DNA of 59,735 nucleotides from Rubritalea marina DSM 17716 (GTDB lineage Bacteria > Verrucomicrobiota > Verrucomicrobiia > Verrucomicrobiales > Akkermansiaceae), in assembly GCF_000378105.1 (NCBI RefSeq), contig NZ_KB899261.1, forward strand, positions 1 through 59,735. Reading direction: 5' to 3'. Position numbers and translations under genes: made by a program. The notes beneath the pieces were generated by a model. It ran no database searches. It was given only the letters and a program-made list of their open reading frames with translations, and had not been told where the DNA came from. Below, piece by piece: positions 1 to 59,735 of this stretch (within the stretch, counting starts at the first letter, position 1; every line of letters starts with the position of its first letter).

Positions 1-1102
1 GCCTCGATCGAAGGGTGTTGAGCGGCTCGTTGTTGATACTAAAGTTGGTGTTCTGGGGCTTGTGCTGCCTCGCCTTCTTTCCTTCTTTGGCTGCTGGCCA
101 GTAGTGGTTTTCTTGAAGTTGCTCGATCACGTCCTCCACAAAACTCTGACTGCCGATCACCGCGGCTTTGCTGAAAAAGCGAACCCGCTGGGTAAGGCTT
201 TCGCGCAGGGTTAATTCCCCGCCATTGTTCAGAACAGCGGCGATCTCTGCATCGCTGAAACCGCAACGCTTTTGCTTACCCACAGGGCCACTGGATGATT
301 CCTCTTGGTAGAGATCGCGCCCTTCTTCGTAGAGGAACATGCGGAAGCGATTGGCAATGCTGCGCCACGCGTACTTGTCGTTCACTTGGATTGATTCGAG
401 AACCGGCTGCGCGCTTGATTGGGCTTCGCAGTACTCAATAAGGCGGGCGATTCCGAGCCTTGATTTCTCGCATCCTGCTACCGCCTCGGCATAGCTACAC
501 CAATGGTAGTCTTCGGGGCGCTTGACCATATTCGCTCTAATCGGATTAAGCTCGATGTAACCTGCCATGGTGATAGCGCAGGTGGTTCCTTCCACCAGTG
601 TGCTATCGAAGCGTTCTTCCCAGAGCGTGCCTTTGCGGGCATTGCGGCTATTGTACCATCGGCTGAAACGTTGCTTGAGCGGCTTCATGAATTTGCTCAA
701 GTCCCACATGCGTGAAAGGAAGCGCTCACGCAGCTCCTTGTGGGCGATGCGGCCCTTTTCGGTCGCTCGATCCGAGCTGAGAACCTGCAGAGTATTCTCA
801 ATGACATCGGCTTGTTGCTTGGGGGTGACTAAGCGCACGCGCTGCACCAGTTCGGCATCACTGAGTTCTTCTGGTGGTCGTGGTGGAACTTCCACGAGAA
901 TGTGGAAGTGGTTGCTCATGATGCAGAAGCTGAGGACGCGGACGCCGCAGAATTCTTCATAGAGGCGCATGATCTCAACGAACTTCGATTTTTCGCGATC
1001 ACCGAAGAGGAATTGTCGGTCGACGACACGCGAGACACAGTGGTAGATGGCGGGCCTGAGTTCTTTACCGACCCAAGGCGCTAGGGTTCTAGGGGAGGAC
1101 AT
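1..1102 (-). CDS. REP-associated tyrosine transposase (Y1/HUH family), 3' end outside the window
   Basis: The minus strand is open from an ATG at 1102 to the left edge, about 367 codons with no stop, so the C-terminus is missing. The HUH metal-binding motif is H65-F66-H67 in SNHFHILVE, and the conserved helix motif YIELNPIRA, with candidate nucleophile Y182, follows. Both are hallmarks of IS200-like/RAYT transposases, which cut single-stranded DNA at palindromes and are often domesticated single-copy genes. The protein is longer than a minimal IS200 TnpA (about 150 residues). It has an extra region of more than 150 residues after the Y1 core, typical of long RAYT-like proteins in environmental bacteria. 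No terminal IS hairpins could be assigned because one end is outside the window. Family assignment is firm; mobility is unknown. Confidence 0.88.
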   Translation of the reverse strand, partial: MSSPRTLAPWVGKELRPAIYHCVSRVVDRQFLFGDREKSKFVEIMRLYEEFCGVRVLSFCIMSNHFHILVEVPPRPPEELSDAELVQRVRLVTPKQQADVIENTLQVLSSDRATEKGRIAHKELRERFLSRMWDLSKFMKPLKQRFSRWYNSRNARKGTLWEERFDSTLVEGTTCAITMAGYIELNPIRANMVKRPEDYHWCSYAEAVAGCEKSRLGIARLIEYCEAQSSAQPVLESIQVNDKYAWRSIANRFRMFLYEEGRDLYQEESSSGPVGKQKRCGFSDAEIAAVLNNGGELTLRESLTQRVRFFSKAAVIGSQSFVEDVIEQLQENHYWPAAKEGKKARQHKPQNTNFSINNEPLNTLRSR

Positions 1103-1500
1103 AGAGCAGATTGTAACACGGGAGGCCCTGTGGCATCAACGATCCTCTGTATTTAGCCTGTCTAAAATTAGGTATAAAATTAGGTAATCGGACTCACGAT
1201 TCCTGAGAGCCGCTTCGCTGTGATCGAGTCGCCTTCTCTCAGCGCTTCATGGGAGTGGAACCTTTCCGAGAAGGAACCTTCGGTTTCCTTTGACTTGGGA
1301 TATGGCTGGAGCTTCTAGCGCTAGCGTCCTCCTTCCCTCCAGACGGAGCGGCATTTCCTGAATACATAGATGACTCACTCGATGATCTGCATCACATACA
1401 AAAAAGGTCGGAGTGCCCCCCCCGATCGGTGCCATCAGTGTCGTAGCACAAACACGGGAAAAACCATTGAAGTTCTGGGAATTCCCATTTACAAGGCCGC
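1103..1500. other. Intergenic region between the divergent transposase and aroC
   Basis: About 400 bases without a convincing gene. It holds a perfect 12-bp tandem repeat at 1163-1186, a small palindrome CTAGCGCTAG at 1315-1324 and a weak AAGGAA/TTTCCTT-type hairpin near 1270-1290. No known riboswitch or clear sigma-70 promoter was recognised. Short open frames here have no family features. Confidence 0.6.
1163..1186. repeat. Perfect 12-bp tandem duplication
   Basis: TAAAATTAGGTA occurs twice back to back (1163-1174 and 1175-1186), about 60 bases upstream of the transposase start. It could be a replication-slippage product, part of the transposase promoter or part of a recognition site. The sequence does not decide between these. 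Confidence 0.75.
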
Positions 1501-2601
1501 ATGTCCAGCACACTTGGCCAAATCTTTAAAATTTCTACATGGGGTGAATCACATGGCGTCGGCGTCGGCGTCAACATCGATGGGTGCCCACCAATGCTTG
1601 AGATCACTCAGGAAGAGATCCAGAAAGAGCTCGATCGCCGCCGTCCGGGTCAGTCCGACATCGTGACACCACGTAAGGAAGGCGATGTTTGTGAGATTCT
1701 TTCTGGTGTCTTTGAAGGCAAGACTCTCGGATCCCCGATCGGCATCCTCGTGCGCAACAAGGATCAACGTCCATCATCCTACAACGAGATGAAGGACAAG
1801 TACCGCCCATCTCATGCCGACTACACCTACGATGCCAAGTACGGCATCCGTGCATGGCACGGTGGTGGTCGCGCATCCGCACGTGAGACCATCGGCCGCG
1901 TCGCTGCAGCTGCTGTGGCAAAAAAAGTCATCCACTCGATTTGTCCGGACATCGAAGTCATCGCCTACGTCAAGTCGATCAAGCACCTCGAGGCAAAGGT
2001 CGACCCGAACACCGTGCAATTTGACGATGTGGAATCCAACATCGTGCGTACTGGTGACCCAGCCATGGTGGAACCAATGATCGAACTCATCAAAGAAGTG
2101 CGTGGCCAAGGAAATTCAATAGGCGGCGTGGTCGAGTGTGTGGTCCGCAATTGCCCAGCTGGTCTCGGCGCCCCTGTATTTGACAAGCTAGAGGCTGAGC
2201 TCGCGAAGGCGATGATGTCGATTCCGGCCACCAAAGGCTTCGAGATCGGCTCAGGCTTCGATGGCACCCAACTCACCGGTGTTGAGCACAACGACCACTT
2301 CTACATGGAAGACGGCAAGGTGCGCACCAAGACCAACAACTCCGGCGGCATCCAGGGCGGCATCAGCAATGGTGAGAACATCATTTTCCGCGTGGCCTTC
2401 AAGCCAACCGCCACGATCATGACCGAACAGCCAACAGTGGATTCTAATCTCAAAGAGACTGAGCTCAAGGGGCGTGGCCGCCATGACGCTTGCGTGCTCC
2501 CGCGTGCCGTCCCCATGGTGGAGGCCATGGCCTACCTTACTTTGGTCGACCACATCCTACGCCAACGCGCACAGGTGGGAAGCATTGGCCCACAGGTGTA
2601 A
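1501..2601 (+). CDS. aroC: Chorismate synthase
   Basis: Converts 5-enolpyruvylshikimate-3-phosphate to chorismate, the last shikimate-pathway step, using reduced FMN. The 366-residue length is normal. The N-terminal signature TWGESHG (about residues 13-19) and the internal [15 protein letters not shown] segment (about residues 122-136) are family motifs. The ATG at 1501 places the glycine-rich N-terminus exactly as in relatives. No Shine-Dalgarno sequence precedes it. Chorismate feeds tryptophan synthesis, whose trpB and trpD lie elsewhere in this window. A U-tract hairpin follows the stop. Confidence 0.97.
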
Positions 2602-2627
2602 CTAACAATCCCAAGGACACTTTTTCT

Positions 2628-2665
2628 AGCATGCACCTCATCACCGGGTCACATGCTTTTTTTTT
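2628..2665 (+). terminator. Rho-independent terminator of aroC
   Basis: Stem AGCATG (2628-2633) pairs with CATGCT (2652-2657) and is followed by a run of nine T. It lies between the convergent aroC and yjbR-like genes. Confidence 0.75.
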
Positions 2666-3017
2666 ACCCATCGAGCGCCGCGCGTTGCTTGCGCGTCAGT
2701 GATGCATGGATGAGTTCGTACGAATGATCGACCAATTCGGCAATGATCGCGGCATCGACCCCAGGTCCCATGAGCAAGGTATTCCAATGCCGTTTATTCA
2801 TATGGTATCCAGGAATGATGAATGCATGAGTGTCTCGAAGCTCGAGCGCTCGATCTGGATCACACTTTAAATTGCAGCGCATCTCGCCCCCATCAAAGCC
2901 AAGAATCGCAAATATCTTGCCTCCGAGCTTGTAGACCAAGACCTCATCACCGAAAGGGCTGCATTCCTCACTATGAGGTTTGGCGATCAAATACTCCCTG
3001 AGTTCGTCGGCATGCAT
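2664..3017 (-). CDS. MmcQ/YjbR-family small protein
   Basis: A 117-residue protein of the MmcQ/YjbR family (CyaY-like fold), often annotated as DNA-binding although no firm role is established. Typical features are the early FGDEVLVYKLGGKIFAIL strand pair, the NLKCDP segment (about residues 49-54), the PGYHMNKRHWNTL block and a C-terminal helix with SYELIHASLTRKQR. The length is normal for the family. It lies 40 bases downstream of the helicase stop on the same strand, so the two may be co-transcribed. Start: ATG at 3017. Confidence 0.85.
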   Translation of the reverse strand: MHADELREYLIAKPHSEECSPFGDEVLVYKLGGKIFAILGFDGGEMRCNLKCDPDRALELRDTHAFIIPGYHMNKRHWNTLLMGPGVDAAIIAELVDHSYELIHASLTRKQRAALDG

Positions 3018-3057
3018 GATGGTAGCAAGCTTAATCAGAGCCTACAGATCCGCCAGA

Positions 3058-5055
3058 TCAATCTTCCAAGATACTCTTGAGACTATCAAAGAAGCTACTC
3101 GTTTCTTCCTCGGTAGCCTCAGCCCCCATGATGTCATCATAGTCTTCCTCGATGATATCATCGTAAGATAGCTCTTTTAGAAACGCGGAGGGTTCACAGC
3201 TGACTCGATCCCCATATTTGACCCGCCAAGCACAGTAGGACATAGTGAATTCATCCTGTGCACGGGTGATACCCACATACAGCAAACGACGTTCTTCATC
3301 GATCGTCCCCTCCTCCAAACTTCGCTTGTGTGGCAAGATCCCATTTTCCAAGCCAACAAGATACACGACCGGGAATTCCAAGCCTTTGGAAGCGTGTAGC
3401 GTGATCATACAGACTCCCTTTTGCTTCTCAATATCCTCATCACGGTCGGACTGCAGCATCATATGATCGAGAAACTTCTGTAATTTTTTGTTGCCTTTGC
3501 TCGCATGAGCCAGGTCCATCTGCAGGTCATGAATCCCTTCTGAACGCTGTTGTTTTTCACTCTCAGACTTACACTGGCGGTGCATCCACTCTTCATACTC
3601 CACTGCGCGGATAAACTCGCGAAACACCTCACCCATGCATTCATTGCCTGACAAAAAGCGCTCACGAAAACTCAGAATCGTTTCCACAAAGGAATCGACA
3701 CTGTTGCGCACCTTTTTACTCAAGGTTTCACGTACTTCTTCAACGCCCATCGCCTCCCAGACACTGCACTCGCGCTCACGGCTTGCATCGGTGATCAACA
3801 AGGTAGACCCCTGGCCAATCCCCCGTGGTGGCGCGTTGAGAATCCGCAGCAAGGGGACATCCGATTCGGGGTTGGCAATGACTTGGAGATAGGCGATGCA
3901 GTCACGTACTTCTTTGCGGTCAAAAAAGCTCTGCGCTCCCACCATGCGGTATGGGATCTTCATTTCTCGCATGGCGGATTCGAGGTGTCGGCTCTGGCCA
4001 TTGGTGCGGAACAGAATCGCAAAGTCCTCCCAGGGTTTTTTCTCCACAGCATTGCGTTCGTGGATTTCCTCGGCAATGAAGCTAGCCTCCTCCTCGTCAC
4101 CCGGCATGGTGATCAAGCGCAATGGCTGGCCACCATCCTTGAAGGGACGCAGTTGCTTCTCGCGCCTGCCATAGTTGTGCTTAATCAAGGAATTCGCCGT
4201 GTTCAACACTGCTGCCGAACTGCGGTAGTTCACCTCAAGTAAAATCACTTTCGGGTCGGGAAAGAACTTCTCAAACTGCAAGATATTGGTCACATCCGCA
4301 CCACGCCAACCATAGATACTTTGATCATCATCCCCCACCACACAAACATTGTAGGGTGCACCCACCAGCTGCTGTAGTAACTTCATCTGCAGCCCATTGG
4401 TGTCCTGAAACTCATCCACTGTCACGTGCGTGTACTTTTTGCGAATTTGTTCGCGCACGTCCTCATGCTCACGCAGCAACTTCTCAGCGAGAAGAAGAAG
4501 GTCATCAAAATCTACCGCATTCTGCGTCCTCAGTTCGTTATTGTATGCTTTGGCAATATCGCCAATCAATTCGTCAGCTTGGTATTCAGCTGGAATCCCG
4601 GAGTTTTTATTATTGGAGATCAGCGAGATCACCTGATTCGCATCCAGGTTGAGATCTGCCCCACCTTTACGCACGATCAATTGCTTGATCATTCCGATCT
4701 GGTCCTGGCCCGAATAAATCGAAAAATTCTTTTTGTAACCTAGCTTCTCAATTCCCTCACGCAAAATCCTCACGCACAGCGAGTGAAAGGTACAGACGGT
4801 CATCGCTTCACCTGCTTTCTTCGAAACCATCCCGCAGACACGCTCGCGCATCTCCACCGCCGACTTATTGGTAAACGTGACTGCCAGAATATTCTCAGGC
4901 TTCACCCCCTGCTCGAGCATGTGGGCGATCCTGCAGGTCACCGTCCGGGTCTTCCCAGTACCAGCACCAGCAAGTATCAACACCGGTCCGTCGATGGCAT
5001 TGACTGCATCGCGCTGGCCATCGTTTAAGCTGGAAAATGAGAATGCACCTGACAT
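3058..5055 (-). CDS. UvrD/Rep/PcrA-type superfamily 1A DNA helicase
   Basis: ATP-dependent 3'-5' DNA helicase of replication and repair. Walker A is GAGTGKTRT near the N-terminus, Walker B is VDEFQDTN, and motif III is VGDDDQSIYGWRG. C-terminal motifs VCMITLHASKGLEFPVVYLVG and EERRLLYVGITRAQ complete the set. The tail after the last helicase motif is short, as in E. coli Rep rather than PcrA or UvrD, so Rep-like is the best guess. A longer frame starts at TTG 5073; I prefer ATG 5055 (MSGAFSFSSLN), which gives 665 residues. The gap of about 190 bases to nadE-like suggests its own promoter. Confidence 0.93.
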   Translation of the reverse strand: MSGAFSFSSLNDGQRDAVNAIDGPVLILAGAGTGKTRTVTCRIAHMLEQGVKPENILAVTFTNKSAVEMRERVCGMVSKKAGEAMTVCTFHSLCVRILREGIEKLGYKKNFSIYSGQDQIGMIKQLIVRKGGADLNLDANQVISLISNNKNSGIPAEYQADELIGDIAKAYNNELRTQNAVDFDDLLLLAEKLLREHEDVREQIRKKYTHVTVDEFQDTNGLQMKLLQQLVGAPYNVCVVGDDDQSIYGWRGADVTNILQFEKFFPDPKVILLEVNYRSSAAVLNTANSLIKHNYGRREKQLRPFKDGGQPLRLITMPGDEEEASFIAEEIHERNAVEKKPWEDFAILFRTNGQSRHLESAMREMKIPYRMVGAQSFFDRKEVRDCIAYLQVIANPESDVPLLRILNAPPRGIGQGSTLLITDASRERECSVWEAMGVEEVRETLSKKVRNSVDSFVETILSFRERFLSGNECMGEVFREFIRAVEYEEWMHRQCKSESEKQQRSEGIHDLQMDLAHASKGNKKLQKFLDHMMLQSDRDEDIEKQKGVCMITLHASKGLEFPVVYLVGLENGILPHKRSLEEGTIDEERRLLYVGITRAQDEFTMSYCAWRVKYGDRVSCEPSAFLKELSYDDIIEEDYDDIMGAEATEEETSSFFDSLKSILED

Positions 5056-5249
5056 GCCTGCAGAGAAGCCCAAGGAGCACTAGCGTGTCAAATCAGGAGT
5101 GCCCAACACAGATGAATTTTATCGTTTCGCAGAGCGCAGCCTAGGTTTAGCTTCGTAAAGGTGCATTCCCTGACGGGGAATCTCATAAGAGCCACATTCA
5201 CCCCCCGCCGAAGCGATCCATTTTCACCGCCAACAATGACACCCTAGCG

Positions 5250-6890
5250 CTACCCAATAAAACTCTGCACGAGAGGCATGCGACGCGAGATTCCAAAGGC
5301 GCGAGAAGTGACGCGAATGCCAGGGGCGCAATGGTGACGCTTCCATTCGTTAAGATCCACCTTGCGCTGCACCCAGCGCACCGTGCTCTCGTCGTAGCCA
5401 TGATTCTCAATAATCACTTCTGCTGGAAGTTGGTAGAACATGTAAAGGTTCAAAATCAAATCCAAGATCACATAAGGTGGGGCAAGTTCCTTCCCATATC
5501 GGTGCAGGCGTTTCGAGTGTTTCTCTTCCTGCTCGATCGCCGTCAGGTCCAGCACATCCTGCTTAGCGGCCATGTGTCTTGCTAGCTTGTGCACGATCAC
5601 CTTCGGCACATCACTGAGCACGGCTAAGCCTTGAGTATCCTCGCCTCCAACATAGAAATGGCCGACACTTAGATCGGTCTTATTCGCAGTGGAGAGGATG
5701 AGATACTTATTGTTGCGCGCATAGGCCATCATCAACATGGCGCGGATTCGAGCAGACATACCTTCATCCACCAATGGATGCTCGATCTCTTCCATCAGTT
5801 CCTTGCTAGCCAGCAAGGCGGAGTCCTTCACCTGATGGATCGGCACGACTTTGTGCTCAATGCCCAAGCGTTTGGCGACCTGGTACCCAGCATTTTCCTG
5901 ATCATTCATTTCAAAGCCCTCGCTGTAGGTGATGCCGATCACCTTATTCTTTCCCAGGGCGTCCACAGCAAGACTCGCAGTGAGCGAAGATTCGATAGAA
6001 CCATTCATCGAAACCACCACCTTCTCAAATCCAGCCTTCCGCGTGTAGTCCTTGATTCCCATGACCAAGGCTCGTGAAATATCCTCCACATCGGCACTCC
6101 GCGCCATGGGTTCATTGCTCCCTTTGGCATCAATATCGATCACCTTGTAACAAGCTTTAAAGCCCGGTAAATTCGCGATTTCTTTGCCTTCAGCATCCAG
6201 CACGAGTGAATTACCATCAAAGACAAATTGCTCATTCATCCCTACAGCATTGCAGCACACTACCGGCGCATTAGCACCACAGGCTACCACTTCCATTAGG
6301 CTAGAACGGTTCTTCGGCACTCCCTTGAAAAAGGGTGATGCAGAGATGTTAAAGATCACATCCACCCCATCCTGCTTTAGCTCGGCGATCGGATCGCGAT
6401 CATAGGAGGGCCGGCGGATAAAATCATCCATCCAAATATCTTCTCCAATTGTCAGGCCAATGCGCTTACCGCCATATTCGAATGCTTCACACTTCGCTGA
6501 TGGCTCAAAGTAGCGGCTCTCATCAAAGATGTCATAGCTAGGTAGCAAGGTCTTGAATGCCTTATGCTTGATTCCCCCATTGTGTAAAAATGCTGCTGCG
6601 TTGCGCAGTGGGCGGCCAGGGGCCTCGAAGTCGTGGTAATCCACATACCCTACGATCAACGGGATTTCCCCAATCTCATCAGCGAGGTAATCCAGCGCCT
6701 GATGGCACTGGCGCACGAAGGTCTTCTTGGTCACCAAATCTCTTGGAGGGTACCCTACTAACGAAAGCTCAGGCGTCAGCACAATATCCGCGCCAGCGTT
6801 GATGCAAGCCCGGTAAGCCTGCAAGATTCCCTTCGCGTTACGGGGGAAATCGCCAACAATAGAATTCATCTGTGCTATACCAATCTTCAT
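5250..6890 (-). CDS. NadE-like two-domain protein with both active sites degenerate (probable pseudoenzyme)
   Basis: 546 residues, the usual length of glutamine-dependent NAD+ synthetase: nitrilase-type glutaminase domain (about 1-260) plus NAD synthase domain (about 270-546). The glutaminase Glu (E41, TPELSLVGYPPRDL) and Lys (K113) are present, but the nucleophilic Cys of the family's C-E-D-x-W motif is Gly149 (TIGEDIW). The ATP-pyrophosphatase loop SGGxDS reads NGSIES (residues 296-301). The ENxQxR motif reads EGMSAR, the GNKSE..GY..YGD motif reads ANKTD..GH..VGGED, and the PPSAEL...D.DSLPPY block is reduced to ELAPPY. The frame is intact, with no stops or shifts. The scaffold identity is clear; loss of catalysis is inference. 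It is the last gene of a tight unit behind the CPBP protease. Confidence 0.85.
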   Translation of the reverse strand: MKIGIAQMNSIVGDFPRNAKGILQAYRACINAGADIVLTPELSLVGYPPRDLVTKKTFVRQCHQALDYLADEIGEIPLIVGYVDYHDFEAPGRPLRNAAAFLHNGGIKHKAFKTLLPSYDIFDESRYFEPSAKCEAFEYGGKRIGLTIGEDIWMDDFIRRPSYDRDPIAELKQDGVDVIFNISASPFFKGVPKNRSSLMEVVACGANAPVVCCNAVGMNEQFVFDGNSLVLDAEGKEIANLPGFKACYKVIDIDAKGSNEPMARSADVEDISRALVMGIKDYTRKAGFEKVVVSMNGSIESSLTASLAVDALGKNKVIGITYSEGFEMNDQENAGYQVAKRLGIEHKVVPIHQVKDSALLASKELMEEIEHPLVDEGMSARIRAMLMMAYARNNKYLILSTANKTDLSVGHFYVGGEDTQGLAVLSDVPKVIVHKLARHMAAKQDVLDLTAIEQEEKHSKRLHRYGKELAPPYVILDLILNLYMFYQLPAEVIIENHGYDESTVRWVQRKVDLNEWKRHHCAPGIRVTSRAFGISRRMPLVQSFIG

Positions 6891-6926
6891 TCTGCCTTTA
6901 TCGTTCTATCAATTTTTCATTACGCC

Positions 6927-7688
6927 CTACCACAATCCATATTGCTGGAACGCTAGCGCATAAATGCCCATGAGCAAATTTGCCACGGCATGCATCACCA
7001 CGCAAGCCGCGAGGCTTTTTGTACGGATCGCCAACCAATACATCAGCGACCCAAATACCAAGGCACCTAAATAATCTTGTGGTTGGTGGATCAGCATAAA
7101 GAGCACCGTGGTTGCCAAATAGCTCTTCCAATGCGCCTTACCGAAGGGTTGTTTCCAATAGTCACCATCTGGATCCAACACAAAACGCATCAAAAAACCA
7201 CGCCAGAAAAGCTCCTCCACAAACGCCACCACGACTGCTGCTCGCAAGAAGCGGAACACCGTCGAACTCCAATAGCCCACGGCACCAAACTCTTCTTTCA
7301 ACACACCTGGATCGAAGCCATCGTCGCGATTCACCACGCCAAGCTTTTCCCACCATCCACCATCCGCTAGCTCCAGCTGTCCATGTAACCACGATGGTAG
7401 AATCCACAGTGCAATCCCAACGATGCCCAATAGCACCCCAAGGCCCCAGCCTTGCAGTGGACGGAATGCGTAATTACGCCAGAACCAAATGATCAAGGCG
7501 CCTACAGCTAGCGTCTGTAGCGGGTACATCCACTGTGCAGGCCACTCACGCCACCACGGAGCTTGAGGGTGTGCCCACTCGAGCCCCGCTCCATTCACGA
7601 CATCCATCAGCAATCCTAGAACCATGAATGCCGCCAACGGCACCACATAGGCTAGAGTCTTGTTGCTGCGAATCTCGCTCAGAGTCAT
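6927..7688 (-). CDS. CPBP-family intramembrane metalloprotease (exosortase-associated CAAX-protease-like)
   Basis: 253-residue multi-pass membrane protein with the Abi/CPBP motifs: EELFWRG (E-E-x-x-x-R), a second-motif histidine in LIHQPQDYLGALVFG, and HAVAN near the C-terminus (H-x-x-x-N). The N-terminal half, with a conserved YVVPLAAFM segment and several hydrophobic helices before the motifs, resembles the CAAX prenyl protease-related group found in genomes with PEP-CTERM/exosortase sorting; this subfamily call is from memory. Its ATG comes one base after the aminotransferase stop, so translation is probably coupled. Substrate unknown. Confidence 0.85.
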   Translation of the reverse strand: MTLSEIRSNKTLAYVVPLAAFMVLGLLMDVVNGAGLEWAHPQAPWWREWPAQWMYPLQTLAVGALIIWFWRNYAFRPLQGWGLGVLLGIVGIALWILPSWLHGQLELADGGWWEKLGVVNRDDGFDPGVLKEEFGAVGYWSSTVFRFLRAAVVVAFVEELFWRGFLMRFVLDPDGDYWKQPFGKAHWKSYLATTVLFMLIHQPQDYLGALVFGSLMYWLAIRTKSLAACVVMHAVANLLMGIYALAFQQYGLW

Positions 7689-7689
7689 C

Positions 7690-8859
7690 TTATTTGAGGG
7701 TCTCTACAAATTGCTCCATGCGGTCCATCGCAGTCACAATTTCCGCCATCGAGGTTGCATAACAACAACGCAAAAAACCTTCACCACATGCACCAAAAGC
7801 ATCTCCGGGGACAGCTGCTACCGAAGTAGCTTCCAGCAATTGCATAGCAAATTCCTTACTAGTCAGCCCAAGGTGCCCGACCTCTGGGAATACATAAAAC
7901 GCGCCACCAGGGGTGTGACACGGAAGCCCCATCGCATTCAGACGCTTCACCATGTAGTCGCGACGTTGGTGGTAGCTTTGCTTCATCTCAGCCACCGCCT
8001 CAGCACCATTTTGTAGCGCCTCAATCCCCGCAGCCTGGCTGGTGATTGGGGCGCAAAGCATCGAGTACTGGTGAATCTTCATCATCGCCTCAATCAATGG
8101 TTGAGGCGCACAGGCGTAGCCCAAACGGAAGCCCGTCATCGCAAATGCCTTGGAAAACCCATGCAGCAATACCGTACGCTCCTTCATTCCAGGAAGACTG
8201 GCTATGGAAAGGTGCTCAGGGTCGTCGTAGCGCAACTCGCTGTAGATCTCATCAGTGATCACCATGAGGTCATGCTTCTGACAAAGCTCGGCAATCTCCT
8301 CAAGATCCTCGCGCTCGATCGTAGCTCCGGTCGGGTTCGTCGGGAAGTTGAGCATCAACACGCGCGATTTCGGTGTGATCACCTTCTCCAGCTCTGACGC
8401 TTTAAGGCTAAAGCCGTCGTCCTTATGCGTCGAAACAGAGACCGCCTTACCGTAGGCCATCGCAATGCTCGGACTGTAGGAAACGTAGCATGGCTCGTGA
8501 TAGATCACCTCATCCCCAGGGTTCAACATGGCGCGCAGCGCAAGGTCAATCGCCTCACTCACGCCCACAGTCACCAAGACCTCGCGCTCTGCCGCGTAGG
8601 ACACATTGAAAAACCCCTCAACATACTCGGCAATCAACTTGCGCAGCTGAAGTAATCCTAGGTTCGAGGTGTAGCTGGTTTGGCCACGTTCGAGTGAATA
8701 AATCGCGGCTTCACGAATATTCCACGGCGTGCGGAAGTCTGGCTCGCCCACGCCGAGCGAGATCACATCATCGCGCCCTTGTACCAATTCAAAAAAATCG
8801 CGAATCCCAGATCGAGGGATTGCAGCCACCTGATCGGCAATAACTGTTGAATAATCCAT
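7690..8859 (-). CDS. PLP-dependent class I/II aminotransferase (AlaT/YugH-like)
   Basis: 389-residue fold-type I aminotransferase. The PLP lysine lies in HGFSKAFAMTGFRLGY, the PLP-phosphate region follows the TVGVSEAIDLALRA helix, and NFPTNPTGA and YACAPQ are typical of the aspartate/alanine/aromatic group. It follows an Lrp/AsnC regulator by 7 bases. The same pairing occurs in the alaR-alaT (yugG-yugH) operon of Bacillus subtilis, where the enzyme is an alanine transaminase, so alanine is a reasonable but unproven substrate. The next gene (CPBP protease) starts one base after the stop. Confidence 0.92.
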   Translation of the reverse strand: MDYSTVIADQVAAIPRSGIRDFFELVQGRDDVISLGVGEPDFRTPWNIREAAIYSLERGQTSYTSNLGLLQLRKLIAEYVEGFFNVSYAAEREVLVTVGVSEAIDLALRAMLNPGDEVIYHEPCYVSYSPSIAMAYGKAVSVSTHKDDGFSLKASELEKVITPKSRVLMLNFPTNPTGATIEREDLEEIAELCQKHDLMVITDEIYSELRYDDPEHLSIASLPGMKERTVLLHGFSKAFAMTGFRLGYACAPQPLIEAMMKIHQYSMLCAPITSQAAGIEALQNGAEAVAEMKQSYHQRRDYMVKRLNAMGLPCHTPGGAFYVFPEVGHLGLTSKEFAMQLLEATSVAAVPGDAFGACGEGFLRCCYATSMAEIVTAMDRMEQFVETLK

Positions 8860-8866
8860 TGCCTAT

Positions 8867-9352
8867 TTATGGTGAAACAACAAGGCGGCCCTCTGGCTCA
8901 TCTTGCTCAAAAATAAATCCATTCTCTTTGTAGGTCTTGAGTCGAAAATGAGTCGCGGTGGAGAGCACCCCATCGATCGTACTCAGCTTCTCGCTAACAA
9001 AGCGCGCCACCTCCATCAAACTTGGCCCCTTCACCACCACCATTAGATCATAGCCACCACTCGCCAAGAAGCACGATGACACTTGGTCAAAACGTGCAAT
9101 GCGCATGGCCAAGCGATCAAAGCCTCCTCCTCGCTCTGGGGTTAGCTTCACCTCAATGAACGCTGCCACTCGATCGTCACCCGCCTGTTCACGGTTAATC
9201 ACCGTGTGATAACCAAGGATGGTACCATCTTTTTGCCAATCAGCCATCTGATTAGCAACTTCCTGCTCGTCCTTCTTCAATAGCTCGGCGAGCTCCTGAT
9301 GGGAGAATCGGGCATTCTGAGCGAGTAGCTCTAATAGTGGGTCAATTGCCAT
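8867..9352 (-). CDS. Lrp/AsnC-family transcriptional regulator
   Basis: 161 residues from the ATG at 9352 (MAIDPLLELLAQNARFS). An upstream TTG at 9373 would add 7 residues and is less likely. The N-terminal winged helix-turn-helix (about 1-60, FSHQELAELL..) and C-terminal RAM/ACT-like effector domain (about 65-150, AFIEVKL...GGYDLMVVVKG) are in the family order. These proteins sense amino acids and usually control adjacent genes. Here it heads a unit with an aminotransferase, a CPBP protease and the NadE-like protein. No clear operator palindrome was found upstream. Confidence 0.93.
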   Translation of the reverse strand: MAIDPLLELLAQNARFSHQELAELLKKDEQEVANQMADWQKDGTILGYHTVINREQAGDDRVAAFIEVKLTPERGGGFDRLAMRIARFDQVSSCFLASGGYDLMVVVKGPSLMEVARFVSEKLSTIDGVLSTATHFRLKTYKENGFIFEQDEPEGRLVVSP

Positions 9353-9476
9353 GATGCTTTTTGGTGTAACCAATCACCCAGTCTTTGCCAACCTCGCATC
9401 CTAAAAAAATCTATTTTCTGCAAAATTCAGATCCGTGCTAGATTCTGTTTGTCTTCAATCCTAGATCCACAGCCCC

Positions 9477-10385
9477 ATGAAGAATCACAAGCCATTACGT
9501 ATTATCGCTCTCGCCCTCATTTTCTGCGCCGCCCTAGCAGTCATCCTCTATAGTCGCAGCGAAGAATCCTGGAATCGAGAGCGCATCATCCAAAGTGTGG
9601 CAGCGGAGAACCGCTCAGGCTCAGGCTACCGCGAGCTCGAAGGGAAATTTATCGAGTACAGCTATATCGACTTCGGCAGCTTCCAGCTCGCCATCTACGA
9701 CAACCAAATCAAATGGCGCGGCAAGGGCGGATACTTTGATGGCATCGTCGCCTCAGTTGAGCCTCAGATTTCCAAAGTAGACGACGGCATCTACTTCCTC
9801 TCCTGGGTCTTCGGTGACCACGGAGGAGACAATGTGGTAGTCAACTTCAAGGATAACACCGTCTACGCCCACCTGCGCTCAGGTCAGAGCAATGACGACT
9901 CAGAAGCGCCGGACTTCGAAATGATCCACGGCAACGTGCAATGCGGTCCATCAGCCAATGGCCCCTTCCCCGAAGGCGAACCAATCTCGATGCTGCGCAT
10001 GATCCTAAAACTCACCAAAAACACTAAGAAACAGAATCTCCCGCCCATGTTCACCACCCCTCGCCCAGTAACACAAGCTGAGCTCATCGCACGCGAGGAA
10101 CTCGCTAAGCGCCCAATCTGCTACGAGAGTGTCGAAGGCAACCGAAATCTAAAGGTCTTGGGAGGAAACACCATCGTCAGCGACAACGCAGGCTCCGAGC
10201 AAAGCCATAGAAGCTACGCCACCAAGGTTGCCGATGGCATTTACTTTATCTCCTGGTTGGGCAACCCCGCCTTTGGCAACCACATAGTCTTCAATGCCAA
10301 GACCAATAAGATCTATGAACACGTGATCCATCAGGGGCTGCGTAACGAGTGGATACACGACGCGAGCACCACTCCCGCCAAATAG
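9477..10385 (+). CDS. Membrane-anchored protein with two MoaF-like (calycin-type) repeats
   Basis: 302 residues. An N-terminal hydrophobic helix (about 8-25) follows a basic start, so the rest is probably extracytoplasmic and anchored. The body holds two similar units, about 50-150 and about 205-298. Each carries a D-G-I-Y-F-(L/I)-S-W core, as in VDDGIYFLSWVFGDHG and VADGIYFISWLGNPAFG, followed by a V-x-F-x-x-x-T-x-x-(V/I)-Y strand. This core resembles MoaF/phenolic-acid-decarboxylase-like barrels, but catalytic function cannot be inferred. It is transcribed alone, divergent from the Lrp gene and convergent with cysJ. Confidence 0.7.
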   Translation: MKNHKPLRIIALALIFCAALAVILYSRSEESWNRERIIQSVAAENRSGSGYRELEGKFIEYSYIDFGSFQLAIYDNQIKWRGKGGYFDGIVASVEPQISKVDDGIYFLSWVFGDHGGDNVVVNFKDNTVYAHLRSGQSNDDSEAPDFEMIHGNVQCGPSANGPFPEGEPISMLRMILKLTKNTKKQNLPPMFTTPRPVTQAELIAREELAKRPICYESVEGNRNLKVLGGNTIVSDNAGSEQSHRSYATKVADGIYFISWLGNPAFGNHIVFNAKTNKIYEHVIHQGLRNEWIHDASTTPAK

Positions 10386-10399
10386 CGCCCCGAATCAAC

Positions 10400-10431
10400 A
10401 ATGGGCCACAACTCGGAAGCTGTGGCCCATT
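10400..10431. terminator. Strong hairpin between convergent genes
   Basis: An 11-bp stem (AATGGGCCACA with TGTGGCCCATT, loop of 10) lies between two convergent stops. It lacks a long U tract on either strand, so it may block read-through or stabilise 3' ends on both sides rather than act as a canonical terminator. Confidence 0.6.
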
Positions 10432-10456
10432 GGCTTTGCTATCTCATGAAATGGTA

Positions 10457-12187
10457 TTAGTAGACGTCACGGAGATAACGTTTCGCCTTTTTCAGCTCAG
10501 AAACATAGGCAATCGCTTCATCCTCGCTCTTGCCGCCGGCGAGCTCGATCACCTTGTGAATGGCTGAGTCCACATCTTTTGCCATGCGGGATGCGTCACC
10601 ACAGATGTAGATACTCGCCCCTTCTTCCAACCATTGGAAAAAGTCGGCTGCATTTTGAATGATCCGGTTCTGAACGTAAATTTTCTCTTCTTGGTCGCGT
10701 GAGAAGGCAGTGTCTAGCTTCGTCAACAAGCCAGATTCCTGCCACGCGTCAAGCTGCTCGCGGTAGAGGAAGTCACAAGCTTCATGTTGGTCACCAAAGA
10801 ACAACCAGTTCTTGCCTGAAGCGCCACGCGCTTCGCGTTCTTCGAGGTAAGCCCGGAAGGGTGCGATCCCCGTACCTGGGCCTATCATGATCACTGGCGC
10901 TGCGTCATTTTCTGGGAGTCTAAAGGCGCTATTGCTGTGCATGTAAACCTTGACTGGACGCTCGAGCTCGTGCTCAGCAAGGTAGCTAGAACAGACGCCG
11001 AGACGCTTGCGACCGTGGCTTTCCCACTCGACCTTACCCACCGTCAAATGCACCTCACCAGGGTGCGCCTTCGGGCTGGATGAAATCGAATACAAACGCG
11101 GCTTCAGCGGCTTCAAGGTGCTGACCAAAAATTCTGCGGTCGGGAAGGTAATCCCGAAATCAAGGATCGGATCAACGATCGTGCGACCGCTACAGTATTC
11201 TTTGATTGTCTCAGAGCTGGAGAGCAGTTCTTTGAGTTCTTCTGATTTGCTCAAGCGGCCACATGCCACGAGGAAGGCTTCCTGCAGGATGCTCACATCG
11301 TAGTGATAGAGTAAGGCTTCGCGAACCGTGACCGTGGAACCATCTTCAACGGTCGCTGGCTCGTCAGCAGCAATCAAGGTAGCCTCGAGGATTTCATCCA
11401 CGAGCACGGCTGGGTTCTCAGGGAAGACCCCGAGCGCATCACCCACTTCGTAATCAATGCCAGATCCATCGAGGGAAATTTCCACATGGTGAGTTGCCTT
11501 TACTGAGCCCGCGCCATTCAGGTTCACGGTCTTCAGGAGACCCGCTGGGTATGGATTCTTCTTCGTGAACCCTGATTCCTCTTCGACCTCCAGATCCAAT
11601 GCCACTGGCGCCGCGTCGGCTGAACCGAGCGCGGCCTGTGCCGCTTCGACCCACGTTGGAAAGAGATCATCGGGATCACCATCGACCTCAACCATGTCGG
11701 ACACACGACTGGCTCCGAGAGCCTCGAGTCGTGCGTCAATCTCCTTGCTGCATTGGCAGAAGTCCGGGTAGCTAGAATCTCCCAGTCCCAGCACGCTGAA
11801 GTTGAGCCCTTCGCAGTTTGGTGCATCTTCTGCCATCAAGGCGGCGTGGAATTCAGCAGCGTTGTCTGGCGGCTCACCTTCCCCGTAGGTACTAGTAATG
11901 ATAAGGAGGTTCTCAATCTCGCCAAGATCAGCTGGGCTGAGCTCGGACATATCGAGGACCTTAGCATCAAAGTTTGCGCCTCCAAGCAACTTGGCCGCCT
12001 TCTTACTGAGTGATTCAGCCGTACCAGTCTGGGAGCCGAATGCTATCGTCACGGGCACTGCCGGAGCCGCAGGCTCAGAACTGGTGGATCCGTCGCCTGA
12101 ATACATTCCGGCAAGAAATCCGTTCAACCATGATCGCTGAGCTGAACTAAATGGGGCTGACTCTGGAATTTGTGGTGATGAAATCAT
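10457..12187 (-). CDS. cysJ: CysJ-type sulfite (or nitrite) reductase flavoprotein
   Basis: 576-residue diflavin reductase passing electrons from NADPH through FAD and FMN to a siroheme partner. Order: N-terminal extension with FSSAQRSWLNGFLAG (about 12-26), flavodoxin/FMN domain (IAFGSQTGTAESL, about 45-190), FAD domain (RLYSISSSP, GVCSSYLAE), NADPH domain (MIGPGTGIAPFRAYLEER, IYICGDASRMAKDV) and the terminal KRYLRDVY. The E. coli CysJ end is almost the same (RDVY). It lies 44 bases downstream of the siroheme reductase gene. Sulfite versus nitrite is not decided by this subunit. Confidence 0.93.
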   Translation of the reverse strand: MISSPQIPESAPFSSAQRSWLNGFLAGMYSGDGSTSSEPAAPAVPVTIAFGSQTGTAESLSKKAAKLLGGANFDAKVLDMSELSPADLGEIENLLIITSTYGEGEPPDNAAEFHAALMAEDAPNCEGLNFSVLGLGDSSYPDFCQCSKEIDARLEALGASRVSDMVEVDGDPDDLFPTWVEAAQAALGSADAAPVALDLEVEEESGFTKKNPYPAGLLKTVNLNGAGSVKATHHVEISLDGSGIDYEVGDALGVFPENPAVLVDEILEATLIAADEPATVEDGSTVTVREALLYHYDVSILQEAFLVACGRLSKSEELKELLSSSETIKEYCSGRTIVDPILDFGITFPTAEFLVSTLKPLKPRLYSISSSPKAHPGEVHLTVGKVEWESHGRKRLGVCSSYLAEHELERPVKVYMHSNSAFRLPENDAAPVIMIGPGTGIAPFRAYLEEREARGASGKNWLFFGDQHEACDFLYREQLDAWQESGLLTKLDTAFSRDQEEKIYVQNRIIQNAADFFQWLEEGASIYICGDASRMAKDVDSAIHKVIELAGGKSEDEAIAYVSELKKAKRYLRDVY

Positions 12188-12231
12188 ATTGTATGTGCAA
12201 TAAGTTTGGTAAAAAAATAATACTTCAGTTC

Positions 12232-13983
12232 TTAGGCAGCGACCTTGAGAGAGAACAATTCCTTGAGCTCCTCTAGGGTGTGGCGACGGGTGAACTGCCA
12301 GAACGTCTCATTCTCCACGCGCTTCGCCTGGTAGACCTTCAATACAGATAATAAGGTTTCTTGGATCTCTGGGAAAGTCATTGCGGGGAATACCTCATGG
12401 GCAATCGACTGGCGCTCGTCCACACCACCACCTAGCACGATGCTATAGCCTTCATGGCTTTCACCATCGATCTTCACCTTCGCCCCGATCATTCCGATAT
12501 CGCCGATGTAATGTTGGGCACAGGAATGGTGGCAGCCAGTGAGATGAATGTTGATCGTGCGATCCAGCTCGATGCGTTCATCTAAAAATTGCGCCAGCTC
12601 CACTGCATTCCCTTTGGTATTTGCAGCGGCGTACTTGCACCCTTGATTCCCAGTGCAGGCGATAAGCCCGCCGGAAATCTTTGTGGTGGATGTCTGAAAG
12701 CCAATTTCTTGAATACGGTGCTTCACCTCCTCCACATCCTCATCCTTGATGTGTGGAATGATCAGATTCTGCCAAGCAGTTAGGCGGATATCGCCTCGAC
12801 CCTTGTCGCGAGCGAGTGCCGCTATCGCCTTCATCTGGCTGGGCGACATGCGGCCCACCGGCACCACGACCCCAATGTAATTGAGACCTTCGGTGGATTG
12901 TGGATGCACTCCAATGTGGCCATGTTGGTCCGTGATGTCGCGGGCTTCACACTTTTCGAGCTCCAACTTCACCATTGGAAATGCGAGCTTCTGCTGCGTT
13001 TCATCTAGAAATTTCTCTACCCCCCATTGATCGACAAGGTACTTCAAGCGCGCTTTCTTACGATTGGTTCGATCACCATGCTCAATAAACACACGAATCA
13101 TTGCAGCCGCGAGTGGAACAGCCTCGTCGGGCTTGATCAAGAGTCCGCAATCACTCGCAAATTGCTTATGCCCCGTGATGCCACATAACTGCACACGGAA
13201 ATACACACCGGGCGCAACGCCGTGCCCCTCTCCCACACGCACCGCGTAGAAGGCGATGTCGTTGGTGTCGGCACAGACGGACACACGCCCACCATTATCA
13301 AATGAAATATTAAACTTACGCGGCAGACCATAGAGGTCTCGGTTATTGAGAATGAAATGATGCATCGCCTTAGCATATGGCAAGACATCGATTACCTCGT
13401 AGGGGTCAAAGCCACTGGTCGGACTCGCCGTGATGTTACGTAAGTTATCAGCACCTGCTCCTTTGGAAGTGAGGCCGATCTCCGTTAGCTTCATGAATGT
13501 AGGAACTACCTGTCGCGGCATGATCTCGCGCACTTGAAAATTGCCACGAGTGGTCACGTCAGCGTAGCCTCCCCCCCATTCCTCGGCGATCTCAGCCAGA
13601 CCTTCCAGTTGATGTGACTGTAGCACACAGCCAGGAATGCGGCAGCGTAACATAAAGGAATCTTGCACCGGCTTCACATGGAAGAAACCATAAAACTTGT
13701 AGCGGAACATGTCTGCCGCTTCTGGAAATTGATCTGCCTCACCATTGGCTACCATCTCATCCCAAACATCCAGCCCATTGCGTTCATGCTTGATGAGCTC
13801 CTCCTTACAAAGATCATCCACTGGAGTGCCGTAGACACTTTCTTCTACCGACTCGGCCGGGTCATTGGTGAATTGGCCACACGCGTTTTGCCCGACAAAT
13901 GGGACGCCGCCTGGCCTCTGGTGCACACCTTCGAAAAACCCCTTCAAGTATTCCTTCTGATCCGTATTGAATGTCTGCTCCAT
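12232..13983 (-). CDS. Siroheme/4Fe-4S nitrite-sulfite reductase, NirA type
   Basis: About 583 residues from ATG 13983 ([17 protein letters not shown]); a GTG at 14004 would add 7. It reduces nitrite to ammonium or sulfite to sulfide with six electrons. Cluster/siroheme cysteines are ACTGNQGC (C-x5-C) and [10 protein letters not shown] (C-x3-C), the latter closer to ferredoxin-nitrite reductases (TGCPNSC..) than to sulfite reductases. [24 protein letters not shown] and GADNLRNIT are typical NirA-family blocks. The partner is a CysJ-type flavoprotein, which points to NADPH as donor. Both subunits share a short N-terminal motif. No transporter or nitrate reductase lies nearby, so the physiological substrate stays open. 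Confidence 0.88.
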
Positions 13984-14204
13984 GATAATGTTAATGCTGT
14001 ACACCAGCCTGGACTCTCCACCCTAGAAAAACCACGCGGCACAATGCCCAAAGCACATACCATTCCTTTACCTATTAATTTGATTCATCCATTCACGCAT
14101 CAGCATTCATCAAGATTTCATCATCAATCCTGACCGATAAATCCTCACCAAGTTCCGCAGAAAATTCCCTTCACAGCGGATTCTTCTATCGCCACACTCA
14201 TCAC

Positions 14205-15932
14205 ATGCACGACCGCGAAGACATCGCCGACATATTGGAACACATTGCCGTTCTTCTTGAGCTCAAGGGGGAAAATATTTTCAAGACCCGCGCCTACCGC
14301 AAGGGGGCAGATGTCCTACGCAGCGAGGAGATCGATCTCCGCGAGTTGGTGAAAACTAGCTCACTTAGCAGCATCACAGGCATCGGCAAAGCACTCGCCG
14401 ATAAAATCGCAGAACTCGTCAACACGAGCCAGCTAGGCTTCTATAATGACCTCAAGGCCGAGTTCCCCCCCTCACTTTTCGAGCTATTCGAAATCCAAGG
14501 CCTGGGACCCAAGAAAATCAAAACGCTCTACACCAAATGCAACATCCACTCGGTGGCCGACCTGAAACAGGCGTGCGAAGACGGTAGCATCACGAGCGTC
14601 ACTGGATTTGGCGCCAAGACAGTGGAAAAATTACTCAAAGCAATTGAATTCCGTGAAAACTTTGCCTCCCACTTCCGCCTAGGTGATGTCGCCGTCATGG
14701 CAGAAACCATGCTCGACTACATCCGTTGTCACCCAGCCACCCTGCGCGCCTGCCACGCGGGCTCCTACCGTCGCTCCAAAGAGATCTTGCATGATATCGA
14801 TATCCTCGTGGCTACCAAACGCCCGGCAGAACTCACCCAATGGTTCAGCCAGCTGGATGAGGTCAGCGAAGTCATTGTCTGCGGCGAAACCAAAGCTTCC
14901 GTACGACTCGACAATGGACTCCAAGTCGATCTCCGTGCCGTCAGTAATAGCGCCTTCCCCTTTGCTCTCCAGTACTTTTCGGGGAGTAAAGAGCACAATG
15001 TCGCAATCCGGCAGCGCGCGCTCAAGCGTGGCCTCTCGCTCAACGAGTATGGTTTCACCGCCAAAGACGCCGCCGCCGAAGTCCCAACAGTCCACGAAGA
15101 GGCCGACATCTACGACGCCTTGCAGCTCGCGTTCATCCCACCTGAGCTACGCGAGAACCGAGGTGAAATTGAGGCTGCCGAGAACAATACGCTCCCACGC
15201 TTGATCGAGCTGGAAAACCTGCGTGGCACCTTCCACAACCACACCACAGCATCAGACGGCCGCAACTCGCTCCAAGAAATGGCTGACGCAGCCATCGAAC
15301 ATGGGCTCGAGTACCTTGGCATCGCCGACCACTCGAAGTCATCATTCCAAGCCAATGGACTCTACCCAGATCGCCTGCTCAAGCAGGTCGAAGAAATCCG
15401 CCAACTCAACCGACAATGGGACGGTAGCTTCAGGTTGTTGGCTGGATCAGAGGTTGATATCCTCAAAGATGGTAGCCTCGACTTTGATGACTCGATTCTG
15501 AGCCAGCTCGATTACGTCGTCGCCTCCGTCCACAATGCCTTCACACTCCCCGAGAAGGAAATGACCAAGCGCATCATCCGGGCGATGGAAAACCCGCAGG
15601 TCACCATGCTCGGCCACCTCACAGGCCGACTCCTACTCAAGCGCGACGCCTATCAGGTCAACGTCGATAAAATCATCGACTGTGCCGCCGAGACCGGCAC
15701 CATCATCGAGCTCAACTGCAACCCCATGCGACTCGATATGGATTGGCGCCACTGGCACAAAGCCAAAGACAAAGGCGTGCGCTGCGCCATCAACCCGGAT
15801 GCTCATCGCGTGGAACAACTCCAATTCATGGCCTTCGGGGTGCGACTCGCACGCAAAGGCTGGCTCAGCAAGGAAGATGTAATCAATACCAAATCCCTGA
15901 CAGAAGTTCTTGAATTCCTGAAGATTTCCTAA
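14205..15932 (+). CDS. polX: DNA polymerase/3'-5' exonuclease PolX
   Basis: 575 residues: helix-hairpin-helix units (ITGIGKALADKI, IQGLGPKKIKTLY, VTGFGAKTVEKLL), family X polymerase core (about 150-310) and C-terminal PHP exonuclease domain (about 340-570). The catalytic Asp pair sits in GSYRRSKEILHDIDILV and the third Asp in LQVDLRAV; FSGSKEHNVAIRQRA is the nucleotide-binding block. The PHP metal motif reads TFHNHTTASDG, later IADHSKS and NPDAHR. This architecture supports gap-filling and end-trimming in base excision repair. Normal length, no missing polymerase residue seen. It is followed 19 bases later by floA. Confidence 0.94.
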   Translation: MHDREDIADILEHIAVLLELKGENIFKTRAYRKGADVLRSEEIDLRELVKTSSLSSITGIGKALADKIAELVNTSQLGFYNDLKAEFPPSLFELFEIQGLGPKKIKTLYTKCNIHSVADLKQACEDGSITSVTGFGAKTVEKLLKAIEFRENFASHFRLGDVAVMAETMLDYIRCHPATLRACHAGSYRRSKEILHDIDILVATKRPAELTQWFSQLDEVSEVIVCGETKASVRLDNGLQVDLRAVSNSAFPFALQYFSGSKEHNVAIRQRALKRGLSLNEYGFTAKDAAAEVPTVHEEADIYDALQLAFIPPELRENRGEIEAAENNTLPRLIELENLRGTFHNHTTASDGRNSLQEMADAAIEHGLEYLGIADHSKSSFQANGLYPDRLLKQVEEIRQLNRQWDGSFRLLAGSEVDILKDGSLDFDDSILSQLDYVVASVHNAFTLPEKEMTKRIIRAMENPQVTMLGHLTGRLLLKRDAYQVNVDKIIDCAAETGTIIELNCNPMRLDMDWRHWHKAKDKGVRCAINPDAHRVEQLQFMAFGVRLARKGWLSKEDVINTKSLTEVLEFLKIS

Positions 15933-15951
15933 CAAGGTGTAGAAGCTCTAA

Positions 15952-17004
15952 ATGACCAATCCTATGATACTTTCAAACAAGCTAGCTCTCCTTGCAGGGG
16001 ATGAACCCGACATCATTTCTGTGATCATTGCGATCATTGCCATATTCGCGTCTCTGGTCTTCATCTACATCATTCTGAAGTTTTTCAAAACTTGGCTCCG
16101 AGCCCTCCTTTCGCGTGCACCGGTCGCGTTTAGCTCACTGATCGGAATGTGGTTGCGTAAGGTCCCCTTCGAACTCGTGGTGGACAGCCGAGTGACCGCA
16201 GTCAAGGCAGGCTTAGGCTATGACACCGACGAACTGGAAGCACACTACCTAGCAGGTGGCGACATCTCCAATGTCGTACTCGCCCTCATCGCAGCAGACA
16301 AAGCCGGCATCAACCTCAACTTCAAGCGCGCTTGCGCCATCGACCTCGCCACCAAAGATACCGGCAAGACCGTACTCGAAGCTGTGCGCACCTCCATCAA
16401 CCCCAAGGTGATTGATTGCCCGTCACCCACCACTGGGCAAACAAAAATCACCGCCGTGGCCAAAGACGGTATTGCTGTCAATGCTCGTGCCAGAGTCACC
16501 GTACGCACCAATCTCGAACGCTTCGTCGGCGGTGCCACGGAAGAAACGATCATCGCACGTGTTGGTGAAGGGATTGTTACCGCAGTAGGTTCCGCAGCGT
16601 CCTATAAGGAAGTCCTCGAGAACCCAGACTCCATCTCTCGCCTCGTGCTCACCAAAGGAGTAGATTCCTCCACCGCTTTCGAAATCCTCTCGATCGACAT
16701 TGCTGACGTCGACGTCTCAGACAACATCGGTGCGCGCTTGCAAGCAGAACAGGCAGAAGCCGATAAACAAATCGCCCAAGCCCGTGCGGAAGTTCGCCGT
16801 GCCGCCGCCGTCGCTGCAGAGCAAGAAATGTCCGCAAAAACACAGGAGATGAAAGCCAAGGTCGTAGAAGCCGAAGCCGAAATCCCAATGGCCATCGCCG
16901 AAGCATTCCGCAATGGCAACCTCGGCATCATGGAATACGCCAAGTACCAAAACATCAATTCTGACACCAAAATGCGAGACAACCTCGCCAAGGACGAAGA
17001 ATAA
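15952..17004 (+). CDS. floA: Flotillin-like protein FloA
   Basis: 350 residues of the FloA/YqfA (UPF0365) family, which scaffolds functional membrane microdomains. A hydrophobic hairpin (about 21-45) is followed by a PHB/SPFH-like region ([18 protein letters not shown]...[13 protein letters not shown]). The Ala/Glu-rich coiled coil (about 255-320) has the [20 protein letters not shown] pattern typical of flotillins, and [23 protein letters not shown] is the family C-terminus. The NfeD-type partner often seen in Bacillus is not next to it. Instead a small membrane protein follows. Confidence 0.95.
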
Positions 17005-17101
17005 CATCGCGTGGTAGGTCGTTCTTAGCAAGTAGCCCAACTTGCCCAAGAGCACCTACCACTACCACCTCCCATTTTTCGCACTGTCCCGCCACCACTT
17101 G

Positions 17102-17593
17102 ATGAACTTCCACATCCTCGCAGAATCTGAATTCCCAGCACAGCTGATCCTTTTCGGCTTGGTCGTGTTGTTCAGTTTTATCAAGTGGTTGTTCCAAAAA
17201 ATCACTGGCACCGGACAAGCCAAAGCCGAACGTGATGAAGACGTGCTCGAGTCGCTCTACGATTCCTACCGCGAAACAATTGTCCAACGCCAATCTGGCA
17301 CCAACTCCCCCCAGCAAGCTGAAGTAAATGACTGGGGGGATCCAGTCGTCGAACCCTTGGTGCAAACCGCTCCTGAAGTGCCTGTGGAAGCCGCACCCGC
17401 TATCGATGCCTACCAGTTGGATATCAAAAACCTTCCTAAAAAGCTCGAGGTCTCAGCGCCAATCTCAGTAGCGCAAAAGAAATCAAAGTCGCAGAGCAAC
17501 ACCAGCCTCATCCGCTCACTGCAAAATAAAAGCGAACTCAAAAAGGCCATCATCCTTCAGGAGATCCTCAACAAACCCAAGGCTCTGCGCTAG
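17102..17593 (+). CDS. Small membrane protein downstream of floA, function unknown
   Basis: 163 residues from ATG 17102 (MNFHILAESEFPAQLILFGL); a longer frame from about 17042 lacks support. One transmembrane helix (about 12-30) is followed by a charged segment (RDEDVLESLYDSYRE), a Pro/Ala/Val-rich linker and a basic C-terminal helix ending LKKAIILQEILNKPKALR. A similar short terminal motif with an EIL..P..LR ending occurs in other PVC hypothetical proteins, as I recall; not checked. The position right after floA suggests a membrane-microdomain partner, which is inference. Confidence 0.75.
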   Translation: MNFHILAESEFPAQLILFGLVVLFSFIKWLFQKITGTGQAKAERDEDVLESLYDSYRETIVQRQSGTNSPQQAEVNDWGDPVVEPLVQTAPEVPVEAAPAIDAYQLDIKNLPKKLEVSAPISVAQKKSKSQSNTSLIRSLQNKSELKKAIILQEILNKPKALR

Positions 17594-17678
17594 AGACCCG
17601 ACACCGCCAGAGAAATAACACAGAACATTTCTCACTCGCCTATTGCTACTTCGACGTGCTTTTGGTTGAACCATTGTT

Positions 17679-19043
17679 ATGGATTCCTTGTTTCCGGAAG
17701 AATCAGAACAATCGAACGCTTCTGACCCACAGCTCGACGGCCAACCACTCGCATCTCGCATGCGCCCGCAATCGATCGGGGAGATTGCCGGACAACAACA
17801 CATCCTTGCTGAAGGCAGCTTGCTGCGGCGGGCCATCGAGGCCGATCGCTTTAGCTCCCTCATATTCTATGGCCCCCCGGGAACGGGCAAAACCACCATA
17901 GCTAGCGTCATCGCCAATTCCACCAATTCACGATTTGAAATGCTCAATGGTGTCGATAGCAATGTGGGGGAAATCCGCGATTGCATCGCCCAAGCCAGAA
18001 CCTGGAAGCAACTCCGCGGTAAATCAACCATTCTCTTCATCGACGAAATCCATCGTTTCAACAAAGCCCAACAAGACGTTCTCTTGCCGCATATCGAAAA
18101 GGGCTCGATCCGCTTCATTGGTGCTACCACCCACAATCCCTATTACTACGTCAATGCCCCACTGACCTCACGCTCACAGATCTTCCAGCTTGAACCAGTC
18201 AGCGAAGAAGACATTGTCGCCACCCTAGAACGCGCAATCCATGACCCTGAACGTGGCTTTGGGAAACATCAAATCGAGCTTGAACAGGGCGCCCTATCGC
18301 ACCTAGCTAAAGTCTCGGACGGGGACGTCCGCAAAGCACTAAGCGCCCTCGAACTCGCTGTGCTCAGCTCAAAGCCCTCCAGCAGCCAAGGCATCACCCT
18401 CGATTTAAAGACCGCCGAAGAATCGATCCAGCAAAAAGCCATCGTCTACGACGCCAAAGGTGACGCCCACTACGACACCATCTCGGCATTCATCAAGTCC
18501 ATCCGCGGCTCAGACCCAGATGCCGCCCTCTACTGGCTGGCGAAGATGCTCTATGCCGGCGAGGACCCGCGCTTCATCAGCCGCCGCTTGGTGATCTCAG
18601 CAAGCGAGGACATCGGCCTCGCCGACTCCAATGCTCTACGTGTCGCGATGGATGCTCACCAAGCATTTGAAACCCTAGGAATGCCCGAAGGCCGCATTCC
18701 CCTGGCACACGCCACCGTCTATCTAGCTACTGCTCCAAAATCAAATTCAGCCTACGCGGCCCTCGGAGCTGCCACCGACGACATAAAAAATGGCACCACC
18801 TTGACCGTGCCACCACACCTGCGCACCCCTACGCGCAAGAAGATTCTGGAGGGTAGCCACCCATCCGACCAATCAACTGAGTATTTTTATTCGCACAATT
18901 TTGAAGGGAATTACATTCCACAAGCGTACCTCCCAGAAGGAAGGACCTACTATCAGCCTACTGAGAACGGTCTCGAGAAACGCATTAAAGAACGCCTAGC
19001 CTACTGGCAAGGCCTTCATCAAAACGACACGCCATCATCATGA
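17679..19043 (+). CDS. rarA: Replication-associated recombination protein A (RarA/MgsA AAA+ ATPase)
   Basis: 454 residues, the standard length. It acts at stalled replication forks with SSB. AAA+ motifs: RMRPQSIGEIAGQQHIL box, Walker A YGPPGTGKTTIA, Walker B ILFIDEIHRFNKAQQD, sensor 1 IGATTHNPYYYVN, arginine finger region LTSRSQIF. The C-terminal tetramerisation region has DPDAALYWLAKMLYAGEDPRFISRR and the typical YFYSHNFEGNYIPQAYLPE. Its stop overlaps the start of the RND gene by 4 bases (ATGA), so the two are translationally coupled, an uncommon pairing. Confidence 0.96.
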   Translation: MDSLFPEESEQSNASDPQLDGQPLASRMRPQSIGEIAGQQHILAEGSLLRRAIEADRFSSLIFYGPPGTGKTTIASVIANSTNSRFEMLNGVDSNVGEIRDCIAQARTWKQLRGKSTILFIDEIHRFNKAQQDVLLPHIEKGSIRFIGATTHNPYYYVNAPLTSRSQIFQLEPVSEEDIVATLERAIHDPERGFGKHQIELEQGALSHLAKVSDGDVRKALSALELAVLSSKPSSSQGITLDLKTAEESIQQKAIVYDAKGDAHYDTISAFIKSIRGSDPDAALYWLAKMLYAGEDPRFISRRLVISASEDIGLADSNALRVAMDAHQAFETLGMPEGRIPLAHATVYLATAPKSNSAYAALGAATDDIKNGTTLTVPPHLRTPTRKKILEGSHPSDQSTEYFYSHNFEGNYIPQAYLPEGRTYYQPTENGLEKRIKERLAYWQGLHQNDTPSS

Positions 19044-22000
19044 TCCATTGGTTCGCCAAAAACCACATAGCCGCAAATATCCTTATGGCCGCCATCCTCC
19101 TGCTAGGTGGCTACACTGCATATTTCAAGCTACCGGTTGAGGTCGAGCCTGCCGTATCCTTCCCCAAAGTGGTGATCAACGTGCCACTCCGTGGTGGCAC
19201 CCCACGTGACGTGGAGCAAAAAGTCATCCTCCCGATCGAAAGCGCCCTCGTCGGCATTGCTGGAATCGAACGTGTTGAATCACACGCCAATCGCAATAGC
19301 GGCTCCGTGCACCTCGATATCAGTGACGATGTCGACATCAAGGAAGTCAAAGCTGAGATCGAGTCGAAACTCGAATCCATCTCAACTTTCCCAGATGAAG
19401 CCGAAAATGCCAAAATCTACATCCCCTCCACCGCCTATTGGTTCGAAGTCATTACCGTAGTCGTTCACGGCAAGCTCTCCAATGACGAACTCATCGCCGC
19501 CGCGCGCAAGGTACGCGACGACCTGACCTCGCTCAATGGCATTTCAAAGGTCGTCATCAAAGGCCGGCTCAATAAAGAGATCGTCATCGAGATCGAACCC
19601 GAAGTTCTCAATGCCTATGGCTTCACCATGGACACCCTCTCGCGCGCCATCCGCGAGGCATCCCTCGACCTCTCAGCTGGATCAATCAATAACAATGGAG
19701 AACGCATCCTGATTCGTTCTAGCTCCCAAGCCTACAAACCTGAACAATTCCGCGACATCGTCATCTCCCGCTCCAATGGTTCAGAGCTCAAACTCGGCGA
19801 CCTCGCCGATGTCAACTTTGCCAATGCCGATGACCAAAAAGTCCTGCGCTTCAACAATGAAGACGCCATCGCCATCGAAGTCCTACGCATGGATGGCGAA
19901 AACTCGCTCAAAATCGCCTCCGCAGTACACCAATACGTGAATGACTCCAGTGATCGCTTCCCCACCGGAGTCAAGCTCTCCACTTGGGATGATGATTCCG
20001 TCAGCCTCAAGAGCCGCCTCAAGCTCCTCTCGTCAAACCTCATCCAAGGCGCCGTCCTCGTGCTCCTCTTCCTCGGGCTCTTCTTGCGCCCCACCATCGC
20101 TCTGTGGGTCGTTATCGGAATCCCTATCAGCTTCGCAGGCGGCATTATCAGCATGCAATACCTCGGCGTCTCTGCCAACAACATGAGCATCTTCGCCTTC
20201 ATCCTCGTGCTTGGAATAGTCGTCGATGACGCCATCGTCACAGCCGAGAACATCTACTCCAACATCCGCAGCACCGACGGCAGCACACTCGATGCCGTGG
20301 TCAAAGGGACTAAAGAAGTATCCACTCCCGTGACCTTTGGCATGCTCACCACCATCGCCGCCTTCACCCCCTTGATGTTTATCGATGGCTACCTAGGCAC
20401 CATGGCAAAGCAAATCCCACTCATCGTCATCCCTGTGCTGCTATTCTCCCTAGTAGAATCTAAGCTCATCCTTCCAGCCCACCTCAAGTATCTCAAAACC
20501 AACCGCAAAGGTAATAATTGGCTGCTACGCCTCCAACGCTCTATCGCCGACGGCTTTGAAAATGTGGTGCAAAAGCTCTACCGCCCAAGCCTCGATTTCT
20601 GTATCCGCCACCGCTACTCGACGCTCGCCTCCTTCATCGCCATCTTTATGCTTACCGCTGGTTGGTTTGTGAAGTCGGACAACTTCAATGCCTCGCCCTC
20701 CACCGATCGCTACTACATCTTCGCCTCGCTCGACATGGTCAATGGCACAAGCTACGAGACCACCGATCAAAAAGTGATGGATATCGTCGCAGCCCTAGAC
20801 TCTATTCGCCCAGATTTCGTGGACCCCGAAAGCGGTAACTCCCTCATTCTCGATACCCTTACCTCATCTGGCGGAAAACCATGGCGCACCAATGCCGACC
20901 CCACGGAAGGCTACATCCTAGTCTCGATCACCCCACCCAGCCAACGCTCTGAACCGGGCCCGAGTAACCAAGAAATTGCCAGCGCTTGGAAAGATGCCGT
21001 CGGCGAAATCCAGGGGGCTCGTTCTTTCTACATTCGTACCCAGCGCAATAGCACCCGAGGCCGTAGTGCTGATCCCGTTTCCGTAGAGTTACGCTCAAAC
21101 AACGATGAAGAGAGAATTGCCGTCACCCGAGAACTCAAAGACTGGCTGATGCAACACGACTCAATCGATAACGCTTGGAACAATTCCGATCGCACCCAGC
21201 GTGAAATGATCATCAAGCTCAACGAACACGGCCGTGAAGCCGGACTCTCAGAACAATCACTCGCCCGCCAGATCCGTAATGCCTTCTTCGGTACTCAGGT
21301 CCAAAAATTCATGATCGGCGATGCCGAACAACGCGTCATGCTCAAGCTTCCCAAAGACATGCGCAGCTCCACTCACACCCTAGAAACACTCAAAATACCA
21401 CTTCCTGGAAGCAACCAGTTGGCCGACATGAGCCACTTCGCCAGCATCGATGAAGGTAGTTCACCACCAAGGATCGAACGCGCCGACGGTGCCCGCCTCG
21501 CCTGGGTGCGCGCCAACCCAAAAGATGGCTTCAAGACCATCAAAATCGAACCAGAACTCACCGAGACCCTCAACCAACTCTGCCTCGACTATCCCAGCGT
21601 CACCTGGCGTTATAAGGGTGAGTTGGCTGAGTACAAGGAAGGCAACCAAAAACTCATCGCTCTATCCATCATCCTAGTATTCACCCTCTACTCGCTATTG
21701 GCTATCCCATTCAAGTCGATCATCCAGCCATTCCTGGTCATGATCGCCGTGCCCTTTGGCGTCATTGGAGCCTACTGGGGCCACGTGATTCTCGGTATAG
21801 ACATCTCCTTCCTCAGCTACTTTGGCATGCTCGCCCTCGCTGGAGTGGTGGTGAATGACTCACTAGTGATCGTCGACTTCATCAACAACAAACGCCAACA
21901 AGGAATGCCCATTCGTGAAGCTATTGCCCAAGCGGGCATTCGCAGGTTCCGCCCCATCTTCCTCACCTCCGTCACCACCTTTGCCGGTCTCATGCCCATC

Positions 22001-22162
22001 ATGTTTGAAACCTCGATCGAGGCGCAGTTCATGATCCCTATGGCCGTATCACTCGGCTTCGGCATCCTCTTCGCCACCGTGATCACGCTCTACCTCGTCC
22101 CCGCCTCCTATGCCATCAGCGTCGATTTGACCCCCTCACGCCGATCCGACCATAAAGGCTAA
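19040..22162 (+). CDS. RND-superfamily efflux permease without adjacent adaptor
   Basis: 1040-residue inner-membrane proton-driven pump of the AcrB/HAE-type superfamily. The first helix follows MIHWFAKNHIAANILM; two large periplasmic loops and TM4 with LVLGIVVDDAIVTAEN (the proton-relay Asp pair) are present. The TM10 region reads LAGVVVNDSLVIVDF, with Asn instead of the AcrB lysine, as in many uncharacterised RND branches. It starts on the rarA stop (ATGA) and is followed 44 bases later by an AraC regulator. No membrane-fusion protein or TolC-like gene is adjacent, so partners must be encoded elsewhere. Substrate unknown. Confidence 0.93.
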   Translation: MIHWFAKNHIAANILMAAILLLGGYTAYFKLPVEVEPAVSFPKVVINVPLRGGTPRDVEQKVILPIESALVGIAGIERVESHANRNSGSVHLDISDDVDIKEVKAEIESKLESISTFPDEAENAKIYIPSTAYWFEVITVVVHGKLSNDELIAAARKVRDDLTSLNGISKVVIKGRLNKEIVIEIEPEVLNAYGFTMDTLSRAIREASLDLSAGSINNNGERILIRSSSQAYKPEQFRDIVISRSNGSELKLGDLADVNFANADDQKVLRFNNEDAIAIEVLRMDGENSLKIASAVHQYVNDSSDRFPTGVKLSTWDDDSVSLKSRLKLLSSNLIQGAVLVLLFLGLFLRPTIALWVVIGIPISFAGGIISMQYLGVSANNMSIFAFILVLGIVVDDAIVTAENIYSNIRSTDGSTLDAVVKGTKEVSTPVTFGMLTTIAAFTPLMFIDGYLGTMAKQIPLIVIPVLLFSLVESKLILPAHLKYLKTNRKGNNWLLRLQRSIADGFENVVQKLYRPSLDFCIRHRYSTLASFIAIFMLTAGWFVKSDNFNASPSTDRYYIFASLDMVNGTSYETTDQKVMDIVAALDSIRPDFVDPESGNSLILDTLTSSGGKPWRTNADPTEGYILVSITPPSQRSEPGPSNQEIASAWKDAVGEIQGARSFYIRTQRNSTRGRSADPVSVELRSNNDEERIAVTRELKDWLMQHDSIDNAWNNSDRTQREMIIKLNEHGREAGLSEQSLARQIRNAFFGTQVQKFMIGDAEQRVMLKLPKDMRSSTHTLETLKIPLPGSNQLADMSHFASIDEGSSPPRIERADGARLAWVRANPKDGFKTIKIEPELTETLNQLCLDYPSVTWRYKGELAEYKEGNQKLIALSIILVFTLYSLLAIPFKSIIQPFLVMIAVPFGVIGAYWGHVILGIDISFLSYFGMLALAGVVVNDSLVIVDFINNKRQQGMPIREAIAQAGIRRFRPIFLTSVTTFAGLMPIMFETSIEAQFMIPMAVSLGFGILFATVITLYLVPASYAISVDLTPSRRSDHKG

Positions 22163-22206
22163 CCAATAACGCTCGACATCGGTCACTTTTTACCAAAAAT
22201 GACTAG

Positions 22207-23052
22207 ATGGCTTTTGATATCCAGCGTGTAGACATCCCCAAAAACAGCGACTCAAGTCGAGGTCTGGGGGCGTCAGAGCTTGCGACGCCGCACAATATCC
22301 TGTTCGCCCGCCACGACAAGCTAGAGTCCCTCCAGCAAGAGAATCTTGCAAAGCGCCCGAACCAGCAAGTCTCGATCATTTTCAACTTCGAAACAAGCGG
22401 GGTGGTTCACCTCGACCACCTCGAACTTGAGCTCCACCCACAGCACGCGATCGTCATTCCCCCATACCAATTCCACCACTTTACCAACCCGCATCAGGCG
22501 CATATGAATTGGTTGGTCTGCACTTTTGACCTTGCCACTCCCAGCTTCATCGAGCCACTCCACAACCGAGCCATCCCACTGAGTAATATCACTCTTGAGA
22601 GCCTCAGCAGAGCGCTCGATATCTTTCTCAACAAGCACGAAGCACCCTGCGCCATCGATGAACTTCAGGCACTCATCCTCACCACAGTGATTCGCCTCAA
22701 ACAAGAAACCTCGATCAAGGCTCGCCCCTGCACCCTCAGTACCAATGACGTGGTGGGCTCGGTGAACCGAATACTAGCCGACACCCCAAACACGAAGCTC
22801 TCCATTCACCAAATAGCAGACGCTTTCTCGCTTTCGCCCTCACGCATGCGCGCGATTTTCCGTGAGGCCGCAGGCGTCTCACTCGGTCAGTACATGCTCA
22901 ACTTCAAAATCCATACCGCATTGGCATTGCTCGCAGACAAGTCCATGAGCATCTCCGATATCGCCCACCAATCTGGCTTCTCTTCGATTCAGGCATTCAG
23001 TCGCACCTTCAAAGACAGAATGGGCAAATCCCCCTCAAAGTTCCGCCGCTAA
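22207..23052 (+). CDS. AraC-family transcriptional regulator
   Basis: 281 residues. The N-terminal part has a cupin-like ligand domain (VVHLDHLELELHPQHAIVIPPYQFHHFTNP, about 62-95), and the C-terminal about 100 residues hold two helix-turn-helix units: LSIHQIADAFSLSPSRMRAIFREAAG and MSISDIAHQSGFSSIQAFSRTFKDRMGKSPSKFR. This domain order is that of sugar- or stress-responsive AraC regulators. It directly follows the RND pump and may control it, which is inference. ATG 22207 lies shortly after an in-frame-looking ATGACTAG, so the start is reasonably placed. Confidence 0.92.
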   Translation: MAFDIQRVDIPKNSDSSRGLGASELATPHNILFARHDKLESLQQENLAKRPNQQVSIIFNFETSGVVHLDHLELELHPQHAIVIPPYQFHHFTNPHQAHMNWLVCTFDLATPSFIEPLHNRAIPLSNITLESLSRALDIFLNKHEAPCAIDELQALILTTVIRLKQETSIKARPCTLSTNDVVGSVNRILADTPNTKLSIHQIADAFSLSPSRMRAIFREAAGVSLGQYMLNFKIHTALALLADKSMSISDIAHQSGFSSIQAFSRTFKDRMGKSPSKFRR

Positions 23053-23129
23053 GTCTTTACTGACTTCGCCTCGACATTTGATCATCCACATCGCAGGCTT
23101 ATCATCACCTACAGACCTAGCACCCTAAC

Positions 23130-23651
23130 ATGCCTGATTCACTCACCCAAGCCATCCGTAATGTCCCCGACTTCCCTAGCCCAGGGATTCAATTCAAAGA
23201 CATCACCCCCATCCTCTCCAACCCAGCACTCTTCCAGCAAGCAGTCGACTCCATGGTAGACATCGCCCGCAGCTATGATGCTGATAAAATTGTAGGGCTC
23301 GATGCACGTGGATTCCTCTTCGGCCCACCCGTCGCACTCGCATTAGGTATCGGATTCGTTCCAGTGCGCAAAGCAGGGAAACTCCCAGCCTCCACAATCT
23401 CTGAGAGCTATTCACTCGAATATGGCGATGCCACACTCGAAATCCACCAAGACGCACTTCAGCCCAATGAACGCGTGCTCATAGTCGATGACCTTCTCGC
23501 CACTGGCGGCACCGCATCTGCTAGTATCAAACTCATCGAAAGACTTGGCGCACGTCATGTAGCAAGCGTATTTCTTATCGAACTTAGTTTACTAAATGGC
23601 AGAGCCCACCTAGACTCCGCCCCCGTACACTCAATCACCCAATTCACCTAA
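23130..23651 (+). CDS. apt: Adenine phosphoribosyltransferase
   Basis: 173 residues. Salvages adenine to AMP using PRPP. The N-terminal IRNVPDFPSPGIQFKDITPIL block, KIVGLDARGFLFGPPVALALG and the PRPP-binding loop VLIVDDLLATGGTASASIKL (about 112-131) are complete. The upstream segment is A/C-rich with no Shine-Dalgarno sequence. It lies 19 bases before pgi, so the two may be co-transcribed. Confidence 0.96.
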   Translation: MPDSLTQAIRNVPDFPSPGIQFKDITPILSNPALFQQAVDSMVDIARSYDADKIVGLDARGFLFGPPVALALGIGFVPVRKAGKLPASTISESYSLEYGDATLEIHQDALQPNERVLIVDDLLATGGTASASIKLIERLGARHVASVFLIELSLLNGRAHLDSAPVHSITQFT

Positions 23652-23670
23652 TAACTACACTCCAATTATT

Positions 23671-25224
23671 ATGTCTAACTGGCAATCATACTCCAAACAG
23701 TTAACACGTTATTCCGATCTCGGATTCTCCATCGACCTCTCGCTCATGGACATCGAAGATAGCTTCCTTGACTCTATGCAGCCCAAGATTGAGCGAGCTT
23801 ACGACGACATGAAAGCTCTCGAAGCTGGTGAAATCGCCAACCCAGACGAAGGCCGAATGGTCGGGCACTACTGGCTCCGCGATGATTCGCTTGCACCATC
23901 CGCTACCATCAAAGCCCAAGTCACCGAGCCACTCGCTCAACTCAAGAAATTCTCTGCAGACATTCTCAGCGGGAGCATTTCCGCACCATCTGGTGCTCGC
24001 TTTGAAAACCTCCTCGTCGTCGGCATCGGTGGCTCAGCACTCGGCCCACAATTCGTCTACCAAGCACTTGGTTCAGCCTCCAAGCTCACCACCTATTTCT
24101 TCGACAACACCGACCCAGCGGGAATCGATCAAACACTCAGCGAAATCGGCTCAGGCCTCAGCAAAACTCTTGTCTTGGTCGTCTCCAAGTCCGGCGGCAC
24201 CCCTGAGACCCGCAATGGCATGCTCGAAGCTCAAAACTTCTTCGAAAAGAACAAACTCGACTTCGCCAAACACGCTGTAGCCATTACCGGCGAAGGCTCA
24301 AAGCTCTTCAACTACGCTAGCACGAACAAGTGGCTCACCACCTTCCCTATGGAAGATTGGGTCGGGGGCCGCACCTCCGTCATGTCCACCGTTGGACTCG
24401 TGCCTGCAGCACTCCAAGGCATCAATATTGACCAATTCCTCGCTGGCGCAGCCGCCATGGATAAACACACCCGCAGTACTGATACGAACAGCAATGCTGC
24501 CATGCAGCTTGCTCTTGGCTGGTACCACTCCGGCAACGGTAAAGGTGAAAAAGACATGGTCGTACTCCCCTACAAGGACAGCCTCTCCCTCTTTTCTAAA
24601 TACCTCCAACAGCTCGTCATGGAATCTCTAGGCAAGGAGCTCGACCTCGACGGCAACGTCGTGAATCAAGGTATCGCAGTCTACGGAAATAAAGGATCTA
24701 CCGACCAACACGCCTACGTGCAACAACTCCGTGACGGAGTCAAAAACTTCTTCGCCACCTTCATCGAAGTGCGTAAAGGCCGTAGTGGTGAAAGCATCGA
24801 AGTAGATCCAGGCATCACAACAGCTGACTACCTCCAAGGCTTCCTTCGAGGCACCCGCAAGGCTCTCCACGAGTCAGGTCGCCCATCCATCACCATCTCG
24901 ATTGACACCGTCACACCATACTCCGTAGGCATGCTCATCGCTCTCTTTGAACGCGCCGTTTCCTTCTACGCGTCGCTCGTTAACATCAACGCCTACCACC
25001 AACCGGGCGTTGAAGCTGGGAAAGCCGCTGCCACAAGCTTCCTCGAACTCCTCAACCAAGTGCGCGGCGCACTCACTGGCTGGGACAAAACTGCAGAAGA
25101 CATTGCGGAAGCAACTGACAACGATCCAGAGACTGTCTACCACGCACTCATCCATCTTGCCTCTAACGGCGAAGCCATGCTCAACGAAGGCTCATCCCCA
25201 GCGGAAGATAGCTTCAAACTCTAG
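23671..25224 (+). CDS. pgi: Glucose-6-phosphate isomerase
   Basis: 517 residues. Interconverts glucose-6-phosphate and fructose-6-phosphate, the substrate of GlmS encoded further down. Phosphate-binding and catalytic blocks are visible: VVGIGGSALGPQFVYQAL, VVSKSGGTPETRNGM, a mid-protein NSNAAMQLALGWYHSG and the EAGKAAATSFLEL helix. Length fits the roughly 500-residue bacterial group. ATG 23671 has no Shine-Dalgarno sequence. A good terminator follows. Confidence 0.95.
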   Translation: MSNWQSYSKQLTRYSDLGFSIDLSLMDIEDSFLDSMQPKIERAYDDMKALEAGEIANPDEGRMVGHYWLRDDSLAPSATIKAQVTEPLAQLKKFSADILSGSISAPSGARFENLLVVGIGGSALGPQFVYQALGSASKLTTYFFDNTDPAGIDQTLSEIGSGLSKTLVLVVSKSGGTPETRNGMLEAQNFFEKNKLDFAKHAVAITGEGSKLFNYASTNKWLTTFPMEDWVGGRTSVMSTVGLVPAALQGINIDQFLAGAAAMDKHTRSTDTNSNAAMQLALGWYHSGNGKGEKDMVVLPYKDSLSLFSKYLQQLVMESLGKELDLDGNVVNQGIAVYGNKGSTDQHAYVQQLRDGVKNFFATFIEVRKGRSGESIEVDPGITTADYLQGFLRGTRKALHESGRPSITISIDTVTPYSVGMLIALFERAVSFYASLVNINAYHQPGVEAGKAAATSFLELLNQVRGALTGWDKTAEDIAEATDNDPETVYHALIHLASNGEAMLNEGSSPAEDSFKL

Positions 25225-25254
25225 GTATCACACCACCTAACTCACTCTATCATC

Positions 25255-25288
25255 AAGCCTCACCAGCTCACAGTTGGTGAGGCTTTTT
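25255..25288 (+). terminator. Rho-independent terminator of pgi
   Basis: An AAGCCTCACCA / TGGTGAGGCTT stem with a 9-base loop is followed by a T run ending at 25288. Confidence 0.9.
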
Positions 25289-25449
25289 CATGCCATCAGC
25301 CAGTCCGCATACCGCCCTACTCAAGGATTACTGCTAGAACTTCTACCAAAGCTACGTAGATTATAACGATGCGTCTCAGTCGACACTCAATGCCAGCATG
25401 TAGGGCATACCAATGATTGCTCAACCACCATCCCAAGCTCGCTCACATC

Positions 25450-27228
25450 ATGAAATTTCTACTCCATCTACCGATACTTACATTCTTCACCAGTATCAAC
25501 TTCTTCGCCATCTCCGAAGTCTACGCCACGGATCGCCCTAACATACTCTGGGTCAACAGCGAGGACAACGGAGCCCAGTGGCTCAGTTGTTATGGTTCCC
25601 CAAATGCGAGCACCCCCAACCTTGATAAGCTCGCTGCTGAAGGCTTTCGCTACACCCATTGTTACTCCAACTCAGCGGTGTGCGCCCCCACCCGCACGAC
25701 CTGGATCACTGGCGTGCACGCTATTTCTATGGGAACTCAACCCATGCGCAGCCGCTACAGTATTCCACATCAACTCATCCCCTACTGGCCCGACCAACTA
25801 CCGGCCGCTGGTTACCTAGCCACAAATTTCTCGGGAAAGAATGACTTCAACATTGGCAGTCGCCCAGACAAGGACGCCTGGCAGGATAGCGACACGCCAA
25901 ACAACTGGTCCACGCTCAAACAACAGCAACCCTTCGTCGCATTCAAAACCATCAGTGTCAGCCACGAAAGCGCCCCCTTCCCATCCAACAAACGAGGTTT
26001 CAGCGATAAGCATGCTGATGCAATAGTGCTACATCCTTATCACCCAGACCTACCTGAGGTGCGCAGCTCCTATGCCAAATACGCTCAAGCAATGCACACA
26101 ATGGACCAAGTTTTTGGACGGCTCATTGAGCAATTGGAAGCGAACGGCCTACGAGACTCCACCATCGTGATTTACTGCTCCGATCACGGAGGTGTACTAC
26201 CACGCAGCAAGCGCTTCCTCTATACCAGCGGGACACATTGCCCACTCATCGTCTACATTCCTGAAAAATGGAAACACCTCTATCCCGCTGAACAACCAGG
26301 AATGACAGTCGATCGACTCGTAAGCTTCATCGACATGCCAAAAACAATCCTGAGCCTAACCGGAGCAAGCATCCCTCCCGCCATGCAAGGCTCAATCTTT
26401 CTGGGTGAACACACCGAAGCCGAACCCAAATACCACTTCAGCTACCGAGGTCGTGCAGACGAAACGGTCGACATGGTTCGAGTCATGAGAACCAAGCGCT
26501 ACCTCTACATGAAGAATTACATGCCCTGGGCTCCTCACGGGCAACACCTTTCCTACATGTGGCGCATGGAAGCCACACCTGCCTGGCACCAGCACTTCAA
26601 GGAAGGCAAATGCACCCCTGTCCAAAGCAGGTTTTTCCAAGCTCGGCAGGTCGAAGAATTCTACGATCAAGCTCAGGACTATCACAACATCGACAATCTG
26701 ATCAATGCGCCAGAACAACAAGAGACCATCGCATTGCTCCGTAACACACTGCGCCAGCAACAGCTCGCCACCTATGATTCAGGATTCCTACCAGAACTGA
26801 TGCGCCAAGCCAGAGCTGATAAATACAAACTAACAATCTACGAAATGGTGCGTCGGCAGGACCTCTATCCGCTGGACCAATACCTCGACTATACCGACAT
26901 GATTTTAGAGAAAAACCCTGAAAACCTCCCGCGATTGATCGAAGACACCACAAACGTGGATGAAGCCATTCGTTTCTGGGCAGTCTGCGGACTAGCCTAC
27001 CTAGGGAACGAAGCAAAAGCTGCTGCCACAGCACTCAAGCAAGCCAGCAATGATCCCTTTATTGAGATCCAGATCATGGCGCATTTCGCTCTCGCAACAT
27101 CTCAAGGAACTTCCAAACAAACTCTCTCGGTGTTCAAAGAGATGCTTCAAAGCGCACCCGAAGCCGTCGGTGGCGCAGGTTATGCGAGCCTGATCCAGTC
27201 ACTTAGTAATCTCCTCAAAGGGAACTAA
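25450..27228 (+). CDS. Secreted formylglycine-dependent sulfatase with C-terminal helical repeats
   Basis: 592 residues from ATG 25450 (MKFLLHLPILTFFTSINFF), which opens a signal peptide cleaved after about residue 29; an upstream frame from 25417 adds no sensible sequence. The formylglycine motif is C78-A-P-T-R82. Metal and substrate blocks include VNSEDNGAQWLSCYG, YCSDHGGVLPRSK and SFIDMPKTIL. The VNSEDNG form and overall layout resemble the heparan/N-sulfoglucosamine-type branch. After about residue 440, amphipathic helices (RFWAVCGLAYLGNEAKAAATAL, IEIQIMAHFALATSQG) suggest HEAT-like repeats, common in PVC sulfatases. A sulfated-polysaccharide substrate is likely; which one is not visible. 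No maturase gene is adjacent. Confidence 0.92.
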   Translation: MKFLLHLPILTFFTSINFFAISEVYATDRPNILWVNSEDNGAQWLSCYGSPNASTPNLDKLAAEGFRYTHCYSNSAVCAPTRTTWITGVHAISMGTQPMRSRYSIPHQLIPYWPDQLPAAGYLATNFSGKNDFNIGSRPDKDAWQDSDTPNNWSTLKQQQPFVAFKTISVSHESAPFPSNKRGFSDKHADAIVLHPYHPDLPEVRSSYAKYAQAMHTMDQVFGRLIEQLEANGLRDSTIVIYCSDHGGVLPRSKRFLYTSGTHCPLIVYIPEKWKHLYPAEQPGMTVDRLVSFIDMPKTILSLTGASIPPAMQGSIFLGEHTEAEPKYHFSYRGRADETVDMVRVMRTKRYLYMKNYMPWAPHGQHLSYMWRMEATPAWHQHFKEGKCTPVQSRFFQARQVEEFYDQAQDYHNIDNLINAPEQQETIALLRNTLRQQQLATYDSGFLPELMRQARADKYKLTIYEMVRRQDLYPLDQYLDYTDMILEKNPENLPRLIEDTTNVDEAIRFWAVCGLAYLGNEAKAAATALKQASNDPFIEIQIMAHFALATSQGTSKQTLSVFKEMLQSAPEAVGGAGYASLIQSLSNLLKGN

Positions 27229-27279
27229 CAGCAGGACGCTTGAGCCTACTACTGCAGCTCCTATTCTCCAGAAGACCAA

Positions 27280-27317
27280 CAAAAAACACCCAATCCCTGG
27301 CATCAGGAACTGGGTGT
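27280..27317 (-). terminator. Rho-independent terminator of trpB
   Basis: Read on the minus strand, an ACACCCA / TGGGTGT stem with a partly paired loop is followed by a T run (27281-27286). Confidence 0.85.
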
Positions 27318-27341
27318 GAAAAGTCTTAAAAGAGGCTTCGC

Positions 27342-28544
27342 TTATGCCTTAAAATCCTCAAAGAGGATGCGGGAAACTTGCTCCACATCCTTATCACCGC
27401 GCCCTGATAGGTTGGCAATGATGATGCTATCCTTCGGCATGCTACCAGCAACCTTCGACACATAAGCCATCGCGTGCGAACTCTCGAGAGCTGGGATAAT
27501 CCCCTCAGCAGATGAAAGCTCTTGGAAAGCAGCCAATGCTTCGTCGTCAGTAGCAAAATCGTACTCTGCACGGCCGATGTCTTTAAGATAGGCATGCTCT
27601 GGACCAATCGCTGCGTAGTCGAGCCCTGCACTCACCGAATGGGTCAACTCGATCTGACCATCATCATCAGCAAGCAACCAGGTCTTGGTACCCTGAAGCA
27701 CACCAAGCTTACCCCCTTGGAAGCGCGCTGCATGGCGCTCCTTAACAATGCCATCACCGCCCGCTTCCACACCCATCAATTGCACGGACTCATCGTCAAT
27801 GAATGGGTGAAACAAACCGATCGCATTTGAGCCACCACCGACGCAAGCAACACACAAGTCTGGAAGGCGTCCCTCTTGTTCGAGGATTTGCTCGCGAGCC
27901 TCTAAACCGATCACGCGATGGAAATCACGCACCATCATAGGGAACGGATGTGAACCCAACGCTGAGCCGAGAATGTAATGTGTGTGGTCCACAGTCGCCA
28001 CCCAATCACGCATTGCCTCGTTAACCGCATCCTTGAGTGTCGCCTGTCCATTGTGAACCGCACGCACCTCAGCACCAAGCAAACGCATGCGAGCCACATT
28101 GAGCGCCTGGCGCTCCATATCCACAGCACCCATGTACACCACACATTCCATACCGAATCGGGCACACACAGTAGCCGTAGCCACACCGTGCTGCCCGGCA
28201 CCAGTCTCAGCGATGATACGCTTCTTACCGATGCGCTTGGCTAGAAGAATCTGACCGATCGCATTGTTGATCTTGTGGGCTCCAGTGTGGAGGAGGTCCT
28301 CACGCTTGAGGTAAATCTTGGCACCACCGAGCAACTCAGTCCATCGCTCCGCATAGTAGAGCGGCGTTGGGCGCCCACAGTACTGGCGCAGCAAATAGTT
28401 GAGTTCTTCTTGGAAGCGTGGGTCGCTCTTGGTTTCCTCGTACATTGTTGCAAGGTCCTGCAAAGGCTGCATCAATGTCTCAGGGACAAACATGCCCCCA
28501 TAGGTTCCAAAGTGACCACTGGCATCGGGTAATGGCGTGTGCAT
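27342..28544 (-). CDS. trpB: Tryptophan synthase beta chain
   Basis: 400 residues. Condenses indole and serine to tryptophan with PLP. The N-terminal [19 protein letters not shown], the PLP lysine in [13 protein letters not shown] (about residues 86-98), [14 protein letters not shown] and the glycine-rich [10 protein letters not shown] are all intact. No trpA follows: the downstream 100 bases end at a terminator and the convergent sulfatase. trpD lies about 9 kb away, so tryptophan genes are dispersed here. Upstream GGGGAG sits only one base before the ATG, which is too close for a normal Shine-Dalgarno. Confidence 0.97.
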
Positions 28545-28769
28545 GACTCCCCATACGCTAGCTCAGGGCATTTTTCAAGGGGGATTCGGACATTCCAGAA
28601 CGATCTACCCTCTAGCTCACTCGCCTCTCCACAGATCGATGAATCATCTCAGGAAATAGCATCTAGTCGACAACTCGAATAAGAACCACGCATCACCCAA
28701 AATAACGATGCCACTATGCATCCCTTCCCTTGACATTCCCATCCCCCCCTCCCCAACATAACTTCCCTT

Positions 28770-28784
28770 ATTAGATATTCTAAT
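28770..28784. promoter_or_regulatory. ATTAGA-TAT-TCTAAT palindrome upstream of the PLAT-like gene
   Basis: Perfect 6-bp arms with a 3-base spacer, 13 bases before the ATG at 28798. It resembles an operator, but no regulator can be assigned. The arms partly match the palindrome at 43855-43869, but with different spacing. Confidence 0.3.
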
Positions 28785-28797
28785 ACGAACCACTACA

Positions 28798-29256
28798 ATG
28801 AACCTCCAGATGAAACTCACCACAAGCGCCATAGCATTTGCTCTATCACTCGGTCTTCTATCAGCCAACGAAACCCGGCTCTACGTCAGCATTGAAACCG
28901 GCACGAAACAAAACTCTAGCACGGACTCAAGAGTCTACCTCAGCGTCAACAAAGAGGAAAAATCATACCTCCTAGACATTCCCGGCAAAAATGACCGTGA
29001 AGCGGGGGCAACAGACACCTACGAAGCCATCCTGCTCGACATCAAACCTGAAGACATCGAATGGATCTCAATTCGCATCGAAGGCGATGACGCATGGTAC
29101 CCAGAACGCTTCCATTTCCATGTCAAACAAGGAGACAATGAAAGTGAAAAACTCAGTATCCGTAACCGCAAATGGATGTCCTCAGTCAAAGAAAAGGTTC
29201 GTTCCAAAGAGGTGTTAAAATTGCGCATCAAAGGGAAACTTAAAATCGAGGATTAA
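28798..29256 (+). CDS. Secreted single-domain protein resembling a PLAT/LH2 beta-sandwich
   Basis: 152 residues with a signal peptide (about 1-23, cleaved near SANET). The remainder reads RLYVSIETGTKQNSSTDSRV then YLSVNKEEKSYLLD, later DTYEAILLDIKPEDIEWISI and AWYPERFHFHV. This order (Y/V-x-V-x-T-G, S/T-D-x-x-V-Y, D-T-F/Y, I-x-I, W-x-x-x) is the pattern of PLAT/LH2 domains, lipid- or protein-binding beta-sandwiches. The tail is basic. It has no enzymatic residues and no obvious operon partner, since purB follows after 48 bases. Family call is tentative. Confidence 0.65.
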   Translation: MNLQMKLTTSAIAFALSLGLLSANETRLYVSIETGTKQNSSTDSRVYLSVNKEEKSYLLDIPGKNDREAGATDTYEAILLDIKPEDIEWISIRIEGDDAWYPERFHFHVKQGDNESEKLSIRNRKWMSSVKEKVRSKEVLKLRIKGKLKIED

Positions 29257-29304
29257 GGCGGCTTAAGTCTTGAATCTTCAGAGCATCCCATTACAACCAG
29301 CGAC

Positions 29305-30729
29305 ATGTCAGCTATTCCCAATGTCCTAGCCGAGCGATACGCGTCACAAGCGATTCGCAATATCTGGTCCGCAGAAGGCCGAATTGTTCTTGAACGCGAA
29401 TTCTGGATCGCCGTCATGAAGGCGCAAAAGGAATTGGGTCTCGATATCCCTCAGGAGGCCATCGAAGCCTACGAGGCAGTAAAATCTGACGTCAACCTTC
29501 AGTCCATCATGGACCGTGAGCGCGTCACCCGTCACGATGTGAAAGCCCGTATCGAGGAATTCTGTGACCTCGCTGGACACCAACACATTCACAAAGGCAT
29601 GACCTCCCGTGACCTCACCGAAAATGTGGAGCAACTTCAGGTCTACCGCTCGCTTCTTATCCTCCGCGATAAAACAATTGCAGCTCTCAGCAAGCTCGAC
29701 GAACGCGCCCAGCAATGGCAGGGCCTCATCCTCACCGCTCGCACCCACAACGTGGCCGCTCAGCCGACCACATTTGGCAAACGTATCGCCATGTTTGGCG
29801 AAGAACTCCTCGGCGCTCTGGGTTCCCTCAACAGCCACATCGAAAGCTACACCGTTCGCGGTCTCAAAGGTGCCGTCGGCACCCAAATGGACCAAATTTC
29901 TCTCTTCGAAGGCGACCTTGAAAAAGTGAGCGCTCTCGAGACAAAGATCTGCAAGCACCTCGGCATCCCTGAAGTCTACGACAACGTCGGCCAAGTCTAC
30001 CCACGTAGCCTCGACTTCCGCACCGTTTCCGTTCTTACCGACCTCGCGGCTGGCCCATCCTCATTCTCACGCACACTCCGCCTCATGGCTGGACACGAGA
30101 CCGCAAGCGAAGGCTTTGCCAAGGGACAAACTGGCTCCAGCGCCATGCCCCACAAGATGAACTCTCGCTCCTGCGAGCGTGTCAATGGCTTCCAAACGAT
30201 CCTCAAAGGCTACCTCGCCATGGCATCTGGCCTCGCCGGTGACCAATGGAACGAAGGCGATGTGTCCTGCTCCGTGGTGCGCCGCGTGATGCTACCGGAT
30301 GCCTTCTACGCTTGTGACGGCATGTTCGAGACCTTCCTCACCATCCTAGTACAGATGAACGCCTACCCGGCAGTGATTGAAGCCGAAAACGAGCACTACC
30401 TCCCCTTCCTCATGACCACCACGATCATGATGGAGGCTGTCAAAGCTGGTGTTGGCCGCGAACTCGCACACTCCGCCATCAAGGAACATGCTGTTGCCAC
30501 CGTCAACGACCTCCGTGCCCGTGAGATCTCTGAAAACGATCTACTTAAGCGTCTCGCCGATGACGAGCGCCTACCTCTCAGCCTCGAACAGCTCCAGACA
30601 CTACTCAATGAAGGTCGTGAAAACGCAGGCACCGCACGCATCCAAGTGGATGCCTTCAGCAAGTCGATTGCGGCGTGGAAGGCTCGCTTCCCTCAAGCCG
30701 CAACGTACGAGCCAGGCTCTATCCTCTAG
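29305..30729 (+). CDS. purB: Adenylosuccinate lyase
   Basis: 474 residues of the fumarase/aspartase superfamily. Acts twice in AMP synthesis, releasing fumarate from SAICAR and adenylosuccinate. The signature loop is GSSAMPHKMNSRSCERVNG, MTSRDLTENVEQLQ holds catalytic-site residues, and ARTHNVAAQPTTFGKR carries the His of the first conserved region. Length and order are normal. ATG 29305 lacks a Shine-Dalgarno sequence. A terminator separates it from glnD. Confidence 0.96.
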   Translation: MSAIPNVLAERYASQAIRNIWSAEGRIVLEREFWIAVMKAQKELGLDIPQEAIEAYEAVKSDVNLQSIMDRERVTRHDVKARIEEFCDLAGHQHIHKGMTSRDLTENVEQLQVYRSLLILRDKTIAALSKLDERAQQWQGLILTARTHNVAAQPTTFGKRIAMFGEELLGALGSLNSHIESYTVRGLKGAVGTQMDQISLFEGDLEKVSALETKICKHLGIPEVYDNVGQVYPRSLDFRTVSVLTDLAAGPSSFSRTLRLMAGHETASEGFAKGQTGSSAMPHKMNSRSCERVNGFQTILKGYLAMASGLAGDQWNEGDVSCSVVRRVMLPDAFYACDGMFETFLTILVQMNAYPAVIEAENEHYLPFLMTTTIMMEAVKAGVGRELAHSAIKEHAVATVNDLRAREISENDLLKRLADDERLPLSLEQLQTLLNEGRENAGTARIQVDAFSKSIAAWKARFPQAATYEPGSIL

Positions 30730-30774
30730 TCACGACAACGTTCGTACTTGAGCAACTTTCACCGGCAAAATATT

Positions 30775-30804
30775 CAGCTGAGGTCGACAAGACCTCAGCT
30801 TTTT
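30775..30804 (+). terminator. Rho-independent terminator of purB
   Basis: An AGCTGAGGTC / GACCTCAGCT stem with a short loop is followed by TTTT. It lies 35 bases before the glnD start. Confidence 0.88.
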
Positions 30805-30838
30805 GGCATATAGCCCCTAAGCATTGACACCATCAACC

Positions 30839-33604
30839 ATGCAACAAGTCATCGATTCCATCAAATCCCAAGCCGAGCAGTCCCTCATCCCCGCCCTCAG
30901 AGCAGCTGAGGACCAGACCGAGCGCGCCGTCTTGATCAAGTCCTTCATCAAAGTGGAAGACAGAAAAATTCGTGACATGCACGACGCTGGTGCTGGTGGG
31001 CAGCGCGTCGCTGGCGCACGTTCCGCGATGCTCGACGCAGCCATTCATGCCGCCTTCATCACCACTGAAGAACGCCTCTCCCCAAAAGGCAAAGTGAAGG
31101 TCGCCGTCACCTCAGTAGGTGGCTACGGACGTGGTCTCCTCAACCCCGGCTCGGACATCGACTTACTCTTCATTCTCCCCGTCAATTCTACCAAGATCGC
31201 CACGCTCACCAAAACGCTGATTCAAGAGATCCTCTACTTGCTCTGGGATACTGGATTCAAGGTCGGCCATGCCACACGCTCGATCAGCGAATCGATCCGT
31301 GAAGCCAAGGCTGAACAGCAATCCAAGACTGCGCTCATGGACACTCGCTACATCGCCGGAAACGAAGCAATGGTAGACAAGTTCATCACCACCTTCCGCC
31401 GCGATTGTATCCAAAAAAACCCAGAAGCCTTCTTCGAGCTCCGCCGCAACGACATCAGCAGTAGACACAAGAAGTATTCACACACCGTCTTCCTCCAAGA
31501 ACCACACGTCAAGGAAAGCTGCGGCGGATTGCGCGACTACCAAAACATTATTTGGGTCGCCAATGTCGAGCGCGGCACCTGCAACCTCGAAGACCTCGTG
31601 AAGGAGAAAATCCTCACCAAGGGTGCTTACAAAGAACTCGAAGCCGCCTACGATTTCATCCACCGCGTGCGCAATGAGCTACACTACCACACAGGTCGCT
31701 CGACTGACATTCTAACACTACAACTCCAAGGAGTCGTCGCCACCAATTTTCAATACCCAGAGAAGAGTATCCTGCGCCGCTGTGAATCGTTCATGCGCGA
31801 TTATTACCGTCACACCCGTGCGATCTTCAACCATACCAACTCCTTGATGGAAATCTTCCACATCGAGATTCAGGAAAATGATAAAGTCAGCAGCTGGCTC
31901 AAATTCATTCCAAAACCTCAGAAAAAGCGCAGCGAGCACGATGGCTTCGTGTTCCGCGATGGTCGTATCTACCCAAAGCATTCTGACATCTTTAAAAATG
32001 ACTCAGGCCGCATGATGCGCGTCTTCCAAGAAGCGCAACGTCGCAACCACACACTGGCGCCAATCATGCGCCGACTCATCAAAGAGAACATCTCACTCGT
32101 CAATGAAGAATTCCTCTTCAGCAAGGCGAACCGTGAAACCTTCCGCGCGATCCTCGAGCGCAAGGGCGACGTCGCCCATATCCTGCGCGCCATGCACAAG
32201 GTTCAATTCCTCGGCAAGTGGATGCCTGAGTTTGGCATGCTCGATTGCCTCGTGCAACACGAGTTCTTCCACCGCTACACCGCGGATGAGCACACCCTCC
32301 GTTGTATCGACCAACTCGATGCGCTCGTCGAAGACCAACGCCCTGAACGCAGCGTCTATCGAGACATCTTGATGTCCTTCACTGATCCATACGCGCTCTA
32401 TCTGGCCCTCATCCTACACGACACAGGACGCGCCGAGAACCTTCGCGAACACACCGACGGTTCGGCCGTGATGGCCGCCCGCGTCTGCTCACGCTACAAG
32501 ATCAAAGGGGCTCGCCGTAGCCTCATGACCTTCCTCGTGGACCACCACCTCACCTTCTGGAAGTACGCCACCAATAAGAACCTCGAAGACCCAGAAGTCA
32601 TCGAAGAATTTGCTGGCATCATGAAAACTACAGAACGCCTGGAAGCGCTCCTACTCTTCACATACGCCGACTCAAACGGCACCAATGAAGAGGCTTGGTC
32701 GCCTTGGAAAGAAAGCCTCATGCTGCAGCTCTATCGCTCAACTCGTAGCTTCCTCACGAATGGAAAAAATCAATACGAAGCCGAGCAACAAGAAGAAATG
32801 CAGAAGCTCAAAAAGGTCACCAAGTCGATCCTGCGTGAGAAATACCACGAGCAACTCGACCTCCACTTCGAGCGCATGCCCGAGCAATACTTCCGCTACC
32901 GTGCACCTGAGTCGATTGCCATCCACGTGCGCGCCGTGCGCCGCTACCTCATCAAGGATGAGAAGGCAGAGCCAGGCTTCCAGAGCTCTGACCTGCGTTG
33001 GATCAACCGCGACGACCGCGGCTACACCGAGCTCGTGGTCACCACGCACAACCGCCCGCTACTCATTGAAAAGGTCGCCTGTGCCCTGGCCGCCTCGCAA
33101 ATCAACATCATCGCAGCCAATGTCTACACCCGCACCGACGGCATCACCTGCGACATCTTCCACGTCTGCACCGAGGACCAGCTCCCGGTCACCAATGCCA
33201 ATACCAAAAAGAAAGTCGAAGACACCTTCTCGGAATTGATCCAACAAGAAGACTACCAGCCGGAGAAGCACCTCAAGAAGAAGCGTAACTTCCTCCAGCG
33301 CGACAGCTCAGACGGCGGCATTCCCTTCCCGGTTCGCGCCTTCGTCAACAACCACGCTAGCCAACAACACACCGCCATCGAAGTCCAAGCGCTCGACCGC
33401 ATCGGCTTGCTCCACGACCTCTTCCTCGAAATCGGCAAGTCTGGCCTCGCCACGGTGCACGCGCGTATCTGCACAGAAAAGGGTGCAGCTGTCGATACGA
33501 TCTACGTCAACCACCTCGACGGCACCAAGGTCACCGACCAAGATGAAATCCAAAAACTCGAGTACAACATCCAGAAACTCGTCGGCTTCGAGCATGCGGA
33601 GTAG
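30839..33604 (+). CDS. glnD: Bifunctional PII uridylyltransferase/uridylyl-removing enzyme GlnD
   Basis: 921 residues from ATG 30839; an alternative TTG at 30824 adds only 5. Controls nitrogen assimilation by uridylylating PII and reversing it. Domains in order: nucleotidyltransferase (GGYGRGLLNPGSDIDLLF, about 91-108), helical linker, HD hydrolase (ALILHDTGR, about residue 525), and two ACT domains that sense glutamine (TELVVTTHNRPLLIEKVA and AIEVQALDRIGLLHDLFLE). The GSDID and HD catalytic residues are intact. No PII or glutamine synthetase gene lies nearby. A strong terminator follows. Confidence 0.95.
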   Translation: MQQVIDSIKSQAEQSLIPALRAAEDQTERAVLIKSFIKVEDRKIRDMHDAGAGGQRVAGARSAMLDAAIHAAFITTEERLSPKGKVKVAVTSVGGYGRGLLNPGSDIDLLFILPVNSTKIATLTKTLIQEILYLLWDTGFKVGHATRSISESIREAKAEQQSKTALMDTRYIAGNEAMVDKFITTFRRDCIQKNPEAFFELRRNDISSRHKKYSHTVFLQEPHVKESCGGLRDYQNIIWVANVERGTCNLEDLVKEKILTKGAYKELEAAYDFIHRVRNELHYHTGRSTDILTLQLQGVVATNFQYPEKSILRRCESFMRDYYRHTRAIFNHTNSLMEIFHIEIQENDKVSSWLKFIPKPQKKRSEHDGFVFRDGRIYPKHSDIFKNDSGRMMRVFQEAQRRNHTLAPIMRRLIKENISLVNEEFLFSKANRETFRAILERKGDVAHILRAMHKVQFLGKWMPEFGMLDCLVQHEFFHRYTADEHTLRCIDQLDALVEDQRPERSVYRDILMSFTDPYALYLALILHDTGRAENLREHTDGSAVMAARVCSRYKIKGARRSLMTFLVDHHLTFWKYATNKNLEDPEVIEEFAGIMKTTERLEALLLFTYADSNGTNEEAWSPWKESLMLQLYRSTRSFLTNGKNQYEAEQQEEMQKLKKVTKSILREKYHEQLDLHFERMPEQYFRYRAPESIAIHVRAVRRYLIKDEKAEPGFQSSDLRWINRDDRGYTELVVTTHNRPLLIEKVACALAASQINIIAANVYTRTDGITCDIFHVCTEDQLPVTNANTKKKVEDTFSELIQQEDYQPEKHLKKKRNFLQRDSSDGGIPFPVRAFVNNHASQQHTAIEVQALDRIGLLHDLFLEIGKSGLATVHARICTEKGAAVDTIYVNHLDGTKVTDQDEIQKLEYNIQKLVGFEHAE

Positions 33605-33682
33605 CGGATGGTTATTGCTTAGTTGTTGTTTGTTAATAGTTAGCCAGCGCCGATGAGGCGCCGAAAGTGACTTTAAAAAAAG

Positions 33683-33717
33683 AAAGCCAGCGTGCCCTGT
33701 AGCTCGCTGGCTTTTTT
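33683..33717 (+). terminator. Terminator between glnD and the convergent membrane-protein gene
   Basis: An AAGCCAGCG / CGCTGGCTT stem is followed by TTTTTT. The minus-strand side also has a T-rich tract, so it may act in both directions. Confidence 0.9.
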
Positions 33718-33740
33718 GTGTTTAAAATAGATCAAGCCAC

Positions 33741-34022
33741 TTAGCTCTCGCCATCGCCAAACATGACATTGATGACGCTAAAGATTGCAGCCCCGGCTGC
33801 AATCACCAGGCAGGTCGCGACAGTTCTCCAGAGCGCACCATCCTTGGCGAAGTCCCAGATGGCAAGGATACTCACCGTCACGCTCACCAAGATGCAAATC
33901 GTGATCACGTAGAAGGCGACATTGCGCACCGCCTTTGGGTTCAACACGCCGCGCTTGGGCTTTTGCTCCAACTTCGGCACCGCCGGTGGAGTCACTGGAT
34001 CAGGAGATGAATGGTCTTCCAT
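33741..34022 (-). CDS. Small two-helix membrane protein, unknown function
   Basis: 93 residues from the ATG at 34022 (MEDHSSPDPVTPP); a longer reading to 34109 lacks support. An N-terminal Pro-rich cytoplasmic-looking segment is followed by two transmembrane helices (NVAFYVITICILVSVTVSIL and a second around TVATCLVIAAGAAIFSVINV). The protein ends in FGDGES. No family recognised. It is transcribed alone and convergent with glnD. Confidence 0.65.
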   Translation of the reverse strand: MEDHSSPDPVTPPAVPKLEQKPKRGVLNPKAVRNVAFYVITICILVSVTVSILAIWDFAKDGALWRTVATCLVIAAGAAIFSVINVMFGDGES

Positions 34023-34249
34023 GCCTAACACGGTCACAGCAATTCCAGAGCCCGACAAGCGAAAAACTGCCCCGCTACCAATATCACTGGAGGGCTTGGC
34101 ACTCCTCACCTAGTAGCACATCAGACACTATCAGCACGACCTTACTGTTCATTTTTAATTAAAGATTCGCCCACCATCGCCAGTACCTATAGATTAAGAC
34201 ACTCTGTTTACCCCATGATATCAGGCACTTACTAACCTATTAGCCACCC

Positions 34250-35536
34250 ATGAAGCAACTGACCCACCTCCAAAAAACTATACATTTTTCATCCATCGCT
34301 TTTCTATTATCTCAAGCGAGTCACGCAGCTCCCTCCCACTCCACCACACAGATTGAGCGCGGTAAGACACTCTACCAACAAGTCTGCTTCACCTGCCATG
34401 GCACCCACCTTGAAGGTGGGATCGGTCCCGCCCTAGGCGATGCCTACTGGCGCCATGGCGACGACTTGGACTCCATCTACAAGGTCATTAGCGAAGGAGT
34501 GCCTGAATCGGAGATGCTAGCCTTCAAAGGCGTCTTTCCAGAGCAGAGTGACCGCGAAGCCATCGCCGCCTACATCCTCTCGGAGCAACTCGGCATGCGC
34601 TCCTTGGTGCGCTCGAAGTACGCCAAGGCCGCCTTCCAAGGGATGCGCTTCAGCCCAGAGCTCTTCAGCCAAGCAGAGCCGTACTTCAGCAAGCCAGTGC
34701 CCGAGAATGTGATATTCTTCGACAACAACTTTGATGGAGTTTCTCGCTTCGAAAGCCAGCTCGACATCAACGCCACTGGCACCTATTATCTCAACGTCCA
34801 CGCACGCGGCCGTTGTTCGATCTTCCTCGATGGTGAGGAGATCTTTTACAGCAATCCCGAGGAAGGAATCGATGCTGACAAAGGAATGAAGAGCAAGCCG
34901 CTACAGCTTGAAGCCGGTAGCTACCAGCTCGACATCTTCAACGAACAAAAGAAGGCCTGGCAGCCACGCCTGCACCTGACTCTCTCCAAGGAAGGCGGCA
35001 AGCACGTCTCCTTGGTAGGTCGTAGCCTCCAAGGCAGCGTACCCAAAGAAGTTACTGCGGGCACAGAAGCCAAAGTAATCCGCAAGTGGATTCGTCAGCT
35101 CTCACCACGTACCCTGCTCTGCCTCCTTCCCAACAAGGTCATCGTGGCTTTCAACCCCACAACGGGCGCGGTTGAAAAGGCGTGGTCGCAGGCTAAGGTC
35201 AACCAAACTCCATCGCTGCCTGACCGCAGCGCCCGACCCTCCGAAATCGTCGGCACCCCGATTGTCACGCATAGCCTCAGCAGCATTCAATTTGGTGAAC
35301 AAGAAATGCAAGCATTACGCTATTCCCAATACCGTATCGATGGCGACAGCGCTGTTGTCACCCTCCTCGCTGGAGAACATGCACTGGAACTACGCATCAG
35401 CCCCGAAGGCGCAAATGGCTACAGCATTAGCGGCCATAGCGAGCAATCGATCCCCGGCCTAGAAATCCAAAGCGCCTCAGGTCCGCTTCCGCTAAACACC
35501 CAGAACCAAACAAGCTTCATCCTCCGTGTCGACTAA
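34250..35536 (+). CDS. Secreted protein with N-terminal cytochrome c and PA14-like domains
   Basis: 428 residues with a signal peptide (about 1-26). The class I cytochrome c domain (about 32-118) has the heme motif CFTCH and a Met-containing ligand loop (ESEMLAFKGVF). It is followed by a beta-rich region (INATGTYYLNVHARGRCSIFLDGEEIF, about 165-240), as in PA14-like carbohydrate-associated domains, then an unassigned C-terminal part. The next gene, 23 bases on, encodes a sorbosone-dehydrogenase-like propeller, so the pair probably forms a periplasmic oxidoreductase with the cytochrome as acceptor. This fits the cytochrome plus propeller modules common in PVC bacteria. Confidence 0.85.
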   Translation: MKQLTHLQKTIHFSSIAFLLSQASHAAPSHSTTQIERGKTLYQQVCFTCHGTHLEGGIGPALGDAYWRHGDDLDSIYKVISEGVPESEMLAFKGVFPEQSDREAIAAYILSEQLGMRSLVRSKYAKAAFQGMRFSPELFSQAEPYFSKPVPENVIFFDNNFDGVSRFESQLDINATGTYYLNVHARGRCSIFLDGEEIFYSNPEEGIDADKGMKSKPLQLEAGSYQLDIFNEQKKAWQPRLHLTLSKEGGKHVSLVGRSLQGSVPKEVTAGTEAKVIRKWIRQLSPRTLLCLLPNKVIVAFNPTTGAVEKAWSQAKVNQTPSLPDRSARPSEIVGTPIVTHSLSSIQFGEQEMQALRYSQYRIDGDSAVVTLLAGEHALELRISPEGANGYSISGHSEQSIPGLEIQSASGPLPLNTQNQTSFILRVD

Positions 35537-35559
35537 ACCACTTGCACCACCTTCAGCCA

Positions 35560-37010
35560 TGAAACACGCACTTTTCTCTGCCGCCCTCCTCAGCTCCAGC
35601 CTCCTCCAAGCCGCGATTCCTGACGGCTACTCACTCGAAACCATTCCACTCCCGAAAGGCGCAGTCACCGTTCTTGGCGTTTGCAGCAAAGATGCTGACA
35701 CCATCGCTGTGGCCACCTGGGAAGGCCAAGTCTGGGAATACAGCAATGGAGCTTGGTCGCTCTTCGCCGAAGATCTGATGGAGCCCAATGGCATTTACTA
35801 CAATTCGAAAGACGGATGCTACTACGTGGCGCAAAAGCCAGAGCTCACGCGCTTGGTCGATGTCGACAAGGATGGGAAATGCGATCTCTACCAAAACTGG
35901 AGCTCCGGCTTTGGCTGGGGTGGCACCTACCATGAGTACCACTTTGGCCCAGTCGCCGACTCCAAGGGCAGCCTCTACGCCTCCCTCAATCTCGCCGCCA
36001 ATCAAGGATTCCGCGTGGCTGACAACAAGAACCCCGCTGCGCCTGGCGCTGGCGGCAACATGGGCAGCACTGGGGCTTACCGCGGCTGGGTCTACCGCTG
36101 CGATAGGCAAGGCCACTTCCATCCCTTCGCGAGCGGCTTCCGCTCCCCAGCAGGCATCGGCGTGAGCCCGAACGATGAGGTCTTTGTCACCGACAACCAA
36201 GGCGATTGGTTTGGTGCCAGCCCGCTCTTCCATGTCGAGGAAGGAAAATTCTACGGCCACCCGGCCAGCCTCCCCGACCGGGAGGATTTCACCCCTGAAT
36301 TAGTATCCTCGATGAGTGCTGCTAGCTTCGACAAGATCCGCAAGCGCCCCGCCTTGTGGATCCCGCGCAGCCTCGCCCAATCGCCAGGTAGCCCAGTTTG
36401 GGATACCACCGAGGGGAAATTTGGCCCTTTCAGTGGGCAAATCTTCGTCGGCGACCAAACGAAGTCTAACTACTTCCGCTGTGGCGTGGAGATGGTGGCT
36501 GGTGCCTACCAAGGATTCTGTATCAACTTCCTCGATAAGACAGAATCTGGCACAGTGAAGATGGACTTTGACTCGCAAGGCCGCCTCTGGAGCGCCCAAG
36601 TTGGCCGCGGCTGGCTCAGCCAGGGAGGCAAGCGCACCGCGCTGCAATTTGCCCAGTGGGATGGCGAGACGGTCCCTTTCGAAATCTATGATGTCTCACT
36701 CACTGAAACCGGCTTCCGAGTAAACTTCACCCAGCCCTGCGCCAAGCTCCTCACCCCGAGCGTGAGCCAACACTACTACAATTACTCGAGCATGTACGGC
36801 TCAGATGAGATCGATAAAAAGCGCGTCGCCGTCAGCAAAAGCAGCTGGTCAGACGACCACAAGAGCCTGCACATCGAACTGCCGCTAGAACCCGGGAAAG
36901 TCTACACCCTGGATTTCCATGGACTGCAGAGCGCCGCTGCCAAGCCCCTCATCAACCACACTGCCTACTACACGGTGAATCGCCTGCGTCACGCAAAAAC
37001 GGCTGAGTGA
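35560..37010 (+). CDS. Secreted beta-propeller dehydrogenase-like protein (sorbosone/glucose dehydrogenase-like)
   Basis: 482 residues from ATG 35560 (MKHALFSAALLSSSLLQA, a signal peptide); the frame upstream to 35526 overlaps the cytochrome gene and is unlikely. Propeller blades show the repeated pattern of DGCYYVAQKPELTRLVDVDKDG, GPVADSKGSLYASLN, FASGFRSPAGIGVSPNDEVFVTDNQG and FSGQIFVGDQTKSNYFRC. The R-S-P-A-G-I-G core is typical of L-sorbosone-dehydrogenase-like propellers of PVC bacteria. A C-terminal beta-sandwich (about 400-482) follows. No PQQ genes are nearby. Sugar-oxidising function is inference from the fold and the adjacent cytochrome. Confidence 0.82.
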
Positions 37011-37065
37011 TCGGGCGCAATGCCCGCTACTCAACCGCTCATAAAAAACGTGTTCAGTGTGTCGC

Positions 37066-38118
37066 CTACTTGGCGATCTCTTGCATCAGGCGAAGTCGCT
37101 TCAAGGCTTCGCCTGAGTCGATCAACTCACCGGCCAGCTTGACGCCAGCGCCGAGGTCGTCGGCCAAGCCAGCACAGGCCAAGCCAGCACCTGCATTGAG
37201 CAGCACCATGTCGCGCTTGGCATCACGGATCGTGCCATCAAGTATGCCCACTAATATCTCCGCATTCTCCTCAGCCTCGCCGCCTACCAGTTCTTCCACA
37301 TCACAGCGACGCAGCGCAAACTCTTCTGGATGCACGACCTCGTTGTCGGTGTCCAGCATCGAGCCAGACTTGCTGATCTCTGTCTCGCCCATCAGGCTCA
37401 TTTCATCCACAGAACGGCCATCGTCAGTACGGCCGTGAACAATCCAGGCCGCCTCACGACCAAGCGACTGCAGGATCTGGGCAAACACTGGCCCCAACTG
37501 AGGATCACAAACACCAATCAGCTGACACTGTGGGCGCACAGGGTTGAGCAATGGTCCAATCAAGTTGAAAATACTACGGGCCCCTTCCTTCGCTAGCTCA
37601 GCGCGCACCGGTGCCACTTCCTTGAAGGCCGGATGGTACATCGGCGCGAACAAGAAGGCCACGCCCGCCTCTTTCAGGCAACGATGCAATTGCTCCAGTG
37701 GAAGGTCGAGGCGAATCCCCAACGCTTCCAGCACATCCGCGCCCCCACTCTTCGAGGTGATGCCTCGGTTGCCGTGCTTCACCACCACCGCACCACCAGC
37801 AGCAATCACAAACATGCTCGTGGTCGACACGTTAAACAAATTCAGCTTATCCCCGCCCGTGCCACAGACATCAATCGTTGGGCCCTCAAATTCAATACCG
37901 TCAGTCTCAGGGTCCTTCGCATGATTCAAAAATGCTTCCACAAAGTAAGTGATCTCACTGGGTGTTTCCCCCTTAGATGACAGTGCTACAAGCAAGGCTT
38001 TCTTCACCTCCACCGAGCCGCTAGCATCGAGCAGAAACTCTGCGGCCACATTCACCTGCTGGCGACTAAGCTCATCACCATTCTGGAGTTGAGATATCAA
38101 GGAATTCATGTCTTTCAT
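37066..38118 (-). CDS. trpD: Anthranilate phosphoribosyltransferase
   Basis: 350 residues. Adds the PRPP ribosyl group to anthranilate in tryptophan synthesis. The PRPP-binding CGTGGDKLNLFNVSTTSMFV and the KHGNRGITSKSGGADVLEALG block are both complete. ATG 38118 is preferred; a second ATG lies three codons inside. No other trp gene is adjacent. A small CGGGC/GCCCG hairpin lies between its stop and the convergent propeller gene. cysK ends at a terminator just upstream, so trpD has its own promoter. Confidence 0.96.
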   Translation of the reverse strand: MKDMNSLISQLQNGDELSRQQVNVAAEFLLDASGSVEVKKALLVALSSKGETPSEITYFVEAFLNHAKDPETDGIEFEGPTIDVCGTGGDKLNLFNVSTTSMFVIAAGGAVVVKHGNRGITSKSGGADVLEALGIRLDLPLEQLHRCLKEAGVAFLFAPMYHPAFKEVAPVRAELAKEGARSIFNLIGPLLNPVRPQCQLIGVCDPQLGPVFAQILQSLGREAAWIVHGRTDDGRSVDEMSLMGETEISKSGSMLDTDNEVVHPEEFALRRCDVEELVGGEAEENAEILVGILDGTIRDAKRDMVLLNAGAGLACAGLADDLGAGVKLAGELIDSGEALKRLRLMQEIAK

Positions 38119-38145
38119 GGTACTTCAAATGAGCTGATTGATAAA

Positions 38146-38178
38146 GAAAAAGCCTACGGCCGCAGACCATAGGCTTTG
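38146..38178 (-). terminator. Rho-independent terminator of cysK
   Basis: Read on the minus strand, an AAAGCCTA / TAGGCTTT stem with GC-rich inner pairing runs into a T-rich tract. Confidence 0.85.
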
Positions 38179-38212
38179 TTAGTAAATGTGAAAAGTTTTA
38201 TTCCCTTAAGAA

Positions 38213-39181
38213 TTACTCCACTTCTGAGACAGGAAGGTTGGACACTTCCTCACGAATCTTCTCAGCGAGTGGTGTGGAAAGGTAACGCTCAGTGCTGGAA
38301 CAGCCGATCGTTACAATCTTTTTACCCTTCGCTTCAGGACGTGCTGCTACTTGCAGCGCAGCCCACACATTCGCACCAGTTGAAATCCCTGCAGGAAGAC
38401 CTTCAAGCTGAGCTAACTTTTGTGCAGTTTCAAATGCATCTTCATTCGTAACAGTCACCGTACCATCCACAATCTCAGTGTTGAGGTTGCCTGGGATGAA
38501 GCCTGCACCGATGCCCTGAATCTTGTGAGGCCCCGGAGAACCGCCGCCAATCACTGGTGAGTTTTCTGGCTCAACCGCGATGGTGGTGAAGTCCTCTTTA
38601 CGGCTCTTAATCACCTCAGAAACACCTGTGATGGTGCCGCCGGTACCCACACCAGCCACAAGGTAATCAACGTCGCCGTCGAGCGCTGTCCAAATCTCTT
38701 CTGCAGTCGTCTCGCGGTGAGCTTGTGGGTTCGCTGGGTTGTCGAACTGTGATGGGCCAAAAGCACTCGGGTCTTCAGCGAGGAGTTGCTTTGCCTTAGC
38801 AATCGCGCCACCCATGCCCTTAGCCGCTGGGGTTAGTACGATCTCAGCACCGAGCATGCGCAATAGAACGCGACGCTCAACAGACATCGATTCTGGCATG
38901 GTGAGCACGCAACGGTATCCCTTTGCTCGTGAAACAAATGCCAGCGCAATCCCGGTGTTGCCTGATGTTGGTTCGATGATCGTGCCACCCGGCTTGAGTG
39001 AACCATCTTTCTCAGCAGCCTCAATCATGGAGCGACCGATACGATCCTTCACGCTGAAGAGTGGATTGAAAAACTCACCCTTCACATAGATCTCTGCATC
39101 GAGCCCTTCTGTGATTTTGTTAAGCTTGATCAGTGGAGTGTCGCCGATGGTATCAACCATGTTGTTTGCTAGTATTCCCAT
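38213..39181 (-). CDS. cysK: Cysteine synthase (O-acetylserine sulfhydrylase)
   Basis: 322 residues from ATG 39181 ([10 protein letters not shown]); a start at 39160 (MVDTIG) is possible. Makes cysteine from O-acetylserine and sulfide with PLP. The PLP lysine is in [14 protein letters not shown], the substrate loop is [13 protein letters not shown] and the phosphate-binding loop is [10 protein letters not shown]. It may use sulfide from the siroheme reductase at 10-14 kb, but no genetic linkage exists. A 16-bp palindrome lies about 57 bases upstream of the start. Confidence 0.96.
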
Positions 39182-39548
39182 AATGTCAGTTATTTTAGTT
39201 AGAAGCTCGCTAAAACTCACACTTCCTAGCCACTTTGACAAAACTTATTTTGTGAAATATTGCAGACACTTTAGATTGTCTCAAAAATTTTCTTTTTTGC
39301 ACCTCGCTTACATCATTCCCCATACCGAGGAAGAGCCATATCTCACCCCTCAACACCCTAACAAACCATTCTATGCTATGACACTAGCAGAAACACACCC
39401 CAGCTTCACCTGTTAGCTTTCACTGCGAAGAAAAGTGACAGGCACGCTACTTGCTGTGCGTTGAGATGCAGTCCATACTGCCTATCGTAACACCAGTGAC
39501 ACAAGATTGTCCTATTCAAAGCCTCCACAGCCAGTCTAACGTAATTTT
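39182..39548. other. Long divergent intergenic region between cysK and the Ppx/GppA-like gene
   Basis: About 370 bases. It contains the palindrome at 39238-39253, TTTTAG/CTAAAA arms at 39193-39215, a TTGACA hexamer at 39235-39240 without a good -10, a 12-codon frame at 39379 (MTLAETHPSFTC) and a TCACT/AGTGA hairpin just after it. None matches a known riboswitch or Pho box. The tiny frame plus hairpin is leader-like but unsupported. Confidence 0.5.
39238..39253. promoter_or_regulatory. Palindrome ACAAAA-CTTA-TTTTGT upstream of cysK
   Basis: Perfect 6-bp arms around a 4-base spacer, 57 bases upstream of the cysK start. It could be an operator for a cysteine or sulfur regulator. No regulator gene is adjacent, so the assignment is speculative. 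Confidence 0.35.
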
Positions 39549-41108
39549 ATGAGTTCTCATTCGCTCTCGAACCCATCACAGTCCGACCTTCAAGCCACCA
39601 TTCACATTGGTGCTAGCAGCATCTCTCTATTGATTCTGATACCACAGGAGGATGGTAGCTTCGAACAGGTGGACTTCCTAGAGCAATCAGCACCCATCGC
39701 GCACGATGTGTTTAGCCAGAAAAAACTCAGCCGCTCCACGATTGAACGTAGTGTGGCCATCCTCGACGGCTACCGCAAAGCACTCGAGGAATACGACCAC
39801 CTCAACCAGGCGTTCACCGTTCGAGTAGTAGCCACTAATATTCTATCTGAAGCAGCGAATGTAGACATCTTCCTCAACCGACTCCACATCAGCGTCGGTG
39901 CCGAGGTCGAGATCCTCGATGACGCAGAGATGACACGCTTGATCTACCTCAAGACGCAGCGCCGCCTCGCCGACATCCCAAGCATGCGCAAACGCAACAC
40001 CCTCGTGCTCCACGTCGGCCCAGGAAACACCCGTACCATCCTTCTTCAGAATGGCCATATCACCAAGTATCAAAGCTTTCGCCTCGGCACGCACCGGACC
40101 CACGCCAACATCAACCGCGACTCCGACTCAGCCAATAGTCGCAGCAAAATCCGCTCATTCATCCAGAACTCACTGAGCTCGATGACCGACACCTTCGCCG
40201 AGGACAACATCGAATACATCGTACTCATCGGTTACGAAGTGCAATTACTGCGTTCCTACATCCGCCACCAAAAAACCAAGTTCTGCAATCTCGAAGCACT
40301 CGAGGAAATTAGCGAAACACTCGCTAGTATGGATGATGATGAAATCGTCTCTTCCTACCAAGTCGACTACCAAACAGCCAGCGTCATGGCGACTGCTATC
40401 GAAATCAATGTCGCCATTGCACAAGCCTTCCAACCACAGCGTATCCGCATCCCAGAAAGCGACTATGAACAAGGGCTCCTTCAGGACTTAAACCTCAGCC
40501 CCGCACTCTCCGGTGACTTCACCGCCGAAGTGATTCGCTCCGCTGAAAAGGTTGCGCAAAAATTCCAGGTCCACATGGCCCACGCCAAACAGGTCGCGAA
40601 CATCGCCGTCCAGCTCTTCGATCAACTCCAAAGCTTGCACAAGCTCGAACCGCACGATGGGCTCCTCCTACGCATCGCTGCCATCCTCCACGAGACCGGA
40701 CTCTTCATCAGCACCAGTTCACACCACAAACATTCACAATACATTGTGCAAAATAGTGAAATCTTTGGTCTTCCAAAGATCGATGTCGAGACGGTGGCCT
40801 TAATCGTGCGCTACCACCATGGCTCGGTACCAAAGTCGAGCCACTCACAATACAAGGACCTCTCCATGCCCGATAAGATGCGAATCTCCAAACTCGCCGC
40901 CCTCATCCGCATGGCTGACGCCCTAGCCGCCAGTCACTCAGCAAATGCCCGTGACATCGTTATTCGCAACAGCCGACGCCGAATTCACGTGCACCTCAAA
41001 AACACTGCAAATGCCCACGCAGAACGCATGGCCATGCGCGCCAAAGGCGATCTCTTTGAAAACATCTTCGGCCTCCAGATCAATCTCGTAGAAGACACCA
41101 TTAGCTAA
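39549..41108 (+). CDS. Ppx/GppA-family protein with altered phosphatase motifs and an HD-like C-terminal domain
   Basis: 519 residues. The N-terminal ASKHA-type region (about 15-310) aligns with exopolyphosphatase/GppA, but key motifs differ. The DxGSNS nucleotide-fold start reads HIGASS (H19), the phosphate-binding DIGGGSTEL reads HVGPGNTRT (H155, P158, R162), and the G-N-E-E-A-R-L-I segment reads DDAEMTRLI with only one Glu kept. The C-terminal HD-like region (LLLRIAAILHETGLFIS..HHKHSQYIVQNSEIFGL) looks normal for the family. The frame is intact. It is 8 bases upstream of ppk1, the usual ppx-ppk pairing, so a polyphosphate-linked role is likely even if hydrolysis at this site is lost. Confidence 0.87.
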   Translation: MSSHSLSNPSQSDLQATIHIGASSISLLILIPQEDGSFEQVDFLEQSAPIAHDVFSQKKLSRSTIERSVAILDGYRKALEEYDHLNQAFTVRVVATNILSEAANVDIFLNRLHISVGAEVEILDDAEMTRLIYLKTQRRLADIPSMRKRNTLVLHVGPGNTRTILLQNGHITKYQSFRLGTHRTHANINRDSDSANSRSKIRSFIQNSLSSMTDTFAEDNIEYIVLIGYEVQLLRSYIRHQKTKFCNLEALEEISETLASMDDDEIVSSYQVDYQTASVMATAIEINVAIAQAFQPQRIRIPESDYEQGLLQDLNLSPALSGDFTAEVIRSAEKVAQKFQVHMAHAKQVANIAVQLFDQLQSLHKLEPHDGLLLRIAAILHETGLFISTSSHHKHSQYIVQNSEIFGLPKIDVETVALIVRYHHGSVPKSSHSQYKDLSMPDKMRISKLAALIRMADALAASHSANARDIVIRNSRRRIHVHLKNTANAHAERMAMRAKGDLFENIFGLQINLVEDTIS

Positions 41109-41116
41109 TTCAGACC

Positions 41117-43228
41117 ATGCCATCCTCATCATACATCAACCGCGAACTATCTTGGATTGAGTTTAACCAACGCGTCTTAAGCGAAGCGCAGCGCCCGGAG
41201 AAACCTCTACTCGAACGGGTCAAATTCCTCGCCATTTCAGCGTCAAACCTCGATGAATTCTTCCAGGTACGAGTCGGTGGCCTCACCCTCTTAAAATCTG
41301 CAGGCTCACGTACTAAAGACATTGCTGGGATGACCCCGCTGCAGCAACTCAATGCCATTCGCAAGCGCATCAGCCAACACATCACTGACCAATACACCCT
41401 CTACACAGACACCTTGCTTCCCGCACTTCATGAGCAAGAGATCCACATCAGCTCGGTCAATGCAGTCGACCCAAGTCTCGTAGACAACCTCAAGGAACGC
41501 TTCATTGAAGAAGTCCTGCCACTCCTCTCCCCGATTGCCTACGAGGACACCTCCAAGGATGATGACGCCTTCCCTGCCCCGATCCTTCCCGCAATGACTC
41601 TGATTGTTGCCTGCGAACTCAGCATAAAAAATAAAGCAAAATCCAAGCGTGTCGTCTTCGTCCCAATTACCGAAATTATCGAGCGTTTCATCCACATCGA
41701 TAAAGGAAGTGCCCGCTACGCGATCCCAGTAGAGGATTTGATCTGCCACTTCATCTCCGAGCTCTTCCCATCCGAGTCCCTGCATTCTCATGGAGTCTTT
41801 CGCATCACACGCAATGGAGACATTGCCGTGCAGGAAGAAGACGCCATTGACCTTGCTGGCGAGATGGAAGAAGTACTTTCCGCGCGAAAAACCTCCAACA
41901 CTGTTCGTCTCGAAGTCCAGAGCGGTTGCTCACGTGTCATCGAAAAAGTGATCAAACAAGTCACCCTAGCCGCACCAGAACAAATCTACCGCATCCACGG
42001 CCCACTGGCCTTGAGCGACTTCATGCAATTCGCCTTCATCCCAGGACACGACACCCTCAAATCGGTACAATGGGAACCACAGTCACCACCAAGTATCGAT
42101 TACGCCAATTCGATCTTTGACGAGATTTCCAAGAAGGACATCTTCCTCTACCATCCATACCATAGCTTCGACCCCGTGGTACGCTTACTCGAGGAAGCTG
42201 CCAGTGACGACCAAGTGCTCTCCATCAAGCAAGTCCTCTACCGTACCGCCAAAAACTCACGCATCATTGATGCGCTGATCCGTGCCGCACACAATGGTAA
42301 GCAAGTCACCGTCTTAGTCGAACTCAAAGCCCGCTTCGATGAAGCTCGCAACCTGCTGCGCGCCGAAGAACTTCAGCGTGCCGGGGTGCAAATTGTCTAC
42401 GGAGTGAAAGGCCTCAAAACCCACGCCAAAATCACCCTCGTCATCCGCAAGGAAAATAATTCTATCAAACGCTACTGCCACTTCGGTACTGGCAACTACA
42501 ATGAATCCACCGCCAAGCTCTACACCGATGCTTCGATCCTCACCGCCCGCGAGGACTTCGGTACAGACGCCTCACTCATCTTCAATGCAATCACGGGACG
42601 CTCCAAGCTACTGCAAACCAAGCGAATCCTCCCAGCCCCTACTCACATGAAGAAACGCATCCTGCAACTGATCAATAGCGAAGCTGCACGCGCTAAAGCA
42701 GGCGAAAAAGCAAGCATCACCGCCAAGGTCAATTCACTGCAAGATAAAGACATCATCAACGCACTCTACAATGCCTCCAAACAAGGTGTGAAAATCCGCC
42801 TCAACATCCGCGGGATTTGTTGCCTCAAGCCGGGTAAGCGCAATGAAGCCAAGAACATCGAAGTCATTTCAGTCATCGATTACTATCTCGAACACGCACG
42901 CATTTTCCAATTCTATGCCGGTGGCAAAAAACTCACCTTCATTTCATCTGCTGACTGGATGACACGCAATCTTGAAAAACGCATCGAGCTCATGGTGCCA
43001 ATTGTTGATAAGAAGATCAAAGCGGCACTCACCGAGATCCTCGATGCAGCCTTCCTCGACAACCAACAAGCCCACCGCATCCTTACCGATGGGGATTCGC
43101 AGCGTGTGGAAAACAAAAAAGAACGCTTCCGCATGCAAGAACACCTACAAGCTACCGCTGAAAAGGCTGCTAAAACTCAAACCCGCAAGCGCAACACCAC
43201 CTTTGAGGCTCACAAGCCACACGATTAA
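41117..43228 (+). CDS. ppk1: Polyphosphate kinase 1
   Basis: 703 residues. Polymerises the gamma-phosphate of ATP into polyphosphate and can run backwards. SYINRELSWIEFNQRVL opens the N-domain. The autophosphorylated histidine is H436 in VKGLKTHAKITLV, followed by RYCHFGTGNYNESTAKLYTD. The second catalytic region NIRGICCLKPG and the DYYLEHARIFQFY block are present. It follows the Ppx/GppA-like gene by 8 bases, an operon. Confidence 0.97.
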   Translation: MPSSSYINRELSWIEFNQRVLSEAQRPEKPLLERVKFLAISASNLDEFFQVRVGGLTLLKSAGSRTKDIAGMTPLQQLNAIRKRISQHITDQYTLYTDTLLPALHEQEIHISSVNAVDPSLVDNLKERFIEEVLPLLSPIAYEDTSKDDDAFPAPILPAMTLIVACELSIKNKAKSKRVVFVPITEIIERFIHIDKGSARYAIPVEDLICHFISELFPSESLHSHGVFRITRNGDIAVQEEDAIDLAGEMEEVLSARKTSNTVRLEVQSGCSRVIEKVIKQVTLAAPEQIYRIHGPLALSDFMQFAFIPGHDTLKSVQWEPQSPPSIDYANSIFDEISKKDIFLYHPYHSFDPVVRLLEEAASDDQVLSIKQVLYRTAKNSRIIDALIRAAHNGKQVTVLVELKARFDEARNLLRAEELQRAGVQIVYGVKGLKTHAKITLVIRKENNSIKRYCHFGTGNYNESTAKLYTDASILTAREDFGTDASLIFNAITGRSKLLQTKRILPAPTHMKKRILQLINSEAARAKAGEKASITAKVNSLQDKDIINALYNASKQGVKIRLNIRGICCLKPGKRNEAKNIEVISVIDYYLEHARIFQFYAGGKKLTFISSADWMTRNLEKRIELMVPIVDKKIKAALTEILDAAFLDNQQAHRILTDGDSQRVENKKERFRMQEHLQATAEKAAKTQTRKRNTTFEAHKPHD

Positions 43229-43246
43229 GCGCGCCACCACCTTCCA

Positions 43247-43786
43247 TCAAGTCTTCATCACCCCAACATAAGGAAGTTTCCGGTACTCACCTTGGTAGTC
43301 GAGTCCGTACCCGACTACGAATTCATCCTCAATTTCAAAGGCGTGGTAGTCCACCTCAAAAGGCACACCGCGCACTTTCTTTTTCTTCAACAAAACACAA
43401 GTTCGCACCTCTTGGGCGCCTTTTTGTTCAAGAAACTTAACCACTGTCTGCAGTGTTAGACCTGTGTCGAATATATCATCGACCACCAACACCTTCTTCC
43501 CATACACTTCGGCCGAATGACCATCCACTATGTGCACATTCCCTGTGCTCTGGGTACCACCGTAATAACTAGATACGGTCAAAAAATCGATACTGCATTG
43601 TGAGGGGATTCTACGGCTAAGATCAGCCGCAAACATGAGAGCCCCTTTCAATATAACTACTAAGACAAAACCGTCATCGTCCGTGTAAGTTGCCAGCTCC
43701 TTTGCCAACAAATCGACACGCTCCCGAATCTCCTGCTCCCCCAATAGTACTCGATCGAAAAATACGCGCTCAAAAGTACAATTCAT
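43247..43786 (-). CDS. hpt: Hypoxanthine phosphoribosyltransferase
   Basis: 179 residues. Salvages hypoxanthine (and often guanine) to nucleotides with PRPP. The PRPP loop is VLVVDDIFDTGLTLQTVVKFL (about 97-117), VVILKGALMFAADLSRRI carries the N-terminal catalytic block, and KVRGVPFEVDYHAFEIEDEFVVGYGLDYQGEYR is the base-binding C-terminal block. It is divergent from the Fur-family gene, and the palindrome at 43843-43875 lies about 57 bases upstream of its start. Confidence 0.95.
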   Translation of the reverse strand: MNCTFERVFFDRVLLGEQEIRERVDLLAKELATYTDDDGFVLVVILKGALMFAADLSRRIPSQCSIDFLTVSSYYGGTQSTGNVHIVDGHSAEVYGKKVLVVDDIFDTGLTLQTVVKFLEQKGAQEVRTCVLLKKKKVRGVPFEVDYHAFEIEDEFVVGYGLDYQGEYRKLPYVGVMKT

Positions 43787-43842
43787 ACTATCAGTATAAC
43801 ATGAATTTCAGAACACATTCAACATCAAACAATTACAACAAT

Positions 43843-43875
43843 CCTTATTTAGACTTAGAATTATTCTAAATAAGG
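43843..43875. promoter_or_regulatory. Nested palindromes including a PerR/Fur-type 7-1-7 box
   Basis: The inner box TTAGAAT-T-ATTCTAA (43855-43869) is a perfect 7-1-7 inverted repeat and differs from the PerR consensus TTATAATnATTATAA at two symmetric positions. Around it, 11-bp arms CCTTATTTAGA (43843-43853) and TCTAAATAAGG (43865-43875) form a second, larger inverted repeat. It lies between divergent hpt and the Fur-family gene, 46 bases before the latter's ATG. Autoregulation of the Fur-family gene and, by read-through, sufCBD is the simplest reading. Confidence 0.7.
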
Positions 43876-43915
43876 CTTGAATGGCGAACAAAGCTGGATA
43901 AATTGTGCCGCAGCG

Positions 43916-44320
43916 ATGAGTGATCCAGCACCATTCCCAAACATACCAGGCTTGCGCATGACCAAGCAGCGCAAAGAGGTCTACCGTGTCCTCATGGAAC
44001 AACGCGACCACCCTACCGCAACGGAGGTCTATGATCGGATCAAAAACAGCGCTCCCAGTATCTCGCTCGCGACGGTCTACAATTGTCTTGAGACCCTGGT
44101 GGACCACAAGGCCGTCAAGCAGGTCAACTTCGAACGTGGCCCATCACGCTACTGCCCCAACCTCGTCGAACACGGTCACTTCCAAGACGAGGCCACCGGG
44201 AAAATCCATGACATCAATTTAAAGGAAGGCGTGTCCCTCTGTGATCTACTCGATCTCCCCCCAGGCACCCACATCAGCAATCTCGAGATCAACCTCAAAG
44301 GTTCCCTTCCCCAGAACTAA
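43916..44320 (+). CDS. Fur/PerR-family transcriptional regulator lacking the usual zinc CxxC
   Basis: 134 residues from ATG 43916 ([22 protein letters not shown]); a TTG at 43877 adds 13 unlikely residues. Winged helix: [54 protein letters not shown]. The dimer/metal half reads [27 protein letters not shown], so the family's HHHxxCxxC..GK.. block keeps the histidines but has no CxxC. The structural zinc Cys4 site is therefore absent and metal or peroxide sensing may differ. It precedes sufC by 70 bases and has a PerR-like box upstream. Confidence 0.9.
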
Positions 44321-44390
44321 CATAGCAATTTTGGCAGCCCAGCTGCTACACCATCCAACACACAACGAACAAACTAACGACACCAAATCC

Positions 44391-45137
44391 ATGTCTATCA
44401 TCATCAAAGACTTGCACGCAAAAATTGGCGACACCGAAATCCTCAAGGGCCTCAACCTTGAAATCCCCACTGGCGAAGTACACGCCGTCATGGGACCGAA
44501 TGGAGCCGGTAAATCCACTCTCTCTAAGATTATTGCAGGCCACGAAGACTACGAAGTAACCAGCGGATCCATCATCATGGACGGCCAAGACGTTCTTGAA
44601 ATGGACATCGACGAGCGTTCCCGCAACGGCATCTTCCTCGCATTCCAGTACCCAATGGAAATCCCAGGTGTTTCTAACGCAAACTTCATCCGTGCCGCCC
44701 TCTCCGAGCGCCTTCCAGATGGTGAAGAAATCGACGCAGTCGCCTACTACAAAGACCTCTACGAAAAAATGGACGCACTCAGCATGGACCGCAAGTTCAC
44801 GGCACGTGCGGTGAACGAAGGCTTCTCCGGTGGTGAGAAAAAGCGCAACGAGATCCTCCAGATGATGATGCTCGACCCTAAGTACTGCATCCTCGATGAA
44901 ACCGACTCCGGCCTCGACATCGACGCCCTCAAGGTCGTTTCCGAAGGAGTCAACATGCTGCGCAACGAAAACCGCGGATTCCTCGTCATCACGCACTACC
45001 AACGCCTCCTCAACTACATCAAGCCAGACGTCGTGCACGTTCTCGCAGACGGCCAAATCATCAAATCCGGTGGTCCTGAGCTCGCGCTTGAGCTCGAAGA
45101 AAAAGGTTACGACCACCTCACACCAGTTACCGCGTAA
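44391..45137 (+). CDS. sufC: Fe-S cluster assembly ATPase SufC
   Basis: 248 residues of the ABC-ATPase fold. Powers the SufBCD scaffold. Walker [12 protein letters not shown] (about 36-46), Q-loop [10 protein letters not shown], signature [12 protein letters not shown], Walker [18 protein letters not shown] and the switch histidine in VITHYQRLL are intact. ATG 44391 ([13 protein letters not shown]) is chosen because a longer frame from 44241 would run into the Fur-family gene. The leader ends CCAAATCC before the ATG. Confidence 0.97.
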
Positions 45138-45141
45138 CTGG

Positions 45142-45155
45142 CAAATCTCAAATCA
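45142..45155 (+). repeat. 14-mer CAAATCTCAAATCA just upstream of sufB
   Basis: The identical 14-mer recurs at 46692-46705 upstream of sufD. Here it ends 9 bases before the sufB ATG, there 12 bases before the sufD ATG. It carries the same CAAATC heptad unit. Function unknown; see the findings. Confidence 0.8.
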
Positions 45156-45164
45156 ACAGATACC

Positions 45165-46598
45165 ATGAGCGACGACACAAATGTCATTGATCAGGAAACC
45201 CAAGATGCGATCGCCATCGATCGCGCCAAGGGAGACTTCCGCTTTCCTGAAAACCACAAGTTCGATGCTGGGTACGGTCTAAACGAAGACACTATCAAGT
45301 ACATCTCTAATGTCAAAAAGGAGAAAGACTGGATCCTAGAATTCCGCCTCAAGGCACTGGATGTTTTTGAATCCAAGGCAATGCCAACCAACTGGGCGAC
45401 TGAAGACCTCAACAACATCGACTTCGATGCCATCCGTTACTACCTCTCAGACGGTGAACGCCCGAAGCGTAGCTGGGACGACGTACCAGACGACATCAAA
45501 GAAACTTTCGAACGTCTCGGCATCCCGGAACAAGAGCGCGCCTTCCTCGCAGGTGTGGAAGCTCAGTTCGATTCCGAAGCAGCCTACTCAAATGTGAAGG
45601 AAGACCTCGAGAAGCAAGGTGTGATCTTTGTGAACTCCACTGAAGGTCTCCGCGAGCACGAAGAAATCTTCCGCCCGTACTTCGGTAAAGTCATCCCGAC
45701 TGGAGACAACAAGTTCTCCGCACTCAACTCAGCAGTATTCTCTGGTGGTTCCTTCATCTACATTCCAAAAGGATTGAAACTGAAGCAACCCCTCCAGGCA
45801 TACTTCCGCATCAACTCCGAAAACTTCGGTCAGTTCGAGCGTACCCTCATCATTGCCGACGAAGGCTCTGAAGTGATGTACATGGAAGGTTGTACTGCTC
45901 CTCAGTTCGAGACTTCCACCCTGCACTCCGCAGTGGTCGAGCTCGTTGCTCTCAAAGGCGCGAAGATCCAATACGTGACCGTCCAGAACTGGTCATCAAA
46001 CGTCTTCAACCTCGTGACCAAGCGCGGCATGGCACACGAAGATGCTGAGATCCGCTGGATCGACTGCAACATCGGTTCCCGCCTCACCATGAAGTACCCT
46101 GGTGTGGTCATGAAGGGTGAAGGCGCTCGCGGCGAAGTGATCTCAATCGCACTCGCCAACAACGGCCAGCACCAAGACACCGGCGCCAAAATGATCCACG
46201 CAGCAGACAACACCACATCCAACGTGGTTTCCAAGTCGATCTCCGTCGGCGAAGGCGTCTCAACCTACCGCGGTCAAGTACACATCCCCAAGCACCTCAA
46301 AGGCTGTAAGAACAACACCGAGTGTGATGCGCTTCTCATCAACAGCAACTCACGCACCGACACCTACCCTGCAATCACCGTGCGCGGCAACCAGCACGTG
46401 ACCCAGCACGAGGCATCGGTCTCACAAGTGTCTGAAGAAATGCTCTTCTACATGCAGCAGCGCGGGATTTCCGAAGGTGCCGCCATGTCGCTCGCCGTGA
46501 ATGGCTTCGTCAACGACCTCGTCCGCGAATTCCCAATGGAATACTCAGTCGAGCTCAAGCGCCTCATCGACCTCGAAATGGAAGGAAGTGTCGGCTAG
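45165..46598 (+). CDS. sufB: Fe-S cluster assembly protein SufB
   Basis: 477 residues. Scaffold subunit of the SufBCD complex that assembles nascent Fe-S clusters under stress. [32 protein letters not shown] is the family N-terminus, and the C-terminal beta-helix contains [51 protein letters not shown] and the [21 protein letters not shown] block. Normal length. It lies 27 bases after sufC. Confidence 0.97.
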
Positions 46599-46607
46599 TG
46601 CTCCCAC

Positions 46608-46711
46608 ATTTGAGATTGGAAATTGGTAATTACCAATTGCTGAAATCCAAAATCAAATGATTGGGCAAGGCCCACAAACTATTTCAAATCACAAATCTCA
46701 AATCACCAATT
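46608..46711. repeat. Degenerate heptad repeats and inverted repeats between sufB and sufD
   Basis: From 46610 a 7-base periodicity is visible (TGGAAAT, TGGTAAT, TACCAAT and others), and from 46684 it reads TCAAATC, ACAAATC, TCAAATC, ACCAATT. An 18-bp perfect palindrome, AATTGGTAATTACCAATT, lies at 46621-46638. Arms ATTTGAGATT (46608-46617) and AATCTCAAAT (46694-46703) can pair across the region, with TGGGC/GCCCA inside. The mRNA could fold into a large hairpin ahead of the sufD start. Confidence 0.75.
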
Positions 46712-46717
46712 AGTGTA

Positions 46718-48004
46718 ATGACAATTACTGAAATCCCGAGCATCTCCGCTGAACAACCAGCCACACTAGCGGGCGCCCCACAGTGGTTCGCAGATGTTCA
46801 ATCCGCCGCTTGGCAAACATTCCTAGACACACCAACCCCGTCCCGTCGCGACGAGACATGGCGCTTTGGGGATCTCAAGCAACTTGACTTCGATGGCTAC
46901 GCTCCAGCTGCCTTTGCTGACAGCAACGACATTGACATCCAAATCTCAGGCCTCGACAACACCAGCGCACAATTCATCTTCGCCAACGACGACCTCGTCC
47001 ACGCCGAAGCAGATCTCCCAAATGGCGTCATTTGTTTGCCACTAGCCGATGCCCTCCAACAGCACCCTGAGCTGGTGCAAAAGCATTTCCAGCAAGGCTC
47101 CACCAAGTTGGGTTCAGCCAAGTTCGCTGCACTTCACACCGCACACCTCAGCAATGGACTCTTCGTGTACGTGCCAAAGAACATCGAAGTGGAGCTTCCT
47201 ATCGAAGTCTACCACATCGTCTCAGGCGACCAAACTGCGAGCTTCCCACACACACTCGTGGTCACCGAAGACAACGCCAAGGTCAGCGTGATCGATTACT
47301 TCAAGAGCTCAGGTGAGGAAGCAGGTCTCGTGATCGCAATGAATGAGCTCCACGCCGGCACTGGCTCACAGCTCAGCTACTCCGCAATCCAAGACCTCAA
47401 CCTTGCATCCAAGATCATCCAGATCAACCACACCACGTCTGAGCGCGACGCCAACGCCAAGGCATTCACCCTCAACGTAGGGGCAGCCTGGGCACGCAAC
47501 GAGTCACTCTCCAAACTGAGCGGCTCGGGCGCAAATTCAGACATGCTCTCGATCAATATTCCTGCTGGTGAACAACGCTACGACCAACGCACCTTCCAGG
47601 ACCACGAAGCACCTCACACCAACAGTGATCTACTCTACAAGAACACCCTCTTCGGCAAAGCCAAGACAGTATTCTCAGGACTCATCGCGGTAGCTGATGG
47701 CGCGCATTACACCGACGCCTACCAAACCTGTCGCAACCTCCTCATGGACGACACCACAGAGGCGAACTCCATGCCGGGCCTCCAGATCAATGCGGATCAG
47801 GTGAAGTGCTCACATGGTTCCACAGCCGCAGCGATTAGCGACGAAGAGATCTTCTACCTCCAAGCCCGCGGTATCCGCCCACGCCAAGCACGCCAGCTCA
47901 TCGCTCGCGGGTTCTCGGTAGAAGTGGCAGAACGCCTCGGTAATGAAGCACTCGAAAACCTGGTCATCGAATACGTCGACACCAAATTCGAGACACTCAG
48001 CTAG
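46718..48004 (+). CDS. sufD: Fe-S cluster assembly protein SufD
   Basis: 428 residues from ATG 46718 (MTITEIPSISAEQPATL); the frame open from 46661 would translate the repeat region and is rejected. SufD pairs with SufB on the scaffold. The DETWRFGDLKQLDFDGY N-terminal block, GAHYTDAYQTCRNLLMDDTTEANSMPGLQINADQVKCSHGSTAAAISDEEIFYLQARGI and the RQARQLIARGF helix are family features. No sufS, sufE or sufU follows: a terminator and an unrelated gene come next. Confidence 0.96.
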   Translation: MTITEIPSISAEQPATLAGAPQWFADVQSAAWQTFLDTPTPSRRDETWRFGDLKQLDFDGYAPAAFADSNDIDIQISGLDNTSAQFIFANDDLVHAEADLPNGVICLPLADALQQHPELVQKHFQQGSTKLGSAKFAALHTAHLSNGLFVYVPKNIEVELPIEVYHIVSGDQTASFPHTLVVTEDNAKVSVIDYFKSSGEEAGLVIAMNELHAGTGSQLSYSAIQDLNLASKIIQINHTTSERDANAKAFTLNVGAAWARNESLSKLSGSGANSDMLSINIPAGEQRYDQRTFQDHEAPHTNSDLLYKNTLFGKAKTVFSGLIAVADGAHYTDAYQTCRNLLMDDTTEANSMPGLQINADQVKCSHGSTAAAISDEEIFYLQARGIRPRQARQLIARGFSVEVAERLGNEALENLVIEYVDTKFETLS

Positions 48005-48031
48005 TCCAACACTAGATCCTCAATTCATCAG

Positions 48032-48065
48032 AAAGGCAGCCTCTACACAGAGTGCTGCCTTTTTT
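48032..48065 (+). terminator. Rho-independent terminator of the suf cluster
   Basis: An AAGGCAGC / GCTGCCTT stem is followed by TTTTT, closing the suf unit after sufD. Confidence 0.88.
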
Positions 48066-48156
48066 CATAGAACAAACTGGTCAGGAAACATTTTCTTTCT
48101 AACCTATTACTCAGTTCTTCCTCCACATGGAATGACCCCACCCATTCGTCACCTTT

Positions 48157-49608
48157 ATGAACTTCAAAGCCGCACTCAGCCTTCTCACCGCCATGACCCT
48201 ACCACTTGCTGCAAGCGAATGGGTAGAAATCACACAACGCTCTTCAGGAAAGTCACTCAAGGTCATCGTACTCGCACTCGAAGATGGAAAAATCACCTTC
48301 GAAACCCAAAAAGGTAAAACGTTCACCACAAAGTCCTCAGCACTCACGGATGAATCCATCGAACGTGCTCAACAATCCTTGAGTTCCAGTGAGGAGGGAT
48401 CAGAAGAGCAACTTCAAGCCATCAATGATGCCATTGGCCACCAACTTTTTAAATCCATGCAGCCGCTCTGGAAGCAAGATGCAGGCACCGTGGCAAGCCG
48501 GGTCAGTTGGCCACTAGAATCTAGCTCCGAACAATCCAGCAGCTACCGCTACTACCCCCCAAAGACTTACACCTTCCTTGGCGCCCACCCCTACTCAGCC
48601 GTGCTCTATGGCAACTCAAAGGAAAACCCCACGCACCTCTCACTCGTATTCGCCAATAAAGGCGACTACGGCAGCCGACTCGGAATGGGTGAAGACCACT
48701 TCAAAAAAATCCACCCAAACAAGGAAGTCCCTAAGTCATTAGAAAAAGCGATCCAACTGGATGCCCAAGTCATCACCGATGCCTTGACCGAGGCAATCGG
48801 AACTCCTAAGAAACAATACTTTGGTGAAAAAGAAGACAAACGTCGGGTGCTTCGCTGGAACTTCGGCAGCCATGCCTTCATTCTCTCCGAAAAGAAATCG
48901 GAATACACCAGCCTGCTCATCGTCCCCACCAGCGTTGCCGACAACCAAGGCAAGGTGGCCTTCGTCAAAGACGCAGAGCTCCGCAGTATTGTGGCTGACA
49001 ACGTAGAGCGCAGCGACAATGGGGACACCGTCATTAAGAACATCCCAATGGTAGATCAAGGACCCAAGGGTTACTGCGCGCCAGCGACCTTTGAGCGCGC
49101 CATGCGCTACATGCTCGTGCCTGCCGACATGTACCTTCTCGCCACGGTCGCCACCGACCCCGAGGGCGGCACCAACACCATGCTCTTAGCGGATAGCGCC
49201 AAACGCATCATCCGTAGCAAGGCGCGCCGGATCAAAGACCTGAGCCTCGAAAAAGACCTCAAAATGCGCAAGGTCAAACAATTCATCGATAAAGGGGTGC
49301 CAATCCTCTGGCAGATGCGAAGCCTCAAGGAATACAATGACCTTGCAAACAAACGCACCAGCGAGCGCGAAGAAATCGAGGACTACGCCGTCTGGTCACA
49401 AACCATCAGCGCTGAAGCAGAGCAAATCGTTGATCGCCTCCAAACAAACGACAGCAATCACCACATCTGCCTCATTATCGGCTACAACGAAGCCACCAAT
49501 GAAATTGCTGTCAGTGATTCCTGGGGACCACGCTACGCCCTGCGTTGGGTCCACATCGATATTGCCCAGGCCGTCACCAGCCGCGGCGGCTTTGTCATCG
49601 ACCTCTAG
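48157..49608 (+). CDS. Secreted protein with SHD1-like domain and C39-like cysteine peptidase domain
   Basis: 483 residues. A signal peptide (about 1-19) is followed by an SHD1-like beta-barrel (EWVEITQRSSGKSLKVIVLALEDGKITFE and the TTKSSALTDESI end), a middle region of unknown fold (about 75-290) and a papain-like C39-type domain. Catalytic candidates are C307 in VDQGPKGYCAPATFERAMRY and H435/H436 with the SDSWG aspartate in NHHICLIIGY and AVSDSWGPRY. C39 domains mature bacteriocin-like peptides or act as stand-alone peptidases; no ABC transporter is fused here. SHD1 plus C39 proteins occur in PVC bacteria, as I recall. Function unknown. Not in the suf operon. Confidence 0.8.
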   Translation: MNFKAALSLLTAMTLPLAASEWVEITQRSSGKSLKVIVLALEDGKITFETQKGKTFTTKSSALTDESIERAQQSLSSSEEGSEEQLQAINDAIGHQLFKSMQPLWKQDAGTVASRVSWPLESSSEQSSSYRYYPPKTYTFLGAHPYSAVLYGNSKENPTHLSLVFANKGDYGSRLGMGEDHFKKIHPNKEVPKSLEKAIQLDAQVITDALTEAIGTPKKQYFGEKEDKRRVLRWNFGSHAFILSEKKSEYTSLLIVPTSVADNQGKVAFVKDAELRSIVADNVERSDNGDTVIKNIPMVDQGPKGYCAPATFERAMRYMLVPADMYLLATVATDPEGGTNTMLLADSAKRIIRSKARRIKDLSLEKDLKMRKVKQFIDKGVPILWQMRSLKEYNDLANKRTSEREEIEDYAVWSQTISAEAEQIVDRLQTNDSNHHICLIIGYNEATNEIAVSDSWGPRYALRWVHIDIAQAVTSRGGFVIDL

Positions 49609-49613
49609 CAACA

Positions 49614-49648
49614 CAAAAAAAGCCAAGCTCATGCTGATGAGCTTGGCT
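49614..49648 (-). terminator. Rho-independent terminator of glmS
   Basis: A long perfect stem AGCCAAGCTCAT / ATGAGCTTGGCT (loop GCTG) runs, on the minus strand, into a T run. Confidence 0.93.
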
Positions 49649-49673
49649 GTGTTCAACTGGTACAGCGCTGCGA

Positions 49674-51518
49674 CTACTCCACCGTCACGCTCTTCGCAAG
49701 GTTTCTTGGTTGGTCGATCGAGCAGCCACGAAGGCGAGCCACGTGGTATGAGAATAGCTGCAGTGCCACCGTCGCAACAATCGTCGCTGTGTAATGTGGG
49801 CATGCAGGAATCTCGATGGTAAAGTCACAAGCAGCCCTTGCCTCCTCATCCCCTTCAGTGATCACACCTAGCACTGGCGCCTTACGCGCACGGCATTCCT
49901 CCACGTTACCCACTGTCTTTTCCTGACCTGGGCCCTTATTCATGAGTGCCACCACTGGCATATTTTCATCCAATAATGCGATCGGACCATGCTTCAGTTC
50001 CGCTGCATTGTATGCCTCTGCGTGGATGTATGAAATTTCTTTAATCTTCAATGCACCCTCGAGTGCCACTGGGAACATGTAGCCGCGACCGATATAGAAC
50101 ATGTGCTCGTAATCAGTGAATGCCTCAGCCACTTTAGCAATGGCATCATTGGTATCGATCACCTGCTGCACAAGCTCAGGCACACGCAGTACTTCCTGAG
50201 AAATTCGTAAGCCTTCTTCACGCGACATGCGGCGACCACGCGCTAACTTCAGCGCCACAAGCAATAGCACCGACACCTGGCAGGTAAACGCCTTAGTCGA
50301 AGCCACACTGATTTCTGGACCAGCATGCAGGTAAATCCCACGCCCAGCTTCACGAGCGATGGTAGAACCCACCACATTCACCAGACCTGCCACCATGGAT
50401 CCCTTATCGATGGCTTCACGCACCGCTGCCAGAGTGTCAGCCGTCTCACCTGACTGGCTGATCGCCACCACGAGATCCTTGCTCCCTACGATCGGGTTGC
50501 GGTAACGGAACTCAGCAGCTTGCTCGACCTCACCCAGCATCGCCGCGAAATCCTCCACAGCATACTCGCCCACGAGACCAGCATTGAGTGAGGTGCCGCA
50601 GCCCACGATCAAAAGACGCTGGAATTGCACCAACTCACGCGGCGAGAGCCCTAGCCCAGAGAGAACTGCTGTCCCTCGGTCGAGGTTCACGCGACCGCGA
50701 ATCGCATTGCGAATCGCCTCTGGTTGCTCATAAATTTCTTTGAGCATGTAGTGCTCAAAACCACCCTTCTCTGCGGCGTCAGCAGACCAATCAATGGAAG
50801 CAAGATCGCGCTGCACTGGCACTGCGTCCAGCGTGCGGATATCCACTTGATCACCCTCGATCACAGCGACGTCGTTGTCGTCCAAGTAGATTGCTTGTCT
50901 GGTATGCTTGATGATTGCTGAGGCATCAGATGCCACGATCGTTTCACCATCACCTAGGCCAATGACGATCGGTGAACCACGACGAGCAACAAGCAATTTG
51001 CCTGGCTCGTCCTCACACATACAAGCCACCCCGAAGGTACCTTCCACTTCTTTCAATGCTGAAGAAAGCGCTTCAAAGAGGTTCCCGTCGTAGTAGGAAT
51101 CGACCAATTGCGCCAACACCTCACTATCCGTATCGGATAGGAATACACGTCCATCTGCTTCAAGACGCGCCTTCAGGCCTCGGTAGTTTTCAATGATGCC
51201 ATTGTGTACCAACGCGATGCGCCCGCCCTCACCGGCTGGGTGTGGGTGCGCATTCTTTGTGGTCGGCGGGCCATGTGTAGCCCAACGCGTGTGCGCAATC
51301 CCAGCGTGAGCATTCAGGTGCGTGGGATCTGTTTTGTAATCTCCCAGGGTGTCCACCAGATTGGAAACTTTACCCTCTTGTTTGAAGATTTGGATCTTTG
51401 CCCCATCGTGAATCGCGATACCTGCTGAGTCATACCCCCGGTATTCAAGCTTGCGGAGGCCTTGCAAAAGGATCGGTGATGCGGCGCGGACGCCTGAATA
51501 TGCTACAATTCCACACAT
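49674..51518 (-). CDS. glmS: Glutamine-fructose-6-phosphate aminotransferase
   Basis: 614 residues. Makes glucosamine-6-phosphate from fructose-6-phosphate and glutamine. The N-terminal Cys2 nucleophile (MCGIVAYSG) and RWATHG glutaminase block are followed by two SIS domains with CGTSLNAGLVGEY, SQSGETADTL and AEAYNAAELKHGP. The C-terminal DQPRNLAKSVTVE is standard. It is the last gene of glmM-GlmU-like-glmS. No glmS ribozyme was seen in the 66-base leader. Confidence 0.97.
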   Translation of the reverse strand: MCGIVAYSGVRAASPILLQGLRKLEYRGYDSAGIAIHDGAKIQIFKQEGKVSNLVDTLGDYKTDPTHLNAHAGIAHTRWATHGPPTTKNAHPHPAGEGGRIALVHNGIIENYRGLKARLEADGRVFLSDTDSEVLAQLVDSYYDGNLFEALSSALKEVEGTFGVACMCEDEPGKLLVARRGSPIVIGLGDGETIVASDASAIIKHTRQAIYLDDNDVAVIEGDQVDIRTLDAVPVQRDLASIDWSADAAEKGGFEHYMLKEIYEQPEAIRNAIRGRVNLDRGTAVLSGLGLSPRELVQFQRLLIVGCGTSLNAGLVGEYAVEDFAAMLGEVEQAAEFRYRNPIVGSKDLVVAISQSGETADTLAAVREAIDKGSMVAGLVNVVGSTIAREAGRGIYLHAGPEISVASTKAFTCQVSVLLLVALKLARGRRMSREEGLRISQEVLRVPELVQQVIDTNDAIAKVAEAFTDYEHMFYIGRGYMFPVALEGALKIKEISYIHAEAYNAAELKHGPIALLDENMPVVALMNKGPGQEKTVGNVEECRARKAPVLGVITEGDEEARAACDFTIEIPACPHYTATIVATVALQLFSYHVARLRGCSIDQPRNLAKSVTVE

Positions 51519-51584
51519 AATTTATTGATAAAGATTGGTTGTTTATTGAAAAAGTGATGAAGCGTCATGCCTCTGATTTGTTGA

Positions 51585-52430
51585 TTATTTGATGTCGCAG
51601 TCCACGGAATCATTCGGTCGAGTGGTCGCATTCGGGCCCAACTTGCGGCCCGGATAGATTGCGGTGTGAATGCCAGTGTGCACCCCATCACCTACGATCG
51701 TGCCAAACTTGCGTCGCCCAGTATCCACCAAGTCCCCCCCCACCTGCGTGCGATGGTTCTTTCCATCGTGCCGGAGGTTCGATGTCACAGTAGCCGCACC
51801 AAAATTTACCTTTCGCCCAATCACACTGTCTCCCACATAACTGAGATGACCGACTGAACTGCCGTGAGCAATCACAGAGTTTTTGATTTCAACCGCTTGG
51901 CCGATGTGGCAGCCATCACCAATCGAGGTGTTGCCGCGAATGTAGGCATTCGGCCCGATTTTACAGTTTTCTCCAATGATCACATTCCCCTCGATGAAGA
52001 CTCCTGGTAGAATGCGTGTTCCCTTGCCAACGTGAATCACCCCCTCGATGTGCGCAGCGGGACTCACCTCCCCGATCTGTTCATTCTCAGACAACGCACC
52101 CACGATCTGCTCGTTGACCTGAATGAGCTGCCAAGGATAGAGCAACAGAAAGGACCGCGGTGACACCATCACGCGCGCGCCGCTGCCATCACCAATAAAG
52201 CCCAGCGCCCTGCCCTCATGGTCCTCTAGAAGAGCATTCTTGCCTTGCTCACCGCACAATGCCCAGTCATCAGCATGAATCCATGCATTGGCATATTGGC
52301 TCGCGCCCTCAGGCGCTAGACCACGCTGCAGATCCTCCAGCGTGGAACCAGCTACAAAGGCATCACTAGGCACGTGACCGTCAGCTAATGGCCACCAATT
52401 CCCTTGGATTTCTGGAGCTAAAAGAATCAT
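51585..52430 (-). CDS. GlmU-like left-handed beta-helix acetyltransferase without a uridyltransferase domain
   Basis: 281 residues. The first roughly 110 residues are a small cap ending LLLYPWQLIQVNEQIV. The rest is hexapeptide repeats (VIHVGKGTRILPGVFIEGNV, NCKIGPNAYIRGNTSIGDG) and then EIKNSVIAHGSSVGHLSYVG and IGRKVNFGAATVTSNLR. The Arg, Lys, His and Tyr that form the GlmU acetyltransferase site have counterparts here (R in YIRGN, K in EIKN, H and Y in GHLSY). It lies between glmM and glmS, so it most likely acetylates glucosamine-1-phosphate, with the uridyltransferase step encoded elsewhere. This assignment is inference from context and motifs. Confidence 0.82.
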   Translation of the reverse strand: MILLAPEIQGNWWPLADGHVPSDAFVAGSTLEDLQRGLAPEGASQYANAWIHADDWALCGEQGKNALLEDHEGRALGFIGDGSGARVMVSPRSFLLLYPWQLIQVNEQIVGALSENEQIGEVSPAAHIEGVIHVGKGTRILPGVFIEGNVIIGENCKIGPNAYIRGNTSIGDGCHIGQAVEIKNSVIAHGSSVGHLSYVGDSVIGRKVNFGAATVTSNLRHDGKNHRTQVGGDLVDTGRRKFGTIVGDGVHTGIHTAIYPGRKLGPNATTRPNDSVDCDIK

Positions 52431-52565
52431 GAATTACTAGAAATGTTGTTACCACCGAATGCTTGCCCGTGTTGCATGCCACAGGAAAAGCTGTGGCGCC
52501 TACAATGACAAGAGAAAAGCAAGCGTCGATGGCGTATCGACGTGCCAGCTCAACGCCATACTAGC

Positions 52566-53912
52566 CTATGCTCCTATGGTATTGCGCACCACCGAACAGA
52601 TGCTCTCGGCTGAATCACGCGCAGCATCTGCACATTGCGCTTCCACAAGCACGCGGATTTTATTTTCAGTGCCAGAGTATCGCACGAGAACACGGCCGCT
52701 ATCGCCGAGTGTCGACTCGATCTCATCAATCACTGCCACTAACCCCGGCACCGAGTCGATGGCAGGCTTACTCGCCACCTCAATAGCATGCAATTCTTGC
52801 GGGAATTCTTCCATCCCCTGAGCAAGCTCGGAAAGGGTCATCCCTGAGTCCAACATGATCTCCAGCACCTTAAGCCCGCTCATCAAGCCGTCACCAGTAG
52901 TCGCGCTATCGGCAAAGATAATGTGGCCAGAATTTTCACCACCCAGGCTGTGGCCATGCTCGCGCATGCACTCAATGACCAAGCGGTCTCCCACGCCCGT
53001 TGCCGCCAGTTCAATCCCTTCAGCAGCCAGCGCAGTCTTAAGCCCCAAGTTACTCATCACCGTAGCCACCAAGGTGTCGTTGGCGAGCTGCCCACGTTGC
53101 TTCAAGGCCTTGGCACACATAAAGAGCACCTTATCACCAGAAAGCACATCCCCCTTCTCATCGATAAAGATCACGCGATCGGCATCACCATCCAAGCAGA
53201 TCCCAACATCCGCACCGTGCTCTAGCACCAAGGCTCCCGCCTTCTCAGGATACAATGCCCCCACGCCTTCATTGATGTTCACACCATCAGGCTTAGTCGC
53301 CATCTTGATCACCTCAGCTCCTAGCTCCTGAAGAATGAGCGGCCCCACATAGTAGCCCGCGCCATTGGCACAATCGACCACCACCTTCAAGCCCTTGAGG
53401 GATCGTGCGTGGATCGCCGCTTTGGCAAATTCAATGTATCGACCAGTCGCGTCGTCGATCCGAAAGGCTTTCCCCAATTGACCCTGTGGTTCAGCGAGGT
53501 TTTCCTCCAGAATGATCGCTTCCACTTCCGCTTCCAGAGCGTCATTTAGCTTGTAGCCATCTGGCCCGAAAATCTTAATCCCATTATCCATGTAGGGATT
53601 GTGTGACGCCGTCAGCATCACCCCCGCGTCACATGCCATCGACTTCGTGATGTAGGCAATCGCCGGAGTCGGCAAGGGACCAGTAAGCAACACACGCGCA
53701 CCTTCAGACACCAATCCTGCAGTGATCGCATTTTCTAGCATGTATCCGGATAGACGCGTGTCTTTACCAATCACCACCTTGTGCTTGCCCGGACACTGCG
53801 CATTGAGCACTCGAGCAATGGCACGGCCAATTCGCATCCCCACTTCTGGCGTAATCGGCCATTGGTTTGCTTTTCCTCGAATTCCGTCCGTACCAAATAA
53901 TTTACCTGCCAT
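52566..53912 (-). CDS. glmM: Phosphoglucosamine mutase
   Basis: 448 residues from ATG 53912 (MAGKLFGTDGIRGKAN); the open frame continues to 53960 but the family start is here. Converts glucosamine-6-phosphate to glucosamine-1-phosphate. The phosphoserine loop is VMLTASHNPYMDNGIKIFG (about 95-113), the metal loop is CLDGDADRVIFID, the sugar loop GGENSGHIIFAD, and the phosphate-binding site RVLVRYSGTENKIRV. Heads the hexosamine unit. Confidence 0.97.
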   Translation of the reverse strand: MAGKLFGTDGIRGKANQWPITPEVGMRIGRAIARVLNAQCPGKHKVVIGKDTRLSGYMLENAITAGLVSEGARVLLTGPLPTPAIAYITKSMACDAGVMLTASHNPYMDNGIKIFGPDGYKLNDALEAEVEAIILEENLAEPQGQLGKAFRIDDATGRYIEFAKAAIHARSLKGLKVVVDCANGAGYYVGPLILQELGAEVIKMATKPDGVNINEGVGALYPEKAGALVLEHGADVGICLDGDADRVIFIDEKGDVLSGDKVLFMCAKALKQRGQLANDTLVATVMSNLGLKTALAAEGIELAATGVGDRLVIECMREHGHSLGGENSGHIIFADSATTGDGLMSGLKVLEIMLDSGMTLSELAQGMEEFPQELHAIEVASKPAIDSVPGLVAVIDEIESTLGDSGRVLVRYSGTENKIRVLVEAQCADAARDSAESICSVVRNTIGA

Positions 53913-54237
53913 TGATTCTTTAGAGTTGTTGAAAGTCTTTCTCATCACATCCAAAGCCATTCGACCAGCCTAGAGTGGATAAGTAGGCATGACGCTGACA
54001 TAGAATAACAAAATTGCAAGTGCTAGAGACATGGCTCCCCCGCACGTGACACACACCTCCTCCCAAGCGAAGAACCACAGCAGAGCTCAAGGAAATCTCG
54101 CCGGCATCAATTTTACCGGCAGCGTATTTCTAGACTAGACAGAAGCTCAGCTCTGCACTACTGAGCAATGTCCTTATTCAAAGATAAGTAGGCGGCGGCA
54201 AGCCCGCACGATTTCCAATCAATCCATTTTCATTACC
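53913..54237. other. Divergent leader region between glmM and lysC
   Basis: About 325 bases without a gene. It has two hairpins, GCCGG/CCGGC at 54100-54120 and GCTCAG/CTGAGC at 54145-54166. No lysine (L-box) riboswitch or attenuator with a lysine-rich leader peptide could be made out. Either hairpin could be a promoter-proximal attenuator, but evidence is weak. Confidence 0.5.
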
Positions 54238-55467
54238 ATGGCTCTCATCGTTCAAAAATACGGCGGCACTTCAGTTGGCTCACTCGATCGCATTCGCAAT
54301 GTGGCTAGTCGCATTAAGAAGCTCCGTGATGCAGGTCACCAGGTAGTCGCAGTCGTGTCCGCAATGAGCGGGGTAACCAACAAGCTGATCGCCATGGCGG
54401 AGGAACTCAACAACGATCCATCCGAGCGCGAACTCGATGTGCTGCTCGCCACTGGTGAACAACAATCCATCGCCCTCGTCAGCATGGCGCTCCACGAGCT
54501 TGATGTCGACGCCGTATCCGTGACTGGCCGCCAGGCCGGCATCGTGACTACTGGCTCACACACACGTGGTAAAATCGATCAGATCAACCCAGACCTCATG
54601 CACAAATACCTCGATGAAGGCAATGTGGTCATCTGTGCCGGCTTCCAAGGAGTCCGCGAAGACGGGATGATTCATACGCTGGGTCGCGGTGGTTCTGACC
54701 TCTCCGCCATCGCAGTAGCTGCAGCTCTCAAAGCGGACACCTGCCAGATCCTCACCGACGTCGACGGCGTCTACACCTGTGACCCACGCGTGGTTAAAGA
54801 CGCTAGGAAGATGCCAGAAGTTTCCTACGACGAAATGCTCGAAATGGCCTCGTCCGGCACCAAGGTGATGCAGTCCCGCTCAGTAGAATTTGCAAAAAAA
54901 TATGGCGTGATCTTTGAGGTCCGCTCATCATTGAACGACAATCCAGGAACAATAGTAACCGAAGAACACGACAACATGGAATCCGTAGTTATCCGTGGAG
55001 TATCAATAGAACGCTCCCAAGCACGCCTCACCATCACCGGCATCCCTGACGAACCAGGCATGTCCGCCTCCATCCTCTCCTGCCTTGCTGAAGCTGAGAT
55101 CAACATCGACATGATCATCTCCAACATCGCACACGATGGCCTCGCTCGCCACTCGGTCACCATGCACAGCAACGACCTAGGGAAAGCTCAAGCCGCTCTC
55201 AAGCCAGTCATCGCCAAGCTTGGTGACAAAGCTGGTTTCGAAACCGAAGCAGGCATCGCCAAGCTATCCTGCGTGGGTATTGGCATGCGCTCGCACTCAG
55301 GCGTCGCAGCTAAGATGTTCGAAGCACTCGGTGAAGCAGGCATCAACATCGGAATCATCACCACTTCCGAAATCAAGATTGCCGTCACCATCGACGAAGA
55401 ACAAATCGAAGAAGCCGCTCGCGTGGTGCACGCAGCCTTCGACCTCGATAAGGCACCACAAGCCTAA
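54238..55467 (+). CDS. lysC: Aspartate kinase
   Basis: 409 residues. First step of lysine, threonine and methionine synthesis. N-terminal kinase motifs are VQKYGGTSVGSLDRIRNVA, GRGGSDLSAIAVAAALKADTCQI and DVDGVYTCDPRVVKDA. Two ACT domains follow (about 260-400), with TGIPDEPGMSASILSCLAEAEINIDMII, the kind used for lysine/threonine feedback. ATG 54238 (MALIVQKYGG) matches the family and lacks a Shine-Dalgarno sequence. No other aspartate-family gene is adjacent. Confidence 0.97.
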   Translation: MALIVQKYGGTSVGSLDRIRNVASRIKKLRDAGHQVVAVVSAMSGVTNKLIAMAEELNNDPSERELDVLLATGEQQSIALVSMALHELDVDAVSVTGRQAGIVTTGSHTRGKIDQINPDLMHKYLDEGNVVICAGFQGVREDGMIHTLGRGGSDLSAIAVAAALKADTCQILTDVDGVYTCDPRVVKDARKMPEVSYDEMLEMASSGTKVMQSRSVEFAKKYGVIFEVRSSLNDNPGTIVTEEHDNMESVVIRGVSIERSQARLTITGIPDEPGMSASILSCLAEAEINIDMIISNIAHDGLARHSVTMHSNDLGKAQAALKPVIAKLGDKAGFETEAGIAKLSCVGIGMRSHSGVAAKMFEALGEAGINIGIITTSEIKIAVTIDEEQIEEAARVVHAAFDLDKAPQA

Positions 55468-55497
55468 TCCAGCATCTCCAGATTCAAAGCATTTTTC

Positions 55498-55535
55498 AGA
55501 AGCCACAGGCGATCGCGCCGGTGGCTTCTTTTTTT
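55498..55535 (+). terminator. Rho-independent terminator of lysC
   Basis: An AGAAGCCAC / GTGGCTTCT stem is followed by a T run to 55535. Confidence 0.9.
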
Positions 55536-55573
55536 ATCGAACAACCCTAGCATCACTCTCAGCCTCCGAAGAA

Positions 55574-55611
55574 AAATAAAAAGCCGAGGCTCATCGCTGA
55601 GTCCTCGGCTT
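55574..55611 (-). terminator. Rho-independent terminator of fabG
   Basis: Read on the minus strand, an AAGCCGAGG / CCTCGGCTT stem is followed by a T-rich tract. Confidence 0.85.
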
Positions 55612-55645
55612 CTTGTGAATTGATTCCTTCGTGCAATACGACTGA

Positions 55646-56392
55646 CTACATGGTCATGCCACCGTCGCAGGCAATCACCTGACCAGTGATGTAGCTCGCG
55701 TCCTTGCTGGCGAGGAAGAGCGCGAGATTGGCAATGTCATCAGTGGCACCAAATTCCTTCAGTGGAATGTTTGCAAGGATGCTCTCACGCGTTTTTTCAT
55801 CGAGCTCGGCAGTCATGTCAGTGGTGATGAAGCCTGGAGCAATCGCGTTGCAGCAAACCTTGCGGCCAGCGAGTTCTTTGGCGAGTGACTTGGTGAAGCC
55901 AATCAAGCCAGCCTTGGACGCCGCGTAGTTGGCTTGCCCAGCATTCCCCATGAGGCCGATGACTGAGGCGAGGTTAATGATGCGTGGATCTGCCGCCTTC
56001 ATCATGCTGCGCTGAAATGCCTTCACCGTGTTGAATGCACCTTTAAGGTTGGTATCGAGCACGGTATCCCAGTCGCTATCCTTCATGCGCATGAGCAAAC
56101 CATCGCGAGTCACACCCGCATTGTTCACCAACACATTCACCTGACCAAAGTCAGCGAGGATCTGCTTGCCTGTCTCTTGCACAGAATCAAAGTCAGCCAC
56201 ATCGAGCGCATAGGCTTTAGCTGACTCAGGAAATTCTCCATTAATCTTCTCCGCAGCACCTTCACAGCTACCTGCGCTACGGCTGATCACAGCCACCTTA
56301 GCACCCTCGGCAGCGAACCTGCGTGCAATTTCAAAACCGATACCACGACCAGCACCAGTCACTACTACTACTTTATCTTGAAAGCGAGACAT
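55646..56392 (-). CDS. fabG: 3-oxoacyl-ACP reductase
   Basis: 248 residues from ATG 56392 (MSRFQDKVVVVTGAGRG); an upstream start at 56407 is possible. NADPH-dependent reduction of 3-oxoacyl-ACP in fatty-acid elongation. Short-chain dehydrogenase motifs: TGAGRGIGFEIARRF (NADPH loop), NNAGVTRDGLL, the catalytic S-Y-K in NLASVIGLMGNAGQANYAASKAGLIGF, and CNAIAPGFITTDMT. No acpP or other fab gene is adjacent. Identity is good, but other SDR enzymes look similar. Confidence 0.9.
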   Translation of the reverse strand: MSRFQDKVVVVTGAGRGIGFEIARRFAAEGAKVAVISRSAGSCEGAAEKINGEFPESAKAYALDVADFDSVQETGKQILADFGQVNVLVNNAGVTRDGLLMRMKDSDWDTVLDTNLKGAFNTVKAFQRSMMKAADPRIINLASVIGLMGNAGQANYAASKAGLIGFTKSLAKELAGRKVCCNAIAPGFITTDMTAELDEKTRESILANIPLKEFGATDDIANLALFLASKDASYITGQVIACDGGMTM

Positions 56393-56470
56393 GCACTTCT
56401 TTCCCATGAATCACCTCCGCTGCCAAGTCGAATCCTATCAGATTCTTAGTCAACAAGCACAAAGATGATC

Positions 56471-58444
56471 TCAAGCTACTGCGCAACCATTGTCATCAAG
56501 CTCAGTAGTGTCTTGTTGCTCCCCTGACGGTTCAGACTCATCGGGCGCGCCGCCCTCCATACGCTTGAGTATGTCTTCATAGTAAAGCACTTCAAACTCA
56601 CCATCCTCATACTCAACGATACAACTCATGGTCTCCACCCAATCACCACTATTCAAGTAATGCACACCACCGATGGTCTTATTCGCAGGGGTGTGGATGT
56701 GCCCGCAGATGATGCCGTCGCACTTTTTCACTCGTGCCAATGACTGAAGCTGCTCTTCGTAATTATCCACAAAGCTAACCGCAGACTTCACTTTGGACTT
56801 CATGAACTTACTCAGTGAAAAGTACTCCTTACCGCGTACTTTGCGGAACCAATTGTACACGCGATTCAGTCGAAGCAAGGCGTCGTAACACACAGCTCCT
56901 ACACCCGCAATCCACTTGAATTGGGTAGACACACTATCAAATCCGTCCCCATGAACCACCAGATACTTCTTCCCAGTCGCTGACACGTGGATGTGCTCTT
57001 TGATGATGTCTAAGCCACCAATGGTGAAGGGTAAAATACGGTCCAAAAAGTCGTCGTGATTCCCACGCAAGTAGATCACTTTCGTATCCTCGGACTCCAT
57101 CTTCTTTAAGAACACACGCATCACCTTCGTGTGAGACTTCTTCCACTTCGAGCCACGCTTCAGCGCCCAACCGTCGATGATGTCACCATTCAGATACAGA
57201 TACTCACAGTCGATGTGCTTCATCACCTCCACCACTTCACGTGCCTTACTATCCGCCGTACCCAAATGTATATCTGATAGAATCAAGCTACGTACTTTCA
57301 ACTTTTTACGGCGGGTCAAACGACGCTGCGTCACTGGTCGGGCCTGCACGATACTCGTGAAGTGATCTTCAAATGAATTGATCACCTTGTCCCAACTTTG
57401 CTGACGCACACATTGCTCCGCAGCCTCACGCATTGCTTCATCATTCACACGATCAAGCGCTTCTAGTGCCTTCTGTTGAAACTTTTCCTCATCACCCAAA
57501 GGAGACTTCAATCCATTCGTGCCATCATCCACAAAATTCGCAGAAGCTGCGTAGTCATAACTCACCGTCACCAAGCCACTAGCCATTCCTTCGAGGAGCA
57601 CATTGCCAAATGTCTCAGTTTCTGAAGGGAACAACAAAATATCAGCACTGGCGTAGTATCTAGCCAAGTCCTCTCCTTGTTGGACTCCAACAAATTGCAC
57701 CTTGTCATGCTGCTTCTCTAGGTACTCCTTCACCGGCCCGTCACCCACGACCACGGCACGCATGCTTGGACATTGTTGCTGCATTGATTCCACCACCTCG
57801 AGGGCGAATGGTAAATTCTTCTCTGCGGCCACACGCCCCACAATGATCACGATCGGAGCAGAAGCATCCTCAACCCCCATCGACTGACGCAACGCAGCAC
57901 ATCGCTTAGCTGGAGAAAATTGTGCCACATCCACACCGCGGCCCACCAACTTCACATTCTTAAAACCGTACTCACTCAACATCTCCACGCAATCCGCAGA
58001 TGGAGCCACCGTCATGTCCGCCATCCCGTGCACATACTTGAGGTAGCCCATGGCCGGCTTCTCCATGTGACGCAGATAGTAGCGGTTTAGATATTGATGA
58101 AAATTCGTATGAAATCCAGCGGCCACAGGAATGGATAAATCATTCGCCGCCTTCAATGCCGAAATCCCCAAAGGACTCTCGGTTGCCACGTAAATCACAT
58201 CCGGACGCTTCTTCTTCCAGCGTTTGCGTAACTTCAATGGACAAGGTAACCCAACGCGCACCTCCTTGTAGCCCGGGAATTGCACCGCTCGCTGAGCCGA
58301 TTGACCAGCACTATACTCCTCGCCTGTATGGATCACATGCACATAGTGCCCCTTGGCCTTGAGGCCCTCTGTCACCTTCCCTAAGGTCATGGCAACTCCA
58401 TTTACATCCGGAAAAAACGTGTCGGTGACGAATTCAATTCTCAT
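56471..58444 (-). CDS. Fusion of GT4 glycosyltransferase and LpxH-like metallophosphoesterase
   Basis: 657 residues. Residues about 1-365 are a GT-B/GT4 glycosyltransferase: N-terminal TDTFFPDVNGVAMT, IIVGRVAAEKNLPFALEV, and the EX7E pair in SETETFGNVLLEGMASG (E277, E285). After a basic linker (RRLTRRKKLKVRS) comes a calcineurin-like phosphoesterase resembling LpxH. Its motifs are SDIHLG (D391/H393), NGDIIDG (about 419-425), LRGNHDD (about 459-465), VVHGDGFD (about 497-504) and a GHIHTP near residue 590. All metal ligands seem present. LpxH cleaves UDP-diacylglucosamine in lipid A synthesis, so a glycolipid or lipid A-type pathway is likely. The tail is acidic and low-complexity. Confidence 0.9.
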   Translation of the reverse strand: MRIEFVTDTFFPDVNGVAMTLGKVTEGLKAKGHYVHVIHTGEEYSAGQSAQRAVQFPGYKEVRVGLPCPLKLRKRWKKKRPDVIYVATESPLGISALKAANDLSIPVAAGFHTNFHQYLNRYYLRHMEKPAMGYLKYVHGMADMTVAPSADCVEMLSEYGFKNVKLVGRGVDVAQFSPAKRCAALRQSMGVEDASAPIVIIVGRVAAEKNLPFALEVVESMQQQCPSMRAVVVGDGPVKEYLEKQHDKVQFVGVQQGEDLARYYASADILLFPSETETFGNVLLEGMASGLVTVSYDYAASANFVDDGTNGLKSPLGDEEKFQQKALEALDRVNDEAMREAAEQCVRQQSWDKVINSFEDHFTSIVQARPVTQRRLTRRKKLKVRSLILSDIHLGTADSKAREVVEVMKHIDCEYLYLNGDIIDGWALKRGSKWKKSHTKVMRVFLKKMESEDTKVIYLRGNHDDFLDRILPFTIGGLDIIKEHIHVSATGKKYLVVHGDGFDSVSTQFKWIAGVGAVCYDALLRLNRVYNWFRKVRGKEYFSLSKFMKSKVKSAVSFVDNYEEQLQSLARVKKCDGIICGHIHTPANKTIGGVHYLNSGDWVETMSCIVEYEDGEFEVLYYEDILKRMEGGAPDESEPSGEQQDTTELDDNGCAVA

Positions 58445-58540
58445 GTGCTTTACTTGTTATTCAGTTACTTATGACACGCTCCCCCAAGATCTCAAAGCCC
58501 CTCCAAGTTACCATTTCGACACGATACATCCATCCCCCCA

Positions 58541-58582
58541 AAAATATAAGCGGCAGACGCGAGACCACTCACACCTGCCGCT
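58541..58582 (-). terminator. Rho-independent terminator of mdh
   Basis: An AGCGGCAG / CTGCCGCT stem runs, on the minus strand, into an A/T-rich tail with TTTTT. Confidence 0.8.
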
Positions 58583-58611
58583 ACAGAACTCTCTATGCTT
58601 TGCTTAGGAAT

Positions 58612-59595
58612 TTACAGTAAATGTGCCACAGCATCGCGCTCGCCTCTCAGCTCAGCCACCGAGGCATCAATCTTCTCGCGAGAAAAGGCATTCACTGCCA
58701 CTCCCGCAACCACAGACCAAGAAACACCATCTTCCGTACGGATCGGCATCGACGCAATCAATCCCGCATCAATGCCGTACGACCCGTCCGAACACACCGC
58801 GACGCTAAACCAATCGCCAACCGGAGTCGGGGTCACAAGCTTGCGTACTGTATCCACCACACCATTCGCAGCAGAAGCCGCCGATGAAGCACCACGCGCC
58901 TTGATAATAGCCGCACCACGTTGCTGCACCGCACTGATAAAGGCCCCCTCCAGCCAATCGTGATCCGCAATCACCTCTGTGACAGCCTGACCATTGATCT
59001 TCGCATTGGTAAAGTCTGGGTATTGGGTGGATGAGTGGTTCCCCCAAATACAAAGATTGCTGACATCCTTCGACGCCACCCCAGCCTTCTGCGCTAGCTG
59101 GCTCTTCGCACGATTCTCATCCAGCATCGTCATCGCAAAAAAGCGATTCTCTGGCACCCCAGAGGCATGACGCATCGCAATCAAAGCATTCGTATTGCAA
59201 GGGTTGCCCACCACCAAGACCCGCACATCAGTAGCAGCCGAGCGACCAATCGCCTCGCCCTGCCCGGTGAAAATCTGTCCATTGATCCCTAGCAAATCAT
59301 TGCGCTCCATCCCAGGCCCACGTGGTACCGACCCCACCAACAATGCCCAGTTGGCTCCCAGAAACCCGTCATCCAGGTCCGATGTCGTGTGCACCGATTC
59401 CAATAAGGGAAAAGCACAATCATCAAGCTCCATCACCACACCTTGCAAGGCCGGTAGCGCGGGCTCGATCTCAATCAAACGCAATGACACTGGCTGGTCA
59501 GGACCAAACATCGCCCCACTAGCAATACGGAATAAAAGAGCATACCCAATCTGCCCTGCGGCGCCTGTAACGGAAATAGTGATAGGAGATTTCAT
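58612..59595 (-). CDS. mdh: Malate dehydrogenase
   Basis: 327 residues from ATG 59595 ([18 protein letters not shown]); the longer frame to 59628 is not needed. Interconverts malate and oxaloacetate with NAD. NAD-binding [31 protein letters not shown] (substrate arginines), [13 protein letters not shown] and the proton-relay histidine in [12 protein letters not shown] are complete. This is the roughly 330-residue, cytosolic-type group. It is divergent in position from, and upstream of, the GT4-phosphoesterase fusion, with 167 bases between them. Confidence 0.95.
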
Positions 59596-59654
59596 ACGCC
59601 TATCAGAAAAGGCCAGATGACCCAACACGTCAACACCATACGCAAGGAAACAAG

Positions 59655-59731
59655 TGGCGAAGCGGACGGGAATCGAACCCGCAACCTCCGGCGTGACAGG
59701 CCGGTGCTCTAACCAATTGAGCTACCGCTCC
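59655..59731 (-). tRNA. tRNA-Asp (anticodon GTC)
   Basis: Read on the minus strand, the sequence folds into a full cloverleaf. The acceptor GGAGCGG pairs with CCGCTTC, the D-arm is GCTC/GAGC, the anticodon stem CCGGC/GCCGG surrounds loop CTGTCAC (anticodon GTC), and the T-arm is GCGGG/CCCGT with TTCGATT. The CCA end is encoded (59655-59657) after discriminator G. Length is 77 with CCA. Confidence 0.96.
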
Positions 59732-59735
59732 ACTT

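Follow-up and report, generated by a model that had tools for sequence, protein, structure and literature searches.

A probable pseudoenzyme derived from a short glutamine-dependent NAD synthetase in Rubritalea marina

The gene, its altered motifs and its predicted fold

The DNA analyzed here (the window) is a stretch of 59,735 nucleotides from Rubritalea marina DSM 17716 (contig NZ_KB899261.1). The reverse strand carries, at 5250..6890 (-), an open reading frame of 546 codons with an ATG start and zero internal stops, the product of which resembles in sequence the short glutamine-dependent NAD synthetase (NadE2). The CN_hydrolase (PF00795) and NAD_synthase (PF02540) domains are both matched above the Pfam cut-offs, in the same order and at the same overall length as in NadE2. 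With the domain boundary that we chose, between residues 262 and 263, the nitrilase-fold glutaminase domain (residues 1-262) occupies 6105..6890 (-) and the ATP pyrophosphatase-like synthetase domain (residues 263-546) occupies 5253..6104 (-). The neighboring genes, named by recognition of their translations, encode a CPBP-type membrane protease-like protein (6927..7688, (-)), an aminotransferase (7690..8859, (-)) and an Lrp/AsnC-type regulator (8867..9373, (-)).

Alignment with relatives reveals changes in several catalytic motifs. The alignment column of residue 149 contains Cys in 108 intact forms and Gly in the window protein (codon GGA, 6444..6446, (-)), so the C-E-K triad is incomplete, with E41 and K113 kept. 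The ATP loop, [ST]GGxDS in the same 108 forms, reads NGSIES at residues 296-301 (5988..6005, (-)); ENxQxR is replaced by EGMSAR (residues 376-381; 5748..5765, (-)) and YGD by GGE (residues 415-417; 5640..5648, (-)), and the PPSAEL...DxLPPY segment is lost (residues 456-473; 5472..5525, (-)), in a region modeled as a low-confidence loop. The protein of Rubritalea profundi has the same Gly149, with NGNIES, QGVSSR and GGD, respectively, in the three other motifs. The original prediction, made from the letters and translations of this DNA, had described a NadE-like protein with both catalytic centers lost, and rereading the sequence confirms its positions for the Gly149 codon (6444-6446) and NGSIES (5988-6005), the changes in ENxQxR, YGD and PPSAEL..DSLPPY, the retention of E41 and K113, and the conserved domain order and intact 546-residue frame. 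From family knowledge and these motifs, we infer that both the glutaminase and the NAD synthetase activities are absent.

The window protein scores 427.7 against the full-length equivalog model PRK13981 (NF010588; cut-off 479), compared to 452.2 for the R. profundi protein and 606.2 for the canonical congener L008, although this cut-off is a weak test given that the motif-intact long NadE of the same genome also falls below its nearest cut-offs. The window protein passes the cut-off of TIGR00552 (nadE) with 87.7 against 63.65, higher than that long NadE (78.6), which is a warning for annotation.

The losses are unevenly distributed between the two halves. At positions that do not vary among 46 comparison sequences, the window protein keeps 43 of 45 residues in the glutaminase domain and 35 of 66 in the synthetase domain, the 31 changed positions of the latter including D300, N377, Q379 and Y415. 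At positions conserved in at least 98% of the 108 intact relatives, the contrast is 49/53 versus 41/84 (Fisher p 4.6e-8, in a test that disregards the non-independence of positions). The R. profundi form keeps 49/53 and 48/84 and the intact L008 keeps 52/53 and 74/84, the latter indicating that Rubritalea proteins in general change a little more quickly in the synthetase half. Within the glutaminase pocket, 13 of the 14 tallied positions are kept, C149 being the sole loss. Ten of the 14 correspond to pocket residues of the tuberculosis enzyme named in the accessible part of PMC6946656, which map, via the 6ofc alignment and, for the Cys stretch, via motif offset, to E41, Y47, K113, Y119, F122, E124, G149, E150, W153 and P186; all of these except the Cys match the intact relatives, as do S183, A184, S185 and R195. 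A derived cysteine, Cys212 (Y212C), is common to the window and R. profundi proteins. For the sensor or scaffold for NAD or amidated metabolites that the original prediction had tentatively suggested, the kept residues favor a putative glutamine or amide pocket over the NAD/ATP site.

The fold of the protein is predicted to be intact. An AlphaFold2 model built from 49 sequences has a pLDDT of 88.2 and a pTM of 0.91, with low confidence at residues 155-159, at residues 461-470 (mean pLDDT 58) and in the C-terminal tail, and among PDB entries it matches 3n05 best (Z 38.0, rmsd 2.4, 497 residues); as most of the aligned sequences are intact relatives, such a model tends toward the family fold whatever the truth. 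The PDB titles among the model matches include nitrilase-fold amidases with a Cys-to-Ala replacement and bound butyramide (4izs), nicotinamide (5ny7) or glutaramide (6ypa), so that, judging from these titles, a pocket of this kind can bind amides without the nucleophile.

Selection and history of the locus in Rubritalea

For the window protein to be a pseudoenzyme, as originally proposed, a normal NadE would have to exist elsewhere in the genome, and a search of the genome (3.01 Mb, 95.5% complete) indeed yielded a long NadE of 661 aa on contig C2 with intact CED, SGGADS, NIQAR and YATMDGD motifs. Two types of glutamine-dependent NadE, an octameric type 1 and a dimeric type 2, are described in PMC7196632; assignment of the long NadE to type 1 rests on its length and family match. 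Against the nearest NCBIfam models it scores 261.4 (cut-off 479) and 208.6 (cut-off 473), and it exceeds the TIGR00552 cut-off; because it falls below these curated cut-offs, its activity, too, is deduced from the motifs.

The same locus in R. profundi SAORIC-165 (genome G005; L066, identical to L007) encodes a protein 65% identical overall to the window protein, with G149, NGNIES and 23 of the 31 window synthetase-domain losses. The presence of these features in a separate genome implies that the dead motifs are not an assembly error. Comparison of the two dead copies gives pS 0.83 (saturated), pN 0.24 and an amino acid identity of 0.65, and the long NadEs of the same two genomes are 0.70 identical. 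By domain, the glutaminase part of the dead pair is 0.74-0.75 identical, above the value for the long NadE, and the synthetase part 0.56. A GY94 pairwise codon model yields omega below about 0.02 (2dlnL 459.5 against omega = 1), a value that is trustworthy just as 'far below 1' because dS is saturated and t is at its bound. As the key losses are present in both copies, this comparison most simply spans the time after those losses. The CPBP row of the codon-model comparison is void because the in-frame stop of the R. profundi match shifted the codons: the neighboring CPBP gene of that species (L299) contains an in-frame TAA within the match, and its open frame spans 213 aa versus 253 aa in the window.

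The dN/dS comparison that had been suggested earlier thus shows strong purifying selection on the window protein. With synonymous sites saturated and protein change constrained, the window gene is not simply a decaying pseudogene; readings as a pseudogene or as a product of sequencing error were set aside because an independent genome has the same losses and pN/pS is low. Neither relaxed selection nor a broken frame, the marks of a pseudogene, is seen: the frame is intact in two species and omega is far below 1. What is seen matches a pseudoenzyme, namely, loss of essential catalytic residues, a fold kept in prediction and purifying selection in a pair with saturated dS. With a motif-intact second NadE in the genome, a dead form in two species, strong selection and a predicted intact fold, the proposal of a retained pseudoenzyme stands, and we consider it highly probable. 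In the tree, a long stem (0.48 changes per site) leads to the two dead forms, suggesting that evolution was fast before it became slow. The idea, raised with the original prediction, of a separate conserved clade in Verrucomicrobia holds for these two Rubritalea genomes (SH-aLRT 100) but not for dead forms at large, which in the tree arose at least twice rather than once.

The window gene shares its gene order with canonical NadE2 relatives, which argues for orthology by locus. Of 80 loci, 11 display the order Lrp-aminotransferase-CPBP-NadE (the canonical L067, L089, L097, L099, L105-L108 and L110, as well as R. profundi and the congener G003); they belong to the genus Rubritalea, to other members of the family and to more distant loci (L105-L108, L110). 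In the remaining 69, some of them ending at contig ends, the complete block is not seen. The CPBP gene adjoins NadE2 in L089, L097, L099, L105-L108 and L110 and, within Rubritalea, in 5 genomes. We take it that the block order is old and that the window gene occupies the old nadE place.

Among the 12 Rubritalea genomes searched (G000, the window genome, to G011), 10 contain a long NadE, and the short gene is found in several states. G008 has an intact short NadE without a long match; G000 and G005 have the doubly dead forms; and G007 has, at the same locus (L037:1501-2901(+)), an open-frame form of 467-468 aa that lost both centers and keeps 24/53 glutaminase and 24/84 synthetase conserved positions. 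In six congeners (G002, G004, G006, G009, G010 and G011), the neighbors are kept, but the fetched 1.4-1.5 kb beside CPBP contain neither a NadE nor a remnant of one at E 1 (as a control, the same profiles find the G007 form), and no short form is seen elsewhere in the genome at E 1e-8; the match of G010 to the short query is its long NadE and was excluded. Neither gene was found in G001, a genome that is 58% complete. The pattern fits a loss of constraint once the long NadE was available, after which most lineages dropped the gene. The six congeners with the neighbors but without the gene imply that keeping it is not forced and, amounting to half of the 12 genomes, that its role is dispensable in the genus. 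Separately, the short NadE of G003 (L036:1501-3147(+)) presents the reverse intermediate, with the triad intact, the loop changed to SGGIGS and a long NadE present, and is perhaps an uncoupled glutaminase. With several stages of conversion at one locus, Rubritalea offers a direct way to test how an enzyme becomes a pseudoenzyme.

Dead forms in Akkermansia and across the family

Matches were obtained from 239 sources, some rows ending at contig ends; after open frames scoring below 100 and identical proteins were dropped, 175 distinct short forms were counted, of which 108 are motif-intact, 65 lack both centers, one lacks the triad only (L200) and one the loop only (L036). The 67 non-intact forms comprise 4 from Rubritalea, 1 from G024 and 62 from Akkermansia (genus g3), the g3 matches of G113, G141, G158, G160 and G166 being outside this count. 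The G024 form (genus g14; L215:325-1818(-)), a doubly dead protein of 498 aa, coexists with a long NadE and has an unsure position in the tree. A single-protein scan of genome contigs found a relative encoded in 0 of 14 stretches.

In Akkermansia, 67 of 76 genomes match the profile of the dead proteins at E <=1e-20, with 0 stops inside the matches, and the 61 distinct doubly dead proteins are mostly of 466-507 aa. A long NadE match outside the short gene is present in 63 of these 67 genomes; three of the other four are at most 87% complete, and the fourth is G098. All eleven g3 long NadEs that were read contain the CED and SGGxDS motifs. Among 55 pairs within the A. muciniphila group, the dead protein has dN/dS values of 0.20-0.55 (between 0.2 and 0.4 in 52 of 55), compared to 0.095-0.255 for the long NadE, and constraint is weaker on the dead protein in 54 of the 55 pairs. 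Across all g3 pairs with dS <0.9, dN/dS is below 0.4 in 47 of 54 (range 0.08-0.67); at dS 0.9-1.2, where the method is unreliable, this is the case in 27 of 83, with values of up to 0.92.

The representative of A. muciniphila ATCC BAA-835 (L260:301-1704(+); G101:C1:196424-197827) is a NadE-derived protein of 468 aa in which both centers are gone. At E 0.01 it has no match in Pfam; against PRK13981 it reaches 46.5 bits over two stretches, of which residues 3-86 score best. This widely studied bacterium thereby has a conserved protein derived from NadE. In G098 (6% contamination), the short form (L200:1447-3033(-)) has lost the glutaminase center and retains an intact SGGVDS loop; in the tree it branches as sister of the dead g3 forms, two queries recovered no other NadE from its genome, and it is perhaps an ammonia-dependent intermediate.

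The Akkermansia forms keep 68% of the conserved positions in the N-terminal 90 residues and 17% in the glutaminase part beyond residue 90. With the pocket mostly lost, amide binding cannot be a function common to both genera, and the Akkermansia proteins probably do something other than the Rubritalea protein does. A single ancient loss, with the dead forms of both genera in one clade, was rejected (AU p 0.000185, in a test on a 27-row quick tree with 9 rows held together, the group having been picked after an earlier quick tree in which the long rows L037, L215 and L266 are of unsure place, and with any long-branch pull carried over into the test). As judged from these trees, the dead forms arose independently in Rubritalea and in Akkermansia, at least twice. 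Likewise rejected was the notion that the short form invariably decays once a second NadE is present: in 18 of the 19 genomes with both a long-NadE match and a short form, the latter is motif-intact, and in the nineteenth (L021) the motifs are intact in the alignment; the long-NadE matches of this set are fragments in G231 and G296 and of a distant kind in G029 and G175.

Candidate functions and known systems

We propose that, with the long NadE serving the genome, the short nadE at its old place would have lost both reactions and stayed as a non-catalytic protein, the glutaminase pocket of which, complete but for the nucleophile, would bind but not split glutamine or some other small amide; the altered synthetase half might hand the occupancy of the pocket on to a partner. 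Retention under selection without chemistry implies that binding or contact remains, and a non-hydrolyzing receptor of glutamine or an amide is our first choice because the part preserved in Rubritalea is the glutamine pocket and its fold. The best explanation, an old short nadE kept as a pseudoenzyme with a ligand-binding pocket, has in our judgment an even chance of being right; the specific mechanism, glutamine or an amide in the cysteine-less pocket, is a more tentative suggestion from sequence, with somewhat less than an even chance. The window protein may act as a sensor. The pocket could instead be retained for folding or for an old domain contact.

The main rival is a scaffold or regulatory partner, a dead protein kept for contact with another protein, such as PII or another enzyme, with a small ligand being irrelevant. 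It owes this rank to PMC7196632, where PII binds type 2 NadE, an enzyme that also carries an allosteric site for NAD+, and to the presence of PII in the window genome, one of 11 of the 12 Rubritalea genomes searched that encode it. However, PII is found also in congeners lacking the gene, and its presence was therefore discarded as a non-discriminating explanation. The conservation of the first 90 residues even in the Akkermansia forms is compatible with a contact role, but in Rubritalea the pocket beyond residue 90 is kept as well, and we consider a contact-only role rather unlikely. The kept E41, K113, E124 and E150, together with the derived Cys212 common to R. profundi, could hint at a nitrilase-fold domain that employs another nucleophile in a new reaction, but nothing puts Cys212 in the pocket and Gly stands in the place of the nucleophile in both species, making a new enzyme improbable.

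Slow decay after the takeover by the long NadE, with the gene caught before stops appeared, would account for the half-dead, doubly dead, shrunken (468 aa) and absent states within the genus, for the poor conservation of the G007 form and for the long stem of the dead pair, but it is at odds with the excess of pS over pN and with the full length and domain-specific retention in both species, and is very improbable. Still slightly less credible is that the window protein remains a NAD synthetase with odd motifs, perhaps an ammonia-dependent one: its TIGR00552 score exceeds that of its own genome's long NadE, and L200, a related form with a lost glutaminase center and an intact synthetase loop, is the sole NadE that two queries found in its genome, but 31 of the 66 invariant synthetase positions are changed and a motif-intact NadE is present. 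Returning to the amide receptor, a broader scheme, in which NadE turned at least twice within one family into a selected non-catalytic protein, in Rubritalea a cysteine-less glutamine receptor that would report the nitrogen state to NAD metabolism via PII or the long NadE, and in Akkermansia (A. muciniphila among them) a conserved protein with some different role, is speculative and, taken as a whole, distinctly unlikely.

No description of a doubly inactive NadE appears among the literature matches listed, a scope outside which fall most subscription papers and all bioRxiv preprints, and the accessible part of PMC3376133 contains neither 'inactive' nor 'non-functional'. The case would be one of a bifunctional housekeeping enzyme that apparently lost both reactions yet persisted, one of its pockets being conserved in all but the nucleophile. 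Pseudoenzymes are best known as proteins in which one reaction was lost.

The closest known system is the dimeric type 2 NadE2-Gln (nearest structures 3n05, 4f4h and 5kha), with which the window protein shares domain order, length and predicted fold (Z 34.5-38.0), along with the locus and neighbors of the canonical relatives, and from which it differs in lacking the catalytic Cys and SGGxDS, in the changed ENxQxR, YGD and PPSAEL and in the PRK13981 score under the cut-off. The long NadE (octameric type 1) is distantly homologous in both domains but is about 650-680 aa long and has intact motifs; a member of this length class lies at another locus of the same genome. The NadE-derived proteins of Akkermansia are similar in that both centers are gone, the frames are intact, purifying selection is evident and a long NadE is present alongside in most, but they are of independent origin, shorter and devoid of the glutaminase pocket. 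Glutaminase-dead amidotransferases, such as vertebrate CPS1, likewise lost the nucleophile of a retained amide-hydrolyzing domain. In CPS1, however, that domain belongs to another fold family and the synthetase half is still active, whereas in the window protein both halves look dead.
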